From Mycolicibacterium sp. 018/SC-01/001 (GTDB lineage Bacteria > Actinomycetota > Actinomycetes > Mycobacteriales > Mycobacteriaceae), in assembly GCF_007096635.1 (NCBI RefSeq), contig NZ_VKAA01000004.1, positions 186,001 through 250,000 on the forward strand: 64,000 bases of DNA, in the 5' to 3' direction. The notes under the pieces are model-generated. The model saw only the letters and a program-made list of their open reading frames with translations, was not told where the DNA came from and did not search any database. The first letter of the stretch is position 1. The number at the start of each line of letters is the position of its first letter. Positions 1-64,000 of this stretch are shown here, piece after piece. Made by a program: the position numbers and the translations under genes.

Positions 1-3000
1 TTCGATGTGCCAGCCGCGGGCACGATCCGGCGGAACGGCCAGCAGGATGGCCTGCGGTGCCCGCGCATCCGGACGAGCGGTGTGGAAGGCCACCCCCGCG
101 ACCTCCTCGGCGGTGCCGCGTTCGCGACCCTCACGAGGGAGCACCTCGGACCACATGTCGAAGACGATGCCCGTCAGGGCCGACCCGGCCGGCTCGCGGT
201 CGACAACCAGCACGGTCGAGGCCCGCGCGTCAGCGCGTCCAGTGGCGATCCAGGATGGTGCGGGGGCGGCGGGGGCCTGTGTGACGACGAAGTTGGGGGT
301 GGCCCCGCCCGCGATGAGCTCGGTGGCCGCCAGCGCATCGTCGGCGGATCGGACCGTGGGCCGGACGCGTCCGATGTCGCGAACCCAGTCGGCGAGTTCG
401 TCGCCTTCTGCGCCCGTAGGCCGGTGCTGCTTGTCCAGGAGCACGTCGATTCCGCTGGCGACCGAACTGAGCCGCGGCAGCAGGGGGATACCGCCGCCGG
501 TGAGCGCGGTCAGCGAGGCCGTGACGGCGCTGATCCACGCCAGGGTGCTCGTCGAGTCACGTCCGGCACCTGAGGGCGGTTCCGGACAGGACTCGATCAC
601 CTTGGCGCCGGCGACCACCGCGGCGAGGTCGGGGGCCAGGCGGCTCAACTGATCGGTGTCGGCCAGATCGGTGTCGGCGGGCACGGCCAGTCCGCAGCCG
701 ATCAGCTCCGTGACAGCAGTCCTCAGCCCGCCGGGGTCGGCTTGGCCACTCGAAAGCACCTCCGTCGCCCGGCGGACACGCGCACTCCATGCGGTGATGC
801 GCTGTGCCATCTCGCCCAGGTCCGCAGCAGCCCACGGATCAGCCGCCGGATCGAAATGAGTTGCTAGCAGCGGAGTTCCGGCGGCAATCAGTGCCCGCAG
901 CGACGCAGCGAGAGTGACCAGTTCATCCCATCGACCCGCGCCACCCTCGTCGTCGGTGAACTCGACTGCGCCGGCGGCGGCGAGCAGTCGCCGCGCGAAG
1001 GTCGACTGACTCCCCGAGTCGACGGTCCGCACCGTTTCCAGCGCACCGGCTCCGAGCGCGGACAGCGGAGCGGTGACCGCGGTGCCGTCGCTGCGTCGGC
1101 AGCCGAACACCCACCTGTCGGCGGGGCCGAGGCGGGCGCGACACCAGTTCTCGAGTGCAGGTTCGACAGCAGCCAAACCGTTGTCGGCGTCCCAGCCGGT
1201 ACCCGCGTCGAACTCGTCGGTGAGAATTGCGCCGAATGTGTAGGACACGGTGTCGGCGCTGCGCGGCGTGGAGACAACAGCGAAGTCGTCGGGCAGCAGC
1301 CCGCGGCTGGACGCGTCGGCAGCCAAGCCAGCACGTAGCGGGTTACCGCCGACGATGTGATGAACGCTCTCGGCGAGCAGCAGATCTCCAACCGCGTCGA
1401 AGGTGGCGACGAGGTCGGCAACGATCTCTGTGACTGTGGGAAGTTCCGCCCCGACCGGTACAGGCGGATCTCCCAAGCTGAACCTCGAATAGTCGCGGCT
1501 GAGCGCCAATCCGTCGACGACGTTGCGGGCCGCCACGGCGGCCTGCGCCGCGCCGGCGTTCTCGGCCGATGGATCCACCTGCGGTGCCATCGGATACGTC
1601 TGCCGGAACGCGGGGATCAGATGGTCCATCGAGCGGTCATGAAGGGCTCGTTCGAAACGGTAACCCAGCAGATAATCCAGAGATTGGCCCGCCTTGATGC
1701 CTTCCAGTGTGTGCAGCGCCGTGCGCACACGGCCGGAGGTCAGGTTCACCGCGAACGCGGACGGGTCCGAGTGCGCCAGACAGCCTGCGCGCAACACCGC
1801 CGCGGTGGTGGCGTGCTGCATGGACGGTGTCACGAGGTAGCCGTCGCGCTGTGCCCGGCTATCGGGTGAGAGCGGTTCGAGGTCGGTCACCCATCCGTAG
1901 GCGCCAGTACGCAGTCCCGTGGGTTTCTCGGAGCGCACCTGAGTCAACCGGGCAGTGGCCAGGGAGGTGGCCCACGCATCGACGCGATGCGTCACGGTGT
2001 CCAGGCCTTCGCACAGCCTGCGCTCGAGGTCACCGAGTCGTTCGACGGCGATCGCCTCGAGTTCCACGGCGGTGGCCGTGGCCCTGGCCAAACCTTCGGC
2101 CAGAGGCCGCATTTCGTGATCGGCCGGCATCCTCGACGGATACGCGTACAACAGCGATACCCACCACATGCCGTGAAACAATGGCAGCGCCAACTGGTAG
2201 AACACGCCGCTGGTGGCCGGGTCGAGCTGGCTGCAGCTGTCGTTGACGGCCTTCAGCTTCCCGGCCAGCTCCGGTGGCCAGTCATTGATCTCACCACCGT
2301 CCGGGATCGTCGCGATCCACGCCTGAGTGTCGGCGATCATCTCGGCGTAGCTCTGGAGCGGGCGGCCGGCGGTGAAGGTGAGCAGTTCCGGCGTCGGGTC
2401 GATCGCCGCGCTGAAGTCGAAACCTGTTGGTGCAGAACCGATCGGACCGCGCATAGAGAACGTCATGCCGGTGTCGGCGGAGGCAATGCCGACCGTGGCC
2501 GGCGGGACGGCCGGGAAACTCTGGGTGAAGTCAGAGGACAGTTCCGAGGCGAAGCGCATTCGGGTCGATGCCGGGCGCCGGCTCAACAGGTCGAGGATGA
2601 CAGCATCCTGGTCGCGGCCCGTTCCCACTCGCTGAGCCCTCGACACGTTCTCCTTGAGATACGACAGGACGGAGGACATCACGATCGTGATCGCCTCGTG
2701 GACATCCTCGCCCCGCCAGAGATCGGTCGGCGTCACGGGCAGGATGCCGTACGGCTGGCGGCCGACGCGGAGCACCGGCAGAGGGTCGCGGCTACGGACG
2801 AACGAGCAGAAGTGATCGGTGAGAAAGGACAGGTCGGGCGGTGCGATTTTCCCGAATGACCCGCTCACCGGGAGCCAATCCGCTGAGAGATCGGTGAACA
2901 GAGCTCCCAGGAACTTGTTCGCTGCGGGCGCGAGGTCGTCGGGATCAGCGAGTCCGCCCGATATCGCCCCCAGCGTTCCCGCGGTGTCGATGCCGAGCGC

Positions 3001-4512
3001 GGTCGCGAGGCGCTGCGCCGCCGCGGTCGGTCCCGCACCCGCCACTGCGTTCTGTGCGGCGGTTCGCTCGTCCGGTGACGGATGGGGAAGTCGGGACTGC
3101 CACCCCGATCGGCTACCGGGCGTGTTGTTGGTGGGGGTGCCTGCGCTCAGGATCGACACCCCGTTGGTGTATTCGTGTGCAGCGAGCAGGGTCTCGACCT
3201 GTCGGACGGAGTCTTCAGGGTTGTCGGCGCCGACGCCGACCACGGTGAGGAGGTCGTAGTGCAGATCGGGATCGTTCAGCGGCACCTGCACCCCCATACC
3301 GACCCTGACAGCTTCGTCGAAGTCGACGAGCCACCGGCTGCCGCGCTGCCAGGGCACCGCGCCCGCTGGGTGGTCGTGCTCGTCGTCTTGGTCGATCTCG
3401 GGTGGAGCGAACCCTGCCGGTAGTTCGTCGGGAATGGGTTCGCCGTCGACCCGCCACATCAACCGGCCCTCGCGGTAGGCGGAGAACGTGAAGTGCCGCG
3501 GCATCAGGCGCGCGAGTGGGGCGCGCGTCCACGTGGTGTCGCGATTCTCAGCCCCCTGTCCCCCTGGTCGCAGCGACTGCACCGCCCATAGTCCCCGTGC
3601 GGGTCCGACCGTCGCCACCACCGCGGCCCACGCCGCGGCGCGCGCTGTCTCATCGGCGCCGGGAACGCCGACGGCACTCCAGTACTGCTCTGCTGCCGAG
3701 CGTTCGGCTGCGGTCAACCCGGTTTCGTGTCCGTCGATGTGAATGTCGTCGGGATAAACCCGGATCCACAGCTCGGCCCCGCCGAGCTTGCCCGGCTGGT
3801 ACAGGGTCTCGAGGCGAACAGGCAGGAGCAAGAGAGGAAGGTCGCCGTTGTCGGCCCAGATCGGCCCGGCAGCAGCGTCAGTGTTCCAGGTTGCTTCGAC
3901 GTCCTCGACGTGTCGTTGCGCCTCCATTGCCTCGTTGTCTGCGAAGGCCTTGGCGTTCTGGGCGTCGCCGGCTGCGGTGACGAAGGGCTCGCCGAACACC
4001 GACGCCGCTTTGTCCGCCGGGATGGAGTGGGTGCGCCTGAACAGATCGTCGGCGCGCGCCGCGGCGTTGTAGCTCGCACGCCATGCCGCTTCGCGTTGGC
4101 GACGGGCTTCGCGGATGGCACGACGCTGTTCTGGCATGTTCGGTGCCGATGTCTGCACAGGTGCGAGCAGGGACTCGAAGTCGGTGACGTGCTCGCCGTA
4201 GCGCTCATTCGATCCGTCGAGAATTGCACTCTTCAGCGAGTCGGTGCTCACGTCTTCCACACGATGCGGTGTCGATGCACCGGGCAGTTGTTCGTAGAAG
4301 CCGACGACGACGTCGATGTACACGTGCCGCTGCAGGGGCCGGGAGCCGAGAAGCTGCAGCAAAGCTGCAGCGAATGCGGGGTACTCGGTGAACTCGGGGT
4401 CGTTGAGCCACTCCAGCAGGTCGCTGCGGGGAACGCTGAAATCGACGCCGACCGCGTCCAGAGCGGCCAGCGTGGTCTCGGCGTCCATAGGAGCGTTGAC
4501 CGGCCCGGTCAT
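1..4512 (-). CDS. Giant conserved hypothetical protein (partial, >1504 aa; C-terminus beyond the left edge)
   Basis: I translated this minus-strand frame from position 4512 to the left edge by eye and met no stop, giving at least 1504 residues. The start is an ATG that overlaps the TGA of the 936-aa gene upstream (ATGA), so translation is probably coupled. No signal peptide, transmembrane segment or catalytic motif is visible. The N-terminus (DAETTLAALDAVGVDF) is acidic. An Arg/Ala-rich helical stretch lies near residues 120-150. A more family-like segment near residues 850-960 includes RTGAYGWVTDLEP and TPSMQHATTAAVLRAG, which I associate from memory with uncharacterised giant proteins of other bacteria. 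It is the last visible gene of a five-gene operon with an M23 peptidase and a hemopexin-repeat protein. Function is unknown; a structural role is inference from size and context. Confidence 0.85.
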   Translation of the reverse strand, partial: MTGPVNAPMDAETTLAALDAVGVDFSVPRSDLLEWLNDPEFTEYPAFAAALLQLLGSRPLQRHVYIDVVVGFYEQLPGASTPHRVEDVSTDSLKSAILDGSNERYGEHVTDFESLLAPVQTSAPNMPEQRRAIREARRQREAAWRASYNAAARADDLFRRTHSIPADKAASVFGEPFVTAAGDAQNAKAFADNEAMEAQRHVEDVEATWNTDAAAGPIWADNGDLPLLLLPVRLETLYQPGKLGGAELWIRVYPDDIHIDGHETGLTAAERSAAEQYWSAVGVPGADETARAAAWAAVVATVGPARGLWAVQSLRPGGQGAENRDTTWTRAPLARLMPRHFTFSAYREGRLMWRVDGEPIPDELPAGFAPPEIDQDDEHDHPAGAVPWQRGSRWLVDFDEAVRVGMGVQVPLNDPDLHYDLLTVVGVGADNPEDSVRQVETLLAAHEYTNGVSILSAGTPTNNTPGSRSGWQSRLPHPSPDERTAAQNAVAGAGPTAAAQRLATALGIDTAGTLGAISGGLADPDDLAPAANKFLGALFTDLSADWLPVSGSFGKIAPPDLSFLTDHFCSFVRSRDPLPVLRVGRQPYGILPVTPTDLWRGEDVHEAITIVMSSVLSYLKENVSRAQRVGTGRDQDAVILDLLSRRPASTRMRFASELSSDFTQSFPAVPPATVGIASADTGMTFSMRGPIGSAPTGFDFSAAIDPTPELLTFTAGRPLQSYAEMIADTQAWIATIPDGGEINDWPPELAGKLKAVNDSCSQLDPATSGVFYQLALPLFHGMWWVSLLYAYPSRMPADHEMRPLAEGLARATATAVELEAIAVERLGDLERRLCEGLDTVTHRVDAWATSLATARLTQVRSEKPTGLRTGAYGWVTDLEPLSPDSRAQRDGYLVTPSMQHATTAAVLRAGCLAHSDPSAFAVNLTSGRVRTALHTLEGIKAGQSLDYLLGYRFERALHDRSMDHLIPAFRQTYPMAPQVDPSAENAGAAQAAVAARNVVDGLALSRDYSRFSLGDPPVPVGAELPTVTEIVADLVATFDAVGDLLLAESVHHIVGGNPLRAGLAADASSRGLLPDDFAVVSTPRSADTVSYTFGAILTDEFDAGTGWDADNGLAAVEPALENWCRARLGPADRWVFGCRRSDGTAVTAPLSALGAGALETVRTVDSGSQSTFARRLLAAAGAVEFTDDEGGAGRWDELVTLAASLRALIAAGTPLLATHFDPAADPWAAADLGEMAQRITAWSARVRRATEVLSSGQADPGGLRTAVTELIGCGLAVPADTDLADTDQLSRLAPDLAAVVAGAKVIESCPEPPSGAGRDSTSTLAWISAVTASLTALTGGGIPLLPRLSSVASGIDVLLDKQHRPTGAEGDELADWVRDIGRVRPTVRSADDALAATELIAGGATPNFVVTQAPAAPAPSWIATGRADARASTVLVVDREPAGSALTGIVFDMWSEVLPREGRERGTAEEVAGVAFHTARPDARAPQAILLAVPPDRARGWHIE

Positions 4513-7319
4513 GAGTGAATCACCAATTCCGACGCGTGGATCAGCATCCGGAATGGTTTCTGCAGAGCGATTCTCGCCATGTCGGCGGCGTCTCGGTTCC
4601 ACTCCTTGTCACCCGGATTCTCGGGGCCCGCGAGCGTCGCACCGGCGCGAGCAAAAGGCCGTTCGCTCTTTGGGAGGGCGTCCAGTACTCGATCCCACGT
4701 GAGGTCGTCCCAGGTGGCGAATCCGGGCGCCTGAGCGGGACCGACATCGAAACCGAAGCGGATGCGCGTCGAGTTCTCCTGGAACGCGAAGAACCAGCCG
4801 GGTTCATCTCTGGTGGGCATTGTCCGCAACTCCTGGGATGGGATGCCGAAGGCGTACAACGCCGTCGACTCGTCGACGGGAAGGGTGAACAGAGGTGCGC
4901 GCCAAGACGCGGTGTCGGTGTTGGCGACCGGCCGGTCACCCTCAGCTGCGCCTGCTATCCCGGGAGCAGCCGCGACGATCATCGACGGGAATCGACGCAC
5001 GACGGTGCCCCGCACCAGCAGCACCGCGATGGCGTCCTCGCTCAGCGTCAGGTGGCTGCCCAGCGGACCTGACCACGAGGCGATCTCATCGATCTGGGGA
5101 TCTGCGTCCGGCACCGGCCAGAACCGCCGGAACGGCGTGCCTCGCATGTCTGTCGGGTACTCCCGCCAGAGCAGTTCGCGGTTGAATTCGTGGGCTGTGC
5201 CCACCAGGAACGACTCGATGAAGGCGTTGTTGACGCCCAGAAGAGTCGTCGATTCGGCAGGGAAGTCAGTGATGCCGGGCAGAAACCACTTCGGCGCGAA
5301 GTCCCGCAGTGCCAGTGCCATCGGAGCCGGGAACGATGGATGATCCATCAGAGGATCCAGCGATACCTGCGGACCCATCCGGTCGGGTACGGCGATCTGC
5401 GCGGCGATCGCACGCGCGATGTGACCCGCAGGTGCCAACGCACCGACGAGGTTGCTGCGCAGGACATTCGGATCGAGTTGCACCCCGCTGCTCGTCACCG
5501 CACCCCCGGTTTCGGTCGGCTCGGTGAGCTGCGCCCGCATCGTCGCGACGCTTGCGGTCACGTCGCCGAGTCGGGGCATCACCTGTGCACGCAGCGTGCT
5601 GAAGTCACCGACGCGTAGCGCAGTGGCGTCGACGCCGACACCGGACAGCTTTTCTGTCAGCAAGTCGGCGACATCGTGCAGTCCGATCACGCGGGCGACA
5701 TCCGAGATCGCTTGAAGACGAAGCAACTCGCGCGTGGCGGAAATCGAGCGTTGAGCGTCGACCGCCGCGGCCGTGACGGCACTCGCGATCGCCGGCGCAT
5801 CGACGTCGGGAACGGCAAATGACGGCGCGTGCCGCGCCGACGGTACCGGCACGGCGCCGGAGATGGCGCGTTCGATGACCGACCCTGCGCGAACGGATGC
5901 TGCCCGGGCGACCTGCCCGCCGGGCCGCATCATGCGAGCGAACGCGGTCGAGCCAGCGGCGGTGGGCATCACACTCACCTCGATGGTGGTGGCCAGAGAC
6001 GGCCCCGGCGGACCCCACGGTCGAACACGGGAGGCCATCGGCGCCGCGACCGAAACTGCCTCGCCGAGAGTGAGGTTGGCGACATGCTTCTCGTGAAGTG
6101 CCGCACTGACGTTTTCTGAGAGCTGGCCGAGCGCGCGCCGACGGTTCGCCTCGCGGATGGCGCCGACCTGCTCCCAGGCCCGGGCCATCATCGACTCCTG
6201 GTTGGCGCGAACGTATTCGGCGCCGAGCCCGGCGGCGATTCTGGTCGGGATGGAGGTGTTGAGCGTGTGCAACCATTCGGGAACATCCCCAGCGCTCGGA
6301 TCGAGCCTGTCGACGACCACATGTCGACCGCCGTAGATGGGGGGCGTGACTGCGGTGAACTCCTCACCCTCAGGGTCACGGGGTTCCCCGGCGCCTGTGT
6401 TGCACTGGGTCGTGATCCTCACGGCGAAGTCGTGGGTCACGGATTCCGAAAAAGCCGGCGCAGCAGTACCACCGGTGTCGAGCTGTCCGAGTACACCAGG
6501 GATCGGGTACAGAGCGGGGTGCGGAGCACCATCGAGTTCGTGGTCGTTCGGCCACGGCTTCGCGACGTCGACGAAGACCGTGCCCAGATGTGCGACGCGG
6601 TCGGGGGCGGCCGGCCCGAGTCGGCGGACCAGATATTCGAAATCACCGTGCTCGCCGGTCCCGAATTCCCAGGTGTAGTAGACCGGCACGTTCACGCCAC
6701 CGGCCTGATCGATCTGCCATGAGGGTGAATACGAATGGTCAGATGCAGAATAGATGAACGCCGGCACGATGCACGCGCGGTACCGGGTGGTGGCCTGCAG
6801 GAGCCGCGGGCACAGCAGGCGGGCGACATGATCGGCGGGGTCGTCGGCACGCTGGACGTGCGCCCAAGCCCACGAGTCGGACAGGTCGGGAAGCTGGCCG
6901 GCGTCGACGCTCAGCGTCGGAACGGGAACGCCTGGAACCAGACGGCTCGTGGCGACCTCGACGACCACGAGCACGATCCACGGCCGCAGGCGACCGCCGT
7001 CGGCCCTGGCCGGGGTGAACAACCACGGCAACTCGATCGGTCTGAGGTCGACCGACACCAGGTAGTTGTCCTCGACGTCGCCGGCGCCAGCAGCCGGGTC
7101 GGTTCGTACCACGGCACGGGGGTCGAGGCTCGCGACGCTCTCGGGCCCCAGCATCGTCATCGGCGCGGGAACGGCGACCGGGGTGCTGTGCCCCGACGAG
7201 TCGACCAGCGAAACGCCCGGGGTGAAGCCGGCGGCAGGGAGCGCGCCGGGCCGGTCAGGCGTATCGATGGCCTGACCCACTGCCGTCTGTGCCCATGACG
7301 AGAACCGGATCGTGCTCAC
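4509..7319 (-). CDS. Conserved hypothetical protein, 936 aa, middle gene of the giant-protein operon
   Basis: The frame stays open further upstream, but the likely start is the GTG at 7319 (protein start MSTIRFSSWAQTAVGQ). It overlaps the TGA of the DUF6603-type gene by 4 bp (GTGA). The extra upstream residues are Arg/Gly-rich antisense-like sequence, so I excluded them. The first half is mixed alpha/beta with many Trp, Tyr and Pro residues (for example DSWAWAHVQRADDPADHVARLL). Residues of roughly 440-650 are Ala-rich and probably helical. The C-terminal third is again globular and ends in LIHASELVIHS. I see no signal peptide, membrane segment or active-site motif. The tight coupling on both sides suggests near-stoichiometric production with its neighbours, perhaps as parts of one complex. 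No function can be assigned. Confidence 0.85.
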   Translation of the reverse strand: MSTIRFSSWAQTAVGQAIDTPDRPGALPAAGFTPGVSLVDSSGHSTPVAVPAPMTMLGPESVASLDPRAVVRTDPAAGAGDVEDNYLVSVDLRPIELPWLFTPARADGGRLRPWIVLVVVEVATSRLVPGVPVPTLSVDAGQLPDLSDSWAWAHVQRADDPADHVARLLCPRLLQATTRYRACIVPAFIYSASDHSYSPSWQIDQAGGVNVPVYYTWEFGTGEHGDFEYLVRRLGPAAPDRVAHLGTVFVDVAKPWPNDHELDGAPHPALYPIPGVLGQLDTGGTAAPAFSESVTHDFAVRITTQCNTGAGEPRDPEGEEFTAVTPPIYGGRHVVVDRLDPSAGDVPEWLHTLNTSIPTRIAAGLGAEYVRANQESMMARAWEQVGAIREANRRRALGQLSENVSAALHEKHVANLTLGEAVSVAAPMASRVRPWGPPGPSLATTIEVSVMPTAAGSTAFARMMRPGGQVARAASVRAGSVIERAISGAVPVPSARHAPSFAVPDVDAPAIASAVTAAAVDAQRSISATRELLRLQAISDVARVIGLHDVADLLTEKLSGVGVDATALRVGDFSTLRAQVMPRLGDVTASVATMRAQLTEPTETGGAVTSSGVQLDPNVLRSNLVGALAPAGHIARAIAAQIAVPDRMGPQVSLDPLMDHPSFPAPMALALRDFAPKWFLPGITDFPAESTTLLGVNNAFIESFLVGTAHEFNRELLWREYPTDMRGTPFRRFWPVPDADPQIDEIASWSGPLGSHLTLSEDAIAVLLVRGTVVRRFPSMIVAAAPGIAGAAEGDRPVANTDTASWRAPLFTLPVDESTALYAFGIPSQELRTMPTRDEPGWFFAFQENSTRIRFGFDVGPAQAPGFATWDDLTWDRVLDALPKSERPFARAGATLAGPENPGDKEWNRDAADMARIALQKPFRMLIHASELVIHS

Positions 7320-10258
7320 GATGTGCTCAACTCCCAGGCTTCGGCGACCTCGACGTGGACCCGTGGGTCCGCCGCGCTCGCGGCCGCGGCCGCCTCGTAC
7401 ACCTCGGTGGCGTTGGGTGACGGCTGTGCGATGTCCACGGCCTCGGACAGCGACCACGAGTTGACGACCACGTAGGTCGGTGAGTCCGCCACGGTCACGG
7501 TGTCGCGATCGGTGCGCCACCAGCGCGCGTGTTCCAGCCCGGCCCCGGCCGCTGCCTCCACCGCGTCGACCAGGGCGCCGACTTTCACGTCCAGGGTTTG
7601 GTTGACGTCGAACTGTTCCGAAATCACCTTTGTCTCGTAGTCGAAATCGGTGGCTCGCTCGTCCCCCAGCACGACCTCGCCTGCCACGAGCGTCAGCCCC
7701 GCCTTGAACATCTCGAACGCGGGACGGGCGATCTGTTCGTCGTCGGTCATCGTAAGGAATGCAGCCGGCGCGAACTGCTCACGTTCCTCGCCTCGGACCG
7801 GCGCGGGACGACCGTCGCCCAGAACCGGGCTGGTCACATCCCATCGCTGCTTCGGAATCGGAACGCGGTTGAAGCGGTCGATGTCGATGCCGAGTGGGAC
7901 GTCTTTCTGCCGCACGGACAGCGTGCCATGGGGGTGCAGGACGCGGCCGTCGGCCAACGCCGCTCCCGCCGGTACAGTGAGTTGCACCGGCAATGCAGAT
8001 GGGTCCGGCGCGTATGCGCGCCAGGCTTCCGGCTCGAGCAGCGCGGCTGTCAGAACCTCGCGAAGATCATCGGGTCCAACGGTCAGAGCGGGATCTGTTC
8101 CACCCCACGATTCGTCGAAATCGAAGGAGGCGCTGAACAAGAACAGGTCGACGCTGCCGCGCCCGACGGCGCGCCAGCGCCCTGGACCCTCCAGTGACAG
8201 GCGCAAGGCGATCCCGACCAGCGTCTCGCCGAGCACCTCGACAGCGATGGCGGCCGAGATCTCCGCAACGAAGTGAAACGGCGAGAACTGAATCAGCACA
8301 TCGAAACCCAGATGGCCGCGGAGGCCACAACCGGCCACCTCGGCGACGAGCTCGGCCAGTGCGCCGAATTGCAGGGTGTTGGATGTCAGAGCGACATAGG
8401 CGCTGCAGCGGAGTTGGAGGAACGGACCCGACGACAGCGTCAGAGAAACGCGTTTGAGAGCGGGCACTCCGGCCGGGCGGCTGTATCGCGGGTGGAAGCC
8501 GCCCGCAGAGACGACCACGTTCGCGTCGGAGCCGCCCTGTACGAGAACGAACATGTCTCCGGTGACGGGGATTCCGGCGATCGTCGAATCGGTCAGGCTG
8601 GCCAGGAACGTGAGGCTGGGTACCGATGGATCGATCTGCCCGAAGAACGTGATCTGCAGCTTGATCAACGGCAACGCTGGATCTGGCACGGCGAGGAGCA
8701 GTTTGCCGAGGATCGACAACCGGACGGGGTCCGGTAATTCAGCGATGAGGGCCACTGATCCCGTGAGAATGTTTCCACCCCAGCTGATCTGGAACATCGG
8801 ACCGACGATCACCGAACCGGGCGATCGAGGGAAGACACGGTCGAGCATCGGCACGACATCCCGCGCTGCTTTGGCCGGGTCGGTGGGGAAGAGCAGTGAA
8901 CCGGCGGTTCCGTCTTGGACTGCGCGGGTCAGCGCATCTCGGTCCAGACGCCGACTCACGCCGACGATGCCGCCGACACCGGTCACCGCGAACCCGAAAC
9001 CGATCTGGATACCGGGAAGCGGGAACGCCGCCCCGAGGACGACCAGAAGCGCCCCCGTGCGCACGTCGAGGGTACCCAGCGCGGTAACCGACATCGGCGT
9101 CATCTCGACCGACAACATGCCGGTGAATGCGTCGCCGATGCGGCTCATTTCACCGGCACCCTTGACGATCGGCAGCGCCAGACCGACATCAGCACCTGTC
9201 GGGGAGTGAGGCACCAGGTTGGCGAGATCGAAGGCGAGCGACGGGCCGCCCAGTCGGAACGGGACCTCGAAGCCGTTGCCATCGACATCGAGGTGGATCG
9301 GCACGGCGGGCAGGTCCAGGGCGATTGCGCAGGTGACGCGAACCCCCACGCTGGGTGGCTGCTCGAGTCGCGGCACGAGCTCCACGTCGAGCGGTCCCGT
9401 CTGGACTCCGGGCATCGAGGCGCCGGAGCAAAGCCTCACTGCCAACGTGGGACTGCCTGCGATGCTCACCCCGTCGGAGTCGGACAGTGCGAGGTCCACG
9501 TCCAGCGGGGTGGGTGCCAGCGCGGGGATGAGTCCCGCCAGGTCCCCGGGTGCCACGCGCACCTGACCATTCCGGATCTGCAGTCCCGCAGCGAGTTTCG
9601 GAGTGTCTCCATCGAGAGTCAACGCGGCGGTGAGCGCGATGTCGCCCAGGTCGATCCCGGGCCCGACGCCCGGAGCTGTTTTCTTGCGGACCAGGCCGAC
9701 CCGAATCGTGTCGCCGTTCGACCCCCGCGTCACCGTGGCATGCCCTGACGGAGGCAGGTGGATCTCGACGACGTCGGACGCGTGGCCGCCGATATCCAGG
9801 GACCAGACGTCGTCGATGGCCAGCGGCTCGTGTGCCGTCTTGTCACCCTTGGCGACGATGTCGAGGCGGGCGCCGTCGCCATCCTTCGTCACCACGACGG
9901 CTGCGGCGAACTGACCGCCGACGGCCACCATCTTCACGGCGCAGGCGATACCGCGATCGGCGGTGTGCCCGACTGGATCGGGTTCCCAACCGAACAGGCC
10001 ACCGAACGCTCCCGGACCGGCGACTCCGGCCAGCTTGCGCATGGCCGAGATAACTTGTTGTGTCACAGGATTGGCTGACATGCCGTCATCGACGGGCGCC
10101 AGTAGATGGTCGGCGAATCCGCAGTCCGCCCAGTCAGGTCCCGCCGGCCCGAGCGCAGGTAGGCCTGCAGTCCGCTCGAGCTCGGCCAGCGCATCCGCCA
10201 ACAGCTGAGTCAGGCTGGTGCGGAGCAACCGCAGCAATTCGGTACCGCTATCAGCCAC
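7316..10258 (-). CDS. DUF6603-type large beta-rich protein, 980 aa
   Basis: The start is the GTG at 10258 behind a G-rich ribosome site (AGAGGGGGCGAA). A short helical N-terminus (ELLRLLRTSLTQLLADALAEL) precedes a long run of alternating hydrophobic residues typical of extended beta structure. The core of about residues 370-720 (with GFGFAVTGVGGIVGVSRRLD, SLLFPTDPAKAARDVVPML and SWGGNILTGSVALIAELPDP) resembles the uncharacterised DUF6603 family, recognised from memory only. Residues of roughly 780-980 form a separate tail. There is no signal peptide or discrete transmembrane helix. It lies 27 bp after the M23 peptidase gene and overlaps the 936-aa gene (GTGA). The biochemical role of the family is unknown to me; a scaffold or lipid-contacting beta structure is speculation. 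Confidence 0.8.
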   Translation of the reverse strand: MADSGTELLRLLRTSLTQLLADALAELERTAGLPALGPAGPDWADCGFADHLLAPVDDGMSANPVTQQVISAMRKLAGVAGPGAFGGLFGWEPDPVGHTADRGIACAVKMVAVGGQFAAAVVVTKDGDGARLDIVAKGDKTAHEPLAIDDVWSLDIGGHASDVVEIHLPPSGHATVTRGSNGDTIRVGLVRKKTAPGVGPGIDLGDIALTAALTLDGDTPKLAAGLQIRNGQVRVAPGDLAGLIPALAPTPLDVDLALSDSDGVSIAGSPTLAVRLCSGASMPGVQTGPLDVELVPRLEQPPSVGVRVTCAIALDLPAVPIHLDVDGNGFEVPFRLGGPSLAFDLANLVPHSPTGADVGLALPIVKGAGEMSRIGDAFTGMLSVEMTPMSVTALGTLDVRTGALLVVLGAAFPLPGIQIGFGFAVTGVGGIVGVSRRLDRDALTRAVQDGTAGSLLFPTDPAKAARDVVPMLDRVFPRSPGSVIVGPMFQISWGGNILTGSVALIAELPDPVRLSILGKLLLAVPDPALPLIKLQITFFGQIDPSVPSLTFLASLTDSTIAGIPVTGDMFVLVQGGSDANVVVSAGGFHPRYSRPAGVPALKRVSLTLSSGPFLQLRCSAYVALTSNTLQFGALAELVAEVAGCGLRGHLGFDVLIQFSPFHFVAEISAAIAVEVLGETLVGIALRLSLEGPGRWRAVGRGSVDLFLFSASFDFDESWGGTDPALTVGPDDLREVLTAALLEPEAWRAYAPDPSALPVQLTVPAGAALADGRVLHPHGTLSVRQKDVPLGIDIDRFNRVPIPKQRWDVTSPVLGDGRPAPVRGEEREQFAPAAFLTMTDDEQIARPAFEMFKAGLTLVAGEVVLGDERATDFDYETKVISEQFDVNQTLDVKVGALVDAVEAAAGAGLEHARWWRTDRDTVTVADSPTYVVVNSWSLSEAVDIAQPSPNATEVYEAAAAASAADPRVHVEVAEAWELSTS

Positions 10259-10285
10259 TTCGCCCCCTCTGTTCGATGACTGGTG

Positions 10286-10831
10286 CTAACCGACCGCGGG
10301 CGACGAACCGTCTTGGAAGAAATCGACGGTCGCGCTGTCCGTGACAGTCAAACTCTGCATCAGGTCGTAGAGGCTGTCCACCCCGTGATAGTTCGCGGGT
10401 ACCAGGGCGCCGACGATCTCGACGAGTGCCATGTGCACGTGGGGCGATATGCCGCCGAATTCGTACACCGTTCCGAGGACATCGCCTCGTGAGATCTGCG
10501 ATCCGACGGCCAATCCGTCTGGCACATCACTGATGTGGGTGTAGAACCCACCCATCCCGTCGTTCGGTGAGCGCATGAACAACTGCGCGCCGTAACCCCG
10601 CCCGTTGGCTTCTGTTCCGTCTGCGGCTGGATCGTGGGGGTTGTACCGGGTGATGTGGGCATCGAACGCCGCGTACACGACGGTGCCCGCCGGCGCCCCG
10701 AGGTCCATCCCGTAGTGGTTGTACCAGTCCGACTGTGCGGCATGGCCACCTTGGCCGGGCCCGCCCAGGCCGCCGGTGAACGCACCGGCGTCGAAGACGC
10801 CGTTCATCTCGATCGAAAAGGGTGCAGCCAT
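10286..10831 (-). CDS. Leaderless M23/LytM-type peptidoglycan endopeptidase, 181 aa
   Basis: I start this gene at the ATG at 10831, behind AGGAGG that overlaps the stop codon of the hemopexin gene. A longer 501-aa reading of the frame has an Arg-rich, antisense-like N-terminus and is rejected. The protein shows the LytM zinc-site pattern: H39 and D43 in HYGMDLGAP, H99 in YTHIS, and H131-x-H133 in PHVHMAL. Known M23 enzymes with these residues cut peptide cross-bridges in peptidoglycan. The N-terminus (MAAPFSIEMNGVFDAG) is neither a signal peptide nor a lipobox, so the enzyme must be released by lysis, carried by a particle, or exported by a non-Sec route. It is second in the operon, between the hemopexin-repeat gene and the giant genes. 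Confidence 0.8.
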   Translation of the reverse strand: MAAPFSIEMNGVFDAGAFTGGLGGPGQGGHAAQSDWYNHYGMDLGAPAGTVVYAAFDAHITRYNPHDPAADGTEANGRGYGAQLFMRSPNDGMGGFYTHISDVPDGLAVGSQISRGDVLGTVYEFGGISPHVHMALVEIVGALVPANYHGVDSLYDLMQSLTVTDSATVDFFQDGSSPAVG

Positions 10832-10842
10832 CAGAGGTCCTC

Positions 10843-12204
10843 CTAAGCCAGTGCCGCGCGTACTTCGGCGGGAACATTCGGGTCGTCGCGGTTGAGTTCG
10901 ACACCGGGAACCCAGCCCTCCATGTCTTTCACCGCGTCCTGAACGGCGCTCATCTGGGCGTCGGTCAGCGTGCTGATGACCGTCGTCTCCGGAACGCCCG
11001 CCGCGGATGCCGCTTTGGCTCCGTAGACGTCGGGCTTGTTGTGTCCGTCCTCGGCAGGCGCCCATCGGTGAAACGCTTCGGTGATGCCCAGGTCTCGGTA
11101 GCGGCCTGCCGGCCATTGCTTCACACCCCAGTTCTTCGCGGGATAACCGCCTTCCAGGAGTACCCGCCTGACCGCCTCGCGGCCGGCTTGTTCGCTGGGG
11201 AACACGAGGAAGCTGTGCCAGTTGAACTTGTTCAGGTACTGGCCCCAGTTGGTTCCGTTCTTGACGCCGGTGATGTTGCCCGGGTTGTTGTCCAGCCACG
11301 CGAACGTTCCCGGAAAACCCGTCATGTGCGGCTGGCCGCGCCGAAGGACGCCATCGGCGTGCACGACGAAGTTGTAGATCTCCTTGCCGTGACCGCCGTA
11401 GTCCGTTTTGTCTTTCGGGTCGAGGTGTTTGCCGTCCAGTCCCTCGAACCAGTCGAATCGCGGAATGTCCTGTGCCACCGAAATTCTGCCATTCCAGTAC
11501 CAGACGTGATCGCCGGGTACCAAGCCGTTGATCGACGTCTGGTCGCCGCTGGACGCTCCGCCGCTCCCGCCGGTGAGCTTCAGCCACGCCGCGTCCACGC
11601 GACCTGCGAGGCCGGCACCGGCGAAGCCCGTCCAGTAATCCGCGGTGGGTAACGGATAGCCGTCGGCCACCCCGACACCGACCTCGTAGCGGACGTATTG
11701 ATCGCCCTTGAAGAAGTACGCGTTGCCGTTGTCCCACATCACCGCGCAGTCGATGTTGTCGCCGAAGCCGGCTTCGGCCAAACCCGGCCAATTGCCGGCA
11801 ATGGGACCGGACGCACTCGGATCGACGGTGTCAGTGGCGATGTCGTATTCGATGTAGCTGTCGCCGCGGAAGAAGTAGGCCTTACCGTTACCCCAGTTGA
11901 CTGCCGCCTGGATGGTGTCGCCGAAGCCGTTCTCGCCGAATCCGCCCCAGTTGCCGGCGATGGGACGGACCTCGCCGTCGACCGCGTTGGCGGCCTGATC
12001 GATCCGCACATAGTTCGATCCGAGGAACAGGTAGAGCTTGCCGTTCCCGAGATCGAAAGCACTGTCGAAGCCGCCCGCGAACCCCGTCGCATCGATACCC
12101 GACCATCCATTGCTGATCGGCTTGGGATATCCGCCGTCGACGCGGTCGGCCGCGGTGTCGTATCGCGAGTAGCTCCCGCCACTGGTGAAGTAGGCCTTGG
12201 CCAT
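10843..12204 (-). CDS. Hemopexin-repeat protein with a C-terminal lysozyme/P5-like domain, 453 aa
   Basis: The ATG at 12204 follows GAGGGGCGCATC. Residues 1-208 hold four hemopexin-like repeats of about 50 residues (near 1-51, 55-104, 107-157 and 160-208), each with a GxAYFFxGDxYxxYD-like strand and a GNWxGFxxxGFGDxxDAA-like end. The fold recalls insect-pathogen photopexins. After a Gly/Ser linker (about 212-220) comes a second domain of roughly 225-400. It contains LDNNPGNITG (304-313), a motif I associate with phage peptidoglycan-degrading or structural P5-like proteins, followed by a Trp-rich segment. There is no signal peptide. It is the first gene of the operon, with the M23 peptidase 11 bp downstream. 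A ligand-binding or targeting module joined to a wall-acting domain is inference. Confidence 0.8.
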   Translation of the reverse strand: MAKAYFTSGGSYSRYDTAADRVDGGYPKPISNGWSGIDATGFAGGFDSAFDLGNGKLYLFLGSNYVRIDQAANAVDGEVRPIAGNWGGFGENGFGDTIQAAVNWGNGKAYFFRGDSYIEYDIATDTVDPSASGPIAGNWPGLAEAGFGDNIDCAVMWDNGNAYFFKGDQYVRYEVGVGVADGYPLPTADYWTGFAGAGLAGRVDAAWLKLTGGSGGASSGDQTSINGLVPGDHVWYWNGRISVAQDIPRFDWFEGLDGKHLDPKDKTDYGGHGKEIYNFVVHADGVLRRGQPHMTGFPGTFAWLDNNPGNITGVKNGTNWGQYLNKFNWHSFLVFPSEQAGREAVRRVLLEGGYPAKNWGVKQWPAGRYRDLGITEAFHRWAPAEDGHNKPDVYGAKAASAAGVPETTVISTLTDAQMSAVQDAVKDMEGWVPGVELNRDDPNVPAEVRAALA

Positions 12205-12271
12205 GATGCGCCCCTCGAGTGCTGCCGGTTGATGAAAGCCACAGTGCTCCTCGCCCGCACCGACCGCACGA

Positions 12272-12283
12272 GTAGTCCACTAC
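12272..12283. promoter_or_regulatory. Palindrome in the divergent promoter region of the giant-protein operon
   Basis: The 138-bp gap between the leftward giant-protein operon (start 12204) and the rightward TenA-like gene (start 12343) contains GTAGTCCACTAC, an inverted repeat with 5-bp arms and a 2-bp centre. It lies about 70 bp from both starts, where an operator shared by divergent promoters would be expected. I could not place a convincing -10/-35 pair. The site could be chance. Confidence 0.3.
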
Positions 12284-12342
12284 CCGACATTGCGAGTGGT
12301 GGCGCGCCCCATCCAGGTAGCAGTCGCGATTACCTTGTCGGT

Positions 12343-12903
12343 ATGCATGATTCGCTGTGGACTGCAGCCACCCAGCACCGGTTTCTCGACGCGGTCCGAG
12401 ACGGCAGCATCAGTGCGGCGGCATTCGACCGCTGGCTGGCCCAGGATGCTCTCTTCGTCACCGACCTACTGACTTTCCAGGCCCGGCTGCTGGCACGCGC
12501 ACCGCGCCAGGCGCAGAACGTGCTCGCCGGTGGCTGCGCAGCGCTCGTCGCCGAGCTCGACTGGTTCGACGCCAAGGCCGCCGAGCGCGGGCTCGACATG
12601 GCGGTCGACGCGCTGCCGGCGACACTCGCGTACCGGGAACTGCTCGGGCGTCTGGACACCGCGCCCGCCGATGCCGCGCTCACGGCGTTGTGGGCGATCG
12701 AGAAGGTCTACCTCCTCGCGTGGTCACACGCGAGGTCCGACCAGTCCCCCTTCACGGAGTTCGTCGAGCACTGGACGGTGCCTGAATTCGCCGCCTACGT
12801 GGAGGGACTCGAGCAGGTTGCCGCTCCGGGCGGCCACGAAGAACTGGTCCGCGAGGTCCTCGAGCACGAGATCGCGTTCTGGGACATGGCGCTGGAGACA
12901 TAG
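12343..12903 (+). CDS. TenA/THI-4/PQQC-like family protein, 186 aa
   Basis: I start at the ATG at 12343 (MHDSLWTAATQHRFLDAV); the frame extends upstream, but only into sequence antisense to the hemopexin gene. The protein is all-helical, with the TenA-like pattern of an N-terminal LW-x-A-T-x-H helix, a central acidic helix (LVAELDWFDAKA), a W-x-x-E-x-x-Y-x-x-x-W helix (LWAIEKVYLLAWSHA) and a C-terminal EHEIAFWDMAL helix. TenA enzymes hydrolyse aminopyrimidines in thiamin salvage. This copy is shorter than usual (about 220 aa), and no other thi gene is nearby, so its substrate is uncertain. It reads divergently from the giant-protein operon and ends 4 bp from the convergent glycosylase gene. 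Confidence 0.7.
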   Translation: MHDSLWTAATQHRFLDAVRDGSISAAAFDRWLAQDALFVTDLLTFQARLLARAPRQAQNVLAGGCAALVAELDWFDAKAAERGLDMAVDALPATLAYRELLGRLDTAPADAALTALWAIEKVYLLAWSHARSDQSPFTEFVEHWTVPEFAAYVEGLEQVAAPGGHEELVREVLEHEIAFWDMALET

Positions 12904-12907
12904 CACC

Positions 12908-13567
12908 TCAAGAAAGTGGCAGAACCATTCCTCCACACGTTGGCTCGATAGTCGGCTCGCTCGAGGATTCGAATGGACCTCGGCTCATGGCCCACGAGAT
13001 GGCGTCGGAGAGGCTGTTCACGTACTCAGTCTCGAGCTCACTGCGATGCTGTCGCTTCACCCACGACGGATGCTTGGCGAAAATCAAACTCGGCATCGTC
13101 TTGGATCGCATGTTGCGCGGAGCCTCGAAGGGCCACGGCAGTTCTCTCGCGCGTCGACAGATGAAGGTCAGAACACGCTTCGCGTCGCCACCCAATCCGA
13201 TGATCAGCCGCGGGCGGACGAGATCGAGTTCTCGGTACAGGTATGTCGAACAATTGACGATCTCGAGATCGTCAGAAGGACGGTTACGCGGCGGATGACA
13301 GTGGACCGCATTGGTTATGAACAGATCGGCCTTGTGGCACCCGGCTTTCTCGAAAATCTCGTCGAGGAGACTGCCGCTGCCTTCGTAGAACGGCTCCTGC
13401 GGTTCCATGCATTGTTCACAGAGGCTTTGCCCGACGAGCATGACCGGTGAATCGATCGATCCCCATCCGGGCGCAGCCTCTGTCTTCTTCGGCACATTGA
13501 GCCCCGGGCAGCGACGGCAGGCTTTGACGTCGTGCGCGAGCAGCTCCCTGCGCTCCTGCCTGGTCAT
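12908..13567 (-). CDS. Uracil-DNA glycosylase family protein (family-4-like, 4Cys cluster), 219 aa
   Basis: I start at the ATG at 13567 (MTRQERRELLAHDVKACRRC), which overlaps the stop of the transporter gene by one base (TGATG). The open frame upstream lies inside that gene and is excluded. Cysteines C17, C20, C90 and C106 have the spacing of the iron-sulfur cluster in family-4 glycosylases. The fold landmarks are LVGQSLC (44-50) where motif A is normally GEAPG-like, LFITNAVHCHPP (82-93), LIIGLGGDA (121-129) and AKHPSW (164-169) as motif B. Known relatives remove uracil from DNA. The altered motif A means that activity is not assured, so a different base specificity is possible. It is probably co-transcribed with the MHS transporter, though the two jobs do not obviously connect. 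Confidence 0.75.
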   Translation of the reverse strand: MTRQERRELLAHDVKACRRCPGLNVPKKTEAAPGWGSIDSPVMLVGQSLCEQCMEPQEPFYEGSGSLLDEIFEKAGCHKADLFITNAVHCHPPRNRPSDDLEIVNCSTYLYRELDLVRPRLIIGLGGDAKRVLTFICRRARELPWPFEAPRNMRSKTMPSLIFAKHPSWVKRQHRSELETEYVNSLSDAISWAMSRGPFESSSEPTIEPTCGGMVLPLS

Positions 13568-14913
13568 CACGCCCGGAACGCCGATCCCCGCTCCCGGTCC
13601 AGGTACGTATCGGCCTTGTTGCGCAGGAAGAACACGTACACGACCAATGAGATCGCGATGCACACCGTGACGTAGCCGATGAACAGCGGCACCTGGTCGC
13701 GCTCCTTGAGCGCCTGGTAGATCAGCGGAGCGGTCCCGCCGAACATCGAGTTGGCGACGGCGTAGCCGACGCCCACGCCGAGCGCCCGGATGTGGGCGGG
13801 AAACAGTTCGGATTTCACCAGTGCGTTGATCGAGGTGTATCCCGTCAGGATGATGTAGCCGACCGCTACCAGCGCGAAAGACATCAGCGGAGAACGTGTC
13901 TCGGGTAGGTAGGTGATCAGCACGTAGGTGTAGAACAGCCCGCCCACACCGAAGAACACCAGCATCGGCTTGCGGCCGATCCGGTCACTGATGATCCCCC
14001 CGACGGGTTGCAGCAGCATCAGGAAGATCAGCCCCGTCAGGTTGATCCACGTCCCCGTCATGCCCTCGCCCTTGAAGGCTGTCTTGACGATGGCGGGCGC
14101 GTTGACGCTGTAGGTGTAGAACGCCACCGTGCCACCGAGCGTGATCAGGAAGCACAGCAGCAGCGGGCGCCAGTACTCGGTGAACAGCGCGCGCATCGAA
14201 CCGGCACCGGGGTCCTCGCCGGCCTTCGTCGCTTCGATCACGTCCTCGGACAGGGACTCGTCCATCGTGCGCCGCAGCCAGAACACCACGATCGCTGCGA
14301 CGCCGCCGACGGCAAACGCGATGCGCCAACCGAATTCACGCAGCTGATCGTCGTCGAGGACGGTCTGCAGAATGAGCAGGGTGAACTGCGCGAGCACGTG
14401 TCCACCGATCAACGTCACGTACTGGAATGACGAGAAGAAGCCGCGGCGCTCCCGCGTGGCCGCCTCCGACATGTACGTGGCCGACGTGCCGTACTCGCCA
14501 CCGGTCGCAAAGCCCTGCACCAGCCTGGCCAGGATCAGGATGATCGGCGCCGCCGAGCCGATGACCGCCTGCGACGGCACGATCGCGATCACGAGCGAGC
14601 AGAGCGCCATCAGCGACACGCTGACCGTCAGCGCCGCCCGACGGCCCCGGCGGTCAGCGAAGCGCCCGAAGAACCACGATCCGACCGGGCGCATGACGAA
14701 CGTGATCGCGAAGATCGCGTACACGTAGACCGTCGAGTTCTTCTCGGACTCGTCGAAGAACTGTCCTTCGAAATACGTTGCGAAAACGGTGTAGACGTAG
14801 ACGTCGTACCACTCGACGAGATTGCCCGACGACCCCCGGATGGTGTTCCAGATCGCCCGCCGGGTCTCGGCGGCACTGGACCGCGGCGCCGGCGTTGCTG
14901 CGGTGGTGGTCAT
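13567..14913 (-). CDS. MHS-family MFS transporter (metabolite:H+ symporter), 448 aa
   Basis: This is a 12-helix major facilitator of the metabolite:H+ symporter type (relatives include KgtP, ShiA and ProP). It has the subfamily landmarks GNLVEWYDVYVYTVFA near residue 30, RPVGSWFFGRFADRRGRR (the MFS loop 2-3 motif) near 75-95, and RLVQGFATGGEYGTSATY near 130. Members import carboxylates or zwitterions with protons, so a dicarboxylate or aromatic acid substrate is plausible but not decided by the sequence. The start is the ATG at 14913. Its stop overlaps the start of the uracil-DNA glycosylase-like gene. Confidence 0.85.
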   Translation of the reverse strand: MTTTAATPAPRSSAAETRRAIWNTIRGSSGNLVEWYDVYVYTVFATYFEGQFFDESEKNSTVYVYAIFAITFVMRPVGSWFFGRFADRRGRRAALTVSVSLMALCSLVIAIVPSQAVIGSAAPIILILARLVQGFATGGEYGTSATYMSEAATRERRGFFSSFQYVTLIGGHVLAQFTLLILQTVLDDDQLREFGWRIAFAVGGVAAIVVFWLRRTMDESLSEDVIEATKAGEDPGAGSMRALFTEYWRPLLLCFLITLGGTVAFYTYSVNAPAIVKTAFKGEGMTGTWINLTGLIFLMLLQPVGGIISDRIGRKPMLVFFGVGGLFYTYVLITYLPETRSPLMSFALVAVGYIILTGYTSINALVKSELFPAHIRALGVGVGYAVANSMFGGTAPLIYQALKERDQVPLFIGYVTVCIAISLVVYVFFLRNKADTYLDRERGSAFRA

Positions 14914-14959
14914 CGTTGCCCTCCCCTGTCTGCGTAGCCGGTACCTTACGCCCGTTCCG

Positions 14960-16426
14960 TCAGCTCGAACCGAATTCCACCGCCGCCTCGCGGTCCACGC
15001 CGCGGCTGCTGGACAGCGTCAACCCGTCCGGTTGAACGGAGTACTGGATACCGTCGGCGGGGTTGGTGACGGTGAAGCCGGCACCGGCGCGCTGTGCATT
15101 CTGCAGTTCCAAGCTCGCGCCATCGCGTAGGCGTTCCCCGCGGTAGTAGTAGCTGTCGCCGGATGTGCAGATCACCGCCAATGACTGCGCTGTCCTGATC
15201 GCGGCAGCTGCTGAGTCCCCACTGTCGCAGCGCGCCGAATGCCCAACGAAGCCTTGGGAATCCGTGCCCGACACGCCGCTGATGGGCCGGCTGCTCGACG
15301 TCGTGGTCGTCGTCGACGTCGTCTCGTCTGTCGTCTCCGATGGCGACGGCTGCGGCGCCAGGCGCGTTGTCGGCGACGTGCCGGTTCCGCCGCCACTGAA
15401 CACGAGGACCAACGCCAACACCGCTGCGGCAGTGAGCAACACGACGGTCGCCCCGATCAGCGCCACCTGCCCCCGACTGAACCGTGGCGCGGGCCGCGAT
15501 GGCGCAGCGGGTGTGTACGGCGGCGGGGTGGGCCGGACCGCGGGTGGCATCTGCCGCGTCACCGGGGGCGGCGGCGCCGCGACAGGGGCGGCGCTCGGCG
15601 CGCGTTCCGCAGCGGCACCGGCGGCCCGAGCCAGATCACCCGCCGACACGTAGCGATCCCCCGGCGCCTTCGCCATGCCGCGGGCGACCACGTCGTCGAA
15701 TGCGCGGCTGATCCCGCGCCGCATGATGCTCGGCCGGGGCGGCGCGGAGAACATGTGCGCGCTCATCACCTGCCGCACGTCGGCCGCTTCGAACGGCGCC
15801 CGCCCCGTCAGGGTTTCGTGCAGGAGACACGCGAGCGAGTACACGTCGGATGCCGGTCCGCCGCGGTCCCCACTGAACCGTTCCGGGGCCATGTAGGCGC
15901 ACGACCCGACAACGAGCCCCGTCGACGTGACAGTCGCCTCGCCACCGCCGTGCGCGATCCCGAAGTCGACGAGGTAGGCGAAATCGTCCGGTGTCAGCAG
16001 CACGTTCTCGGGTTTGATGTCGCGGTGCACCAGCCCGTTGGCGTGCGCGGCGTCCAACGCCGCCGCGACCTGACGGATGATGGCCACCGCCCGTCGAGGC
16101 TGGAGCGCACCCTCGGCGCGCAACACCTCCTTGAGGCTGGCGCCCTCGACGAGGCGCATGTCGATGAACAGCACGCCGTCGATCTCCCCGAAATCGTGCA
16201 CGGGGATGACATGGGGGTCCTGCAGCCGGGCCGCAATCCGGGACTCGCGGCGGAACCGCTCCTGAAAACTCGGGTCGGCGGCCATCTCGAGGCGCAGCAG
16301 CTTGATCGCCACCATGCGCTCGCGAGCGGTGTCGTAGGCGCGATACACCTCCCCCATGCCCCCGACGCCGAGCACCGACCGCAGCTCGTAGGGTCCGAAC
16401 CGCGTCCCGACGCGTGGGGTGCTCAC
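14960..16426 (-). CDS. Receptor-type Ser/Thr protein kinase, 488 aa
   Basis: I start at the GTG at 16426 (MSTPRVGTRFGPYEL), behind GGAAG; the upstream extension is Arg/Cys-rich antisense sequence. The cytoplasmic kinase domain spans about 10-270: glycine loop GVGGMGEV (20-27), K42, HRDIKPEN (135-142, catalytic D137 region), DFG (154-156) and APERF (180-184). A Pro-rich juxtamembrane stretch (about 277-315) precedes one transmembrane helix (about 320-343), a Thr/Ser-rich linker and an extracellular domain of roughly 130 residues containing a Cys pair (C400, C420). The layout matches mycobacterial Pkn receptors, but the sensor has no PASTA repeats. The neighbours are a cupin and a sigma factor, with no obvious substrate. 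Confidence 0.9.
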   Translation of the reverse strand: MSTPRVGTRFGPYELRSVLGVGGMGEVYRAYDTARERMVAIKLLRLEMAADPSFQERFRRESRIAARLQDPHVIPVHDFGEIDGVLFIDMRLVEGASLKEVLRAEGALQPRRAVAIIRQVAAALDAAHANGLVHRDIKPENVLLTPDDFAYLVDFGIAHGGGEATVTSTGLVVGSCAYMAPERFSGDRGGPASDVYSLACLLHETLTGRAPFEAADVRQVMSAHMFSAPPRPSIMRRGISRAFDDVVARGMAKAPGDRYVSAGDLARAAGAAAERAPSAAPVAAPPPPVTRQMPPAVRPTPPPYTPAAPSRPAPRFSRGQVALIGATVVLLTAAAVLALVLVFSGGGTGTSPTTRLAPQPSPSETTDETTSTTTTTSSSRPISGVSGTDSQGFVGHSARCDSGDSAAAAIRTAQSLAVICTSGDSYYYRGERLRDGASLELQNAQRAGAGFTVTNPADGIQYSVQPDGLTLSSSRGVDREAAVEFGSS

Positions 16427-16505
16427 TGGTCGCTTCCTTTCCTCGTCGCCTGTTCGAGTGACCCCTCCTCCGACGAGAAAACCTACCGGGTGAGCCTCCG
16501 GCGGG

Positions 16506-16916
16506 TCAGTGAGCAGCGATCCGCAGATGCCTGCGTGCCCGCAATTCGTCATCCCCGACCAGGACGAGCATCGGCATATCGGCAGCACACAGCATCGTGA
16601 CCAGGAAACGCAGCCGCGCATCGGTCCGGTGGTTGGCATCTGAATAGTGAATGACGTCACCCCCTGGTTCCCAGAACGCCTCTCCCGCGCGCACGATGCG
16701 CGGTGCCTGGCCCTCCAACTCGAACACCATCTCGCCCTCGAGCACGTACCCGAAAGCCGGTCCACCGGGATGCCGGTGCGGCGGGGCGCCGGCGCTACCC
16801 GCGGGATACTCGACGAGCACGGTCATCGCACGCACCCCGTCCGGGATCAGTGGCGGTGTGACGTCCTGCAGCACCGTCAGCGCGTCTTCCCAGGCGTTGT
16901 CGTAGTGGTCGCTCAT
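16506..16916 (-). CDS. Single-domain cupin protein, 136 aa, partner of the ECF sigma factor
   Basis: I prefer the ATG at 16916 (MSDHYDNAWEDAL), 7 bp after the sigma-factor stop and behind GAGGTGG; a GTG at 16931 would add MPEVV but has no ribosome site. Cupin motif 1 is PHRHPGGPAFGYVLEGEMVFE, with H-x-H and a distal Glu as metal ligands. Motif 2 ends in PGGDVIHYS. Its position directly after the ECF sigma gene suggests it acts with that factor, perhaps as a ligand sensor or an enzyme of the response. It lacks the zinc-binding anti-sigma domain of ChrR-type cupins, so calling it an anti-sigma factor is not justified. Confidence 0.75.
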   Translation of the reverse strand: MSDHYDNAWEDALTVLQDVTPPLIPDGVRAMTVLVEYPAGSAGAPPHRHPGGPAFGYVLEGEMVFELEGQAPRIVRAGEAFWEPGGDVIHYSDANHRTDARLRFLVTMLCAADMPMLVLVGDDELRARRHLRIAAH

Positions 16917-16923
16917 CACCACC

Positions 16924-17532
16924 TCAGGCACTGATGCGATCGATGGCGAGCGCTTCGCGCTGCGGCGGGCCGGCCAGGGCGAGCCGCAAGCGACGCCGGG
17001 CGCGGTGGATCCGCGACATCACGGTACCCACGGGAACGCCGAGGATCGCGGCGGTTTCCGCGTACGTGTGACCCTCGATGTCGGCGTAATACAGAACCTC
17101 TGTGAAACCTTCCGGCAGTGTCTCCAGCGCCGCGCGCACATCTGCTGTGGGAACGGTCGCGATGTACTCGTCCTCGGCCGACGCCGGCGCGGCGTGCCGC
17201 GCCTGGACTTCGGCAGACACCTCGTGATCAGCGCCGGTACCGATGCACACCTCGAGCACCCGTGACTGTTTCGCACGGTATGTGGTGACCCATTGGTTGT
17301 ACATGATGCGGAACAGCCACGCCCGGAAGTTCGTCCCTGGCTCGAACGTGTGGAGACCGATGAAGGCGCGCATGAGCGTGTCCTGCATCAGGTCGTCGGC
17401 GTCGGCTCGGCACAACGTGCGCCGACGGGCGCCGCGCTCCAACACCTCCAGGTGAGGGCGGATGTCGCGAGCGAACCGGGCGGCCGCATCCGTGTCGGGT
17501 CTCGAGGTCGGAACAATGGCGTCGATGGTCAT
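16924..17532 (-). CDS. ECF (group 4) RNA polymerase sigma factor, 202 aa
   Basis: Region 2 (about residues 40-95) has DDLMQDTLMRAF and NFRAWLFRIMYNQWVTTYR, which bind the -10 element and core polymerase. Region 4 (about 130-190) has the HTH TYAETAAILGVPVGTVMSRIHRARRRLR for the -35 element. An acidic/Ala linker separates them. The length is typical of ECF factors, with no C-terminal extension. No zinc-type anti-sigma factor (HxxxCxxC) is encoded next to it; the downstream neighbour is a cupin. The large LuxR regulator lies 123 bp upstream on the same strand. The start is the ATG at 17532 (MTIDAIVPTSRP), with GGAG upstream. Confidence 0.9.
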   Translation of the reverse strand: MTIDAIVPTSRPDTDAAARFARDIRPHLEVLERGARRRTLCRADADDLMQDTLMRAFIGLHTFEPGTNFRAWLFRIMYNQWVTTYRAKQSRVLEVCIGTGADHEVSAEVQARHAAPASAEDEYIATVPTADVRAALETLPEGFTEVLYYADIEGHTYAETAAILGVPVGTVMSRIHRARRRLRLALAGPPQREALAIDRISA

Positions 17533-17655
17533 GATGGGCGCTCCTGGGGGATCGATCGCCCCGGCCGGGGCGTGACTCCACCCTCGTCGGCAGAACCCCG
17601 TTCCGAACCCCGGAGAGTCCGTGGTCTCCTCGTGGACCTCTGGTTGCCGCGCAGT

Positions 17656-20445
17656 TCAGCGGAACATGGTCAGCGACCGCAATTGGCGGCGTGAGGTGAT
17701 CCCGAGCTTGGCGAACACCTTCCGCAGATGCCACTCGACGGTGTGGCCGCTGAGGAACAACTGCGCGCCGATCTCAGGATTGGTCAACCCCTCCGCAGCG
17801 AGCTTCGCGATCTGTGTCTCCTGCGCGGTGAGGACGGGCGTGCCCGTCGACTGCGGTCGCCGCACCTTCTCGCCTGCCACGGCCAGCTCGCGGCGCGCGC
17901 GCTCGGCGAAACCCTGCGCGCCCATCGCGTCGAAGGCTCTGTGCGCTGCGGACAGCTGCTCTCGGGCATCGTTGCGCCGGTTCGCGCGCCGGAGCCATTC
18001 GCCGTACGCAAGCCGGGCCCGCGCCAGGTGCACGACGATCGAGGTACGGGACAGGTGTTCGACGCTGCGCCGGTAGTGAACTTCGGCGGAGGGGTCGTCG
18101 GTCAGAATCGCTCGAGCACTGCACAGCGCGCCGGCGGCCCAGTCGGTGTCGCACGCCCCGGCACTGCGCGCAAAGAGGTCGAACGCCTCTTCTGCCGCCG
18201 CGCGGTCACCGACATGGCTGGCCGCCTCGATAAGCTCGTACAGGGACCAGCCACGGAAACCCAGATCGTCGTACCGGCAGCCGTCACGCGCGGCGGTCAG
18301 AGCCTCCTCATATCGGCCGAGGCCGTTGAACAGGACAGCCCGGGCGTACGCGGTCAAACCGAGAAGGCGCCCCTCGCCCCGCGCGTGGGCGTCGTGCGTC
18401 GCCCCACTCAGCAGCCTCTCGGCACCGGCCGCATCGCCACGCCACGCGGCCAATAGCAACGAGTGGTAGCGAACCGACCCTCGAGCACCGGTGGCTGCCG
18501 TGATCGACTCCGCCTCGGACAACAGGTGGTCCGCCTGGGTGAAGTCCCCCCTGACCACATGCACCCCGGCCTGGAAGGTGAGGGCTCGGGGCATCGCGGC
18601 CAGCGATCCGGCCGAGCGGGTGTATCGCGCCGCCGCCTCCGCCAGCCGTCGCACCAGCTCCTCGTCCCACAGCTCGTGTGCCGCAGACTCCTGCAGGATG
18701 GGGAACGCCGGGACGCTGAGCCACCGCGCCACTGCGGACTCGTCCGACTCCACCTGATCGCACATCGTCGTCACCGCGGCGCGCAGCGTCGTCGTGCCCG
18801 ACCCCGGACCTCCGATGAGGCGCTCGGCGATTCCCCGGAGGAGCAGGTCGATGGGTCGTTGCGCGGCCGCCGGGTCCGCTGTCGAGTCGAGTGCGAGTAC
18901 ACCGGCCTGTGCCAAAGCCGCGGGTTCCGCGAGTCGACCCGCATAGATCAGGGCCGCAACGGCCTCCAGATAGCACTCGCGGGCGCCGTAGGCATCGAGG
19001 TGAGTCAGGCGCCGACCGGTCTCGAGCAGCAAAGGAGCGGTCTCGGCGACCCGGGGTGCTCCCGGGTCACCGGTGCGGCTGCGCACGAACTCCATCTGCG
19101 CTCTGAGACGGGTGGCTGTGGCGGTCTGCACGTCCGATGTGCCTTCGGATTCGGCGATGGCGAGCAGATCGTAGGCGGCCGCGGTGTCAGCGGCGTCGCG
19201 TTTGGCCACGGCGGCGACCAGCGCACGCTGCGCGCGCAGTGCCGGGTCGGCCGTCAACACCGTCGCACGCTCGAGAAAGGTTGCCGCGGCGGCGATACCG
19301 CCGCGGGACCGGGCCCGCGCCGCCGACCGTTCCAGAACGGCGGCCACCTCGTCATCCGGACCGGCGGCCGCCTGCGCCCGGTGCCAGGCTTGTCGATCGG
19401 GATCGGTTGCGACATCTGTGGTTTCAGCCAAAGCATGGTGGATGGCTCTGCGGTCGACGAGGTCAGCCGCTCGGTAGGCCGCCGACCGCATCAGCGGATG
19501 AGCGAACCGCATCCTGGGGCCGAACTCGATCAGGCCCTCGCTTTCCGCGGGACCAAGCTCGGCGATCGCGATACCCAGGCGTGCGGCAGCACGCAGGAAC
19601 AGCGCCGCGTCGCCCATCGGTTCGGCCGCTGCCAGTAGGAGCAACTGTCGGGTCGCTGCGGGAAGCGCACGGATTCGGCGGACGTAGGTCTGCTCGACGG
19701 CCGCCGACGACGAGCGTTTGCCAGCGATCCAGAAGCCACCGGACAGTTCGGCGGCCGATATGCTGCGCGGCACCTCGAGAATCGCCAGCGGCAGTCCCCG
19801 CGTTTCTGCCACCACCCTGTCGCGGACTCGCGGATCGATACCGCCCGGCATCACCGACTCCAGCAGGTCGCGCGCGGCCGCTTCGGAGAGTCCGCCGACG
19901 ACCAATTCCGGTAGTCCGGCCAGCGGGCCGGTCGACTCGCGGACCGCGAACACGAGAGCAATGCGCTCGGCCAGCAGCCGGCGGGCGACGAAGGCCAGCG
20001 TCTGCAGCGACACCTTGTCGAGCCACTGTGCATCGTCGACCACGATGAGCAGTGGTTGATCCGCCGCGGCGCGCGACAGCAGACTCAAGACCGCCAGACC
20101 CACCAGGAAGCGGTCCGGGGTGTCGCCGACGTCGCGGCCGAAGGCAACGTCGAGTGCACAGCGCTGCGGTTCGGGCACACCGCCGATCTGTTCCAGCAAC
20201 GGCGCGCAGAGTTGGTGAAGTCCGGCGAAGGCGAGCTCGATGTCGGCCTGCACCCCCGCCACAGTCAGTACGCGAAACCCCATGGCATGTGACGTCAGAT
20301 TGCCGAGAAGCGCCGACTTGCCCGCGCCGGCTTCGCCCCGCAGAACCAGGACCTCGCAGGCGCCGCCCTCGACCGACGCGAGAAGGCTTTTCAGCGCGGC
20401 GCATTCGAGTCCGCGACCGTGTAGCGACACGTTCCGACCCGACAT
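17656..20445 (-). CDS. Large ATP-binding LuxR-family transcriptional regulator (LAL type), 929 aa
   Basis: I start at the ATG at 20445 (MSGRNVSLHGRGLE), behind GGAG; the longer frame adds only antisense-like sequence. The N-terminal AAA-type ATPase has Walker A GEAGAGKS (37-44) and Walker B LLIVVDDAQWLD (about 138-149). A long Ala-rich alpha-helical, TPR-like middle (about 300-850) follows. A C-terminal LuxR/GerE helix-turn-helix (about 863-920) includes LTAQETQIAKLAAEGLTNPE and TVEWHLRKVFAKLGI. Such proteins bind DNA after ligand and ATP sensing, in the manner of MalT. The nearest candidate targets are the sigma-factor/cupin pair downstream and the NmrA-like gene upstream. Confidence 0.9.
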   Translation of the reverse strand: MSGRNVSLHGRGLECAALKSLLASVEGGACEVLVLRGEAGAGKSALLGNLTSHAMGFRVLTVAGVQADIELAFAGLHQLCAPLLEQIGGVPEPQRCALDVAFGRDVGDTPDRFLVGLAVLSLLSRAAADQPLLIVVDDAQWLDKVSLQTLAFVARRLLAERIALVFAVRESTGPLAGLPELVVGGLSEAAARDLLESVMPGGIDPRVRDRVVAETRGLPLAILEVPRSISAAELSGGFWIAGKRSSSAAVEQTYVRRIRALPAATRQLLLLAAAEPMGDAALFLRAAARLGIAIAELGPAESEGLIEFGPRMRFAHPLMRSAAYRAADLVDRRAIHHALAETTDVATDPDRQAWHRAQAAAGPDDEVAAVLERSAARARSRGGIAAAATFLERATVLTADPALRAQRALVAAVAKRDAADTAAAYDLLAIAESEGTSDVQTATATRLRAQMEFVRSRTGDPGAPRVAETAPLLLETGRRLTHLDAYGARECYLEAVAALIYAGRLAEPAALAQAGVLALDSTADPAAAQRPIDLLLRGIAERLIGGPGSGTTTLRAAVTTMCDQVESDESAVARWLSVPAFPILQESAAHELWDEELVRRLAEAAARYTRSAGSLAAMPRALTFQAGVHVVRGDFTQADHLLSEAESITAATGARGSVRYHSLLLAAWRGDAAGAERLLSGATHDAHARGEGRLLGLTAYARAVLFNGLGRYEEALTAARDGCRYDDLGFRGWSLYELIEAASHVGDRAAAEEAFDLFARSAGACDTDWAAGALCSARAILTDDPSAEVHYRRSVEHLSRTSIVVHLARARLAYGEWLRRANRRNDAREQLSAAHRAFDAMGAQGFAERARRELAVAGEKVRRPQSTGTPVLTAQETQIAKLAAEGLTNPEIGAQLFLSGHTVEWHLRKVFAKLGITSRRQLRSLTMFR

Positions 20446-20503
20446 TGAACTCCGCCGCGTGTGATCGACGATGCTGGCGCTGACTGACCTTACCGCCGTC
20501 CCG

Positions 20504-21259
20504 TCAGTGCGTGATCGCGGACTGCAGAATCCAGTCCTCGAATCGAGTGTCGAACGTCCGCGCCCCGGCACCGGGGCACAGGGTGCGGTCTTCGAGCTCG
20601 ACACCCCAGTACCGCGCCGCCGAGTCCGCGACGACGCGGCGGTTGTCCCCACGAGCGGTCAGCGCCACCCCGATCAGCTCCGGAAGCGACACGGCGACCG
20701 GGCCGGAGATCTCGATGACGCCGTTCGCGGGCGCACCCGTCGCGGCATCCGCGACACCGATAGCGACGTCACCGGCGGCCATCGGCTGGAAGTGGGCGGG
20801 TGGCAACCGCACCTCCCCGTCGACGGTCGCCGAATCTGCCAGCATCGCAACGAATTCGAAGAATTGTGTGGCGCGGACGATCGTGTAGGGAATGGACCCG
20901 GCGGCGATCATGCGTTCCTGTTCGAGCTTGCCCTCGAAGTAACCGCTTTGCGGCGCCAGCCTGTCGGTGCCGACGACGGACAGCGCAACGTGATAGCCCA
21001 CCCCGGCACCCACCTCGGCAGCCAGCAGATTCCGGGTGGCGACCCGGAAGAACTCGATGGCACTGTCGTCGAGATTCGGCGAATTCGACACGTCGACAAC
21101 AACATCGGCATCCACGAGGACATCCTTGAGCCCAGCTCCGGTATAGGTGTCGACACCGGTCGAGGGTGCCGCAGCGATGACGTCATGGCCTCGTTCGGTG
21201 AGCAGCCCGACGACGGATGCCCCGATGCGGCCGGTTCCGCCGACGACGACGATCTTCAT
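20504..21259 (-). CDS. NmrA/SDR-a-type NAD(P)-binding protein, 251 aa
   Basis: The N-terminus MKIVVVGGTGRIGASVV carries the atypical-SDR dinucleotide motif GGTGRIG (7-13). The usual SDR Tyr-x-x-x-Lys is replaced by SGYFEGKLEQER, a pattern seen in NmrA-like and NAD(P)H-binding redox sensors or epimerase relatives. The segment SIPYTIVRATQFFEF matches the family substrate strand. Members either sense NADP(H) or act as quinone or flavin reductases; the sequence does not tell which. The ATG at 21259 faces the SDR gene across a 150-bp divergent region with two inverted repeats, so the two oxidoreductases are probably co-regulated. Confidence 0.8.
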   Translation of the reverse strand: MKIVVVGGTGRIGASVVGLLTERGHDVIAAAPSTGVDTYTGAGLKDVLVDADVVVDVSNSPNLDDSAIEFFRVATRNLLAAEVGAGVGYHVALSVVGTDRLAPQSGYFEGKLEQERMIAAGSIPYTIVRATQFFEFVAMLADSATVDGEVRLPPAHFQPMAAGDVAIGVADAATGAPANGVIEISGPVAVSLPELIGVALTARGDNRRVVADSAARYWGVELEDRTLCPGAGARTFDTRFEDWILQSAITH

Positions 21260-21281
21260 GAAAAGGCCTTTCTCTGGTGGT

Positions 21282-21294
21282 CAGACTCTGTCTG
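21282..21294. promoter_or_regulatory. Short palindrome upstream of the NmrA-like gene
   Basis: CAGACTCTGTCTG is a perfect inverted repeat with 5-bp arms and a 3-bp centre, ending 23 bp upstream of the NmrA-like start codon. The position suits an operator that would block the leftward promoter. No dedicated regulator is adjacent apart from the LuxR-type gene beyond it. Confidence 0.35.
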
Positions 21295-21320
21295 CCGGGG
21301 GAACGAGTGGCCACGCCGCG

Positions 21321-21358
21321 ATTCATCCCCCGCACCGGTTCTCGATCGCGGGATGAAT
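21321..21358. promoter_or_regulatory. Long-spaced 9-bp inverted repeat between the divergent oxidoreductase genes
   Basis: ATTCATCCC (21321-21329) and GGGATGAAT (21350-21358) are perfect 9-bp arms separated by 20 bp, centred about 70 bp from each divergent start codon. They could be two half-sites for a dimeric or looping regulator, or the stem of a leader hairpin for the rightward SDR gene. The perfect match over 9 bp in an otherwise short intergenic region makes chance less likely. Confidence 0.45.
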
Positions 21359-21409
21359 GTCACTGCCCCGCCCCGTTCATGGTTGTCGTCCCCGATTAAG
21401 GAGTTGTTC

Positions 21410-22132
21410 ATGCAGACCTCTGAGATGTCCGGGAAGCGAGCTCTGGTCACAGGCGGCACCGCCGGGATCGGTCTGGCCTGCGCGCGATCACTGGCCGATG
21501 CCGGAGCCGAGGTCACCGTCACCGGCCGCGATGTTCACCGGAGCCGTTCGGTCGCAGCCCATCCCAACATCCGCTTCGTGTCCGCCGACATGGCAGACCT
21601 CTCCGCGGTGAGGTCGCTGGCCGGTGACGGCGACGTCGATGTCCTGGTCAACAATGCCGCTGCGTTTCCCGGTGCGCTGACCCTGGACCAGGACATGGCG
21701 TCATTCGAGCGCACGCTCGACGTCAACATCCGGGGGTTGTACTTCCTCACTGCTGCCGTGGCCGGCGGCATGGTGCGGCGCGGGCACGGCAGCATCGTCA
21801 ACATCTCGTCGATGGTCGCCACGAAGGGAGTCGCCGCGGCCTCGACATACAGCGCGACCAAGGCCGCCGTGGAATCGCTCACCCGGACCTGGGCGGTCGA
21901 GTTCGGCCGCTTCGGTGTGCGTGTCAACGCCGTCGCACCCGGACCCACCCGCACCGAGGGTGTCGCCGCCGAGTGGGGTGAGGTCAACGAAGAACTCGGC
22001 CGCGCGCTGCCGCTCGGCCGCACCGGCCGACCCGAGGAGATCGCCCAAGCCGTGCTGTTCCTCGCCTCCGATCGGGCCAGCTTCATCACTGGAGCGATCC
22101 TGCGGGTGGATGGTGGCGGAGCCGCGGCGTGA
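21410..22132 (+). CDS. Classical short-chain dehydrogenase/reductase, 240 aa
   Basis: I start at the ATG at 21410, seven bases after AAGGAG; the open frame further upstream is antisense to the NmrA-like gene. Classical SDR motifs are in order: cofactor loop TGGTAGIG (14-21), NNAA (about 80), catalytic Ser in SIVNISSM (about 130), YSATK with catalytic Tyr and Lys (about 148-152), and PGPTRTEGVA after the active site. The C-terminus is ILRVDGGGAAA. These enzymes oxidise or reduce alcohols and ketones with NAD(P). The FabG-like appearance does not define the substrate. The MBL-fold gene follows 94 bp downstream. Confidence 0.9.
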   Translation: MQTSEMSGKRALVTGGTAGIGLACARSLADAGAEVTVTGRDVHRSRSVAAHPNIRFVSADMADLSAVRSLAGDGDVDVLVNNAAAFPGALTLDQDMASFERTLDVNIRGLYFLTAAVAGGMVRRGHGSIVNISSMVATKGVAAASTYSATKAAVESLTRTWAVEFGRFGVRVNAVAPGPTRTEGVAAEWGEVNEELGRALPLGRTGRPEEIAQAVLFLASDRASFITGAILRVDGGGAAA

Positions 22133-22226
22133 AAAACATTTCATCACAGGATGACTCACGGGGCAGCGGCGCGTTCAGGGTCGCAGAGGCGTACCCGACG
22201 CCGCAATCGAACACGAGGGAGCGAAC

Positions 22227-23138
22227 ATGACCATCGAGCACGTGGAAGACGCCGCATCAGCAGGGAGCGAGCTGGTGCCGTCACGCTACGCAGTCCAGGT
22301 CGGTGACATCGAAGTGGTGATCATCAGTGACGGCGTCCTGCCGATCACGGCACGGACGCTGGCCACCAATGCCGAACCGGCCGCGCTGGGCGGCTGGTTG
22401 GAGGACATGTTCCTGCCTCCGGACGTGATCGACTGGCCCCTCAACATCGTCGTTGTGCGCAGCGGGAATCAGACGATCCTCGTCGACTCGGGACTGGGTC
22501 TGGAGTTCCCCGGCTTTCCGCGCGCCGGCCAGACCGCCCACCGGCTACACGATGCCGGCATCGATCCCGCATCCGTCACGGACGTCGTGCTGACCCATCT
22601 GCACATGGACCACGTCGGCGGCCTGCTCAGTGACGGCCTGCGCGATCGCCTCCGACCGGATCTGCGCGTCCACACCGCAGCCGCCGAGGCTGAGTTCTGG
22701 GAAGCACCCGACTTCTCCCGCACCGACATGCCAGCCCCGGTGCCGGCTGTGCTGCGTTCGGCCGCCACCCGCTTCCTGACTGAATACCGCGGTCGTTTGC
22801 GGACGTTCGAGCAGGACGTCGAGGTGGCGCCGGGAGTGCGGGTGAGCCGAACCGGAGGCCATACCCCCGGGCACAGCATCGTGCGGCTGGAGTCGGGCGG
22901 GTCGCGCCTGACCTTCGCTGGGGATGCGGTGTTCGCCCCCGGCTTCGACAATCCGGAGTGGCACAATGGTTTCGAACACGACCCCGATGAAGCCACCCGC
23001 GTGCGGCTCGAGCTGTTGCGGGAACTCGCCGCGACCGGTGAGTCCCTTGTAGCCACCCACCTTCCGTTCCCTTCGCTGTGCCGGGTCGGCGTGACGGACA
23101 CCGCTTTTCGCGCAGTGCCGACGGTGTGGGACTACTGA
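22227..23138 (+). CDS. Metallo-beta-lactamase-fold hydrolase, 303 aa
   Basis: The ATG at 22227 follows GAGGGAGCGAAC. The zinc-site motif THLHMDH (123-129; H124, H126, D128, H129) is complete. Further landmarks are ILVDSGLG (84-91), GHTPGHS (about 213-219; third His ligand), FAGDAVF (about 230; bridging Asp) and a late THLPFPS. The overall form, an N-terminal strand pair then a central lid, resembles quorum-quenching lactonases and related esterases. A lactone or thioester substrate is plausible but unproven. It probably shares a transcript with the SDR gene upstream and converges with the WS/DGAT gene 6 bp downstream. Confidence 0.85.
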   Translation: MTIEHVEDAASAGSELVPSRYAVQVGDIEVVIISDGVLPITARTLATNAEPAALGGWLEDMFLPPDVIDWPLNIVVVRSGNQTILVDSGLGLEFPGFPRAGQTAHRLHDAGIDPASVTDVVLTHLHMDHVGGLLSDGLRDRLRPDLRVHTAAAEAEFWEAPDFSRTDMPAPVPAVLRSAATRFLTEYRGRLRTFEQDVEVAPGVRVSRTGGHTPGHSIVRLESGGSRLTFAGDAVFAPGFDNPEWHNGFEHDPDEATRVRLELLRELAATGESLVATHLPFPSLCRVGVTDTAFRAVPTVWDY

Positions 23139-23143
23139 CTCGC

Positions 23144-24529
23144 TCAGCAGCCCTGCAGCAGTTCACCCAGCTCGACGTCGAAACGATCAGCCAGATCCCA
23201 TAGGTTGTCGACCAGCTGCGGACAGGAGATGATGCCCACGTTGAGGCGGTCACCGACAGACATCACGGTGATGTTCAGCCCGGAGCCGTGGAACACCGGC
23301 CCCAGCGGATAGAGCGCGGTGACCTCGGCACCGCAGCTGTACAGCGTCGCCGGCGGCCCGGCGACGTTGGAGATCACGGCATTGTGGATGGCCGTGCGGG
23401 TCAACGGGGTGCGTGAGAGCACAGCCAACATCCAGCCGTACATGTTGCGGGAGAGCATCTGGGCCAAGTCGACCAGCAACGTCGGCCCCAGGGAACCGCT
23501 GTGGTCCTTGGCCCGCGCGTTCGACGCAGCGATCGAATGGAGTCGCTCCTGCGAGTCGGCGACGTCGGTGTGCAGATTGCAGAACATGCCGGAGAGTTGA
23601 TTGCGACCAGGCCTGTCGGACTGACCGTGCACCGACGCCGGGACGAACGCGATCAGCGGCTTGCCCGGCAGCTCGTCCTGCTCGGCGAGATAGCCCCGCA
23701 GCGCGCCGGCGCACAGCGCCATCACGACATCGTTGACCTTGATGCCGTAGTGGTTCTTGACCTTCTTCACGTCGTTGAGGTCGAGCTGCACCAGCGCGAT
23801 CGAGCGTTCCGAGGTCACCTGGGCATTGAAGCGAGTTCGCGGCGCGGTGAACGGTGCCGCCATCGCATTGCCCGAGATGGCGCGATTCACGGTCTTCGCG
23901 ACCATCGCCATGGTCTCGGGGACGACCCGGGTCAACTGCCAGGGCCGGGTGACGAACCGGACGAAACCGTCCGCGGCGATCACCCACGCCGGCGCATCGT
24001 CTGGACCCTCGACCGGCGCCGGCGCAGGTGCATCGGGTTCGAGGTCGCACAGCTTCTCGAGCAGGTTGGCCGCCGACACCCCGTCGACGGCCGCGTGATG
24101 GACCTTGATCATCAAGGCCAGCGGACCGCCGGCGTCGAGGGCGGCGCCGTCGAGGCCCTCGATGATCCACATCTCCCACAGCGGCTTGCTGCGGTCCAGC
24201 GGAATCGAGGCGATGTGCCCGCACACGTCGGCCAGTTCCTCGCGCCCGCCGGGCGACGGCAGGGCGATCCGGTTCAGGTGCCGATCGAGATCGAAATCCT
24301 TGTCGCGCACCCACACTGGATGGTCGAGATTGAGCTGGCTGTCCCCGAGCTTGGCCCGTAGCTCGGGCAGCGCCTTGATACGGTCACCGATGTCGCGGCG
24401 GAGCCGCTGGTAGGTGAAGCCGCCCGGCACGGTCGACGTGTCGACCAGAACGACCGCGCACACGTGCAACGGCACGGTCGCTGACTCGCTGTACAGAAGA
24501 CCCGCGTCAAGCCCACCCAGCCGCTCCAC
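23144..24529 (-). CDS. WS/DGAT family wax ester synthase/diacylglycerol O-acyltransferase, 461 aa
   Basis: The active-site motif HHAAVDG (144-150) and the family blocks PLWEMWIIEG (about 116-125), VNDVVMALCAGALRGYL (about 270-286) and ISNVAGPPATLYSCGA (about 385-400) identify a mycobacterial tgs-type enzyme. It joins fatty acyl-CoA to diacylglycerol or a fatty alcohol, making storage lipid at the inner membrane. The length is normal for the family. The start is the GTG at 24529 (MERLGGLDAGLLYSE), without a strong ribosome site; no better in-frame start is visible. It is transcribed after the DsbA-like and mycothiol-isomerase genes, 36 bp downstream of the former, so it may belong to the same unit. 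Confidence 0.92.
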   Translation of the reverse strand: MERLGGLDAGLLYSESATVPLHVCAVVLVDTSTVPGGFTYQRLRRDIGDRIKALPELRAKLGDSQLNLDHPVWVRDKDFDLDRHLNRIALPSPGGREELADVCGHIASIPLDRSKPLWEMWIIEGLDGAALDAGGPLALMIKVHHAAVDGVSAANLLEKLCDLEPDAPAPAPVEGPDDAPAWVIAADGFVRFVTRPWQLTRVVPETMAMVAKTVNRAISGNAMAAPFTAPRTRFNAQVTSERSIALVQLDLNDVKKVKNHYGIKVNDVVMALCAGALRGYLAEQDELPGKPLIAFVPASVHGQSDRPGRNQLSGMFCNLHTDVADSQERLHSIAASNARAKDHSGSLGPTLLVDLAQMLSRNMYGWMLAVLSRTPLTRTAIHNAVISNVAGPPATLYSCGAEVTALYPLGPVFHGSGLNITVMSVGDRLNVGIISCPQLVDNLWDLADRFDVELGELLQGC

Positions 24530-24565
24530 CGGTTCGACGTACCCGCTGCGAGGGCGAGGTCAAAC

Positions 24566-25255
24566 TCAGTCGAAGGTGACGATCTCACCCCTGTTGATCG
24601 ACACCCAGTCGCGGGCCTCCAGGTAGGGGCGGAACGTCTCGGTGATCGCCTGCTGATCTGCGGCAGTCTTCGGTCGCTGCAGTTCGTAGAGGTGGGGGAA
24701 CTCGGTCCAGGCCACGACGGCGTCCCACAGGCGCAGCGCCGCGTCGCCCGTCGGCGGGTCGATCAGCACCGGGCCGAACAGGCACTGGCCGTCGGGGAAG
24801 AACAACGTCGGCACCCCGTAACCGCCGGCGTCGACGACGCGGCGGTGGTCGGCCATCACCTCGTCGTTGGTAGTCGGGTCGGCGATCGCCTCGTCGACCG
24901 CATCCGGGTCGAACCCGAGTTCGGCGAGTAGGTGGCGCGCGACGGCGGGGTCGTGCGGTTTGTGGCCGTCGACGTGCAGGGCGCGCGCCGCCCGCTCGTA
25001 CCAGGCGTCGACGGCGGCCATGGACTGCCGGCGCAGCAGCGCACCGATGCGCATCATCGACCAGCCGTAGGACCACTCGCGCTCCCACGGGTGCTTCTTG
25101 CCTTCCTGACGGTTGACCTCTTCGAGGCTGAAGAAGCGCCAGTTGACGGTCAGGCCGGTCAGGTCGCGCACTTCCCGAATCCAGCGCGACGTCTGATAGG
25201 CGAAGGGGCACATCACGTCGAAGTGGAAGTCCACGGTGTCAACAGGATTCGTCAC
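24566..25255 (-). CDS. DsbA-fold oxidoreductase of the mycothiol-linked nitroreductase type, 229 aa
   Basis: The protein has a thioredoxin/DsbA fold with the active site [18 protein letters not shown] at about residues 12-29. It resembles M. tuberculosis Rv2466c (CPWCWITSRW), but the second Cys is replaced by Ala (CPFA), so only one thiol remains. [10 protein letters not shown] (about 140-150) is the cis-Pro loop. Rv2466c works with mycothiol, and a monothiol mechanism using mycothiol would fit here. Its start (GTG at 25255) overlaps the stop of the mycothiol-dependent isomerase-like gene, which supports a shared mycothiol theme. Naming the electron acceptor would be guesswork. Confidence 0.8.
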
Positions 25256-26031
25256 ATCGTGAACCTGAGGTTGCGGGCCGCGCGATCGCCGAGCTCGCCG
25301 TTGCCGGTCCAGCGGATGCGGCCGGCGTCGATCTGAGCCTGCGGGTCGATGCGGCCGGACGCCAACTGGATGAACGTGGTGGAGTCGGTGGTGACGACGA
25401 CGTCGGGGTCGTCGAGGTGCTCGACCGCCTTGGCCTTGCCGTCGACACGCACGTTCAGCCGGCGGGTGACCGGGCCCGTCAGATCGAACGTGATGCTCGT
25501 GCCGTCGGGCAGCCCGACCTTCTTGCCCACGATGTAGCCGATGGAGTCGGCCACCTGGTCGAGCGAGAGTTCCGCGGCGATACCCGCGTCGTCGGTGGTG
25601 CGGCCGAGCGCAGTGGTGACGTCACGTTCGTGCACCCAGATGTCGAAGACGCGGATCGCGAGAAAACGACCGAGGGTGCCGGGGCCGACGGGCATCCAGG
25701 ACGGTCGTTCGTAGTCCCCGGGCGCCATCGCGGCGAGATCGCGACGTCGCTGCTCGAAGACGGTGTGCATTTTCTGGGGGTAGGGGGTCGGGTCCGCGAC
25801 GAATTCACCCGCCCGCTCGAAGGGCGGCAACGCCTCGACGCTCTCCGGCAGCCAGCCGGCCAGTACCGCCTCGACGCTGACCACGTGGTCGAACACGCCG
25901 CGCACGGTCCAATCGGGACACAGCGACTGAGCCTGCCAGTCCGCGTCGCTCAGATCGGCGGCGAGCTTTTCCATCGCGATGTAGCAGTGCTCGAGGGCGG
26001 TGCGGATGTCGTCGGGGGTGCGGGTTGCCAT
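25252..26031 (-). CDS. Maleylpyruvate isomerase family mycothiol-dependent enzyme, 259 aa
   Basis: The N-terminal DinB-like helical domain (about 1-160) has the metal-site histidines of mycothiol S-transferases and maleylpyruvate isomerases: H15 region, FDHVVSVE (about 47-54) and [11 protein letters not shown] (about 128-138, with H-E-R-D-V). The C-terminal part (about 175-259) is an SCP2-like MDMPI tail with [19 protein letters not shown]. Family members transfer mycothiol to substrates or isomerise ring-cleavage products. No aromatic-degradation genes are adjacent, so detoxification is at least as likely. It is translationally coupled (GTGA) to the DsbA-like gene. The start is the ATG at 26031. 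Confidence 0.85.
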
Positions 26032-26093
26032 CCTTCCTCTCTAGCGCCGCGAGCGCCCGGGGGGAAGCCTTTTCGCGAACATGGCTCGCCGGA

Positions 26094-28478
26094 TCAGGCC
26101 GGGATCGGCTCCTGCTGCGCATCGGATGCCAGCGTCGGGAGCTTGATCGTCATGCCCTCGACGGTGATCCGGCCCCACGAGTAGAAGTTCAGGAACTTGA
26201 TCGCCGAGGTCACGACCTGCACGGTCACCGACTGGCCCGGCTGCAGCGTGTGCGCCACGTCCTCGAGTGAGAACGTGACCTGGTGCGTGGCGCCGTCCAG
26301 CGTGACCGGGATCGGGGTGACCTGGGTGCCCAGCACGATTCCCGTCTTGTCGTCGACGATCTGCGCGTAGACGTGCTTGGCGTTGCCTTTACCGGAGTAG
26401 GTGAGCGTCAGCTCCGGCGCACCGACGATGTGCGTCAGCTCTTGCACCGGCGGCACTTTCAGATTGACCGCGTTCAACGCGGGGCCGCCGGAGGCGATGC
26501 CGAGCAGCGTCTGCAGCGGCCCGTGGAAGAGGATGCGGGGGTCGGGCCCGGAGCCGCCGAGGAAGGGGATGTATGGGATGGTCTTGGGCTTGTTCTCGGT
26601 CGCAACGATCGGTTCGCCGTTGTCCGCCGGGTACTTCTCGGAGCTGTACCAGACACCGTTCTGGTCCGTCCATTCGAATCCCGGCCCGGTCGAGACGTTT
26701 TCATCGCCCATGACGTAGTGGTTCAGCCAGTCCATCGTGCGGTCCAGGATCACCTCGCCCCGTTTGGGCTGGGTCAGGCAGGCGCCGTGACCGCCGCAGT
26801 ACCAGATCACCTTGGTGGTGGTGCCCGCATCGAGGAGCGCGGTCGCGTTGGCGTCAGCCTGGCTCAGGGGGAACAGGGTGTCGACGGTGCCCTGGATGAG
26901 CAGCGTCGGCGCGGTGATGTCCTTGATCTGATCGGCGAAGCCGAGACTTTCCACCAGGTCGATGTCGGACTGCTTCGCGATGCCGAAGAGCACACCCATG
27001 ACCGCGACGGGCAGGATGCGCGGATGCTCCCGGGCCAGCGTCAGCACGAGCACCGCCGGTAGCAACGTCCCCCACGCGCTGTTGACTGCTCCACGCGGGA
27101 AGAGCACGTCGACGAGATCGTTCCACGCGATCGTGGGAACGATGGCATCGACGCGATGATCGATTGCGGCCGTTGCCAATTGAATGCCGCCACCGTATGA
27201 CGCACCCACCATGCCGATGCGGGGGTCGTTCTCGCCGTCGAGCTTCACGTAGGGCAGCGTCGACAGGAAGCTGATGATGGACGACATGTCGCGTCCCTCG
27301 TAATCCGGGGAGTCGATCGTCAGGATCCCGCCGGAGCGCCACTCACCGCGCGGATCCCACGTCACCACGTTGTAACCGGCTTCGCGCAGCCGCCCGATGC
27401 CGATCACGTCGAAGGGCAACAGACTGTCTTTTTGAAGCGCCAGTGACGTCGATCCCGGCAGCCCCAGACCGGGACCGTCGAGCACCGTCGGCGCCTGTCC
27501 CAACTCGTCGAACGTCAGCGACGGCATCACGTTGACGAAGATCCTGGTTCCGTCGAACGAGGTCACCCAGTAGCTCTTCGGCTGGGGCGTCCCGGGCGGA
27601 TCGAAGCGATTGAGCGGGAAGCCGATGATCGGCTGCAGCGCGTCGCCGACGAGCGGAAGTGCGTGCAGCGCGCGGACAATCGGCGTGACGACGAACGTGC
27701 CCAGCACCGGGATCCGCTGCAGCCAGAACAGCGGCGGATGCACCTCCTCGACGGTCACACCCTCGGGGATCGGGTAGCTGTCGGCCTGGCTCGTGGTGGC
27801 CAGGGCGCTGCCGACGGCGTCCGGGGTCTCGGTGGTGACTTCCCGCCCGGCAGTCACGACCGACATCACCAACGAGGCCAATGCGGGCAGCGCGGGGTCG
27901 TCCCCCGCGTTGGCATCGGCACGCTTGGCCGCGATGCGGTCGAGCAGTGGTGTCAGCGTGCGAGCCGGCGGCTGCGCATCCGGCAGGGCCACCTCGGGTT
28001 CGTCGCCGACGGGTTCCGGCTTCTTGGGCCAGAAGGGCCGGTGCACGATCGCGGGCACGTCGGAGATCGCCGGCCCGGCGGGCGGTTCTGCGACATCGGG
28101 CTCTGTCACCGCCTCTTCCGCCTTCTCGGACAGTGTGCTGTCTGAACCCTTGCCGCCCCTGTTCGGGGATGCGGTCACCGACAACGTGTGCCGTTTGCGG
28201 ACGGGCCTGGTGTCCGCATCCGGCTTCTCACTGTCCGCATTCTGCGCCGCGGGTTTGCTGAACAGGGGCCGTCGGGTCTTCGACTCCTTGCGCGGCGCCT
28301 CGGACGCTGACGGGGCGTGAGACGTCTGCCCCGTCGACGCGCTCGACCCGCCGGTCGACGACCCGGAATCGGACCCCTCGTCGGCTGCCGCCACGCCTGC
28401 TCCGGCGAGCACCGCCGCTCCGATCCCGAGTGCTACCGCCAATCCGCCGACACGACCCACACACGACCCCGCACGCAT
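26094..28478 (-). CDS. Exported S15/CocE-like alpha/beta hydrolase with long low-complexity N-terminus, 794 aa
   Basis: The signal-like N-terminus SCVGRVGGLAVALGIGAAVL (5-24) ends in AAAD. It closely matches that of the PQQ/glucose-dehydrogenase-like protein at 56786. Residues of about 33-240 are Ser/Pro/Ala-rich and probably disordered, perhaps spanning the cell wall. The hydrolase core begins near 300. It includes YNVVTWDPRGEWRSGG (about 369-384), nucleophile elbow GASYGG (425-430; Ser427), LIQGTVDTLFPLSQA with the acid Asp, and YCGGHGACL with the His. The C-terminus (about 690-794) is beta-rich like the jelly-roll of X-Pro dipeptidyl peptidases. It likely cleaves an ester or peptide at the envelope. 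The start is the ATG at 28478. Confidence 0.85.
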   Translation of the reverse strand: MRAGSCVGRVGGLAVALGIGAAVLAGAGVAAADEGSDSGSSTGGSSASTGQTSHAPSASEAPRKESKTRRPLFSKPAAQNADSEKPDADTRPVRKRHTLSVTASPNRGGKGSDSTLSEKAEEAVTEPDVAEPPAGPAISDVPAIVHRPFWPKKPEPVGDEPEVALPDAQPPARTLTPLLDRIAAKRADANAGDDPALPALASLVMSVVTAGREVTTETPDAVGSALATTSQADSYPIPEGVTVEEVHPPLFWLQRIPVLGTFVVTPIVRALHALPLVGDALQPIIGFPLNRFDPPGTPQPKSYWVTSFDGTRIFVNVMPSLTFDELGQAPTVLDGPGLGLPGSTSLALQKDSLLPFDVIGIGRLREAGYNVVTWDPRGEWRSGGILTIDSPDYEGRDMSSIISFLSTLPYVKLDGENDPRIGMVGASYGGGIQLATAAIDHRVDAIVPTIAWNDLVDVLFPRGAVNSAWGTLLPAVLVLTLAREHPRILPVAVMGVLFGIAKQSDIDLVESLGFADQIKDITAPTLLIQGTVDTLFPLSQADANATALLDAGTTTKVIWYCGGHGACLTQPKRGEVILDRTMDWLNHYVMGDENVSTGPGFEWTDQNGVWYSSEKYPADNGEPIVATENKPKTIPYIPFLGGSGPDPRILFHGPLQTLLGIASGGPALNAVNLKVPPVQELTHIVGAPELTLTYSGKGNAKHVYAQIVDDKTGIVLGTQVTPIPVTLDGATHQVTFSLEDVAHTLQPGQSVTVQVVTSAIKFLNFYSWGRITVEGMTIKLPTLASDAQQEPIPA

Positions 28479-28743
28479 GGGTCAGTCTTACCGTGCCCGG
28501 TGCGAGCCATGGGGCGGTTTCGGCGGTTTCTTACCGATGAGTCAGATCGGCATTCTCCGACCACGAAGTCCGACGCGATTCGCGAATTCTGCGACGGATA
28601 CCGCGCGCGTCCCCCGATGGAGGGCATCACCTCCGTACAGTCGAAGACCACACCCATCTGGGCACTGTCATGGAGGTCCACTCCGCACGAGGTCGTATTC
28701 CAGCGGCTCATCCACCAAAGACATCGAGGCCTGAGGGGCTGCC

Positions 28744-30378
28744 GTGAGCCAGTTCACCGAAACCATGTACGACAACGCCCGCCGGAGCCGACGCTCCTTC
28801 ATCACCGGCGAACCCACGGCACCGCTTCGCCAGACGTGGTCGCAGGTGCACGACCGGGCGGCACGGATCGCCGGCGGACTCGCCGCTGCCGGCGTGGGGC
28901 CCGGGGACGCGGTCGCAGTCCTCGCCGGCGCCCCGGTCGAGATCGCCCCGACGGCGCAGGGCGCCTGGTTGCGTGGCGCCAGCGTGACGATGCTGCACCA
29001 GCCGACACCGCGCACCGACCTCGCCCGGTGGGCGGACGAGACGACGACCGTCATCCGCATGCTGGCGGCCAGAGCCGTCATCGTCTCCGAACCGTTTCTC
29101 GCCGCGATTCCCGTCCTGGCCGGTCTCGGCCTCACCGTCGTGACGATCGACGAACTCCTCACGCACGCGCCCGTGCGCCCGGTCGCCACCGGCGACGGTG
29201 ACGTTGCGCTGTTGCAGCTGACGTCCGGCTCGACCGGCTCGCCGAAGGCAGTCCAGATCACGCATGCCAACATCGTGGCCAACGCCGACGCGATGACCGC
29301 CGGCTGCGACTTCGATCTGGACACCGACGTGATCGTCAGCTGGCTGCCGTGCTTTCACGACATGGGCATGACCGGATACCTGACGGTGCCGATGTACTTC
29401 GGCGCAGAGCTGGTCAAGGTCACACCGATGGACTTCCTCGAGGACGCGCTGCTGTGGCCGCGCCTCATCGACAAGTACCGGGGAACGATGACGGCGGCGC
29501 CCAACTTCGCGTATACGTTGCTGGCCAAGCGATTACGACGTCAGGCACGCCCGGGAGAATACGACCTGTCGTCGCTGCGATGGGCGTTGTCGGGCGCCGA
29601 ACAGGTGGACCCTCTCGACGTGGAAGATCTCTGCGAGGCCGGAGCTCCCTTCGGGCTGCGGCCGGAAGCCATCATCCCCGCCTACGGTATGGCCGAGACG
29701 ACGGTCGCCGTGTCGTTCTCCGAGTGTGGCGGTGGCATGGTGGTCGACGAGGTCGACGCCAACCTGCTGGCTGCGCTGCACCGCGCCGTTCCGGCCACGA
29801 AAGGGCCTACGCGCCAGCTGGTTTCACTGGGTCGACCACTGGAAGGGATGGACATCCGCGTGGTCGACGAGGACGGTGCGGAACTGGCCGCGCGCGGCGT
29901 GGGTGTCATCGAGGTTCGCGGCGCTGCGGTCAGCGGCGGCTACACGACCGTCGCCGGATTCATCGCCGCCCAGGACGATCTCGGCTGGTACGACACGGGC
30001 GACCTGGGATACCTCACCGAAACCGGAGAGATCGTGGTGTGCGGACGTCTCAAGGACGTGATCATCATGGCCGGACGCAACATCTACCCCACCGACATCG
30101 AACGCGCCGCCGCTCGCGTCGACGGGGTCCGCGCCGGTTGCGCGGTGGCGGTGCGACTCGACGCGGGACTGACCCGCGAGACCTTCGCAGTTGCCGTGGA
30201 GTGCAAGGACTTTGACGACGAGGATCAGGTTCGTCGACTGGAGCGCCAAGTCGCGCACGAAGTGTTCGCAGAGGTGGACGTGCGGCCGCGCAGCGTCGTG
30301 GTCCTCGCCCCGGGGATGATCCCCAAGACGGCGTCGGGGAAGTTGAGGCGGACACACGCGCTGGCCCTGGTCAGCTAG
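28744..30378 (+). CDS. Fatty-acyl-AMP ligase-like adenylate-forming enzyme (FadD/FAAL type), 544 aa
   Basis: Adenylation motifs are complete: [21 protein letters not shown] (about 154-174), AYGMAETT (about 315), [10 protein letters not shown] (about 414) and [16 protein letters not shown] (about 431-446), with the catalytic Lys in [11 protein letters not shown] near the C-terminus. The segment [19 protein letters not shown] (about 200-218) has the FHDMG signature that I associate with fatty-acyl-AMP ligases rather than acyl-CoA ligases. FAALs load fatty acids on acyl carrier domains of polyketide synthases. No PKS or ACP gene is nearby, so the acceptor is unknown. The start is the GTG at 28744, and the gene converges with the cold-shock gene at a strong terminator. 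Confidence 0.85.
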
Positions 30379-30398
30379 GGCAGTCCGCAGAGACAAAA

Positions 30399-30429
30399 GT
30401 GGGCTGGTGAGTGTCACTCACCAGCCCAC
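30399..30429. terminator. Perfect bidirectional terminator hairpin
   Basis: Two perfectly complementary 15-bp arms flank one central base: GTGGGCTGGTGAGTG (30399-30413) and CACTCACCAGCCCAC (30415-30429). The hairpin sits in the 69-bp gap between the convergent FAAL-like gene and the cold-shock gene. There is only a short A-tract (CAAAA) on one side and AATC-like sequence on the other, as is common for actinobacterial hairpin terminators without long U-tracts. Confidence 0.85.
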
Positions 30430-30447
30430 GATCGAAAGCTCGTGCCG

Positions 30448-30651
30448 CTAGACAGCCGTCACATTGACGGCCTGCGGACCCTTGTTTCCTTGCTCGACGT
30501 CGAACTCGACGCGCTGATTCTCTTCGAGCGTGCGGTAACCGCCGCCGGAGATCGCGGAGTAGTGGACGAATACGTCCTCTGCGCCGCCGTCGGGGGCGAT
30601 GAAGCCGAAGCCCTTATCGCCGTTGAACCACTTCACAGTTCCCTGTGCCAT
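30448..30651 (-). CDS. Cold-shock protein, CspA family, 67 aa
   Basis: The protein begins [18 protein letters not shown], with the RNP1-like KGFGFI and RNP2-like VFVHYSAI motifs that bind single-stranded RNA and DNA. The C-terminal [13 protein letters not shown] is typical. The length equals the canonical CspA family. It acts as an RNA chaperone in the cytoplasm. An 80-bp leader separates it from the DUF5994 gene upstream, enough for a cold-responsive 5' UTR, although no structure could be verified. Confidence 0.95.
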
Positions 30652-30731
30652 ACTTTTTCAACTTCTCTCATGGGATGAAACGCCAGATCGGCGTCCCGCC
30701 TCACGGTAGCACGTACACGAGCGCGGCCACG

Positions 30732-31217
30732 TCACGAAGTTCCGGACCCGTTCCAGGTGGTGCTCTCGGCCCGGGCGAGACCGACCACGAGGCAAGCTGT
30801 TTCGTAGGCGCGCTCGTGCGTCGAGCCGGCAACTGCGGGGAGACCGGCGGCAGCCCGCAGCACCATGGACCCCAGCGTCTGGGACGTCATGCTCGGGACC
30901 ACAAGTAATTTCACCCCGGCATCGCGACCCACGATGGACATCAACCTCGGTCGACGGTGATGACCTCCGGGAGACGCCATTCGCGACCCCGTGGCAATGG
31001 TTTCCAGATCCATCTGCCCTTCGGTCGGGGACCAATTGATCTGCATGCTGACCACTTCGCCGAGTGCGCGGTGCAGCGCCCCGATCAGGTCCGGGAGTTC
31101 AGCCGCGATCGCCGACGAGTGGGGCCACCACGCACCGTCGATGACTCCGCCGCGCTGGGGTGCCAGGGTGACCCGAACCGGCTTGGCCGCGCGACGGGCG
31201 CGCGGTATGCCGTTCAC
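30732..31217 (-). CDS. DUF5994 family protein, 161 aa
   Basis: The protein matches, from memory, the mycobacterial DUF5994 pattern: VRVTLAPQRGGVIDGAWWP (about 14-32), a central LPDLIGALHRALGEV helix, and LLVVPSMTSQTLGSMVLRAA (about 104-123) before an Ala-rich end. The function of the family is unknown. The start is the GTG at 31217, overlapping the stop of a small upstream frame (GTGA). Such genes often occur in multiple copies in mycobacteria. Nothing in the sequence suggests export or catalysis. Confidence 0.75.
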   Translation of the reverse strand: MNGIPRARRAAKPVRVTLAPQRGGVIDGAWWPHSSAIAAELPDLIGALHRALGEVVSMQINWSPTEGQMDLETIATGSRMASPGGHHRRPRLMSIVGRDAGVKLLVVPSMTSQTLGSMVLRAAAGLPAVAGSTHERAYETACLVVGLARAESTTWNGSGTS

Positions 31218-31354
31218 CGGTGGGGCGAATCAGCAGATTGCGACCGCGGCGGCAGATCAGAAAAGACAGGGGCCTGCACCGGCTCGTCGGAAGACGAGAC
31301 CGGGGCCACGTCCTGCGGCATCTGGCGGTGGGAAAACAGTTCAGACGAATCCAT
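31214..31354 (-). CDS. Possible small protein, 46 aa, coupled to the DUF5994 gene
   Basis: The frame MDSSELFSHRQMPQDVAPVS starts at the ATG at 31354, behind TCGAGGACGTGCTC, a good ribosome site. It ends in a TGA that overlaps the GTG of the DUF5994 gene. The peptide is acidic and Pro/Ser-rich with no domain. It could be a true small protein or a translated leader that sets DUF5994 expression. The frame is open further upstream (to 31405), but without a comparable ribosome site. Confidence 0.4.
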   Translation of the reverse strand: MDSSELFSHRQMPQDVAPVSSSDEPVQAPVFSDLPPRSQSADSPHR

Positions 31355-31511
31355 GAGCACGTCCTCGATTGATGGGGAGAGTTGAACGCACATCCGCGAG
31401 CGCATCGATCGCTTCGCAGGCTGAGCAACCCTCGTCCCGACGATACACGGCCGGTGGGGTCACCGAGATCACAGCCTCGTTGCGCATATCCGACGACGAA
31501 TCGGGCACTGA

Positions 31512-31535
31512 TGAACAAATCCCAGATCTTGTTCA
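31512..31535. promoter_or_regulatory. 24-bp inverted repeat operator before the MMPL gene
   Basis: TGAACAA (31512-31518) and TTGTTCA (31529-31535) are perfect 7-bp arms around a 10-bp spacer, ending 19 bp before the MMPL start codon. The size and position are those of a TetR-type operator overlapping the promoter or leader. No TetR gene lies next to it, so the repressor would be encoded elsewhere. Confidence 0.55.
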
Positions 31536-31554
31536 CTACCTGACGGAGAGATCG

Positions 31555-33747
31555 ATGTCGCGCTACCTGTTCGCTCTCGGCGGTTTCAGCTTCCGCCGAC
31601 GCCGGTTGGTACTCGGTACCTGGCTGGCCATCCTGATCGGTGTCGCGCTCGCGTTCCCCGGCATGCGCGGCGAACCCTCGGACAACTTCACTATCCCGGG
31701 CACTGAATCGCAGCGAGCCGTCGAACAGTTGCAGCAGCGTCTGCCCGCCTTCGCGGGCGCGCAGACGCAGGTCACGATTGCCGCGCCTGAGAGCAGCACG
31801 CTGACCGACCCCACACTCGCGCAGACCGTCGACCAGGCGTTTTCGGCGCTGACCCGCGATCCTGACATCGCCGCCGCCGCCGGTCCCGCACAGACCCGCC
31901 AGATCTCGCCCGACGGCCAGGTGGGGCTGGGCACCGTGCAGTGGAAGGCGCCCATCGGCGAGGTGACGGACGCGTCGCTGAGCGAACTCGACGCGGCGAT
32001 GAAACCCGTCCAGGACGCGGGCATCCGCGTCGAATACGCGGGCAGCGTCTTTCCCGGTTACAAGGTCGACGTTCCGCATCTACCCGAGATCATCGGCATC
32101 GCGGTCGCGTTCCTCATCCTGCTGGTCACGTTCGGCGCGGTGGTCGCCGCGGGACTGCCGATCCTGACCGCCAGCATCGGGGTCGGCATCGGCGCGCTCG
32201 GGATCTTCGTCGTTGCCGCGTTCGTGGACATGCCTTCGGCGTCGCTGTCGCTGGCACTGATGCTGGGCCTGTCATGCGGTATCGACTATGCGCTGTTCAT
32301 CCTCAACCGCTACCGCACCAACCTGCTCCTGCTGATGCCGAGGCAGGAGGCGGCCGCGCTGGCCGTGGGGACCGCCGGCGGGTCGGTCGTGTTCGCCGCG
32401 CTGACCGTGATCATCGCGCTGTGCGGCCTGGCGATCGTCGGCATTCCGTTCCTGACCTACATGGGTGTGGCAGCCGCGGTGTCCGTGCTGATCGCCATGC
32501 TCATCGCGCTGACGCTGCTGCCGGCGCTGTTCGGCTTCGCGGGCGCGAAGGTGGCCGCCTTCATCGAACCCCCGCTGCAGCCCGGCCGGCCGAAGCTGGT
32601 CGCGCAGGTCGCGGCCTACACACCGCACCGCACGCTGGGCGCCCGGTGGGCGCGATTCGTCGTGCGATTCCGCACACCGCTGCTCGTCGTCGGCACCGCG
32701 GCGCTGGTCGTCATCGGCCTGCCCTCGCTCGGCCTGCACCTCGGCCTGCCCAGCGGAGCATCCCAGCCGGAGTCCAACACCTCTCGGCAGGCCTACGACC
32801 TGACGGCCGAACACCTCGGCGCCGGCTTCAACGGACCGCTGCTGGTCGTTGCCGACCTGACGCGGGCCACCGACCCGAACGCAGCCGCCACGCTGGCGGC
32901 CAACATCGGCCGCGAGGACGGAGTGGCACTGGCTGCTCCCGCGGGCGGCGACGCCCGCACGGCCATCATCGGGGTCATCCCGACGAGCGGCCCCAACGAC
33001 ACCGCGACCGCGGATCTCGTCACCGAGATCCGTGCCGACCGCGAGGCGATCGAGGCCGGTACCGGGGCGACGTTCCTGGTGGGTGGCACGACAGCGTCCA
33101 ACATCGACACGTCGGCCAAGCTGGCCGGCGCGCTGCCGGTCTTCCTCGTCGTGGTCGTCGGGTTGGCGTTCGTCCTGCTGACCGTCGCGTTCCGCGCCGC
33201 GTTGGTCCCGCTGACCTCGATCGTCGGCTTCCTGCTGTCGATCTTCGCGGCGCTGGGCGTCCAGGTTGCGGTGTTCCAGTGGGGCTGGGGCGCAGCACTT
33301 CTCGGTATCACACCGGGAGAGACCATCAGCTTCCTGCCGATCATCGTGCTGGCCATCGTCTTCGGGTTGTCCAGTGACTACGAAGTGTTCGTGGTGTCGA
33401 GGATCAAGGAGGAGCTGGCGCACTCCGGCGACGCGCTGACCGCGGTCCGGCTCGGCGTCGGGTTGTCGGCGCGCGTGGTGACGGCTGCCGCGTTGATCAT
33501 GTTCGGCGTGTTCATCGCGTTCGTCGCGGGGAGCGATCCGATCATCAAGTCCGTCGGTCTGACGCTGGCCGTCGGCGTGTTCCTCGACGCGTTCGTCGTG
33601 CGCCTGACGTTGATCCCGGCGGTGATGGCAATGCTCGGGGACCGCATGTGGAAGCGCTCGCCCTGGTTCGACAGGATCGTGCCGGATCTCGACATCGAGG
33701 GAAGTTCCTTGGAAGCCAAGCACTCTCCGCCGGTACCGGTGTCTTGA
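31555..33747 (+). CDS. MMPL/RND-family membrane transporter, 730 aa
   Basis: I start at the ATG at 31555 (MSRYLFALGGFSFRRRRLVLG), behind GGAG; a longer frame covers the divergent gene and the operator. The protein has the two-half MMPL layout: a first transmembrane helix at about 16-35, a periplasmic domain, five helices at about 180-350, a second single helix near 375, a second periplasmic domain, and a last helix bundle of about 520-690. Conserved polar motifs include GLSCGIDYALFILNRYR in the first half and FGLSSDYEVFVVSRIKEE in the second; their Asp/Tyr residues carry protons. Members export lipids or drugs. The substrate is not evident, and no lipid-synthesis gene is adjacent. Confidence 0.9.
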   Translation: MSRYLFALGGFSFRRRRLVLGTWLAILIGVALAFPGMRGEPSDNFTIPGTESQRAVEQLQQRLPAFAGAQTQVTIAAPESSTLTDPTLAQTVDQAFSALTRDPDIAAAAGPAQTRQISPDGQVGLGTVQWKAPIGEVTDASLSELDAAMKPVQDAGIRVEYAGSVFPGYKVDVPHLPEIIGIAVAFLILLVTFGAVVAAGLPILTASIGVGIGALGIFVVAAFVDMPSASLSLALMLGLSCGIDYALFILNRYRTNLLLLMPRQEAAALAVGTAGGSVVFAALTVIIALCGLAIVGIPFLTYMGVAAAVSVLIAMLIALTLLPALFGFAGAKVAAFIEPPLQPGRPKLVAQVAAYTPHRTLGARWARFVVRFRTPLLVVGTAALVVIGLPSLGLHLGLPSGASQPESNTSRQAYDLTAEHLGAGFNGPLLVVADLTRATDPNAAATLAANIGREDGVALAAPAGGDARTAIIGVIPTSGPNDTATADLVTEIRADREAIEAGTGATFLVGGTTASNIDTSAKLAGALPVFLVVVVGLAFVLLTVAFRAALVPLTSIVGFLLSIFAALGVQVAVFQWGWGAALLGITPGETISFLPIIVLAIVFGLSSDYEVFVVSRIKEELAHSGDALTAVRLGVGLSARVVTAAALIMFGVFIAFVAGSDPIIKSVGLTLAVGVFLDAFVVRLTLIPAVMAMLGDRMWKRSPWFDRIVPDLDIEGSSLEAKHSPPVPVS

Positions 33748-33752
33748 TCGAC

Positions 33753-33986
33753 TCAGATCTGGATGATCAACACAATCGCGACTGCGGCGAAGAGCGCGAC
33801 GAACACCACGATGGCGGCGATCCCTACGATTGCGCGGGGGTTGAGATTCCGGCCCGCCGTCGGATCGGGATTCTTGCTCGCCGATGTCTGCGCCGACTGG
33901 GGGGAGATCTCACCCGGGGGGACACCCCCAGCGCGCTCCTCGCTGGGGGTGTCCACGGGGTCGGGATCCGGTGGCAGCGCAGTCAC
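33753..33986 (-). CDS. DUF6480-like small membrane protein, 77 aa
   Basis: An N-terminal Pro/Asp-rich region (PPDPDPVDTPSEERAGGVPPGE, near residues 5-25) and one C-terminal transmembrane helix (about 51-75, AIVGIAAIVVFVALFAAVA) match the DUF6480 pattern as I recall it. The function is unknown. The start is a GTG at 33986 that overlaps the stop of the coiled-coil gene (GTGA). It is the last gene of a three-gene coupled operon with a CsbD-like first gene, so a general stress role is plausible. Confidence 0.75.
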   Translation of the reverse strand: MTALPPDPDPVDTPSEERAGGVPPGEISPQSAQTSASKNPDPTAGRNLNPRAIVGIAAIVVFVALFAAVAIVLIIQI

Positions 33987-34651
33987 GGCAAGGTTCCTCG
34001 CCGCTCCTGCTCACTGTCGCTCAGATCCTCGAGCCGATCGGCCCGGGCTCGTGCTTGCGTCGCGGCTCGCCGCTTCGCCACGGCGTCGTCGTGTTCGACA
34101 TCGGCGACATCGGTCACCGCCTTTTCGGCGGCCTTGCTCCGGTTCTGTGCACTGCGCTTGGTCTTTTCCGCCGCGGCAACGCTCTGATCCGCCGATTCCG
34201 CGATCTGACGCTTCACCTCCGCGGTGCGCTGCGCAGCCTGACGCGTGGCCTGTTGCTTCTCGCGCTCGGCGTCCTCGCGGGCCGAAGCGGCGCGCTGAGC
34301 GGCTTCGTCATGTGCCTGTTTCGGCGCGGCCGCGACCTGTTCCCGCTTGCGGGAGAGTTGATCCTGGGCCTGCTGTCTCTTCTCCTCAGCAACCTGCTCC
34401 AGGCGGACCGCTTCACCCAGGGCGGCGGCGCGCTGAACGCGGGTGATCCCGCTCTCTTCGAGAGCCGCGTCCCTCAGGGCATTTCCGGCAGCTGCGTCGA
34501 GTGCACCGAGCGCGCGCTCATACATGAGTCGGCCCGGTGCGTCGTCAGGCCATCGTGCCATCAGCCGGTCCTCGACCAGCTGCACCGGCGTTCGCGCCAG
34601 CCGATACTGGAATCGCAGCACGGCGAGGGGGATGTCGACCAGATTCATCAC
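33983..34651 (-). CDS. Ala/Arg/Glu-rich coiled-coil protein, 222 aa
   Basis: The N-terminus NLVDIPLAVLRFQYRLARTPVQL (3-25) is amphipathic and could associate with membrane. Residues of about 75-220 form a long charged heptad-like helix rich in Ala, Gln, Arg and Glu. In mycobacteria such proteins are sometimes annotated IF2-like only because of composition, and I see no translation-factor domain. The start is the GTG at 34651 or the adjacent ATG at 34648; both overlap the stop of the CsbD-like gene. It is the middle gene of the stress-type operon and may have a structural or desiccation-related role. Confidence 0.75.
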   Translation of the reverse strand: MMNLVDIPLAVLRFQYRLARTPVQLVEDRLMARWPDDAPGRLMYERALGALDAAAGNALRDAALEESGITRVQRAAALGEAVRLEQVAEEKRQQAQDQLSRKREQVAAAPKQAHDEAAQRAASAREDAEREKQQATRQAAQRTAEVKRQIAESADQSVAAAEKTKRSAQNRSKAAEKAVTDVADVEHDDAVAKRRAATQARARADRLEDLSDSEQERRGTLP

Positions 34652-35202
34652 GACTCCTCAGGCGTGACATCGGTGGATTCGGCTCGGCGCCGCAGCCTGT
34701 CGGCCTGGGCTTCGATGCGCTCTGCGTCGCCGATCTCCTCGCGGTGATGGGCGACAGCCGCCTGGTACTCGGTGTGGGCTGCCGCCACATGCTGCCGTTC
34801 CCGCTCGGCTGCCCGTAACGCCTCGCTCTGCGCCCCGGCTTCAGCCTGTGCCCGCGATTGCGCCGCGTAGCGCGCACCGGCCTGCTCGGCGGCCGTGCGC
34901 TGCGCCGCCTCGCCTGCGCGCACGGACGACTTCGCCTCAGCCGCAGACACTTCGGCGCGTGCGCGTTCCTCAGCGCCGTCGCGTCGCGCCTCCCTGGCGA
35001 TGTCCCGCGCCTCAGCATCCTTCGCATCTGCTTCGGCGTCGATGCGGCTGGCCTGACGGCGTTGCCCGGCCTCGGCCTGTTCCAGCTGGCCCTCCGCGGT
35101 CAGCGAGTCATTGCCCGTCACCGCGCCCGCCACTTCCTTGGCCTTGCCCTTCACAGAATCCACAAAGCTCTTCCGCGTCTGGGCGGCGTTGTCGTCGGTC
35201 AT
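34648..35202 (-). CDS. CsbD-like protein with a coiled-coil extension, 184 aa
   Basis: The N-terminal 45 residues contain the CsbD signature (SVKGKAKEVAGAVTGNDSL then TAEGQLEQAEG). CsbD proteins are general-stress proteins of unknown mechanism. Residues of about 48-184 are a long Ala/Glu/Arg coiled coil, about three times the length of a plain CsbD protein. The start is the ATG at 35202 behind GAAGGAGGCGGG. It is the first gene of a coupled three-gene operon and follows a possible sigma-F-type promoter. Confidence 0.75.
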   Translation of the reverse strand: MTDDNAAQTRKSFVDSVKGKAKEVAGAVTGNDSLTAEGQLEQAEAGQRRQASRIDAEADAKDAEARDIAREARRDGAEERARAEVSAAEAKSSVRAGEAAQRTAAEQAGARYAAQSRAQAEAGAQSEALRAAERERQHVAAAHTEYQAAVAHHREEIGDAERIEAQADRLRRRAESTDVTPEES

Positions 35203-35225
35203 CCCGCCTCCTTCAGGGAGGGGGC

Positions 35226-35250
35226 TACCCGGGCTGATCCGATCTACACC
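35226..35250 (-). promoter_or_regulatory. Possible sigma-F-type promoter of the CsbD operon
   Basis: On the minus strand, GGTGT (35250-35246), a 15-bp spacer and GGGTA (35230-35226) resemble the mycobacterial sigma-F consensus GGTTT-N15-17-GGGTA, with one mismatch in the -35 element. The -10 ends 23 bp before the start codon of the CsbD-like gene. CsbD belongs to the sigma-B regulon in Bacillus, which makes the assignment attractive but unproven. Confidence 0.4.
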
Positions 35251-35271
35251 GTCGACTCACGTGCCGACATC

Positions 35272-37029
35272 TCACTTCGCAGCACCGTTGATGGCGGGAC
35301 GGTCGATCATGCCGCGTTCCACCCCCCACATGTTCGCGATGGCGCGGTATTCGCCGCTGTCCATCACATGCTCGAGGGCCTCGTGCAACGCCGTGGCCAG
35401 CTGTGAGTTCTTTCTCACCGGCCAGCCGTACGGTGCAGAGTCGAAGACATCGCCCGCCGGAATCAGATCCCCCCGGCTGAGCTTGATCGCGAACCCGGTG
35501 ACCGGCGAATCGGCGGACATCGCCTGCACCTCACCTTTGAGCAGAGCCGCGGTGACCTCGTCCTGGCTGGTGAACACGACGATCTCGACGGGCGCCATCC
35601 CCGCCGCGGTGCACTCGTTGCTCTTGCGGGGAAGCTCATCGGTTTCCTGCAGAGTCCCTTGCGCCACGCCGATTTTCAATCCGCACGCCGCTGTTGGACC
35701 CAGCGAGGTGCCGGGGCGCCGAGCCCATTGGGTGCCGGCGCGGAAGTACGTGACGAAGTCGACCAGGTCTTCACGATCACTGGTGTCGGTGACCGAGGAG
35801 GAACCGGTGTCGAAGGTGCCGTCGACCACGCCGGGCAGTATCGAGTCGAACGGGGTATCGCGGAAGTCCGGCACCAACCCGAGCACCCGCGCGACCGCCT
35901 TCATCAGCTCGACGTCGAACCCGACGAGCTGACCGTCGGTGTTCTTGAACTCCATCGGCGCATACGGGACGTTGACGCCGATGACCAGTCGGCCCGTCTG
36001 ACGAATGTCGGCGGGAACGGTGTCGGCGATCGCCGCCACCGCTCCGTCGGGCAGATTCTCCGCGGCCGCTCCGTGGTCGCGCCACGGTGCCCACGTCCAC
36101 AGTCCGGCCGCAGCCACCGCGATCACCACCGTGGCCGCCGCCGCGAGAGCCTTGCCCGGTACACGGCGTCGCGGTGTGGCCGCGTGCCGAGAGCCGCGCC
36201 CCGACCTGGGTGCCGGCGCGGTCATCGCGCGGCGCGCGGCGGCCGCCAGCTCGCCGGCACTCTGATACCGCTTCTCCGGCTTCTTGGCCATCCCCTTCTC
36301 GATGACAGCGTCGAATGCCGCCAAGCGGGGGTCGGTGGCCGACGGGCGCGGCAGCGGCGACATCATGTGGCCGGCGATCTGCTGTTCGAGGCTGTCGGCG
36401 GGATACGGCCGCGACCCTGTCAGGCATTCGTAGAGCACACAGGTCAGCGCGTAGATGTCCGATCGCCGGTCGACCTCGCCGCCCTCGAAACGTTCCGGCG
36501 CCATGTAGGCCAGCGTGCCCAGGGTGCTGCCCGCGGTGGTCAGGCCACGCTCGCCCGCCGTGCGGGCCAGACCGAAGTCGATCAGGTAGACGAAGTCGCC
36601 GTCGGTGATAAGGATGTTGGACGGCTTGATGTCACGGTGGATGAGACCCGTCGCGTGGGCAGCGTCGAGTGCTTCGGCGACCTGTTCGACGACCATGACC
36701 GCGAATTGCGCGCCCAGCGGCTTGTCCGCCTCCTGCAGCATCGTGCCGAGGTTGCGACCCTCGATCAGCCGCATGTCCAGGTACAGGCGGCCGTCCACCT
36801 CTCCGAACCCGTGGATCGGGACCACGTGCGGATCGTTCAGCCCGGCGGCGGCCTGCGATTCCCGCCGGAAGCGCTGCTGGAAGACCTCGTCGGCGGCCAT
36901 GTGGTGAGGCAGGACCTTGAGCGCGACGATCCGGCCGGTCTTCGTGTCGTAGGCGCGGTAGACCTCACCCATCCCGCCCTGACCGATGAGCTTCTCGAGT
37001 CGGTAATGACCGAATGGTGTCGCATTCAC
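35272..37029 (-). CDS. Receptor Ser/Thr kinase fused to an extracellular solute-binding (SBP_bac_3) domain, 585 aa
   Basis: The kinase domain spans about 8-270: GQGGMGEV (16-23), K38, HRDIKPSN (131-138), DFG (151-153) and APERF (177-181). A basic linker precedes one transmembrane helix (about 293-312). The outside part, about residues 340-570, is a complete amino-acid-type periplasmic binding domain: RLVIGVNVPYAPMEFKNTDG (347-366), LVGFDVELMKAVARVLG, GTFDTGSSSVTDTSDRE and GVAQGTLQ. Normally that domain is a free component of a polar amino-acid ABC importer. Here it is covalently a sensor, so binding of a small polar nutrient outside could switch the kinase inside. The start is the GTG at 37029 behind GAGGAGA. 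Confidence 0.9.
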   Translation of the reverse strand: MNATPFGHYRLEKLIGQGGMGEVYRAYDTKTGRIVALKVLPHHMAADEVFQQRFRRESQAAAGLNDPHVVPIHGFGEVDGRLYLDMRLIEGRNLGTMLQEADKPLGAQFAVMVVEQVAEALDAAHATGLIHRDIKPSNILITDGDFVYLIDFGLARTAGERGLTTAGSTLGTLAYMAPERFEGGEVDRRSDIYALTCVLYECLTGSRPYPADSLEQQIAGHMMSPLPRPSATDPRLAAFDAVIEKGMAKKPEKRYQSAGELAAAARRAMTAPAPRSGRGSRHAATPRRRVPGKALAAAATVVIAVAAAGLWTWAPWRDHGAAAENLPDGAVAAIADTVPADIRQTGRLVIGVNVPYAPMEFKNTDGQLVGFDVELMKAVARVLGLVPDFRDTPFDSILPGVVDGTFDTGSSSVTDTSDREDLVDFVTYFRAGTQWARRPGTSLGPTAACGLKIGVAQGTLQETDELPRKSNECTAAGMAPVEIVVFTSQDEVTAALLKGEVQAMSADSPVTGFAIKLSRGDLIPAGDVFDSAPYGWPVRKNSQLATALHEALEHVMDSGEYRAIANMWGVERGMIDRPAINGAAK

Positions 37030-37338
37030 CGGTGTTCTCCTCGGCTGCGGCCAGACGGTCCGTCGAAACGATCTACATCAGGTTTGCCGGGGCTGTCCCG
37101 GCGCATGTCACGAGCGCGCGACCGGTTGCCCACATCGGACATCGCGGTCAAAGGTTTCTACCACGGCACAGCGACCGGCGCTTTTGATGATGCGTAAAGC
37201 CATGCAAAAAGGCTAGGAAAAGCCGGGGTCGGGGCGAGCAACGATGACTCAAGCCGACGGTTACTGATGCCTTTCCAGCATCAATCAAGTGGTAAACGGT
37301 CTTGGACAGGCATCGACGCACCTCCTACCGTTGACGAC
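37030..37338. promoter_or_regulatory. Divergent intergenic region with a TGATGC-N7-GCATCA operator candidate
   Basis: This 309-bp gap separates the leftward kinase from the rightward aldarate operon. It contains TGATGC (37265-37270) and GCATCA (37278-37283), perfect 6-bp arms around 7 bp, 55 bp before the ALDH start codon. That is a suitable place for the LysR- or IclR-type regulator of the locus. A TTGACC hexamer lies on the kinase strand near 37149 without a clear -10 partner. The ALDH start itself has no purine-rich ribosome site. I see no gene in the interval. Confidence 0.4.
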
Positions 37339-38937
37339 ATGACAGCGACGATGTCTCCCGCCACAGGTCTGACCGGCCAGATGATCATCGCCGGTACCCC
37401 CGTCCGTGGATCGGGAACCGAAGTGCGTGCCTACGATCCCGCCGCCGGCCAAGCGCTCGACCCCCCCTACTTCCACGGCGATGCCGGTGATGTCGGCGCC
37501 GCCTGTGCCGCCGCGGCCGAGGCGTTCGGCCCCTATCGGTCCACCACCTCCGAGGAACGTGCCCTGTTCCTGGAGTCCATCGCCACCAACATCGAGGCGA
37601 TTCGCGACACTCTGGTCTCGCGCGCCGTCCTGGAATCCGGACTACCGCAGGCTCGCATCGCCGGCGAGGTCGGCCGCACCACCGGCCAGTTGAGACTCTT
37701 CGCCGGTGTGTTGCGGGAGGGCAGCTGGAACGGCGCGCGTATCGACCCAGCCCTGCCCGACCGAACCCCGGCTGCCCGGGCTGACCTTCGACAACGGTCA
37801 ATTCCGCTGGGCCCGGTCGCCGTGTTCAGCGCGTCGAACTTCCCGCTGGCCTTCTCGGTCGCAGGTGGCGACACCGCATCCGCACTCGCCGCCGGCTGTC
37901 CCGTCGTCGTCAAGGGCCACGACGCGCACCCCGGCACCTCCGAGCTGGTCGGCAGGGCGATCTCCGAGGCGGTGGCCGCGGCAGGCCTGCCTGCGGGGAC
38001 GTTCTCGCTGCTGTTCGGTTCGGGACCGAGCCTCGGCATCGCGCTCGTCACCGATCCGCGCATCAAGGCCGTCGGGTTCACCGGGTCCCGTTCCGGTGGC
38101 ACGGCACTCGTCGCCGCCGCTGCTGCGCGTCCCGAGCCGATCCCGGTGTACGCCGAGATGAGCTCGATCAACCCGGTCTTCCTGTTCGACGGCGCGTTGG
38201 CCAACCGCGGCGCGGATCTGGGCCGGGCGTTCGTCGCCTCGCTCACGATGGGCTCAGGGCAGTTCTGCACGAACCCCGGTCTGGTGATCAGCGTCGACGG
38301 CCCGGCCCTGGATGCCTTCGTCGACGCCGCCCGCGACGCGCTCTCCGGTGCTCCGGCGACACCGATGCTCACGCCCAACATAGCGCGAAGCTACGCCTCG
38401 GGCGTCGACTCGCTGAGCCAGGCCGCCGATCTCGTGGCGCGCGGCGACGCACCGAGCACCGGAACATCCTGCCAAGCAGCGCTTTTCACTACCGACGCGG
38501 CGACCTTCCTGTCGTCCGACGCGCTGCAGGCCGAGGTCTTCGGGTCCTCCAGCGTGATCGTGCGCTGCGCCGATGTCGACGAGATGCACGCCGTGGCCGC
38601 CGGCATGGAGGGTCAGCTGACCGCCACTCTGCACGCCGACGAGAGCGATCACCCGGCGGCGGCCGACCTGCTGCCTCTGCTCGAACTCAAGGCGGGCCGC
38701 ATTCTCTTCAACGGCTGGCCGACAGGAGTCGAGGTGTGCCACGCGATGGTCCACGGCGGCCCCTCCCCCGCCACGTCGGACTCGCGCACCACCTCGGTCG
38801 GCTCCCGCGCGATCGAACGGTTCCTGCGGCCCGTCTGCTACCAGGACGTGCCCACATCCCTGCTACCCCCTGCGATTGCCGACGGTAATCCAGAGCATCT
38901 GTGGCGGCGTATCGACGGCCGGCTCACGCAGGACTGA
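37339..38937 (+). CDS. 2-oxoglutarate semialdehyde (2,5-dioxovalerate) dehydrogenase, NADP-type ALDH, 532 aa
   Basis: I start at the ATG at 37339 (MTATMSPATGLTGQMIIAGT). Catalytic residues of the ALDH superfamily are visible: N167 (SASNFPLAFS), K192 (VVVKGHDAHP), E273 (YAEMSSINPV) and C310 (GSGQFCTNPG). The sequence type and the neighbouring KdgD and glucarate dehydratases identify the last step of aldarate breakdown, oxidation of 2-oxoglutarate semialdehyde to 2-oxoglutarate, which enters the TCA cycle. The length is typical of this ALDH branch. It is the first gene of a plus-strand unit with KdgD 48 bp downstream. Confidence 0.88.
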   Translation: MTATMSPATGLTGQMIIAGTPVRGSGTEVRAYDPAAGQALDPPYFHGDAGDVGAACAAAAEAFGPYRSTTSEERALFLESIATNIEAIRDTLVSRAVLESGLPQARIAGEVGRTTGQLRLFAGVLREGSWNGARIDPALPDRTPAARADLRQRSIPLGPVAVFSASNFPLAFSVAGGDTASALAAGCPVVVKGHDAHPGTSELVGRAISEAVAAAGLPAGTFSLLFGSGPSLGIALVTDPRIKAVGFTGSRSGGTALVAAAAARPEPIPVYAEMSSINPVFLFDGALANRGADLGRAFVASLTMGSGQFCTNPGLVISVDGPALDAFVDAARDALSGAPATPMLTPNIARSYASGVDSLSQAADLVARGDAPSTGTSCQAALFTTDAATFLSSDALQAEVFGSSSVIVRCADVDEMHAVAAGMEGQLTATLHADESDHPAAADLLPLLELKAGRILFNGWPTGVEVCHAMVHGGPSPATSDSRTTSVGSRAIERFLRPVCYQDVPTSLLPPAIADGNPEHLWRRIDGRLTQD

Positions 38938-38985
38938 CATCCCACCACTCACGACTCACGACTCACGAGCGAGGAGCCTCACCCC

Positions 38986-39927
38986 ATGCGTCCGATTTCG
39001 CGCCCCGATTTTCGCAGCGTCCTGTTCTTCCCGGTCACGCCCTTCACGACGTCCGGAAGCGTCGACCTCGATGCGCTGGCCGCCCACATCGCACACGGTG
39101 TGGATGCGGGCGCCGGCGGCGTCTTCGTCGCGTGCGGCACCGGTGAATTCCACGCCATGGACGACCGCGAGTTCGCCGACGTCGTGCGAACCACGGTCGA
39201 CGTGGTCGGCGGTCGGGTCCCGGTGTACGCCGGCGCGGGCGGCTCCGTGGCGCAGGCCAAGCGTTTCGCCGTTGCCGCAGAGCTCGCCGGGGCCGACGGC
39301 CTCCTGCTCCTGCCGCCCTACCTCGTGGAAGTGCCGCAGGCTGGCCTGGTGGACTACACCCGGGCCGTCGCCGCGGCCGCACAGCTGCCCGTGATCGTCT
39401 ACAACCGCAACAACGCGCGATTCACCGAGGAATCCGCCGTGGCTGTCGCACGCATCCCGAACGTGGTCGGATTCAAGGACGGCACAGGCAATTTCGATCA
39501 GGTCGCCCGCATCGTGCAAGCAGTCACCACGACCGTCGACCCCGACTTCCTCTTCTTCAACGGTCTGCCCACCGCGGAGACCACACAGCTGGCGTTCCGG
39601 GCGATCGGCGTTCCGCTGTACTCGTCGGCCACGTTCGCCTTTGCCCCCGATCTGGCGCTCGCGTTCTACAACGCGATCGAATCGGGGAACCAGGAGCTGA
39701 CCGACGCCTTGCTCAATGCGTTCTTCATCCCCCTGGTGCGGTTGCGCGACACCGTGCCGGGCTATGCGGTGTCGCTGGTGAAAGCAGGGGTCACGATGTC
39801 CGGCATCCCCGCCGGATCCGTGCGCCCGCCGCTGGTGATGCCGACGCCGGACGACCTCGCCGAGCTGGCCTCGATCGTTGAGGCAGGTCGATCCGTCGTC
39901 GCCGATGCGCTGGCCCAGGCACGCTGA
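38986..39927 (+). CDS. kdgD: 5-dehydro-4-deoxyglucarate dehydratase, 313 aa
   Basis: The protein belongs to the DHDPS/NAL aldolase superfamily. The Schiff-base Lys is K164 in VGFKDGTGN, the conserved Tyr is Y139 in VIVYNRNN, and GTGEFHAM (51-58) replaces the GTTGE motif of DapA, as expected for KdgD. It removes water and CO2 from 5-dehydro-4-deoxyglucarate to give 2-oxoglutarate semialdehyde, the substrate of the ALDH upstream. The ATG at 38986 follows GAGGAG. Its TGA overlaps the ATG of the glucarate-dehydratase-family gene (TGATG). Confidence 0.92.
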   Translation: MRPISRPDFRSVLFFPVTPFTTSGSVDLDALAAHIAHGVDAGAGGVFVACGTGEFHAMDDREFADVVRTTVDVVGGRVPVYAGAGGSVAQAKRFAVAAELAGADGLLLLPPYLVEVPQAGLVDYTRAVAAAAQLPVIVYNRNNARFTEESAVAVARIPNVVGFKDGTGNFDQVARIVQAVTTTVDPDFLFFNGLPTAETTQLAFRAIGVPLYSSATFAFAPDLALAFYNAIESGNQELTDALLNAFFIPLVRLRDTVPGYAVSLVKAGVTMSGIPAGSVRPPLVMPTPDDLAELASIVEAGRSVVADALAQAR

Positions 39928-41186
39928 TGAAGGCCATCCGGATCACCGGAGCCCGCATCACCCCCGTTGCGTTCGCTGATCCGCCGCTGCTCAACACGGT
40001 GGGCGTGCACCAGCCGTATGCGCTGCGCGCGATCATCCAGGTGGACACCGACGCAGGCCTGGTCGGCCTCGGCGAGACCTATGCCGACACCCGTCACCTC
40101 GGCCGGCTGCACGCCGCCGCAGACGCGATCACGGGTCTCGATGTCTTCGCGCTGAACGCGATTCGCGCCGAGATCGCCGACCGGCTCTCCGATGACACGG
40201 CCGCGGTCGGTACGGCGGGGATGATCACCACCGCCAGCGCGATCGATCAGGTGCTGTCCCCGTTCGAGGTGGCCTGCCTCGACGTCCAGGGCCAGGCACT
40301 GGACCGCCCGGTCTGCGATCTGCTCGGCGGCGCGGTCCGTGAGGCCGTGCCGTTCAGCGCCTATCTGTTCTACAAATGGGCGGCCCACCCCGGTGCCGAA
40401 CCCGACCGCTTCGGAGAGGCACTCGACCCGGATGGCCTCGTCGCGCAGGCCCACCGCATCGTCGACGAATACGGCTTCACCGCAATCAAACTCAAGGGTG
40501 GCGTCTTTCCCCCCGAAGAGGAGATGGCGGCGATCGAGGCGTTGTCCCGCGCCTTTCCGGGTGTGCCGCTGCGGCTCGACCCCAATGCGGCGTGGACTCC
40601 GCAGACCTCGGTGAAGGTGGCATCCGGGTTGGCCGGGATTCTCGAATACCTCGAAGATCCCACCCCTGGCCTCGACGGCATGTCGGAGGTGGCCGCACAG
40701 GCATCGATGCCCCTGGCCACCAACATGTGCGTGGTCGCATTCGATCAGCTCGCTCCTGCTGTCGCGAAAAACTCTGTCCGCGTGGTTCTTTCCGATCACC
40801 ACTACTGGGGCGGGCTGCAGCGCTCTCGCCTGCTCGCCGGGATCTGCGACACGTTCGGGCTGGGCCTGTCGATGCACTCGAATTCCCATCTGGGCATCAG
40901 CCTGGCCGCGATGGTCCACCTCGCCGGCGCCACGCCCAACCTGACCTACGCCTGTGACACCCACTGGCCGTGGAAAACAGAAGACGTGGTGAAACCCGGC
41001 GTGCTGAGCTTCGTCGACGGTTCCGTGCAGGTGCCCCGTGGCCCTGGCCTGGGTGTCGAGATCGACGACGACGCCCTCGATGCACTCCACCAGCAATACC
41101 TTCGCTGCGGAATCCGAGACCGGGACGACACCGGCTACATGCGCAGTGTGGCGCCGGACTTCGAGCTGCTGAGCCCGCGTTGGTAG
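39927..41186 (+). CDS. Enolase-superfamily glucarate dehydratase family protein, 419 aa
   Basis: The protein carries the mandelate racemase/glucarate dehydratase pattern: the base Lys motif AIKLKGG (about 189-195, K-x-K), metal-ligand acids in LRLDPNAAW (about 214-222) and EYLEDPTPGLDG (about 239-250), and the second base in MHSNSHLGIS (about 315-324). It diverges from the textbook GudD encoded at 50500 and is shorter. It may prefer galactarate or another aldarate epimer, giving the same keto-deoxy product for KdgD, to which it is translationally coupled. Confidence 0.85.
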   Translation: MKAIRITGARITPVAFADPPLLNTVGVHQPYALRAIIQVDTDAGLVGLGETYADTRHLGRLHAAADAITGLDVFALNAIRAEIADRLSDDTAAVGTAGMITTASAIDQVLSPFEVACLDVQGQALDRPVCDLLGGAVREAVPFSAYLFYKWAAHPGAEPDRFGEALDPDGLVAQAHRIVDEYGFTAIKLKGGVFPPEEEMAAIEALSRAFPGVPLRLDPNAAWTPQTSVKVASGLAGILEYLEDPTPGLDGMSEVAAQASMPLATNMCVVAFDQLAPAVAKNSVRVVLSDHHYWGGLQRSRLLAGICDTFGLGLSMHSNSHLGISLAAMVHLAGATPNLTYACDTHWPWKTEDVVKPGVLSFVDGSVQVPRGPGLGVEIDDDALDALHQQYLRCGIRDRDDTGYMRSVAPDFELLSPRW

Positions 41187-41225
41187 AGGCTTCCGCAGTT
41201 CGACCCGGGGCCCTACGGTGAGCTG

Positions 41226-42149
41226 ATGTTCTCGTTGGCGCGGTTGCAGTGCTTCGTCGCGGTCGCCGAAGAGCTCCATTTCGGGCGCGCGGCCGAACGC
41301 CTGCACATGACGCAACCGCCGCTGTCGCGACAGGTTCAGCAGCTCGAGAGCGAACTCGGCGTGCAGCTCATCGACCGCACCACCCGGACCGTCACGCTGA
41401 CACCGGCCGGCGCCGCGTTCCTCCCCGATGCACGTCGCATCCTGCAGCTGGCCGAGGGGGCCGCGCAGACCGTGAAGCGCGTTCCCGCAGGCGATCTCGG
41501 CACCGTCGTGATCGGATTCACCGCGGCGTCGGCGCACGCGGTGCTGCCGCGACTGCTGGAGCGTGCGCGCGAACGGCTGCCCGATGTGACGCTCGACCTG
41601 CGCGAGATGGTGACCGCGGCCCAGATCGAGGGGCTGGCGACCGGTGAGCTCGACCTGGGCATGGCCCGCCCGCCGCTCAAGCGGCCGGGGCTGGTGTCGC
41701 GGCCGCTGCTGCACGAGCAGTTGATCGCGGCGCTGCCTGCCGGACACCCACTGGCCGAGCTACCGCGGCAGTTGACGTTGACCGACCTCGACGGACAAGA
41801 CGTCGTGATGTATTCGCCTGTGCAGGCACGCTATTTCAACGAACTGCTGATCTCGACCTTCACGATCGCCGGCGCCACCCCGCGGTATGTCCAGTACGTG
41901 ACGCAGGTGCACACGATGCTGGTCCTCGTCCGCTCCGGCATCGGGATCGCGCTGGTGCCGGCATCGGCGGCCACGCTGCACCCCGAGGGCGTCGTGTTCC
42001 GAACGATCGGGGCGTTTCGTGAACGGCCCGTCGAGCTCGATGCCGTGTGGCGGGGCGACTCGACGAACCCCGCACTGATGCGGGTGCTGCGCGACGTGCT
42101 GCCACCGCAGGAGTGGACGACCGACGACCTCGTCGAAACCGTGGACTGA
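41226..42149 (+). CDS. LysR-family transcriptional regulator, 307 aa
   Basis: The N-terminal winged HTH (about 2-60) reads LARLQCFVAVAEELHFGRAAERL and TQPPLSRQVQQLE, followed by the linker helix and an effector-binding domain (about 90-295) with GDLGTVVIGFTAASAH. LysR proteins usually activate the adjacent catabolic genes when an intermediate binds. Its location 40 bp after the glucarate-dehydratase-family gene, on the same strand, argues for autoregulated control of the first aldarate unit. A TGATGC-N7-GCATCA repeat near 37270 is a candidate site. It converges with the 2-hydroxyacid dehydrogenase gene 7 bp downstream. Confidence 0.9.
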   Translation: MFSLARLQCFVAVAEELHFGRAAERLHMTQPPLSRQVQQLESELGVQLIDRTTRTVTLTPAGAAFLPDARRILQLAEGAAQTVKRVPAGDLGTVVIGFTAASAHAVLPRLLERARERLPDVTLDLREMVTAAQIEGLATGELDLGMARPPLKRPGLVSRPLLHEQLIAALPAGHPLAELPRQLTLTDLDGQDVVMYSPVQARYFNELLISTFTIAGATPRYVQYVTQVHTMLVLVRSGIGIALVPASAATLHPEGVVFRTIGAFRERPVELDAVWRGDSTNPALMRVLRDVLPPQEWTTDDLVETVD

Positions 42150-42155
42150 CGCCGA

Positions 42156-43103
42156 TCAGACTGGCGTGACCAGTTCCCCTGTGGAGAGGTAGCTCTCCAG
42201 GTTGCGCAACGTCAGTGCCTCCATGGCCGCGCGCGTCTGCACCGTGCCGCTGGCCACATGCGGGAGCAGCACCACGGTGTCCAACCCGAAGAGCACCTCG
42301 GGCACCTTCGGCTCGTGGGCGAACACGTCGAGCCCGGCACCCGCGAGCTTGCGCTGCAGAAGTGCAGACACCAAAGCCTCTTCGTCGACGACGCTGCCGC
42401 GCGCGATGTTGATCAGATAGCCGTCGGCGCCGAGCGCGTCGATGACCTCGCGGCCGACCAACCCGCGCGTGCCGTCGCCACCGGCCGCGGCGATCACCAG
42501 CACGTCGACCCCGCGCGCCAGCTCCACAGGAGACGCCGCGTACGCGTAGGGCGAATCGGCCACCCGATTGCGATTGTGGTAGCTGATCGTGCATCCAAAA
42601 GCGCTGAGCCGATGAGCGATTGCCGTGCCGATGCGACCCAGACCGATGATTCCCACCCGGGTGTTGCTCACCTGGCGTGTCAACGGATACGAACCGTCGA
42701 CCGGCCACCGGCCGGCCCGCACGTACCGATCGGACGCCGAGAACTGCCGCAGCGTGTCGATCAGCAGACCCACCGCCGTGTCGGCCACGCAATCAGTCAG
42801 CACATCGGGGGTGTTCGATACGCCGATCCCCCGCGCTGCGGCCGCGTTCACATCTGTGGTGTCGTAGCCGACACCGAAATTGATCACCGCGCCGAGGTGC
42901 GGCAGGGCGGCCATCAACTCGGCATCCACGCCGGTACGACCCGACGTGACCACCGCGGTGATCTCCGCGCCGTGCTCGGCGAGGAACGTCGCCCGCTTGT
43001 CGCTCGACTCAGGAAGCGTTCTCGCGCCGTACTCCTTGACCAGCGTCTGCTCGAGCGACGGCTTGAGGGGACCGACCTGCAGAACCGCACCATTGATGCT
43101 CAT
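42156..43103 (-). CDS. D-2-hydroxyacid dehydrogenase, 315 aa
   Basis: The family layout is complete. The Rossmann motif GLGRIG (about 153-158) lies within TRVGIIGLGRIGTAIA. The catalytic Arg is in NIARGSVVDEEAL (about 231-243), the Glu in DVFAHEPKVPEVL (about 257-269) and the His in VLLPHVASGT (about 278-287). The enzyme reduces a 2-oxoacid with NAD(P)H; hydroxypyruvate or glyoxylate are the commonest substrates of this subtype. Within the aldarate locus it may recycle a side product such as hydroxypyruvate or tartronate semialdehyde (inference). It is divergent from the ABC importer, so the 306-bp gap probably controls both. Confidence 0.85.
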   Translation of the reverse strand: MSINGAVLQVGPLKPSLEQTLVKEYGARTLPESSDKRATFLAEHGAEITAVVTSGRTGVDAELMAALPHLGAVINFGVGYDTTDVNAAAARGIGVSNTPDVLTDCVADTAVGLLIDTLRQFSASDRYVRAGRWPVDGSYPLTRQVSNTRVGIIGLGRIGTAIAHRLSAFGCTISYHNRNRVADSPYAYAASPVELARGVDVLVIAAAGGDGTRGLVGREVIDALGADGYLINIARGSVVDEEALVSALLQRKLAGAGLDVFAHEPKVPEVLFGLDTVVLLPHVASGTVQTRAAMEALTLRNLESYLSTGELVTPV

Positions 43104-43409
43104 AACGCCCCACGCTACGACGACCTGCGAATACCCGTCTACGTCCGAATTGGCATGGACTTATAGCCAAACGGCATCATCGGCCCGATACAGGCTCCGT
43201 TCGATTATCGGCACCTGGTCAGAGCAGGTAAAAGCGCTCGTCAGAACGTTTTTCAGGGCGGCGGGCCGCGGTTCGAGCGCCTCGAAAAGGCACGCAAAGG
43301 GCCATTTGAGTGGGCTTGACGCTCGGAGAAACCCGCTCTTACGGTGTGGTTGCCATCACAGCTTGCATCTACATACGTGGACGTCACAGCCCCCAGCCCG
43401 GGAGGACCC
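43104..43409. promoter_or_regulatory. Divergent control region of the aldarate importer operon
   Basis: The 306-bp gap carries a sigma-A-like promoter for the importer: TTGACG (43316-43321), an 18-bp spacer and TACGGT (43340-43345), leaving a leader of about 55 bp before GGAGGACCC and the ATG at 43410. An inverted repeat ACCTG-N7-CAGGT (about 43213-43229) lies upstream and could be a regulator site. For the leftward gene, CTATAAG near 43162-43168 (minus strand) is a possible -10. I see no gene here. Confidence 0.5.
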
Positions 43410-44957
43410 ATGAAACCCGCAGTCGTTGCCGTACTCACCGTCGCGGCAGTCGCCGCGAGTGGTTGCTCCGTCGCGAACTCCGGCGGCGGGGGGTACGACC
43501 CGAGCACGCTGCGCATCGTCCTCCAGCAGGAGCCGCCGACGCTGGAACCGTGCGAGAGCTCGCTCACCTCGACCGGCATCGTGGTGCGATCCAACATCAC
43601 CGAGCCCCTGCTGGAGCGCGACGCCACCACCGGCGACCTCACTCCGCTGCTGGCCACCAAGTGGACGCAGACGAGCCCCAACCAGTGGACCTTCCACCTA
43701 CGCGACGGCGTGACGTTCTCCGACGGGGCGCCGTTCACCTCCGAGGACGCCGCATTCTCGATCGACCGGGCCGTCAATTCGGATCTGCAGTGCAACGTCG
43801 ACGGCTACGTGTTCGGCGACGAGAAGCTCAGCCTGAAGACCCCGGATCCGACGACGGTCGTCGTCGGCACCACCGAACCGGATCCGATTCTGCCGCTCCG
43901 GATCTCCTTCGTCGAGATGGTGCCGCGCACCACCAGCACCACCGAGAAGGTGCGCGAGCCGATCGGCACCGGCCCCTACGCCATCGCCGCATGGGATTAC
44001 GGCCAGAAGCTGACGCTCAAGCGCAACTCGACGTACTGGGGCCCCGCGCCGGCCTTCGCCACCGCCGAATACCGCTGGCGCAGTGAGGGAAGCGTGCGGG
44101 CGGCGATGATCATCAACGACGAAGCCGACATCGCGACGGGCCTCGGCCCCGAGGACGGCGCCGGCGATCTCGGTGTCCCGTTCCAGAACAACGAGACCAC
44201 CGCCCTGCGGATGCAGGCCACCGAACCGCCCCTCAACGACATCCGGGTGCGCCAGGCCATCAACTACGCCGTCAATCGCACCGGCATCGTCAAGGCGCTC
44301 TTCCGCGGCCTCGGTCAGCCGGCGGCACAGCTGATCCCCTCCGGCGTCGTCGGCTACAACGACCAGCTCCAACTCTGGCCGCACGACACCGAGAAGGCCA
44401 AACAGCTGATCGCCGAGGCCAAGGCCGACGGCGTGCCCGTCGACACCCAGATCCGGCTGATCGGGCGCACCGCCCAGTTCCCCAACATCAGCGAGACCAT
44501 CGAGGTCCTGCAGTCCGAGTTCACCGAGATCGGGCTGAACGTCAAGATCGAGATGATGGACACGTCCAATCAGCTGCAGTACCAGCTGCGGCCGTTCCCG
44601 CCCAACACCGGGCCCTACCTGCTGATGATCATGCACGGCAACCAAGCCGGTGACGCCGCGTTCACCATGGACCAGTACATGCTCTCCGATGGTCCGCAAA
44701 GTGCCTATGGAACACCAGAATTCGACAGGAAAATCCGCGCTGCCGAGGCACTGACCGGGCAGGCCCGCCAAGACGCATTCGCCGCACTGTTCGCCGAGGA
44801 ACCCAAGGAGATCATGCAGATGGCCTACATCGCCCACATGAAAGGCATCCTCGGCAAGTCCCCCCGCGTCGACTACACCCCCGACCCGGCGACGGGCGAC
44901 GAGATGCGGCTCGCCGCGATGACTCCTGCCGGTGACGACCGCACCGACCAGTCCTGA
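43410..44957 (+). CDS. ABC importer substrate-binding lipoprotein, Opp/Dpp family (SBP_bac_5), 515 aa
   Basis: I start at the ATG at 43410 behind GGAGGACCC. The signal peptide MKPAVVAVLTVAAVAASGCS ends in a lipobox with Cys19, so the protein is tethered to the membrane. The mature part has the SBP_bac_5 signature: RIVLQQEPPTLEPCESS near 35-51, then SDGAPFTSEDAAFSIDRAV and GTGPYAIAAW. Family members bind peptides, but many bind sugars or organic acids. In this operon, which ends with GudD, the ligand is likely an aldarate or a conjugate of one (inference). Confidence 0.9.
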   Translation: MKPAVVAVLTVAAVAASGCSVANSGGGGYDPSTLRIVLQQEPPTLEPCESSLTSTGIVVRSNITEPLLERDATTGDLTPLLATKWTQTSPNQWTFHLRDGVTFSDGAPFTSEDAAFSIDRAVNSDLQCNVDGYVFGDEKLSLKTPDPTTVVVGTTEPDPILPLRISFVEMVPRTTSTTEKVREPIGTGPYAIAAWDYGQKLTLKRNSTYWGPAPAFATAEYRWRSEGSVRAAMIINDEADIATGLGPEDGAGDLGVPFQNNETTALRMQATEPPLNDIRVRQAINYAVNRTGIVKALFRGLGQPAAQLIPSGVVGYNDQLQLWPHDTEKAKQLIAEAKADGVPVDTQIRLIGRTAQFPNISETIEVLQSEFTEIGLNVKIEMMDTSNQLQYQLRPFPPNTGPYLLMIMHGNQAGDAAFTMDQYMLSDGPQSAYGTPEFDRKIRAAEALTGQARQDAFAALFAEEPKEIMQMAYIAHMKGILGKSPRVDYTPDPATGDEMRLAAMTPAGDDRTDQS

Positions 44958-44977
44958 GCAACAGGAAGGCCAGCCCC

Positions 44978-45907
44978 ATGTTCCCCTTCGTCCGGCGCCG
45001 GATGTACTCCAGCGCATTGCCGTTGATCATCGTGTTGCTCGGCGTGTTCCTCCTCGCCCGGCTCACCGGTGACCCCACCAACCTGTACCTGCCCGAGTCC
45101 GCCACCGCCGACCAGCGCGCCGAGTTCGCCGCGGCGAACGGCTTCAACGATCCGCTGATCACCCAGTTGATGGACTACTTCAAGGGGGTCATCCACCTCG
45201 ACTTCGGCACCTCGCTACGCACCGGCGAATCCGCAGCGGACATGGCTCTGCGGGCCTTCCCCGCGACACTGCAGCTGGCGATCACCACGATGCTCCTGGC
45301 CATCGTCGGAGCCGTCGTCATCGGCTGCTGGGCCGCCTACCGCCCCAACTCGCTGGCCGATCGGTTCTCCAGCCTGTTGTCGATGACCGCCGCGTCCATC
45401 CCCGACTTCTGGTTCGCCATCACGGGCGTATGGCTGTTCGCCGTGCTGCTCGGCTGGCTGCCCACCTCCGGTGTCGACGACGGAATGCTGAGCTGGATTC
45501 TGCCGATCGCGACGCTGATGATCCGGCCGCTCGGCGTGCTGACCCAGGTGGTCCGCGGAGCGATGGTCTCAGCGCTGTCGGCGCCGTACGTACGGCTCGC
45601 CCGCAGCAAGGGCGCCAGCGACTTTCGCGTCGTCAGCCATCACGCCCTGCGCAACGCCGCCGCGCCGGCCCTCACCGTGGCCGGCGACCTGGCCGTCGGG
45701 CTGATCAACGGTGCGGTCGTGGTCGAAGCGATCTTCGGCTGGCCCGGCATCGGAAAACTGATGATCGACGCGATCCTGCAGCGGGATTTCGCGGTCCTGC
45801 AAGCCGCGGTGCTGCTCACCGCCGTCAGCATCTTCCTGCTCAACATCTTCATCGACGCCTGCTACGCGCTGCTCGACGCGCGGGTGCGGGAACCGGCTCG
45901 CATCTAA
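44978..45907 (+). CDS. ABC importer permease, DppB type, 309 aa
   Basis: Six transmembrane helices are expected, beginning at about residues 8-26 (LIIVLLGVFLLA). An extracytoplasmic loop holds GVIHLDFGTSLRTGE, a motif typical of DppB and OppB. The EAA loop that docks the ATPases is YVRLARSKGASDFRVVSHHAL (about 206-226). The length is normal. The gene lies 20 bp after the lipoprotein gene and 36 bp before the second permease. Confidence 0.9.
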   Translation: MFPFVRRRMYSSALPLIIVLLGVFLLARLTGDPTNLYLPESATADQRAEFAAANGFNDPLITQLMDYFKGVIHLDFGTSLRTGESAADMALRAFPATLQLAITTMLLAIVGAVVIGCWAAYRPNSLADRFSSLLSMTAASIPDFWFAITGVWLFAVLLGWLPTSGVDDGMLSWILPIATLMIRPLGVLTQVVRGAMVSALSAPYVRLARSKGASDFRVVSHHALRNAAAPALTVAGDLAVGLINGAVVVEAIFGWPGIGKLMIDAILQRDFAVLQAAVLLTAVSIFLLNIFIDACYALLDARVREPARI

Positions 45908-45943
45908 GACCGCCTCGCATCTCAGACCGCTAGGAGCACACTC

Positions 45944-46933
45944 ATGACGCAGATCGACCTGATCCCGGTCAAACCCACCACCGCGATCGTCGGCGAGGAC
46001 GACACCGACACCGCACGCACGCGGGGCCGCTCCCTGTGGTTCCGGTTGTTGATCAACGACCGCGTGGCGTTCGCCGCCGCGTGTGTCCTCGGAGTCGTGT
46101 TCCTCACGGCACTGCTCGGCCCCGTCCTGTTCGGCGACCTCGCCACGCGCATCGACCTGGACAACTCCAATCAGGCGCCGTTCACCCTCAGCCACGGCTG
46201 GGCGAACATCCTGGGCACCGATCCGCTGGGCCGCAGCATGCTCGCCCGGCTCGTCGTCGCCTGCCGCACCACACTGTCGGTCGCCGTGCCCGCCGTGGTG
46301 GTCTCCGCGGTCGTCGGCTCCGCGATCGGAATGTGGGCGGGTTACCACCGCGGCTGGCGCGAGACGGTGGCGATGCGCATCGCCGACGTGATCATGAGCT
46401 TCCCGTCCCTGCTGCTCGCCGTCGTCGTGCTCTACGTCTTCTCCCCCAGCGCCGCCAACATCGTTCTGGTTCTGGCCATCACGCGCATCCCGGTGTACCT
46501 GCGCACCGCCCGCGCCGAGTCCGCCGAACTGCAGAGCCGGGTCTTCGTCGATGCGGCACGCACATTCGGGGCCGGCGCCAACTCGATCATCGGCCGGCAC
46601 GTGCTGCCGATCGTGCTCCCCACCTTGCTCACCGTCGCGACGCTCGACTTCTGCTACGTCATGCTCGCCGAGAGCTCACTGAGCTTCCTGGGCATCGGCA
46701 TCCAGCCGCCGGACGTCAGCTGGGGCCTGATGGTCTCCCAGGGCCGCACCTATCTGCACAGCGCGTGGTGGCTGTCGTTCTTCCCCGGCCTCGCGATCGT
46801 GATCACCACCGTCTCGGCGACGATCCTGGCCGCCTGGGCGCGCATCGCCACCGACCCCGGCCAGCGGTGGCGTCTCACCGTCCCGCAGAAGCGGCTGGCC
46901 GCCTTCACCAAGACCGGAAAGGCCCTGCGATGA
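45944..46933 (+). CDS. ABC importer permease, DppC type, 329 aa
   Basis: The protein begins with a cytoplasmic tail of about 35 residues, then the first helix (about 45-65) and the DppC-like periplasmic motif HGWANILGTDPLGRSMLARL (about 86-105). The EAA loop is VFVDAARTFGAGANSIIGRH (about 202-221), and FLGIGIQPPDVSWGLMVSQG (about 253-272) is typical of the family. It pairs with the DppB-type protein to form the translocation channel. Its TGA overlaps the ATG of the first ATPase gene. Confidence 0.9.
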   Translation: MTQIDLIPVKPTTAIVGEDDTDTARTRGRSLWFRLLINDRVAFAAACVLGVVFLTALLGPVLFGDLATRIDLDNSNQAPFTLSHGWANILGTDPLGRSMLARLVVACRTTLSVAVPAVVVSAVVGSAIGMWAGYHRGWRETVAMRIADVIMSFPSLLLAVVVLYVFSPSAANIVLVLAITRIPVYLRTARAESAELQSRVFVDAARTFGAGANSIIGRHVLPIVLPTLLTVATLDFCYVMLAESSLSFLGIGIQPPDVSWGLMVSQGRTYLHSAWWLSFFPGLAIVITTVSATILAAWARIATDPGQRWRLTVPQKRLAAFTKTGKALR

Positions 46934-47949
46934 GTGCACTCGCCGACCACGACGTCCACGTCGACACGACGCCCGTCCTCGAGGTCGACCGCCTGTCGGT
47001 GGAGGTCCGCACGATCTCCGGGACGTTGCGGGCCGTCAACGAGGTGTCGTTCGGCGCGCGGCGGGGCGAAACCCTGGCTCTGCTCGGCGAATCCGGCTGC
47101 GGCAAGTCGATGACGGCGACGGCCCTGGTCGGGTTGCTCGAGCCGGTCGCCGACATCGTCGGTGGCAGCGCACGACTCGCGCACCAGGGCGGCACCGTCG
47201 ACCTGGTGACCGCCGACCGCAAGAAGCGTCGCGCTATGGCCGGCACCGAACTGGCGATCGTCTTCCAGGACGCGCTGACCGCGCTGAACCCGCTCTACAC
47301 CGTCGGAACCCAGCTGGCCGAACCGTTCCAGATACACAACGGGCTCTCTGCCAAGGAGGCCAAGAGCAAGGCCCTCGAGTTGATGGCCCGGGTGGGAATC
47401 CCGCAGCCCGAGACGAGGATGAACTCCTACCCGCACCAGTTCTCGGGTGGGATGCGCCAGCGCCTGCTGATCGCGATGGCCGTCGCACTCAATCCCAGCG
47501 TGCTGATCGCCGACGAGCCCACCACGGCACTCGACGTCACGGTGCAGGCACAGATCATGGCGCTGCTGCGGGATCTGCGCACCGAATACAACATGGCCGT
47601 CGTGCTCATCACCCACGACCTCGCTCTGGTCGCGGAGGAGGCTGACCGCGTCGCCGTGATGTACGCCGGAAACATCGTCGAGACCGGCTCTGTCGCCGAG
47701 GTTTTCGCTAATCCGCGGCATCCCTACACCAAGGGGTTGCTGAACTCGGTGCCGGTCAACGCCCGCCGCGGCGACAGCCTGAAGTCCATCGGCGGCTCAC
47801 CACCTGACCTGCACGCCGTCCCCGCCGGATGCGTCTACCAGGCCCGCTGCCCCCTGGCCCGCGACATCTGCACGACGACACGACCCATCCTGTCGGGCAC
47901 CGACCGCGCGACAGCCTGCCACTTCCCGGAAGAGGTCACCAATGTCTGA
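46930..47949 (+). CDS. ABC importer ATPase, DppD/OppD type, 339 aa
   Basis: I start at the ATG at 46930 ([20 protein letters not shown]), which overlaps the permease stop. Walker A is GESGCGKS (about 53-60), the Q-loop is [12 protein letters not shown], the ABC signature is FSGGMRQR (about 172-179), and Walker B is [11 protein letters not shown]. The C-terminal oligopeptide-transporter domain has a Cys motif ([14 protein letters not shown], about 301-314). With the next protein it forms the ATPase heterodimer. The downstream gene overlaps it by 8 bp. Confidence 0.9.
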
Positions 47950-48955
47950 TCACACGGGCCCGCTGCTCGAGGTTCGCGACATCCGCAAGTCCTTCCGCGT
48001 GCCGCACGCCGGCAAGAACGCCCTCCGCGCACTCGACGGCATCACGCTGGACCTCAAGCGCGGCGAAACACTGGGCCTTGTCGGTGAATCCGGCTGCGGC
48101 AAGTCCACGTTGGCCCGGACGTTGATGATGCTCGAGCGGCCCGACGAGGGCAGCGTGCGCTTCGACGGCGTCGACCCCTTCAGCCTCAAGGGACCCGAAC
48201 TCCTGGCGTTCCGTCGCCGAGTCCAGATGGTGTTCCAGGACCCCTACGCCTCGCTGAACTCGCGCATGTCCGCCGCCGAGATCATCGCTGAACCGTGGCG
48301 CAGCCACAAAGGGGTGGTGAAGAACCGGCAGGACCGCGACATGCGGGTCCGCGGTCTGCTCGACATGGTGGGTCTCGGTGCGAAGGCGGCCAACAAGTAC
48401 CCGCAGGAGTTCTCCGGCGGCCAGCGTCAGCGCATCGGGATCGCGCGTGCGCTCGCGCTGGACCCCGACGTGATCATCTGCGACGAACCGGTGTCCGCCC
48501 TGGACCTCTCGGTGCAGGCGCAGGTGCTCAACCTGCTCAACGACCTGCAGGACCAGCTCGGCATCAGCTACATCTTCATCTCGCACGACCTGTCCGTGGT
48601 ACGGCACGTCGCCGACCGCGTCGCGGTGATGTACCTGGGCCGCATCATCGAAAACGGGCCCACCGAGGCGGTGTACGAGCGATCCAACCACCCCTACACC
48701 GCGGCGCTGATGTCGGCCGCACCCTCACTCGACAGTTCCCGACGCGGTGAGCGCATCCTGCTCAAGGGCGAGGTCCCGTCACCGATCGATCCGCCGTCGG
48801 GATGCCGATTCCGGACCCGGTGCTGGAAGGCGACCGACGTGTGCGCCACCGCGGCGCCGCCCCTGGCTGTCGACCCCGCCACCCCCGACCATGCCGCCGA
48901 ATGCCACCATCCTCTGCTGCTCGAAGGGAGTGGCCGTGAAACCGTGCCGGCATGA
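47942..48955 (+). CDS. ABC importer ATPase, DppF/OppF type, 337 aa
   Basis: Walker A is GESGCGKS (about 51-58), the Q-loop is MVFQDPYASLN, the ABC signature is FSGGQRQR (about 157-164), and Walker B is IICDEPVSALD. The C-terminal Cys-containing domain (GCRFRTRCWKATDVC, near 280-294) is the standard DppF/OppF extension. The ATG at 47942 lies inside the end of the previous ATPase gene, and its stop overlaps the start of the TauE/SafE permease gene, which shows tight coupling along the operon. Confidence 0.9.
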   Translation: MSDHTGPLLEVRDIRKSFRVPHAGKNALRALDGITLDLKRGETLGLVGESGCGKSTLARTLMMLERPDEGSVRFDGVDPFSLKGPELLAFRRRVQMVFQDPYASLNSRMSAAEIIAEPWRSHKGVVKNRQDRDMRVRGLLDMVGLGAKAANKYPQEFSGGQRQRIGIARALALDPDVIICDEPVSALDLSVQAQVLNLLNDLQDQLGISYIFISHDLSVVRHVADRVAVMYLGRIIENGPTEAVYERSNHPYTAALMSAAPSLDSSRRGERILLKGEVPSPIDPPSGCRFRTRCWKATDVCATAAPPLAVDPATPDHAAECHHPLLLEGSGRETVPA

Positions 48956-49674
48956 GTATCGGCGGGTATTGCATTCTCGCCGTAGCGATCTTCCTGGCGT
49001 CCGCGCTGCAGGCGTCCATCGGCTTCGGCATGGGTATGTTCGCGGCACCGATCGTCGCGTTGGTCGAGCCGGCGCTGATCCCGGGCACGCTGATCATGGT
49101 GGCGACGCTGGTGACACTGATCGTCGTGATCCGCGAGCGGGAAGCGATCGATCTGTCCGGCACGGGCTGGGCGCTCATCGGGCGGGTACCCGGCACCATC
49201 GCCGGCGCCCTGCTTCTCGCCGCACTGCCGCACCGCGCACTGTCACTGATGCTGGCCGGCGTGGTCCTCGCTGGGGTGGTGTTGACCAGCAGCGGTTGGA
49301 TTCCTGCCGCGCGCCGGCGCAACGTGGTGATCGCGGGAGCCACCTCCGGCCTGCTGGGGACGGCGACCGCCATCGGCGGTCCTCCGATGGCGCTGGTGTG
49401 GCAACGCAATTCGGGGCCCCGGTTGCGCGGCACCATGGGTGGATTCTTCCTGGTGGGATCGGTGATGTCGTTGATCGTGCTGTCGGTCACCGGCGCCGTG
49501 GACAACCGTACCTGGTGGGGCTTCACCGCGCTGGTACCGGCGGCGGTGGCAGGCTATCTGCTGTCCATGGTGGTGAACCGGCATCTCAATCCGGTCCGGC
49601 TCAGGCGAGTGGCGATCATCGTCTCCGCCCTGGGTGCTGTGCTGCTGATCGGCCGCGAACTGTTGGCCCTGTGA
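48952..49674 (+). CDS. TauE/SafE (TSUP)-family membrane permease, 240 aa
   Basis: The protein has seven to eight hydrophobic helices with the TSUP pattern: an N-terminal ASIGFGMGMFAAPIVAL (about 20-36) and a second-half ATSGLLGTATAIGGPPMALV (about 124-143). Family members move small anions, often sulfonates or carboxylates, mostly outwards or by facilitated transport. Encoded between the ABC importer and the IclR gene, it may export an acidic by-product or provide a second route for an aldarate. The specificity is not readable from the sequence. Confidence 0.85.
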   Translation: MSIGGYCILAVAIFLASALQASIGFGMGMFAAPIVALVEPALIPGTLIMVATLVTLIVVIREREAIDLSGTGWALIGRVPGTIAGALLLAALPHRALSLMLAGVVLAGVVLTSSGWIPAARRRNVVIAGATSGLLGTATAIGGPPMALVWQRNSGPRLRGTMGGFFLVGSVMSLIVLSVTGAVDNRTWWGFTALVPAAVAGYLLSMVVNRHLNPVRLRRVAIIVSALGAVLLIGRELLAL

Positions 49675-49684
49675 GGGAGATGTT

Positions 49685-50482
49685 GTGACAGAAGATCTTC
49701 CGGTGCGCAAGGTCAAGTCCGCGGTCCGCACCGTCGAACTGCTGGAGTATCTCGCCGGCCGCCGCGACGAGCCGGCCCGGTTGCGGGAGATCAGCGATGC
49801 TCTCGACATGCCGCGCAGCAGCGCCCACGCGCTCCTGCGCACTCTCGTCGGTCAGGGTTGGGTGCGCTCGGACCCCACAGGAACGCTGTACGGCATCGGT
49901 ATTCGCGCGCTGCTCGTCGGCACCAGCTACCTCGACAGCGATCCCTATCTTCCGCTGATCGTCCCCTTCCTCGACGACCTCCGCGCAGCCCTCGACGAGA
50001 CCTTCCACCTCGGCCGGCTCGACGGCACCGACATCGTGTACCTGGCCACACGGGAATCCCAGCAGTACGCGCGCACCGCCAACCGCGTCGGCCGACGCCT
50101 GCCCGCCTACGCCACCTCGCTCGGAAAAGCCTTGCTGGCCGAACAGATCGGGGTCGAGCGGGACCGGCACATCCCGTCGGTCCTGACATCACTGACATCG
50201 CACACGATCACCGATCGCGCCGTCCTCGACAGCCAGCTCGATGAAGTCCGCATCCGCGGCTATGCGGCAGACGATCAGGAAAACACCTCTGGCGTACGGT
50301 GCTTCGCCGTGCCGCTGCAGTACTGCCGGCCCGCCCAGGACGCGATCAGCGCCTCGGTGCCTGTCGACCGGCTCACACCGCAACGCGAACGCGACATCGT
50401 CGATGCACTGCAGACCGTGGGAGACAAAGTCTCCCGAGTGGTTCGACCGCTCGCCAACGGCGACCGGTGGTTCGCGTCGTGA
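49685..50482 (+). CDS. IclR-family transcriptional regulator, 265 aa
   Basis: The N-terminal winged HTH (about 10-75) includes [16 protein letters not shown] and [21 protein letters not shown]. The C-terminal ligand domain (about 85-255) has the GAF-like [13 protein letters not shown] and [13 protein letters not shown] segments, with a Cys in the effector pocket. The start is the GTG at 49685 behind GAGGGAGATGTT. IclR proteins in bacteria often control aldarate and uronate genes. Its place just before gudD, in the same transcript, suggests it regulates this second unit. Confidence 0.9.
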
Positions 50483-50499
50483 CATCTGAGAGGAACACC

Positions 50500-51837
50500 A
50501 TGAGAACACCCGTCGTCACCGAGGTCACGGTCGTTCCGATCGCGGGTCACGACAGCATGCTGCTCAACCTGTCCGGCGCGCACGGACCGTACTTCACCCG
50601 CAATCTGGTCATCATCTCCGATTCCGCCGGCAACACCGGTGTCGGCGAAGTGCCGGGCGGTGAGCCCATCCGCCGCACGCTCGAGGACGCCAGAGCGCTG
50701 ATCACCGGCCGCAGCATCGGCGATCACCATGCCGTGCTCAACGACATGCGCCGCACTTTCGGCGACCGCGACGCAGGTGGGCGGGGCGCGCAGACGTTCG
50801 ATCTGCGTGTGACGGTGCATGCAGTCACCGCGGTGGAGTCGGCCCTGCTGGACCTGCTCGGTCAGCATCTCGAAGTGCCGGTGGCGGCACTGCTCGGCGA
50901 GGGCCGGCAGCGCGACCGTGTCCAGGCCCTGGGTTACCTGTTCTTCATCGGCGATCGCACGCGCACCGATCTGGCGTACCGGTCGGCGGCCGACGAAGCC
51001 GCCGATGCGGACGAATGGCTGAAGCTACGCCACGACGAGGCACTCACCCCCGACGCCATCGTCGCGCTGGCCGAAGCGGCGCGGGCCCGCTACGGATTCG
51101 CCGACTTCAAGCTCAAGGGCGGCGTGCTACCGGCGGCGGACGAATCCAAAGCCGTCATCGCATTGGCTGACCGCTTTCCCGACGCGCGAATCACGTTGGA
51201 CCCCAACGGAGGTTGGCTCCTCGATGACGCCATCCGCACCTGCCGGGACCTTCGCGACGTGCTCGCGTACGCAGAAGACCCCGTGGGCCCCGAGGCGGGG
51301 TTCTCCGGCCGCGAGGTGATGGCCGAATTCAAACGGGCCACCGGCCTGCCGACCGCGACCAACATGATCGCCACCGACTGGCGCGAAATGGGCCACGCGA
51401 TCCGGGCCGGCGCGGTCGACATCCCGCTGGCCGATCCGCACTTCTGGACGATGGCCGGCTCGGTGCGAGTCGCACAGCTGTGCCACGCGTGGGGGCTGAC
51501 GTGGGGTTCGCACTCCAACAACCACTTCGACGTGTCACTGGCCATGTTCACCCACGTCGCAGCCGCAGCGCCCGGAGACATCACCGCGATCGACACCCAC
51601 TGGATCTGGCAGGACGGACAGGCGATCACCACCCGTCCCTACGAGATCGTCGACGGCTACCTCACGGTGCCCGACGCTCCGGGCCTGGGTGTGACCCTCG
51701 ACGAGGCCGCCGTCGCCGCCGCGCACGCGATGTACACCCGGGAGGGCCTCGGCGGCCGTGACGATGCCGCCGCGATGCAATATCTGATCCCGGGGTGGAC
51801 GTTCGACAGCAAACGCCCTGCCCTGCAGAGAGATTGA
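50500..51837 (+). CDS. gudD: D-glucarate dehydratase, 445 aa
   Basis: I start at the ATG at 50500 ([20 protein letters not shown]) behind GAGAGGAAC; the longer frame overlaps the IclR gene. The sequence follows E. coli GudD closely along its length, for example [32 protein letters not shown] (base Lys), [25 protein letters not shown] and [20 protein letters not shown] (catalytic His), and ends in [10 protein letters not shown]. It dehydrates D-glucarate, and L-idarate by epimerisation, to 5-dehydro-4-deoxyglucarate, which KdgD processes. This confirms the purpose of the locus. Confidence 0.95.
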
Positions 51838-51838
51838 C

Positions 51839-52813
51839 GTGAAGATCCTCGTCGCCGACGGCAACCTGGTACCCCACCGCGACCGGTTCGAGGCATTGGC
51901 GCCGCCCGGTTCGGACATTCGCTGGCTGACCGACGGCGTCCCCGACGCCGAGCTGCGCGAAGCGCAGGTCTACGTGGGCAGCCGCTTCACCGCGGACATG
52001 GCCCACACCGCCGCGAAGCTGCAGCTCATCCACGTCGCCGGCGCGGGAACCGACAGGATCGAGTTATCTGCGCTGCGTCCGGACACGATCGTGGCGAACA
52101 CCTTTCACCACGAGAACTCGATCGCCGAATACGTGGTGAGCGCAGCAGCGATGCTGCGCCGGGGCTTCCTGGCCCAGGACCGGGCTTTGCGCCGCGGAAT
52201 ATGGGCGACGTCGGTGTACGACCCGGCGATCGCGCAGCCGACCGCGCTCGGCGACGCCAGGATCGGCTTCGTCGGATTCGGACACATCGGGGCCTGTAGC
52301 TGGAGCCTGCTGCGCGCGTTCGGCTGCACAGCGGCGGCTGTCACGGGCTCGGGCCGGGTAGCACCCGACAGTGGGCTGCTGTGGGCCGGCGACACCGGCC
52401 AGCTGGACCGATTGATGCAGGAGAGCGACGTCGTCGTGGTGTCGGCACCGCTGACGCCGCAGACCACAGGCATGATCGGCACCGAGCAGCTCGCTGCGCT
52501 CGGACCCGACGGGATCCTGATCAACGTCGGGCGCGGCCCCCTGGTGCAGGAACAGGCGCTCTACGACGCCCTGTTCGGCCGGGTGATCGCGGGCGCCGCC
52601 ATCGACGTGTGGTACCGCTACCCGAACGGCGACACATCCTGCGCTCCGAGCGAGTTACCGTTCGACAGGCTGGACAACCTGCTGATGACTCCCCACTCAT
52701 CAGGGGTCACATCTGCCACGTTCGCCGGACGCGCCGGCGATGTGGCCGCGAACATCGTGCGGTTGCAGCGGGGCGATCCCCTGCGCAACGTGGTGCACGG
52801 CCCAGCCCGCTAG
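51839..52813 (+). CDS. NAD(P)-binding 2-hydroxyacid dehydrogenase, 324 aa
   Basis: The Rossmann motif is GFGHIG (about 145-150) in ARIGFVGFGHIGA. The catalytic Arg is in LINVGRGPLVQEQAL (about 225-239), and the His is in LLMTPHSSGVT (about 285-295). The usual Glu position reads DVWYRYPNGDT, so the catalytic acid may be altered. It resembles phosphoglycerate- or hydroxypyruvate-reductase-like enzymes. The start is the GTG at 51839, one base after the gudD stop, so it is coupled to gudD. Its stop overlaps that of the convergent DUF7159 gene at a CTAG. Confidence 0.82.
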   Translation: MKILVADGNLVPHRDRFEALAPPGSDIRWLTDGVPDAELREAQVYVGSRFTADMAHTAAKLQLIHVAGAGTDRIELSALRPDTIVANTFHHENSIAEYVVSAAAMLRRGFLAQDRALRRGIWATSVYDPAIAQPTALGDARIGFVGFGHIGACSWSLLRAFGCTAAAVTGSGRVAPDSGLLWAGDTGQLDRLMQESDVVVVSAPLTPQTTGMIGTEQLAALGPDGILINVGRGPLVQEQALYDALFGRVIAGAAIDVWYRYPNGDTSCAPSELPFDRLDNLLMTPHSSGVTSATFAGRAGDVAANIVRLQRGDPLRNVVHGPAR

Positions 52814-53982
52814 GGCGTGTAGTCGTACTGCGGCTCGTGGAACCGGTTGATGATCGGGATGCGTTCGATGATGCGGTCCCGGAGCCGGGGCTGCGGGTTG
52901 TCCACCACCACCGGCGGGGGCACGGCCGCGGGCAGCGGGCCGCCGGGAGGCACCAGCACCGGAGCACCGGGCGCGGGCGGCAGGTAATCGGGCAGCGGAG
53001 CCGGGTCGTTCTCCGGCGCCGGAGGAGGCGGTGCAGCCGGGGGCGCCTCGACCACCGGCGCCGCCTCGGCGGGAACCGGCACGTCGGCAGGCGGCGCGGC
53101 AGGCACCTCGACGGCCTGTGGCGCAGGTACCTCGTTGACGACGGGCGCGGCAGGCGCGGGCGGCGGTGCTGCCGGCGGCGCGACATCACGCTCGGGACGC
53201 GCCGCCTCGGGAGCCGGTGCCTGCACCGACCGCACCATCTCCGGTGCGGGATCGGGGGTCAGGCTGAGTCCCACAGCGGCCGACACCGACACCACCAGCG
53301 TGACGACGGCAGCTGCGAGCACCGATGCGAGCACGGCGGTTGCCGTCAGCCGGGGTGACGACGACCGGTCGGCGACGTCGAGAAGCGCGACCGCCGATGC
53401 CGCAGCCAGGGCGGCCCCGCGGGCCAGTGCCAGCTCAGCCTGATCGGCGGACACGACCGCGACGTCGGTGCGTGGCTGGAGCGCGGCCATCGCACCCGCG
53501 ACGTCGCCGGAGCCCAGCACGATCACCGCGTCCGCGGCGGACAGATCCGTCTCGGCGAGCGCCCCCGGATGGGCCCGGTCGGCGGTCACGCCGTCCGGGG
53601 TGGCTGCGACCAGCAGCGACTCCTCGGGTTCGGCGACGTAGACGGACACGCGCTCGTGTCCGGCCACGTCGGCGATGCCCAGGGCGAGCGTCTCGGCCGC
53701 CTCGACATCGGAGACCGCGATCACGTTCTCGACGCCGCGGTCGGTGAGCGCCTGCCATGCGGCGCTCGCCGCGCTCTCCGCAGCAGGTGACCAGGTCAGG
53801 CCGACCGCATGCAGTCGCCGGGAGCCGTCGTCGCCGATCAGTGAGTCCAGGAGTGCGCCGGCGTCCAGGCCGGCGAGATCCGCTGATCCGCGATCCAGCG
53901 TGGCGCCGTCACCGGCGGCGCCTTCGACCAGCACCCAGCGCACCGATGACGACGTCATCGACAAGCCGAGTACAAGGTCCAT
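52810..53982 (-). CDS. DUF7159-like proline-rich membrane protein, 390 aa
   Basis: The N-terminal 190 residues form a globular domain starting MDLVLGLSMTSSSVRWVLVE, like the mycobacterial DUF7159 family as I recall it, and resemble an incomplete actin/hexokinase-like ATPase fold. One transmembrane helix follows (about 213-240, TAVLASVLAAAVVTLVVSV). The outer part (about 245-370) is almost entirely Pro, Ala and Val, suited to spanning the cell wall, and ends in a short basic tail (IIERIPIINRFHEPQYDYTP). The function is unknown. The ATG at 53982 is used. Confidence 0.8.
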   Translation of the reverse strand: MDLVLGLSMTSSSVRWVLVEGAAGDGATLDRGSADLAGLDAGALLDSLIGDDGSRRLHAVGLTWSPAAESAASAAWQALTDRGVENVIAVSDVEAAETLALGIADVAGHERVSVYVAEPEESLLVAATPDGVTADRAHPGALAETDLSAADAVIVLGSGDVAGAMAALQPRTDVAVVSADQAELALARGAALAAASAVALLDVADRSSSPRLTATAVLASVLAAAVVTLVVSVSAAVGLSLTPDPAPEMVRSVQAPAPEAARPERDVAPPAAPPPAPAAPVVNEVPAPQAVEVPAAPPADVPVPAEAAPVVEAPPAAPPPPAPENDPAPLPDYLPPAPGAPVLVPPGGPLPAAVPPPVVVDNPQPRLRDRIIERIPIINRFHEPQYDYTP

Positions 53983-54053
53983 GACGTCACGATCCGATCT
54001 CTTTGCGACTAACGGACGACCCTACCGTGCGGGTTGCTGCCCGCACATCTCGA

Positions 54054-54218
54054 TCAGGCGCCTTCGTCGAGCAGGCGACGACGCCACGCCATCGCGGTGT
54101 GCGCACTCATCTCGTGGAAGCTCAACCAGGACAGGTCGGCGTTGCCGACGCAGCGATGCGGCTCGCCCAGCCAGGACGGCCGCTCGGCGCCGCATCGAGC
54201 ACAGTGCGCACCGGTCAT
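54054..54218 (-). CDS. Small CxxC protein, 54 aa
   Basis: The protein MTGAHCARCGAERPSWLGEP... has C6-x2-C9 and H21-x-C23, a plausible single zinc site, followed by an amphipathic segment (SWLSFHEMSAHTAMAW). It ends 71 bp upstream of the DUF7159 gene on the same strand. I chose the ATG at 54218; the frame is open further upstream but becomes Arg-rich and antisense-like. The function is unknown; it could be a small metal-binding regulator. Confidence 0.5.
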   Translation of the reverse strand: MTGAHCARCGAERPSWLGEPHRCVGNADLSWLSFHEMSAHTAMAWRRRLLDEGA

Positions 54219-54407
54219 GAGTACAACATCGCATGCAGGCCGTCTCCGGGCAGCGCGTCGCCATCCTCCGATCGGCGGACAACGCGTTCGTCCTTCCGAT
54301 CCCCCGCCCAGCGGACAGACGCGAGCCGCGCGACGGGGCATTCTTTGATCAACGCCGGAACAGCCGGCCCGAGAATCCAAATATCAACTCCGACAAAGGA
54401 AATCACG

Positions 54408-54611
54408 ATGAACATCACAGCTCGCTTCATTGCCCTGCCCCTGCTGACCGCCGGTATCCTGAGCGGCGCCCTCGGACTGGCCGCGACTGCAGCGGCGACT
54501 CCTACCTCGACCACCCCGTCGACGACTCCGAGCGTGCACACCACGAACACCTACACCCCCGAAGAAGCGGCCTACCAGCACCATCACCGGCACGCCCACC
54601 GCGGGTCGTGA
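54408..54611 (+). CDS. Small secreted protein with a His-rich C-terminus, 67 aa
   Basis: I start at the ATG at 54408 behind AAAGGAAATCACG. A Sec signal peptide (MNITARFIALPLLTAGILSG plus about 10 residues, cleavage near AAATP) leaves a mature peptide of about 37 residues, with a Thr/Ser/Pro stretch and the end YQHHHRHAHRGS. The clustered histidines could bind metal ions in the envelope. No homologue comes to mind. It converges with the PE-PPE gene 8 bp downstream. Confidence 0.6.
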   Translation: MNITARFIALPLLTAGILSGALGLAATAAATPTSTTPSTTPSVHTTNTYTPEEAAYQHHHRHAHRGS

Positions 54612-54618
54612 TATGAAG

Positions 54619-55935
54619 TCAGGCGGCCTCGCCCTTCGCGGCGGGGCCGTCGGCTTTCGAGTCGTCGGACGGGGCCTGGACCTTCTTCGGGGCGTCCTCG
54701 GCTTTCGCGTCGTCCTTCGACGAGGAGGCGTCACGTTCCTGACGAGCAGTCCTCTTCTCGTGACGGGTCGCGTTCGCCTCCTGCAGCGCCTCGCGAAGCT
54801 GCTTCCCGGGCTGCCAGGACGAGCGCTTCGTGCCCTGATCCTGATCCCGGTCCACGTCCCGCTCTCGCGGTTCCGGCGTCCGCCGCTGCTCCTGCTCGAC
54901 CTGCACGTCGGGCTTCTCGACCGGCGCGACCTCCGGCTGAGGGGCGCGCCTCGGGAAAATGGTCGCGCGGGTGGGTGCGCCGTAATCGCTTCGGTCGTAG
55001 GCGGTTTCGATGATCTTGCGCAGTGGCGCGTCGAGAGCCGCTATCACCGGATCGGGCAGGAACGGGTCCAGGGGCATCAGCAGCGGGATCGGGTAGGTCC
55101 GCACGACGTAGTAGGTGGTGTTGGTCTTCTCGTCGACCTGGTAGTAGTCACTGTCACCCGACTCCCTGGCTTTTTCCAGGTCGTCGGCGGTCAGCACGAA
55201 CTGCGTGTTGCCGTGCACCAAGGCCATGCCCGCGATCGCATTGGCGATCGCCAGCGGGTTCCACAGATAGGTGGGGAAGTCGGCCCAGCCGTCGTACTGG
55301 CGGGTGACGTCGATGGTGGGGTCGCCGTTGTCCGGGGTGGCGCCGTCGAACGTCACGTCGAGGATCGGGATGTGCAACCCCTGGAAGCGCTGCAGGATGC
55401 CGCCGTTGGGCCGGTTCGGGTTGGACACCAGGATGTAGGTGTTGCCTTCGTGGGTGGCTTTGTAGGTCGACGCGACGACGGCGCCCTGGGAGAACCCGAA
55501 GATCACATCGCCGCGAGCGGGGTTGGCGGTGGTCAGGTTGGCGACGCCCTCCGCGACCGAGTCGTCGAACTTCAGGTCTTTGAAGCCTCCCGCCGAGATG
55601 GGCCAGAACCCGGCGTTGTAGTCGACCTTCTTGTAGGCGCCATCTGTGGCGGGCGCTTGCGCTCCGTCGACGACCGCAGTGATGAAGTCCTCGAACTCCT
55701 GCTGCGTCGCCTGATGACCGTTGGTGGTGCCGCGCAGATAGTGCAGGGTTGACATCAGCTGCGGGCTGACCGACATCGTGGGGACGGTCCCGAGCATCGC
55801 CGCGCCGGCGACGGCGACGCCCGCCATGCCGACTGCGGTCACCGCAGCCCTGGTTCCCCGCCGTGCCCCGCTTCTCGTCCGCTGCGCCTTCTGCGCCCGA
55901 TGCCTACCGTGAGCGCGCGTCCGACGAGTACCCAT
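54619..55935 (-). CDS. PE-PPE-domain serine hydrolase with a charged C-terminal tail, 438 aa
   Basis: I start at the ATG at 55935 (MGTRRTRAHGRHRAQKAQRT) behind GGGGGAG; an upstream GTG/ATG reading is less likely. A basic N-terminus precedes one hydrophobic helix (about 30-50) that could be a signal anchor. The PE-PPE domain (about 60-310) has the nucleophile GFSQG (147-151; Ser149), with a late LVHGNTQFVLT. This domain is a cutinase-like alpha/beta hydrolase, shown in M. tuberculosis to be an esterase. Residues of about 330-438 are a highly charged Lys/Glu/Arg/Asp tail. No PE or PPE module is present. Confidence 0.85.
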   Translation of the reverse strand: MGTRRTRAHGRHRAQKAQRTRSGARRGTRAAVTAVGMAGVAVAGAAMLGTVPTMSVSPQLMSTLHYLRGTTNGHQATQQEFEDFITAVVDGAQAPATDGAYKKVDYNAGFWPISAGGFKDLKFDDSVAEGVANLTTANPARGDVIFGFSQGAVVASTYKATHEGNTYILVSNPNRPNGGILQRFQGLHIPILDVTFDGATPDNGDPTIDVTRQYDGWADFPTYLWNPLAIANAIAGMALVHGNTQFVLTADDLEKARESGDSDYYQVDEKTNTTYYVVRTYPIPLLMPLDPFLPDPVIAALDAPLRKIIETAYDRSDYGAPTRATIFPRRAPQPEVAPVEKPDVQVEQEQRRTPEPRERDVDRDQDQGTKRSSWQPGKQLREALQEANATRHEKRTARQERDASSSKDDAKAEDAPKKVQAPSDDSKADGPAAKGEAA

Positions 55936-56090
55936 CACTCCCCCTTGAGTGTCAGGCCGCAGTGTAAGACGCAAACTTCGCCGCCGTGGCCACTTCGCGA
56001 AATCTGCGCGGACACGTATTCAATATCGGTGTCAATTACCGTGATTCGGAGCGCGGGTGCACGGCCGCGACGTTGCTGGTGCCAGGCCAG

Positions 56091-56399
56091 CTAGCCCGGG
56101 CGCAGATGGCGGTCCACGCCGTGCTCCTTCTCCCACTGCCGCTCGACGCGTTTGACCCGCTGATGTTCCAGCGCGATCAACAGCGCACCGGCGGTCACCA
56201 ACGCGCCCGCGATCAGACCGAGGATCAGCGACAGATCGCGGTTGCCGTATGCGGTCGCCGCGACGGTGCCGGCGATGAGTACTGTGCCGATCCCGATCAG
56301 CAGCAGACCCGGTAGCCACAGTGTGTCGATGAAGGACTCGCCGCTGTGCGGCAGGGTGGTGCGAACGTGATCCACCGGATCGTGATGGGCGCCTTTCAT
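56091..56399 (-). CDS. usfY: UsfY-family membrane protein, 102 aa
   Basis: The start MKGAHHDPVDHVRTTLPHSG matches the HDPVDHxRTT-x-P-x-xGES N-terminal signature of UsfY, the small protein encoded upstream of sigF in M. tuberculosis. Two transmembrane helices follow (about 28-48 and 55-78), then a basic cytoplasmic tail (ALEHQRVKRVERQWEKEHGV). The function is unknown. This copy is away from rsbW/sigF, and no sigma-F promoter is evident. A perfect CRP-type site lies about 50 bp upstream instead. Confidence 0.8.
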   Translation of the reverse strand: MKGAHHDPVDHVRTTLPHSGESFIDTLWLPGLLLIGIGTVLIAGTVAATAYGNRDLSLILGLIAGALVTAGALLIALEHQRVKRVERQWEKEHGVDRHLRPG

Positions 56400-56785
56400 C
56401 GCAAACTCCCTTCGTTGGGGATGTCTTAAGAATACGCCGATGTGAGCTGGATCACATTGGCGATGAATGATTCGTCATATCTCCGTCCATCCGGCGAACT
56501 CGTTTGCTGTGGTGACCGGATGTGACGGTTGATCCTCCGCCCGGGAGGTGAGGAGGGGCCTGCCGCATTCGCTTCTTCGACACTCGGGTGCGCGCTTTCC
56601 CCCGCCGCCGTTCAAGATCACGAAATACGTTGCTCGGCAGCGGATCACGCGTTTCAGTGGAGTCACAGCTTTCCCGGCGAAAACGCGATGCTGGACAGCT
56701 TCGCAACCTACAGTCGGGCCATCGGGGCGTTGCCAGGTCACCGCCGCCAGCTGCGGTAGCCACGCCCCTGTCGCAAGGAGGCGTC
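56400..56785. promoter_or_regulatory. Divergent intergenic region between usfY and the exported dehydrogenase gene
   Basis: The 386-bp gap contains the CRP-type site at 56441-56456. For usfY, TATTCT (about 56427-56432, minus strand) just downstream of that site is a possible -10. For the rightward gene only the ribosome site AAGGAGGCGTC is clear; I could not find a convincing promoter hexamer pair. Short frames here on both strands lack ribosome sites and look like noise. Confidence 0.5.
56441..56456. promoter_or_regulatory. Perfect CRP/cAMP receptor protein-type binding site
   Basis: TGTGAGCTGGATCACA matches the TGTGA-N6-TCACA consensus in all ten defined positions. The mycobacterial CRP (Rv3676 type) uses the same motif. 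The centre is about 50 bp upstream of the usfY start codon and 337 bp upstream of the dehydrogenase gene, so usfY is the probable target. Confidence 0.75.
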
Positions 56786-58282
56786 ATGGGGGCATCGTCG
56801 AGCGCAACACCGAAGACCAGTGGGCGGGGTACCGCGCTGCACATCGGACGGGTCGGCGGTCTCGCCGTCGCCCTCGGTGTCGGCGCCGCCGTCCTGACAG
56901 GGCAGGCGGTGGCGTCAGCCGACAGCGGAGATTCCTCGTCAGCTGGCTCGACGACCGCGAACAGCGCTGCGGCACAGAGCCGTTCGACAACCGACACCGG
57001 GCCACGAGCGCGCCGCGAGGAGCGGGCGGCACGCCGGGCGGACGCGCGCGCCGATCGAGCAGAAGCCCGCGCGGACCGAGTGGCTGCTCGCGAGCAGCGG
57101 GCAGCCGACCGGGCCGATCGCGTCGCCGAGCGCCGCGCACGGACGGTCACGATCGAGTCGCCCGAACCGGCTGCGCCGGTCGCCCCGCCCTCACGGTCAC
57201 CGGGATTGCTGGATCTCGTCGGCGCAGGACTCAGCGCGGCGAGCACCCGGCAGACTGCCCAAGCCGCTGCCGTAGCTCCCGAACGCACCGTCGTCGCCTC
57301 TGGATTCACGCAGCCGACCGACTTCCAGTTTCTGCCCGACGGCCGCATCCTCGTCGCGGAGAAGAACGGTCGCATCCGCCTGGTCGACCAAGACGGGAAC
57401 GTCGCGCGGCGGCCGGTCTACCGGGTGCCGACGTTGACCCAGGGTGAGCGCGGGCTCGGCGGCCTCGCCGTCGACCCGAACTTCGACGACAACGGCTACA
57501 TCTATGTCGCGTACACCACGATCTTCGCGCGCGACCGGCTGGCACGGCTGACCGTCCGCGGCGACCGCGTGGTGTTCGGGTCACAGAAGGTGCTGATGCA
57601 GACAACGGACCGCTCGGCCTTCTTCCACCACGGCGGCGCCATCGGTTTCGGCCCCGACGGCACGCTCTACTGGGGCGTCGGCGACAACAAGAACTCCGAC
57701 AACGCCCAGGACCTGAGCACCATCCACGGCAAGATCGTCCGGATCAACCCGGACGGCACGATCCCCGACGACAATCCCGACCTCGGCGACGGGGCGCTGC
57801 CGCAGATCTACGCCTACGGTTTCCGTAACCCGTTCCGGCTGAACTTCACCCCATCGGGTGAGTTGCTGGTCGCCGACGTCGGAGAGAACTCCTTCGAGGA
57901 GGTCGACAACGTGATCGGGGGCGGCAACTACGGCTGGCCGGGATCCGAAGGCAACTGCACGAGCAACTGCGCCGGAGTCCAGGACCCCATCTACGCCTAC
58001 TCCCACGACGGCGGCGGCGCGGCGATCACGTCGGTGCTGTTCTACGACGGCGGCCAGCTCGGCGACGAATTCCAGAACACGGTGCTGATCGCCGATCTGG
58101 TCAAGGGCTGGATCAAGGCGCTGGACTGCACCTCCGACTTCTCCTCGTGCGGCAACGCCAGGGACTTCGACGCCGATGCCGGCGGGACCGTGGTGCTGGT
58201 GCAGGGGCCCGACGACGCGCTCTACCAGCTGCGCTACGACACCGGTCAGATCATCAGGATCGCGGTGCCGTCGGTGGTCTGA
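56786..58282 (+). CDS. Exported PQQ-dependent sugar dehydrogenase-like (glucose/sorbosone dehydrogenase) protein, 498 aa
   Basis: I start at the ATG at 56786 behind AAGGAGGCGTC. The signal-like stretch HIGRVGGLAVALGVGAAVLT (about 19-38) ends in ASAD. Residues of about 70-120 are an Arg/Ala/Asp repeat region (RADARADRAEARADR). The six-bladed beta-propeller begins near 170 and includes ASGFTQPTDFQFLPDGRILV, GERGLGGLAVDPNFDDNGY, HHGGAIGFGPDGTLYWGVGD and YAYGFRNPFRLNF, which match soluble aldose dehydrogenases. Such enzymes oxidise sugars in the periplasm using PQQ. No PQQ biosynthesis gene is nearby. Confidence 0.88.
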   Translation: MGASSSATPKTSGRGTALHIGRVGGLAVALGVGAAVLTGQAVASADSGDSSSAGSTTANSAAAQSRSTTDTGPRARREERAARRADARADRAEARADRVAAREQRAADRADRVAERRARTVTIESPEPAAPVAPPSRSPGLLDLVGAGLSAASTRQTAQAAAVAPERTVVASGFTQPTDFQFLPDGRILVAEKNGRIRLVDQDGNVARRPVYRVPTLTQGERGLGGLAVDPNFDDNGYIYVAYTTIFARDRLARLTVRGDRVVFGSQKVLMQTTDRSAFFHHGGAIGFGPDGTLYWGVGDNKNSDNAQDLSTIHGKIVRINPDGTIPDDNPDLGDGALPQIYAYGFRNPFRLNFTPSGELLVADVGENSFEEVDNVIGGGNYGWPGSEGNCTSNCAGVQDPIYAYSHDGGGAAITSVLFYDGGQLGDEFQNTVLIADLVKGWIKALDCTSDFSSCGNARDFDADAGGTVVLVQGPDDALYQLRYDTGQIIRIAVPSVV

Positions 58283-58412
58283 CACAGCTGGTACCGGCGT
58301 TCCTGGAAGGTCCCTGGGAATACCGGTGATCGGGGAATGCGTGGCGCGGCGGCCGGGTTGCCGCGCACGTGCCCCCCTTCTCTCCTGACCGTGTTTCCGG
58401 TGGACGCTGCTG

Positions 58413-60422
58413 ATGCGTCAAGGACCCCTGGCCGGGCGATACCCCGCGGTCGCCGCGATGGTGACCCTCGCGCTGATCCCCTACCTCGCGCTGTCGGCTG
58501 CGCTGGATCCGCTGGTACCGATCATCAGCGAGCAGCTGCACCTGACCGCGCAGACGATGGCGATCAGTTCGGGACTGGGCAACGCGGCCTACGCCGTCGG
58601 CACCGTGCTGGCGGTGCAGTTCGCCCAGCACCTGCCGCAGCGCCGGATGCTGCTCGGTTACGCCGTGCTCCTGGTCATCGGGTCGGTGGTCGCCGCCGCG
58701 GCACCGAACGGGATCACGTTCGTGATCGGCCACGTGCTGCAAGGCCTGTCGACCAGCATGCTGCTGATCGCCGCCGCACCCCCGCTGACCATCGGATTCC
58801 CGCGCGACAAGCTGCGCAACACCGCGGTGATCATGAACATGTGTGTGTTCGGCGCTGTCGCCCTCGGTCCGTTCATCGGCGGCGTACAAGCTGAAGCGCA
58901 CGCTTGGCGGCCGCTGTTCTGGATCGTCGCCGCCGTCGCGCTGGGCGCTCTGGTGCTGGCCGTGCTGACATTCGACGACGCGCCGCCCGCGGACCGGGAC
59001 GCGCCCCGCGACCTGCCCGCGATCGCACTGGCTACCGTGGGATGTACGGCGGCGTTCGTCGGCGCCGCCCAGCTCACCAGCCACGAGATCTCCGACCTCG
59101 CCGTCACCGTCCCGATGCTCGGCGGGCTGCTGCTGATCGTCGCGCTCATCGTCTACCAGTACTGTGCGTCGCGGCCACTGTTGACCATTCGCACGATGCT
59201 CACGAGTGCGATCCCGGTCGCCGGCGTCGGTGTCGCCCTGTTCGCCGCAGCAGCGTCGGTGGCCGCGACTGCGCTGACCGCCGCGGTGTTCCTGCAGTCC
59301 TTCAGCCCCGTCCAGGTGGGATTGCTGTACCTGCCCGAACTCGGCGGTGCCATCGTGATGGCCGTCGTGTTCGGCTTCGTGATCTCCCGGCGGGCGATGC
59401 ACTACCTCCCTCTGGTCGGTATGGCGTTGCTGGCAGCGGGGATTCTGGTGTTCCGCCTGTCGCTTCCTGCCAATCACTCACTGGCGCTTGTGGGTTCGGC
59501 CCTGACCGGGCTCGCCCTCGGTGCCACCGTCGCCCCCGCGCTGTTCGTCGCCGGCTTCTCACTGCAGTCCAACAGTCTGCAACGAGTGTTCGCCATCATC
59601 GAATTGTTGCGCGCCGTCGCGGCGTTCATGGTGGCGCCGATCTTCGCGCACCTGGCTACGCGCATATCGGACGACCTCGTCGCCGGGACCGGAATCGCCC
59701 TGTGGGTCGGTTTCGGTCTCGCCGTCGGCGGTGCGGTGTTCGGGGTCGCGGTCTACGCGCTCAGCGGCGCCCGGCCACAGACGCCGGACCTCGACGAATT
59801 CCTCGACGGCGATTCGCCCGCGTGGTATTCACCCCCGCTGCTGGCCCGGCTCCGGGGACTTCCCACGAGCCCACGTCTGCACACGCACACCCCGAGTCCG
59901 GCAGCGGCGCCGGTGCTGGCAGCGCCAGGCGATCGTCCCATCCTGTTCGCCTACGACGGCACGGATTTGGCCGCGGCGGCGATCTTCCGGGCCGCCCAGC
60001 ACGTCGCGCCGGACCGCAGCGCCGTCGTGGTGTGCGTGTGGCAGCCCGTCGACGTCGGCTTCCGGCCGGTCAGCGATGACGGCATCGACACCGGCCGGGC
60101 CGGTGACGTGCGGTCGGCGGCGGAAAAGACAGCGGCACAAGGAGCTTCCCTGGCAGAGGCGGCGGGTATGCGCGCCCGCAGCCTCGCGGTGGAGGCGACA
60201 CCGACCTGGAAGGGGATCGTCGCCACCGCCGCCGACTGCGACGCGGCGCTGATCGTGCTCGGGCCGCATCGGCGCAGCGGCCTGGTCGGCCACCTGCAGG
60301 GCAGCGTGACCGCCGCCGTCATCGCGCACGCATCGACGCCGGTCCTGGTGGTCCCGGCGGGCGCCCACAGTCAGGAAGCGTTGACCGACCCCGTCGGGTT
60401 GTCAGCTCTCGGGTCGGTGTAG
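58413..60422 (+). CDS. MFS transporter fused to a universal stress protein (UspA) domain, 669 aa
   Basis: The N-terminal part (about 1-455) is an MFS carrier of 12-14 helices, with the drug-exporter-like GNAAYAVGTVLAVQFAQHLP and LQGLSTSMLLIAAAPPLTIGFP. A Pro/Ser linker (about 460-500) leads to a UspA domain (about 508-655): PILFAYDGTDLAAAAIFRAA at its start and LIVLGPHRRSGLVGHLQGSV, the G-2x-G-9x-G(S/T) nucleotide-binding motif, near its end. Usp domains bind ATP or cAMP and could gate transport by energy state. Drug or polyol export is possible. The start is the ATG at 58413; the 3' end overlaps the convergent PLD gene by 21 bp. Confidence 0.88.
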   Translation: MRQGPLAGRYPAVAAMVTLALIPYLALSAALDPLVPIISEQLHLTAQTMAISSGLGNAAYAVGTVLAVQFAQHLPQRRMLLGYAVLLVIGSVVAAAAPNGITFVIGHVLQGLSTSMLLIAAAPPLTIGFPRDKLRNTAVIMNMCVFGAVALGPFIGGVQAEAHAWRPLFWIVAAVALGALVLAVLTFDDAPPADRDAPRDLPAIALATVGCTAAFVGAAQLTSHEISDLAVTVPMLGGLLLIVALIVYQYCASRPLLTIRTMLTSAIPVAGVGVALFAAAASVAATALTAAVFLQSFSPVQVGLLYLPELGGAIVMAVVFGFVISRRAMHYLPLVGMALLAAGILVFRLSLPANHSLALVGSALTGLALGATVAPALFVAGFSLQSNSLQRVFAIIELLRAVAAFMVAPIFAHLATRISDDLVAGTGIALWVGFGLAVGGAVFGVAVYALSGARPQTPDLDEFLDGDSPAWYSPPLLARLRGLPTSPRLHTHTPSPAAAPVLAAPGDRPILFAYDGTDLAAAAIFRAAQHVAPDRSAVVVCVWQPVDVGFRPVSDDGIDTGRAGDVRSAAEKTAAQGASLAEAAGMRARSLAVEATPTWKGIVATAADCDAALIVLGPHRRSGLVGHLQGSVTAAVIAHASTPVLVVPAGAHSQEALTDPVGLSALGSV

Positions 60423-61394
60423 CCCGAGCTGCTCGACCTGGCGCTTGTCACTGCGCGCGAGATCGGCCAGCAGCGCCGCGTCGCTGAGATCCAATGGCTC
60501 CGAATGTTTCCAATCGTGGTGCGCGACCTTGTTCAGCCGGGTGATCAGATTCCCGTCGTTCACCTCGATGGCCAGCTCGCGGCGGTGATCGAAGCTGCCC
60601 GGGGACAGGTTGATCGATCCGACGATCGCGCGCTCGTGGTCGGCGACCATCATCTTGGCGTGCAGTTTGAGGTGCTTGAGGCGATGGATCTTGATGCCGA
60701 CATCGTCGAGGATGCGTAGCCCGCTCACGCCCTCGAGAAGTTTGTCGGCTTTCAGATGGTGTGCGGCACGGGCCATCACATGCACCTTGACCCCGCGGCG
60801 GGCGGCGCGTACCAACCGCTCGATGATGACCGGGTCCTGGTAGCGCTCGTTCTGCACGAACAGCGTCTTCTCGGCGCGATCGATGAAATCCGCGATGCGT
60901 GCCCGTCCATTGGTGGGGCACCAGATCAGACGCGCGTGATCGCCGGGGTCGAAGTCCTCACGCGCCCAATCGGCCTCGAAGCACTCGATGATCTCCAGCA
61001 CCTCATGGGAGCTCGGCGTCACCACCGCGTAGTCGCGGGTCTCGGTGAAGTTCTCGTCGGTCCAGTTCAGCGACTCGACGAACGCGAACTCGTCATCGAT
61101 CACCATCGACTTCTCGTGCGTCAACCCGAACGACGGATTGCTCTCCGTGACGTCGATACCGTACTGCTGCAACAGCTCCCGCGCACCGTCGTTGTCGGTT
61201 TCGCCGTCGCGGCGTTCCGGGTTCAGCATCACCTTGACCAGCACGCCACGCTGATGCGCCGCGACGACGGCGTCGAGCAGCGGCTGATGGCTGAACGCGA
61301 ACATCTTCACGCGCACCGACTTCTCGGCGTTGTGGATGGCGTCGAGAACCGGCCGCGACGAATCGTCGGGCAGGATGATCAGGGAGCGGGTCAC
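60402..61394 (-). CDS. Phospholipase D-like protein with two HKD motifs, 330 aa
   Basis: Two H-x-K-x4-D motifs are present: THEKSMVIDD (H93, K95, D100) and HAKMMVADHERAIVGSINLS (H245, K247, D252, with the Gly-Ser and Asn). The enzyme forms a phosphohistidine intermediate and cuts phosphodiesters in lipid or nucleic acid. No signal peptide is visible, so it acts in the cytoplasm or at the inner membrane face. It could be a cardiolipin-synthase-like or nuclease-type PLD. Its start overlaps the stop of the ABC exporter gene (ATGA), which suggests a joint membrane-lipid task. Confidence 0.88.
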   Translation of the reverse strand: MTRSLIILPDDSSRPVLDAIHNAEKSVRVKMFAFSHQPLLDAVVAAHQRGVLVKVMLNPERRDGETDNDGARELLQQYGIDVTESNPSFGLTHEKSMVIDDEFAFVESLNWTDENFTETRDYAVVTPSSHEVLEIIECFEADWAREDFDPGDHARLIWCPTNGRARIADFIDRAEKTLFVQNERYQDPVIIERLVRAARRGVKVHVMARAAHHLKADKLLEGVSGLRILDDVGIKIHRLKHLKLHAKMMVADHERAIVGSINLSPGSFDHRRELAIEVNDGNLITRLNKVAHHDWKHSEPLDLSDAALLADLARSDKRQVEQLGLHRPES

Positions 61395-63166
61395 GACTTC
61401 TCGTCCTCGTACTGGATGCGGTGCAGCTCAGCGTATCTGCCATTGCGTTCGAGCAGCTCGCTGTGGGTGCCTTCTTCGACGACGCGCCCCTCCTCGAGCA
61501 CGACGATCTTGTCGGCGTCGCGGATCGTCGAGAGCCGGTGGGCGATCGTCAGCACCGTGCGGTCACTCATCAAGCGCTCCAGCGCGCTCATCACCAGATG
61601 CTCCGACTGCGCGTCCAGCGCAGCCGTCGGCTCGTCGAGGATCAGGATCGGGCTGTCGCGAATCAGGGCGCGGGCGATGCCGATGCGCTGCCGTTGGCCG
61701 CCGGAGAGGGTCATGCCCCGTTCGCCGACCGCGCTGTCGTAACCCTGCGGCATGTCGGAGATGAACTCGTGTGCGTTGGCGAGTTTCGCGGCCTCCACGA
61801 TCTCCTCGTGAGTCGCATCAGGCCGGCCGAAGGCGATGTTGTCGCGCACCGTGCCGCGGAACAGCACCGTGTCCTGCAGCACGTAGCCGATCTGCTGGCG
61901 AAGATCGTGCAGCTTGTAGTCCCGCAGGTCCACCCCGTCGATCTGCACCGATCCCATGCCGGGGTCGTAGAAGCGCGGAATCAGGCTCACCAGAGACGAT
62001 TTGCCGCTGCCGGTGTGGCCCACGATGCCGACGAGCTGGCCGGGGGCGACGTCGAACGTCACGTCGCGCAGCACCGGCTTCTCGCCGTCGTAGCTGAACG
62101 CCACCTTCTCGAACCGGATGGCGCCCTTGATCTTCGCCGCCCCCACGGCGTCGGGCTTCTCCTCGATGTCGGTCTCGGCGTCCAGCAGCGCGGCCACGCG
62201 TTCGACGCCGACCGCGGCCATCGCGATCGTGTTCGTCAGCTTCGCGAGGTCCTGTACGGGTTTGAAGAAGGAGGCCAGGTAGCTGATGAACACGGTCAGC
62301 GTGCCCGCGGTCATCGCGCCCGCGAGGATCAACGCCGAGCCGCGCCACAGCACCAGCGCCGTGCACGCTGCGACGACGACCGCGACGATCGGTGAGACCA
62401 CCGACTTCACGCGGCGTGCGTTCAGCGCTGCGTCGACGGCCTGCTGACCGGCGATCGCCAACTGCTGCTCCTGCAGGGTCTCCCGGTCGAAGGCCTTGAC
62501 GACGCGGATCGACTGCAGCCCCTCTTCGGCGACGGCGACGATGTCGGATTCCCGTCGGCGCACCTCGTGGGTGGCGGCCTTGACCGCCTTGCGGATTCGC
62601 GAGACGAACAACAACAGCAGCGGTGCGACCGCGAGGGCCACGAGCGTGAAATCCCACTGCAGCCACAGCATCAGGCCGAGCATGCCGGCGATGGTCAGCA
62701 GATCGGTCGCGATGCCCAGCGTGGAAGCCGAGGCGAAGTCCTGGATCGTGTCGACGTCATCGGTCAGCGTGGACAGGATCGGCCCGACGCGATGGGTGTC
62801 GAAGTAGCTCAGAGACAGCTGCTGCAAATGGTGATAGGCCCGCGTGCGCAGATCGTTGCCGACGCGCTGACCGACGGTTTCGGTCAGGTAGTTGGCCGCG
62901 TACGTGGCGATCGCCGCGATGAGCGCGATGACGATCACCATGATCGCGGCCAGCCCGGCGACGTGCATCTTGCCCTCGCCGCCGAGGATCGGCTCCAGCA
63001 ATCCGTGCAGCCACGGCGGCAACGGATGATCACCGACCACGCTGTCGAGCACGACCTTCAACGGCCAGGGCGCAGCCAGCCCCATCGCGATCTGGACGCA
63101 GAGCACGGCGAAAATGCCCGCCACCGACCACCGATAGGGGCGAAGCAACTCCAAGATCAGTCTCAC
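61391..63166 (-). CDS. ABC exporter half-transporter (MsbA/MDR type), 591 aa
   Basis: The N-terminal transmembrane domain (about 1-310, six helices) includes the coupling-helix-like LSLSYFDTHRVGPILSTLTDDV. The ATPase domain (about 335-575) has Walker A GHTGSGKS (near 375), Q-loop YVLQDTVLF, ABC signature LSGGQRQR (about 480-487), Walker B ILILDEPTAALD and H-loop TIAHRLSTI. It acts as a homodimer and exports lipids or drugs. A long extracytoplasmic loop (about 45-75, GDHPLPPWLHGLLEPILGG) separates the first two helices. It is coupled to the PLD-like gene; the ATG at 63166 is used. Confidence 0.9.
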   Translation of the reverse strand: MRLILELLRPYRWSVAGIFAVLCVQIAMGLAAPWPLKVVLDSVVGDHPLPPWLHGLLEPILGGEGKMHVAGLAAIMVIVIALIAAIATYAANYLTETVGQRVGNDLRTRAYHHLQQLSLSYFDTHRVGPILSTLTDDVDTIQDFASASTLGIATDLLTIAGMLGLMLWLQWDFTLVALAVAPLLLLFVSRIRKAVKAATHEVRRRESDIVAVAEEGLQSIRVVKAFDRETLQEQQLAIAGQQAVDAALNARRVKSVVSPIVAVVVAACTALVLWRGSALILAGAMTAGTLTVFISYLASFFKPVQDLAKLTNTIAMAAVGVERVAALLDAETDIEEKPDAVGAAKIKGAIRFEKVAFSYDGEKPVLRDVTFDVAPGQLVGIVGHTGSGKSSLVSLIPRFYDPGMGSVQIDGVDLRDYKLHDLRQQIGYVLQDTVLFRGTVRDNIAFGRPDATHEEIVEAAKLANAHEFISDMPQGYDSAVGERGMTLSGGQRQRIGIARALIRDSPILILDEPTAALDAQSEHLVMSALERLMSDRTVLTIAHRLSTIRDADKIVVLEEGRVVEEGTHSELLERNGRYAELHRIQYEDEKS

Positions 63167-63308
63167 GGCGTGGCTGCCTCGCTGTCGGTGTCGTCAATCA
63201 AGCGGACACACAGTACATCGCCGACGTTGCTCGCAGGTGACGAACACGAGGTGACGGCAGGTAGGGTCGCAGGCACTTCGGTGCTCGGCGGTGTCGGGGA
63301 AGGTGTCC

Positions 63309-64000
63309 ATGAACGCGGTCGTCCATCGCTGCACGCGGGCGATGGTGCGCGCCGGTGCGGCGCGCCCGTTCACGGCGCGACGAGCGGCGCATGCGTTCTC
63401 CCTCCCGCTACCGCGCGCGGTGGCCGCCGAGATTCGCTGGCTGTTCACCCCGCCCCGGACCTGCATGACGGGCGTCGCGATCAACGTCGTGCTGGCCGCA
63501 CTGTGGCTGCTGGTGCAGCCCCTCACCAGGCACCACCTGCACAACGATCTGATCGTCGTCGTCGACACCTATTTCGCCTCGTTCGTCCTCGCCGACATCA
63601 CGACCACCAACATGCTCGGCACCGACCACTACCGCGTGCAGGCCGCGATGGACGAGGGCACTCCGATGTGGCGCGTCCTGCTGGTGAAGAACCTTGCGTT
63701 GTTCGCGGTGGTCGGTCTGCCGACGCTCGCCACGGCCGTGGTGTTCACACTGTGGTTCGACACAGCGTCGCGGCTGACGCGGACCGTCCCCAACGTCCTG
63801 GTGCCGGTGCTGTCGTGGCTCGGCATCGGCAACTTGGTGTCAGTGCTGCTTCCCGTGGCCGCCGCGCCGCTGATCCGGCGCTGGCGGCGCCGCTCCGACA
63901 AGCGCTCGCTGGCGTTCTGGCTCGGGGCCCTGGCTCTGCCGTATGCGCTCTACTACATCGCCGATCCGATCGGCGGCGTCGGGCACGACGTGTTCTGGAA
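63309..64000 (+). CDS. Multi-pass membrane protein of unknown function (partial, 3' end beyond the window)
   Basis: The frame starts at the ATG at 63309 (MNAVVHRCTRAMVRAGAARP) behind GGGGAAGG and stays open to the right edge, 230 residues. A basic N-terminus (about 1-45) precedes hydrophobic helices near 55-72, 120-145 and 160-185, with a last partial one near 205-215. The pattern FTPPRTCMTGVAINVVLAAL is not one I recognise with a function. ABC-2-like permease segments are possible. It is divergent from the ABC exporter across a 142-bp gap. Confidence 0.7.
   Translation, partial: MNAVVHRCTRAMVRAGAARPFTARRAAHAFSLPLPRAVAAEIRWLFTPPRTCMTGVAINVVLAALWLLVQPLTRHHLHNDLIVVVDTYFASFVLADITTTNMLGTDHYRVQAAMDEGTPMWRVLLVKNLALFAVVGLPTLATAVVFTLWFDTASRLTRTVPNVLVPVLSWLGIGNLVSVLLPVAAAPLIRRWRRRSDKRSLAFWLGALALPYALYYIADPIGGVGHDVFW

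Follow-up and report, generated by a model that had tools for sequence, protein, structure and literature searches.

The closest described systems resemble the locus analysed here in different respects. Extracellular contractile injection systems, among them PVC, Afp and the Streptomyces CIS, share with it a multi-gene operon without leaders, accessory proteins of the LysM and hydrolase kinds and the idea of a cargo, but differ in that the home genome has no sheath match and that Pfam and PHROGs give the operon proteins no match to a tube, a spike or an AAA+ ATPase. In polymorphic toxin systems, as here, a constant part is combined with exchangeable effector genes and one domain can be common to different effectors; here, however, the constant part consists of four giant proteins rather than a known secretion pathway, the effectors are separate upstream genes, and there is no leader. 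The family DUF6603 (PF20248) has one of our proteins, C, as a full member, but is itself functionless and also occurs without the cassette described below. Finally, the long amphipathic beta-meander predicted in the model of C recalls the beta-belt of ApoB100 and outer-membrane beta-barrels, from which C differs in having no usable PDB sequence match, a high rmsd and no leader. The titles and abstract openings searched contain no description of the cassette.

The DNA analysed is a stretch of 64,000 nucleotides from Mycolicibacterium sp. 018/SC-01/001 (the window; contig NZ_VKAA01000004.1, positions 186,001 to 250,000), and its first genes belong to a real, widespread and undescribed four-protein system with exchangeable partners.

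Organization of the home operon

The initial annotation reported five minus-strand open reading frames of 453, 181, 980, 936 and more than 1504 aa, and all five lie where it placed them, the sizes of A and B being counted from the starts marked by the overlaps:

1..4512, minus strand: A, the largest core protein (1549 aa in all; 756 relatives)
4509..7319, minus strand: B, a 936-aa core protein (4-base overlap with A)
7316..10258, minus strand: C, a 980-aa core protein, DUF6603 (PF20248) (4-base overlap with B)
10286..10831, minus strand: M23 endopeptidase gene, variable slot (181 aa; leaderless; metal-binding motifs present)
10843..12204, minus strand: hemopexin-muramidase gene, variable slot (453 aa; four hemopexin repeats and a C-terminal muramidase-like region)

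The 4-base overlaps at the 980/936 and 936/A junctions are also as first described, and gaps of 11 and 27 bases separate the 453-aa from the 181-aa gene and the 181-aa gene from C, respectively. The stop codon of A lies 138 bases to the left of the window edge (contig position 185863), and the protein has its 1549 residues when counted from the ATG. Two more operon genes lie beyond A: D (557 aa), 9 bases away, and, separated from D by one base, the gene for a 481-aa transglycosylase-like protein. Past the operon, both in divergent orientation, are an alpha/beta-hydrolase-like gene and a subtilase whose catalytic motifs are intact in a motif check. The leftward extension that had been proposed thus brings D and the transglycosylase-like gene, but no sheath or AAA+ match (Pfam, PHROGs).

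Wall-acting or surface-binding domains had been assigned to two proteins, and both assignments hold, with Hemopexin and Peptidase_M23 each above the Pfam cut-off. Hemopexin covers four stretches of the 453-aa protein (E 1.1e-32), in which residues 306-430 also match a PHROG endolysin (E 0.001) and form the muramidase-like region; Peptidase_M23 matches the 181-aa protein (E 8.2e-10), with intact M23 motifs. The 481-aa protein matches SLT weakly in Pfam (E 0.0046, under the cut-off) and a transglycosylase in PHROGs (E 0.0005).

Families and folds of the core proteins

The three largest proteins had been described as lacking a known function. This stands for A and B, which are nameless, while the 980-aa protein does have a family, C being DUF6603 (E 9.1e-96; 321.8 bits against a curated cut-off of 27; residues 307-840), itself of no assigned function. 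Pfam is empty for A and B at E 1, and A, B and D have no Pfam match, no NCBIfam model near its cut-off and no PADLOC match, with E 0.07 as their best PHROGs match. Among the 120 listed of the 756 relatives found in a search with A, those that carry a name are mostly called "hypothetical protein" and some "LysM" or "FUSC".

Structure comparisons are similarly sparse. The PDB profile search is empty for B and gives no usable sequence match for C, and an AF2 model of A (residues 200-1399) has no PDB match in fold searches. For C, the predicted model is a long amphipathic beta-meander (pTM 0.54). Its Foldseek matches have query-normalised TM-scores of at most 0.16, with an rmsd near 10 Å in the leading rows of a second look, so the likeness extends to the common arrangement of the fold only.

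Conservation of the C-B-A-D cassette

The three giants and D, which lies outside the window, are a conserved unit with the order C(DUF6603)-B-A-D. An alignment-based scan of representative genomes with A gave 289 coding places, and the analysis went on with the 80 best of them, which represent 78 distinct loci. Clustering of the flanking genes yields four large families, present in 64, 59, 53 and 50 loci. The next-largest family occurs in 10 loci, the home locus not among them, and is probably misread, since by position it runs antisense over C.

In a six-frame profile search of 79 loci (the 78 chosen via A, and home), A, B, C and D are all found in 71, ABC in three, ABD in one, AB in one and AD in three. 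Contig ends account for seven of the eight incomplete loci, and the eighth (L070) is a real exception, with upstream DNA that contains neither B nor C. The order C-B-A-D on a single strand is seen in 70 of the 71 complete loci, the exception being L024, in which B and C are inverted; L079 is scored here by the first of its C copies, a second lying downstream, and a strict recount by the best C gives 69.

In a sampling made independent of A, DUF6603 is present in 12 of 396 genomes of the phylum, home included, and in one of the ten listed genomes of the genus, which is the home genome. B adjoins C in eight of the short loci from the 11 non-home genomes. Eight of these 11 loci, when extended, comprise four with all four genes, one ended by a contig end and three that represent other DUF6603 contexts without the cassette (L095, L096 and L102; B matches L096 weakly, at 41 bits).

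The cassette is found in many bacterial phyla and in two haloarchaea. Sixteen plasmid records match in a plasmid search, haloarchaea among them, and both haloarchaeal loci examined (L103 and L104) have the order C-B-A-D, with all four proteins confirmed by their own profiles. Their annotations read, in order, DUF6603, hypothetical, "BGTF surface domain" and "lamin tail domain", and a slot gene precedes the cassette in one of the two. A FastTree phylogeny of the core (84 rows) places Nitrospira, Acidobacteria and Chloroflexi among one another and scatters Actinomycetota over separate positions, a mixing of phyla that points to horizontal transfer.

The four genes also appear to be inherited together. 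Across 77 loci the pairwise distances measured for the four proteins correlate with r of 0.923-0.968, where 500 permutations never exceed 0.144, although common ancestry by itself also raises such values. If a junction is counted as coupled when its nearest in-frame start lies between -20 and +30 bases relative to the preceding stop codon, coupled junctions number 35/43 for C-B, 45/55 for B-A, 41/47 for A-D and 29/38 for slot-C. A and D share a single open reading frame in 15 of the 79 loci (seven under a stricter envelope test), and in eight actinobacterial loci, all of one clade, C carries a kelch propeller on its C-terminus and is followed by a second kelch open reading frame.

The variable slot upstream of C

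The gene directly upstream of C differs in kind among loci, its occupants elsewhere being WD40, PhoD, M64, PLD, trypsin-like, subtilase (S8) and beta-lactamase-like proteins. Pfam recognises M64, PhoD, PLD, S8, beta-lactamase-like and WD40 representatives, the trypsin-like ones falling below the cut-off; a scan of 44 slot and next-upstream proteins gives WD40 in eight, PhoD in seven and M64 in six (among the matches listed, for 25 of 48 families). A phmmer census of the 68 loci with at least 1.2 kb of upstream DNA assigns 43 to ten types: WD40 (13), PhoD (9), M64 (7), trypsin-like (4), PLD (3), M23 (2), hemopexin-muramidase (2), S8 (1), hemopexin (1) and beta-lactamase-like (1). The other 25 are unrecognised, partly from weak gene calling.

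Mapped on the tree of A, the slot type changes at least 15 times among 46 labelled loci, where 8 is the minimum. The number is 13 when the labels of L047, L051 and L083 are left out (43 loci) and 11 when four further weak labels are also dropped (39 loci, 8 states); the tree labels predate the phmmer census and some disagree with it, e.g., those of L026 and L053. Two contigs that both bear the name Nitrospira sp. LK70 carry different types (PLD in L060, PhoD in L067).

Catalytic motifs are retained to different degrees. PhoD-like slot proteins have GDQ-Y in 9/9, GDxHxG in 7/9 and (W/L)DDHE in 4/9; all three PLD proteins have two HKD motifs; and HExxH is found in six of eight M64-like proteins, the two that lack it being Verrucomicrobium members. 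Three S8-labelled proteins, two of them ended by contig or locus ends, do not match simple motif patterns.

The hemopexin and M23 genes are not part of the core but occupants of this slot. By flanking-gene clustering, the hemopexin protein has a relative in one of the 78 other loci. In Mycobacterium sp. PS03-16 (L006), genes of the hemopexin-muramidase, M23 and transglycosylase-like kinds are placed as in the home operon, a genome of the same family (L101) has all three wall-hydrolase kinds around the cassette, and L009 and L011 have M23 without the other two; this distribution makes the wall-hydrolase cargo look like an actinobacterial variant. The initial annotation treated all five genes as one undescribed system that would be conserved together. 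Our neighbourhood survey upholds this for the three giants, which are co-inherited, but not for the hemopexin and M23 genes, which are lineage-specific.

The contents of the slot bear on the alternative that the system handles lipids or other hydrophobes. Here the modelled beta-meander of C would be a lipid-binding belt or groove, A, B and D would build a particle, and PhoD, PLD and esterases would remodel its load. Wall hydrolases, proteases and WD40 proteins do not fit such lipid chemistry, and the likeness of C to known folds is one of common arrangement (TM-scores of at most 0.16, rmsd near 10 Å); we regard this alternative as unlikely.

A C-terminal domain common to some slot proteins

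Trypsin-like and S8 slot proteins have in common a C-terminal domain of about 135 residues, with cross-class BLASTP E-values down to 1e-15. Its profile matches 11 open reading frames in nine loci. The match lies at the C-terminal end or close to it, except in L072, where the domain stands by itself in a protein of 133 aa; nine of the 11 had gone into the first model and hence match by construction. When the domain is removed, the N-terminal parts fall into two families, one protease-like (L047, L052, L054 and L072, with GDSGA in L052 and L054) and one S8 by Pfam (L073 and L080). The N-terminal parts of L051 and L083 belong to neither, and that of L065 has a weak match to the protease-like family. 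A database search with the region from L073 returns 14 proteins, 11 of them with PF00082.

At the profile level, the PhoD, M64, PLD and WD40 slot proteins have neither this domain nor one common among themselves, and the home hemopexin-muramidase and transglycosylase-like proteins have no common module. The C-terminal domain, together with the fusion of kelch to C, provides the strongest reasons to expect physical contact between slot proteins and the core.

Leaders and probable location

The absence of signal peptides noted in the initial annotation is borne out by a Kyte-Doolittle scan (a crude proxy rather than a signal-peptide program), in which no N-terminal hydrophobic segment is found. 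By the same crude rule no such segment occurs in 64 A, 59 B, 54 C or 50 D proteins. Of these proteins, six B and nine C have an internal 19-residue window above 2.0. Under a shorter-window rule, 32 of 34 slot proteins are leaderless and two pass, as does A of the haloarchaeal locus L104, which has a hydrophobic stretch near residue 40.

LysM/phage-tail-X is found in one of 29 A proteins scanned, with more among the listed relatives of A, and PKD in one of 34 B members scanned. Surface-type add-on domains on core proteins are rare.

Many of the slot protein families usually act outside cells. Since neither core nor cargo has a leader and surface-type domains occur (LysM, hemopexin, lamin-tail, BGTF), we infer release by lysis or another route, while a cytoplasmic role of the system or its cargo is possible. 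One such role would be intracellular defence. A-D would then act as cytoplasmic sensors of an invader and, on detecting one, set free or switch on the variable hydrolase, so that the host cell is killed or arrested. Leaderless core and effector proteins, swappable hydrolases and the patchy spread (12 of 396 phylum genomes and one of ten listed genus genomes) are in keeping with this, as is the neighbouring subtilase, which matches PADLOC "subtilase" and, weakly, IetS. Against it, A, B, C and D match no PADLOC family at E 0.01, no NTPase or sensor domain exceeds its cut-off in the home A-D or in the 29 A and 34 B scanned, some core members carry surface-type add-on domains, and the beta-propellers in the slot have no recognised enzyme. 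We consider a defence function improbable.

Relation to contractile injection systems

The LysM/phage-tail-X domains on some A proteins and the hemopexin and LytM-like accessories might instead mark the operon as belonging to a contractile injection system, either in degenerate form or in an accessory role, and a sheath model match is found, anywhere in the genome, in five of ten relatives' genomes (four over the cut-off). The other five have no such match. As the initial annotation observed for the locus, no sheath gene is visible, and this extends to the whole home genome, in which PF04984 has no match (the control matches in 3 of 14 genomes). The inner tube model PF06841 has no home match either, and likewise none in the control genomes. 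Baseplate, spike and AAA+ proteins are absent from the matches of the seven operon proteins (Pfam, PHROGs) and nine neighbours (Pfam), general profiles being used in each case, and the sole tail-family match of a core protein has E 0.07. We judge this origin very improbable.

Discussion

The most economical reading is that of a cargo-carrying complex, with defence and lipid handling as its main rivals. C, B, A and D may well form one complex, a chassis that carries exchangeable enzyme or propeller cargo, here the predicted wall hydrolases; we put this forward tentatively, at somewhat less than an even chance. In such a complex A, B, C and D would bind one another and the slot proteins would dock on the core, via the common C-terminal domain where it is present. 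The amphipathic beta-sheet of C might contact lipid, a membrane or a partner sheet, and the loaded complex, once freed by lysis or passed through an export step, would act on envelope polymers, be it of debris or of other cells.

The wider picture would be of a previously undescribed machine common to Bacteria and Archaea, in which a four-giant chassis on an ApoB-like C would be released signal-free and armed by swapping of the upstream gene (wall hydrolases, phospholipase D, PhoD, proteases, propellers), in some lineages via a C-terminal docking domain. We regard this as possible but doubtful.

Gaps of this kind are rare: four large proteins of no known function, encoded in a fixed order in many bacterial phyla and in haloarchaea, with a spread that apparently involved gene transfer. 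If the set is a cargo-carrying complex, microbes would have in it a new means of delivering or displaying enzymes that needs no secretion signal, for which the common C-terminal domain offers a direct handle on cargo loading. If it serves defence or lipid handling instead, it would still be a widespread undescribed system.

Variation in the DUF6603 protein and the cassette

DUF6603, the family of core protein C (cassette order C-B-A-D), also occurs outside the cassette, at loci L095, L096 and L102, where the ORFs that encode it are 1545, 3280 and 1022 codons long, respectively. In Algoriphagus (L063 and L066), self-similar beta-type repeats form an N-terminal extension of C, which suggests that its beta-meander grows through addition of repeats. 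At L079:867-24546, a second copy of C and an M64-like ORF lie downstream of the first cassette, and are perhaps the beginning of a tandem second one.

By profile search, A, B, C and D were all matched on the phage-labelled contig MT835531 (human faeces; record marked UNVERIFIED bacteriophage), which may represent either bacterial DNA or a cassette borne by phage. On Rhizobium lusitanum plasmid p_3, the core is split among more, smaller genes (CBBAAD by profile); a CVNH-domain gene lies near them.

Gene pair left of the window

Contig 177235-178812 (L002:11235-12812), minus strand: leaderless protein of 525 aa

This gene adjoins a CARDB-like gene of 114 aa. The 525-aa protein, which had no Pfam match and no usable match in a PDB sequence search, looks MACPF-like on inspection by eye, from an aromatic/Gly signature.

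Slot proteins

The slot is the gene position directly upstream of C. In two Verrucomicrobium loci (L057 and L064), a motif check found HExxH absent from the M64-like slot protein, possibly a pseudo-enzyme retained as a binding module.

Trypsin-like and subtilase proteins share a C-terminal domain of ~135 residues (L047, L051, L052, L054, L065, L072, L073, L080 and L083), for example:

L072:1470-1868: ~135-residue C-terminal domain

The Pfam scans made gave it no name; it may serve as a docking domain.
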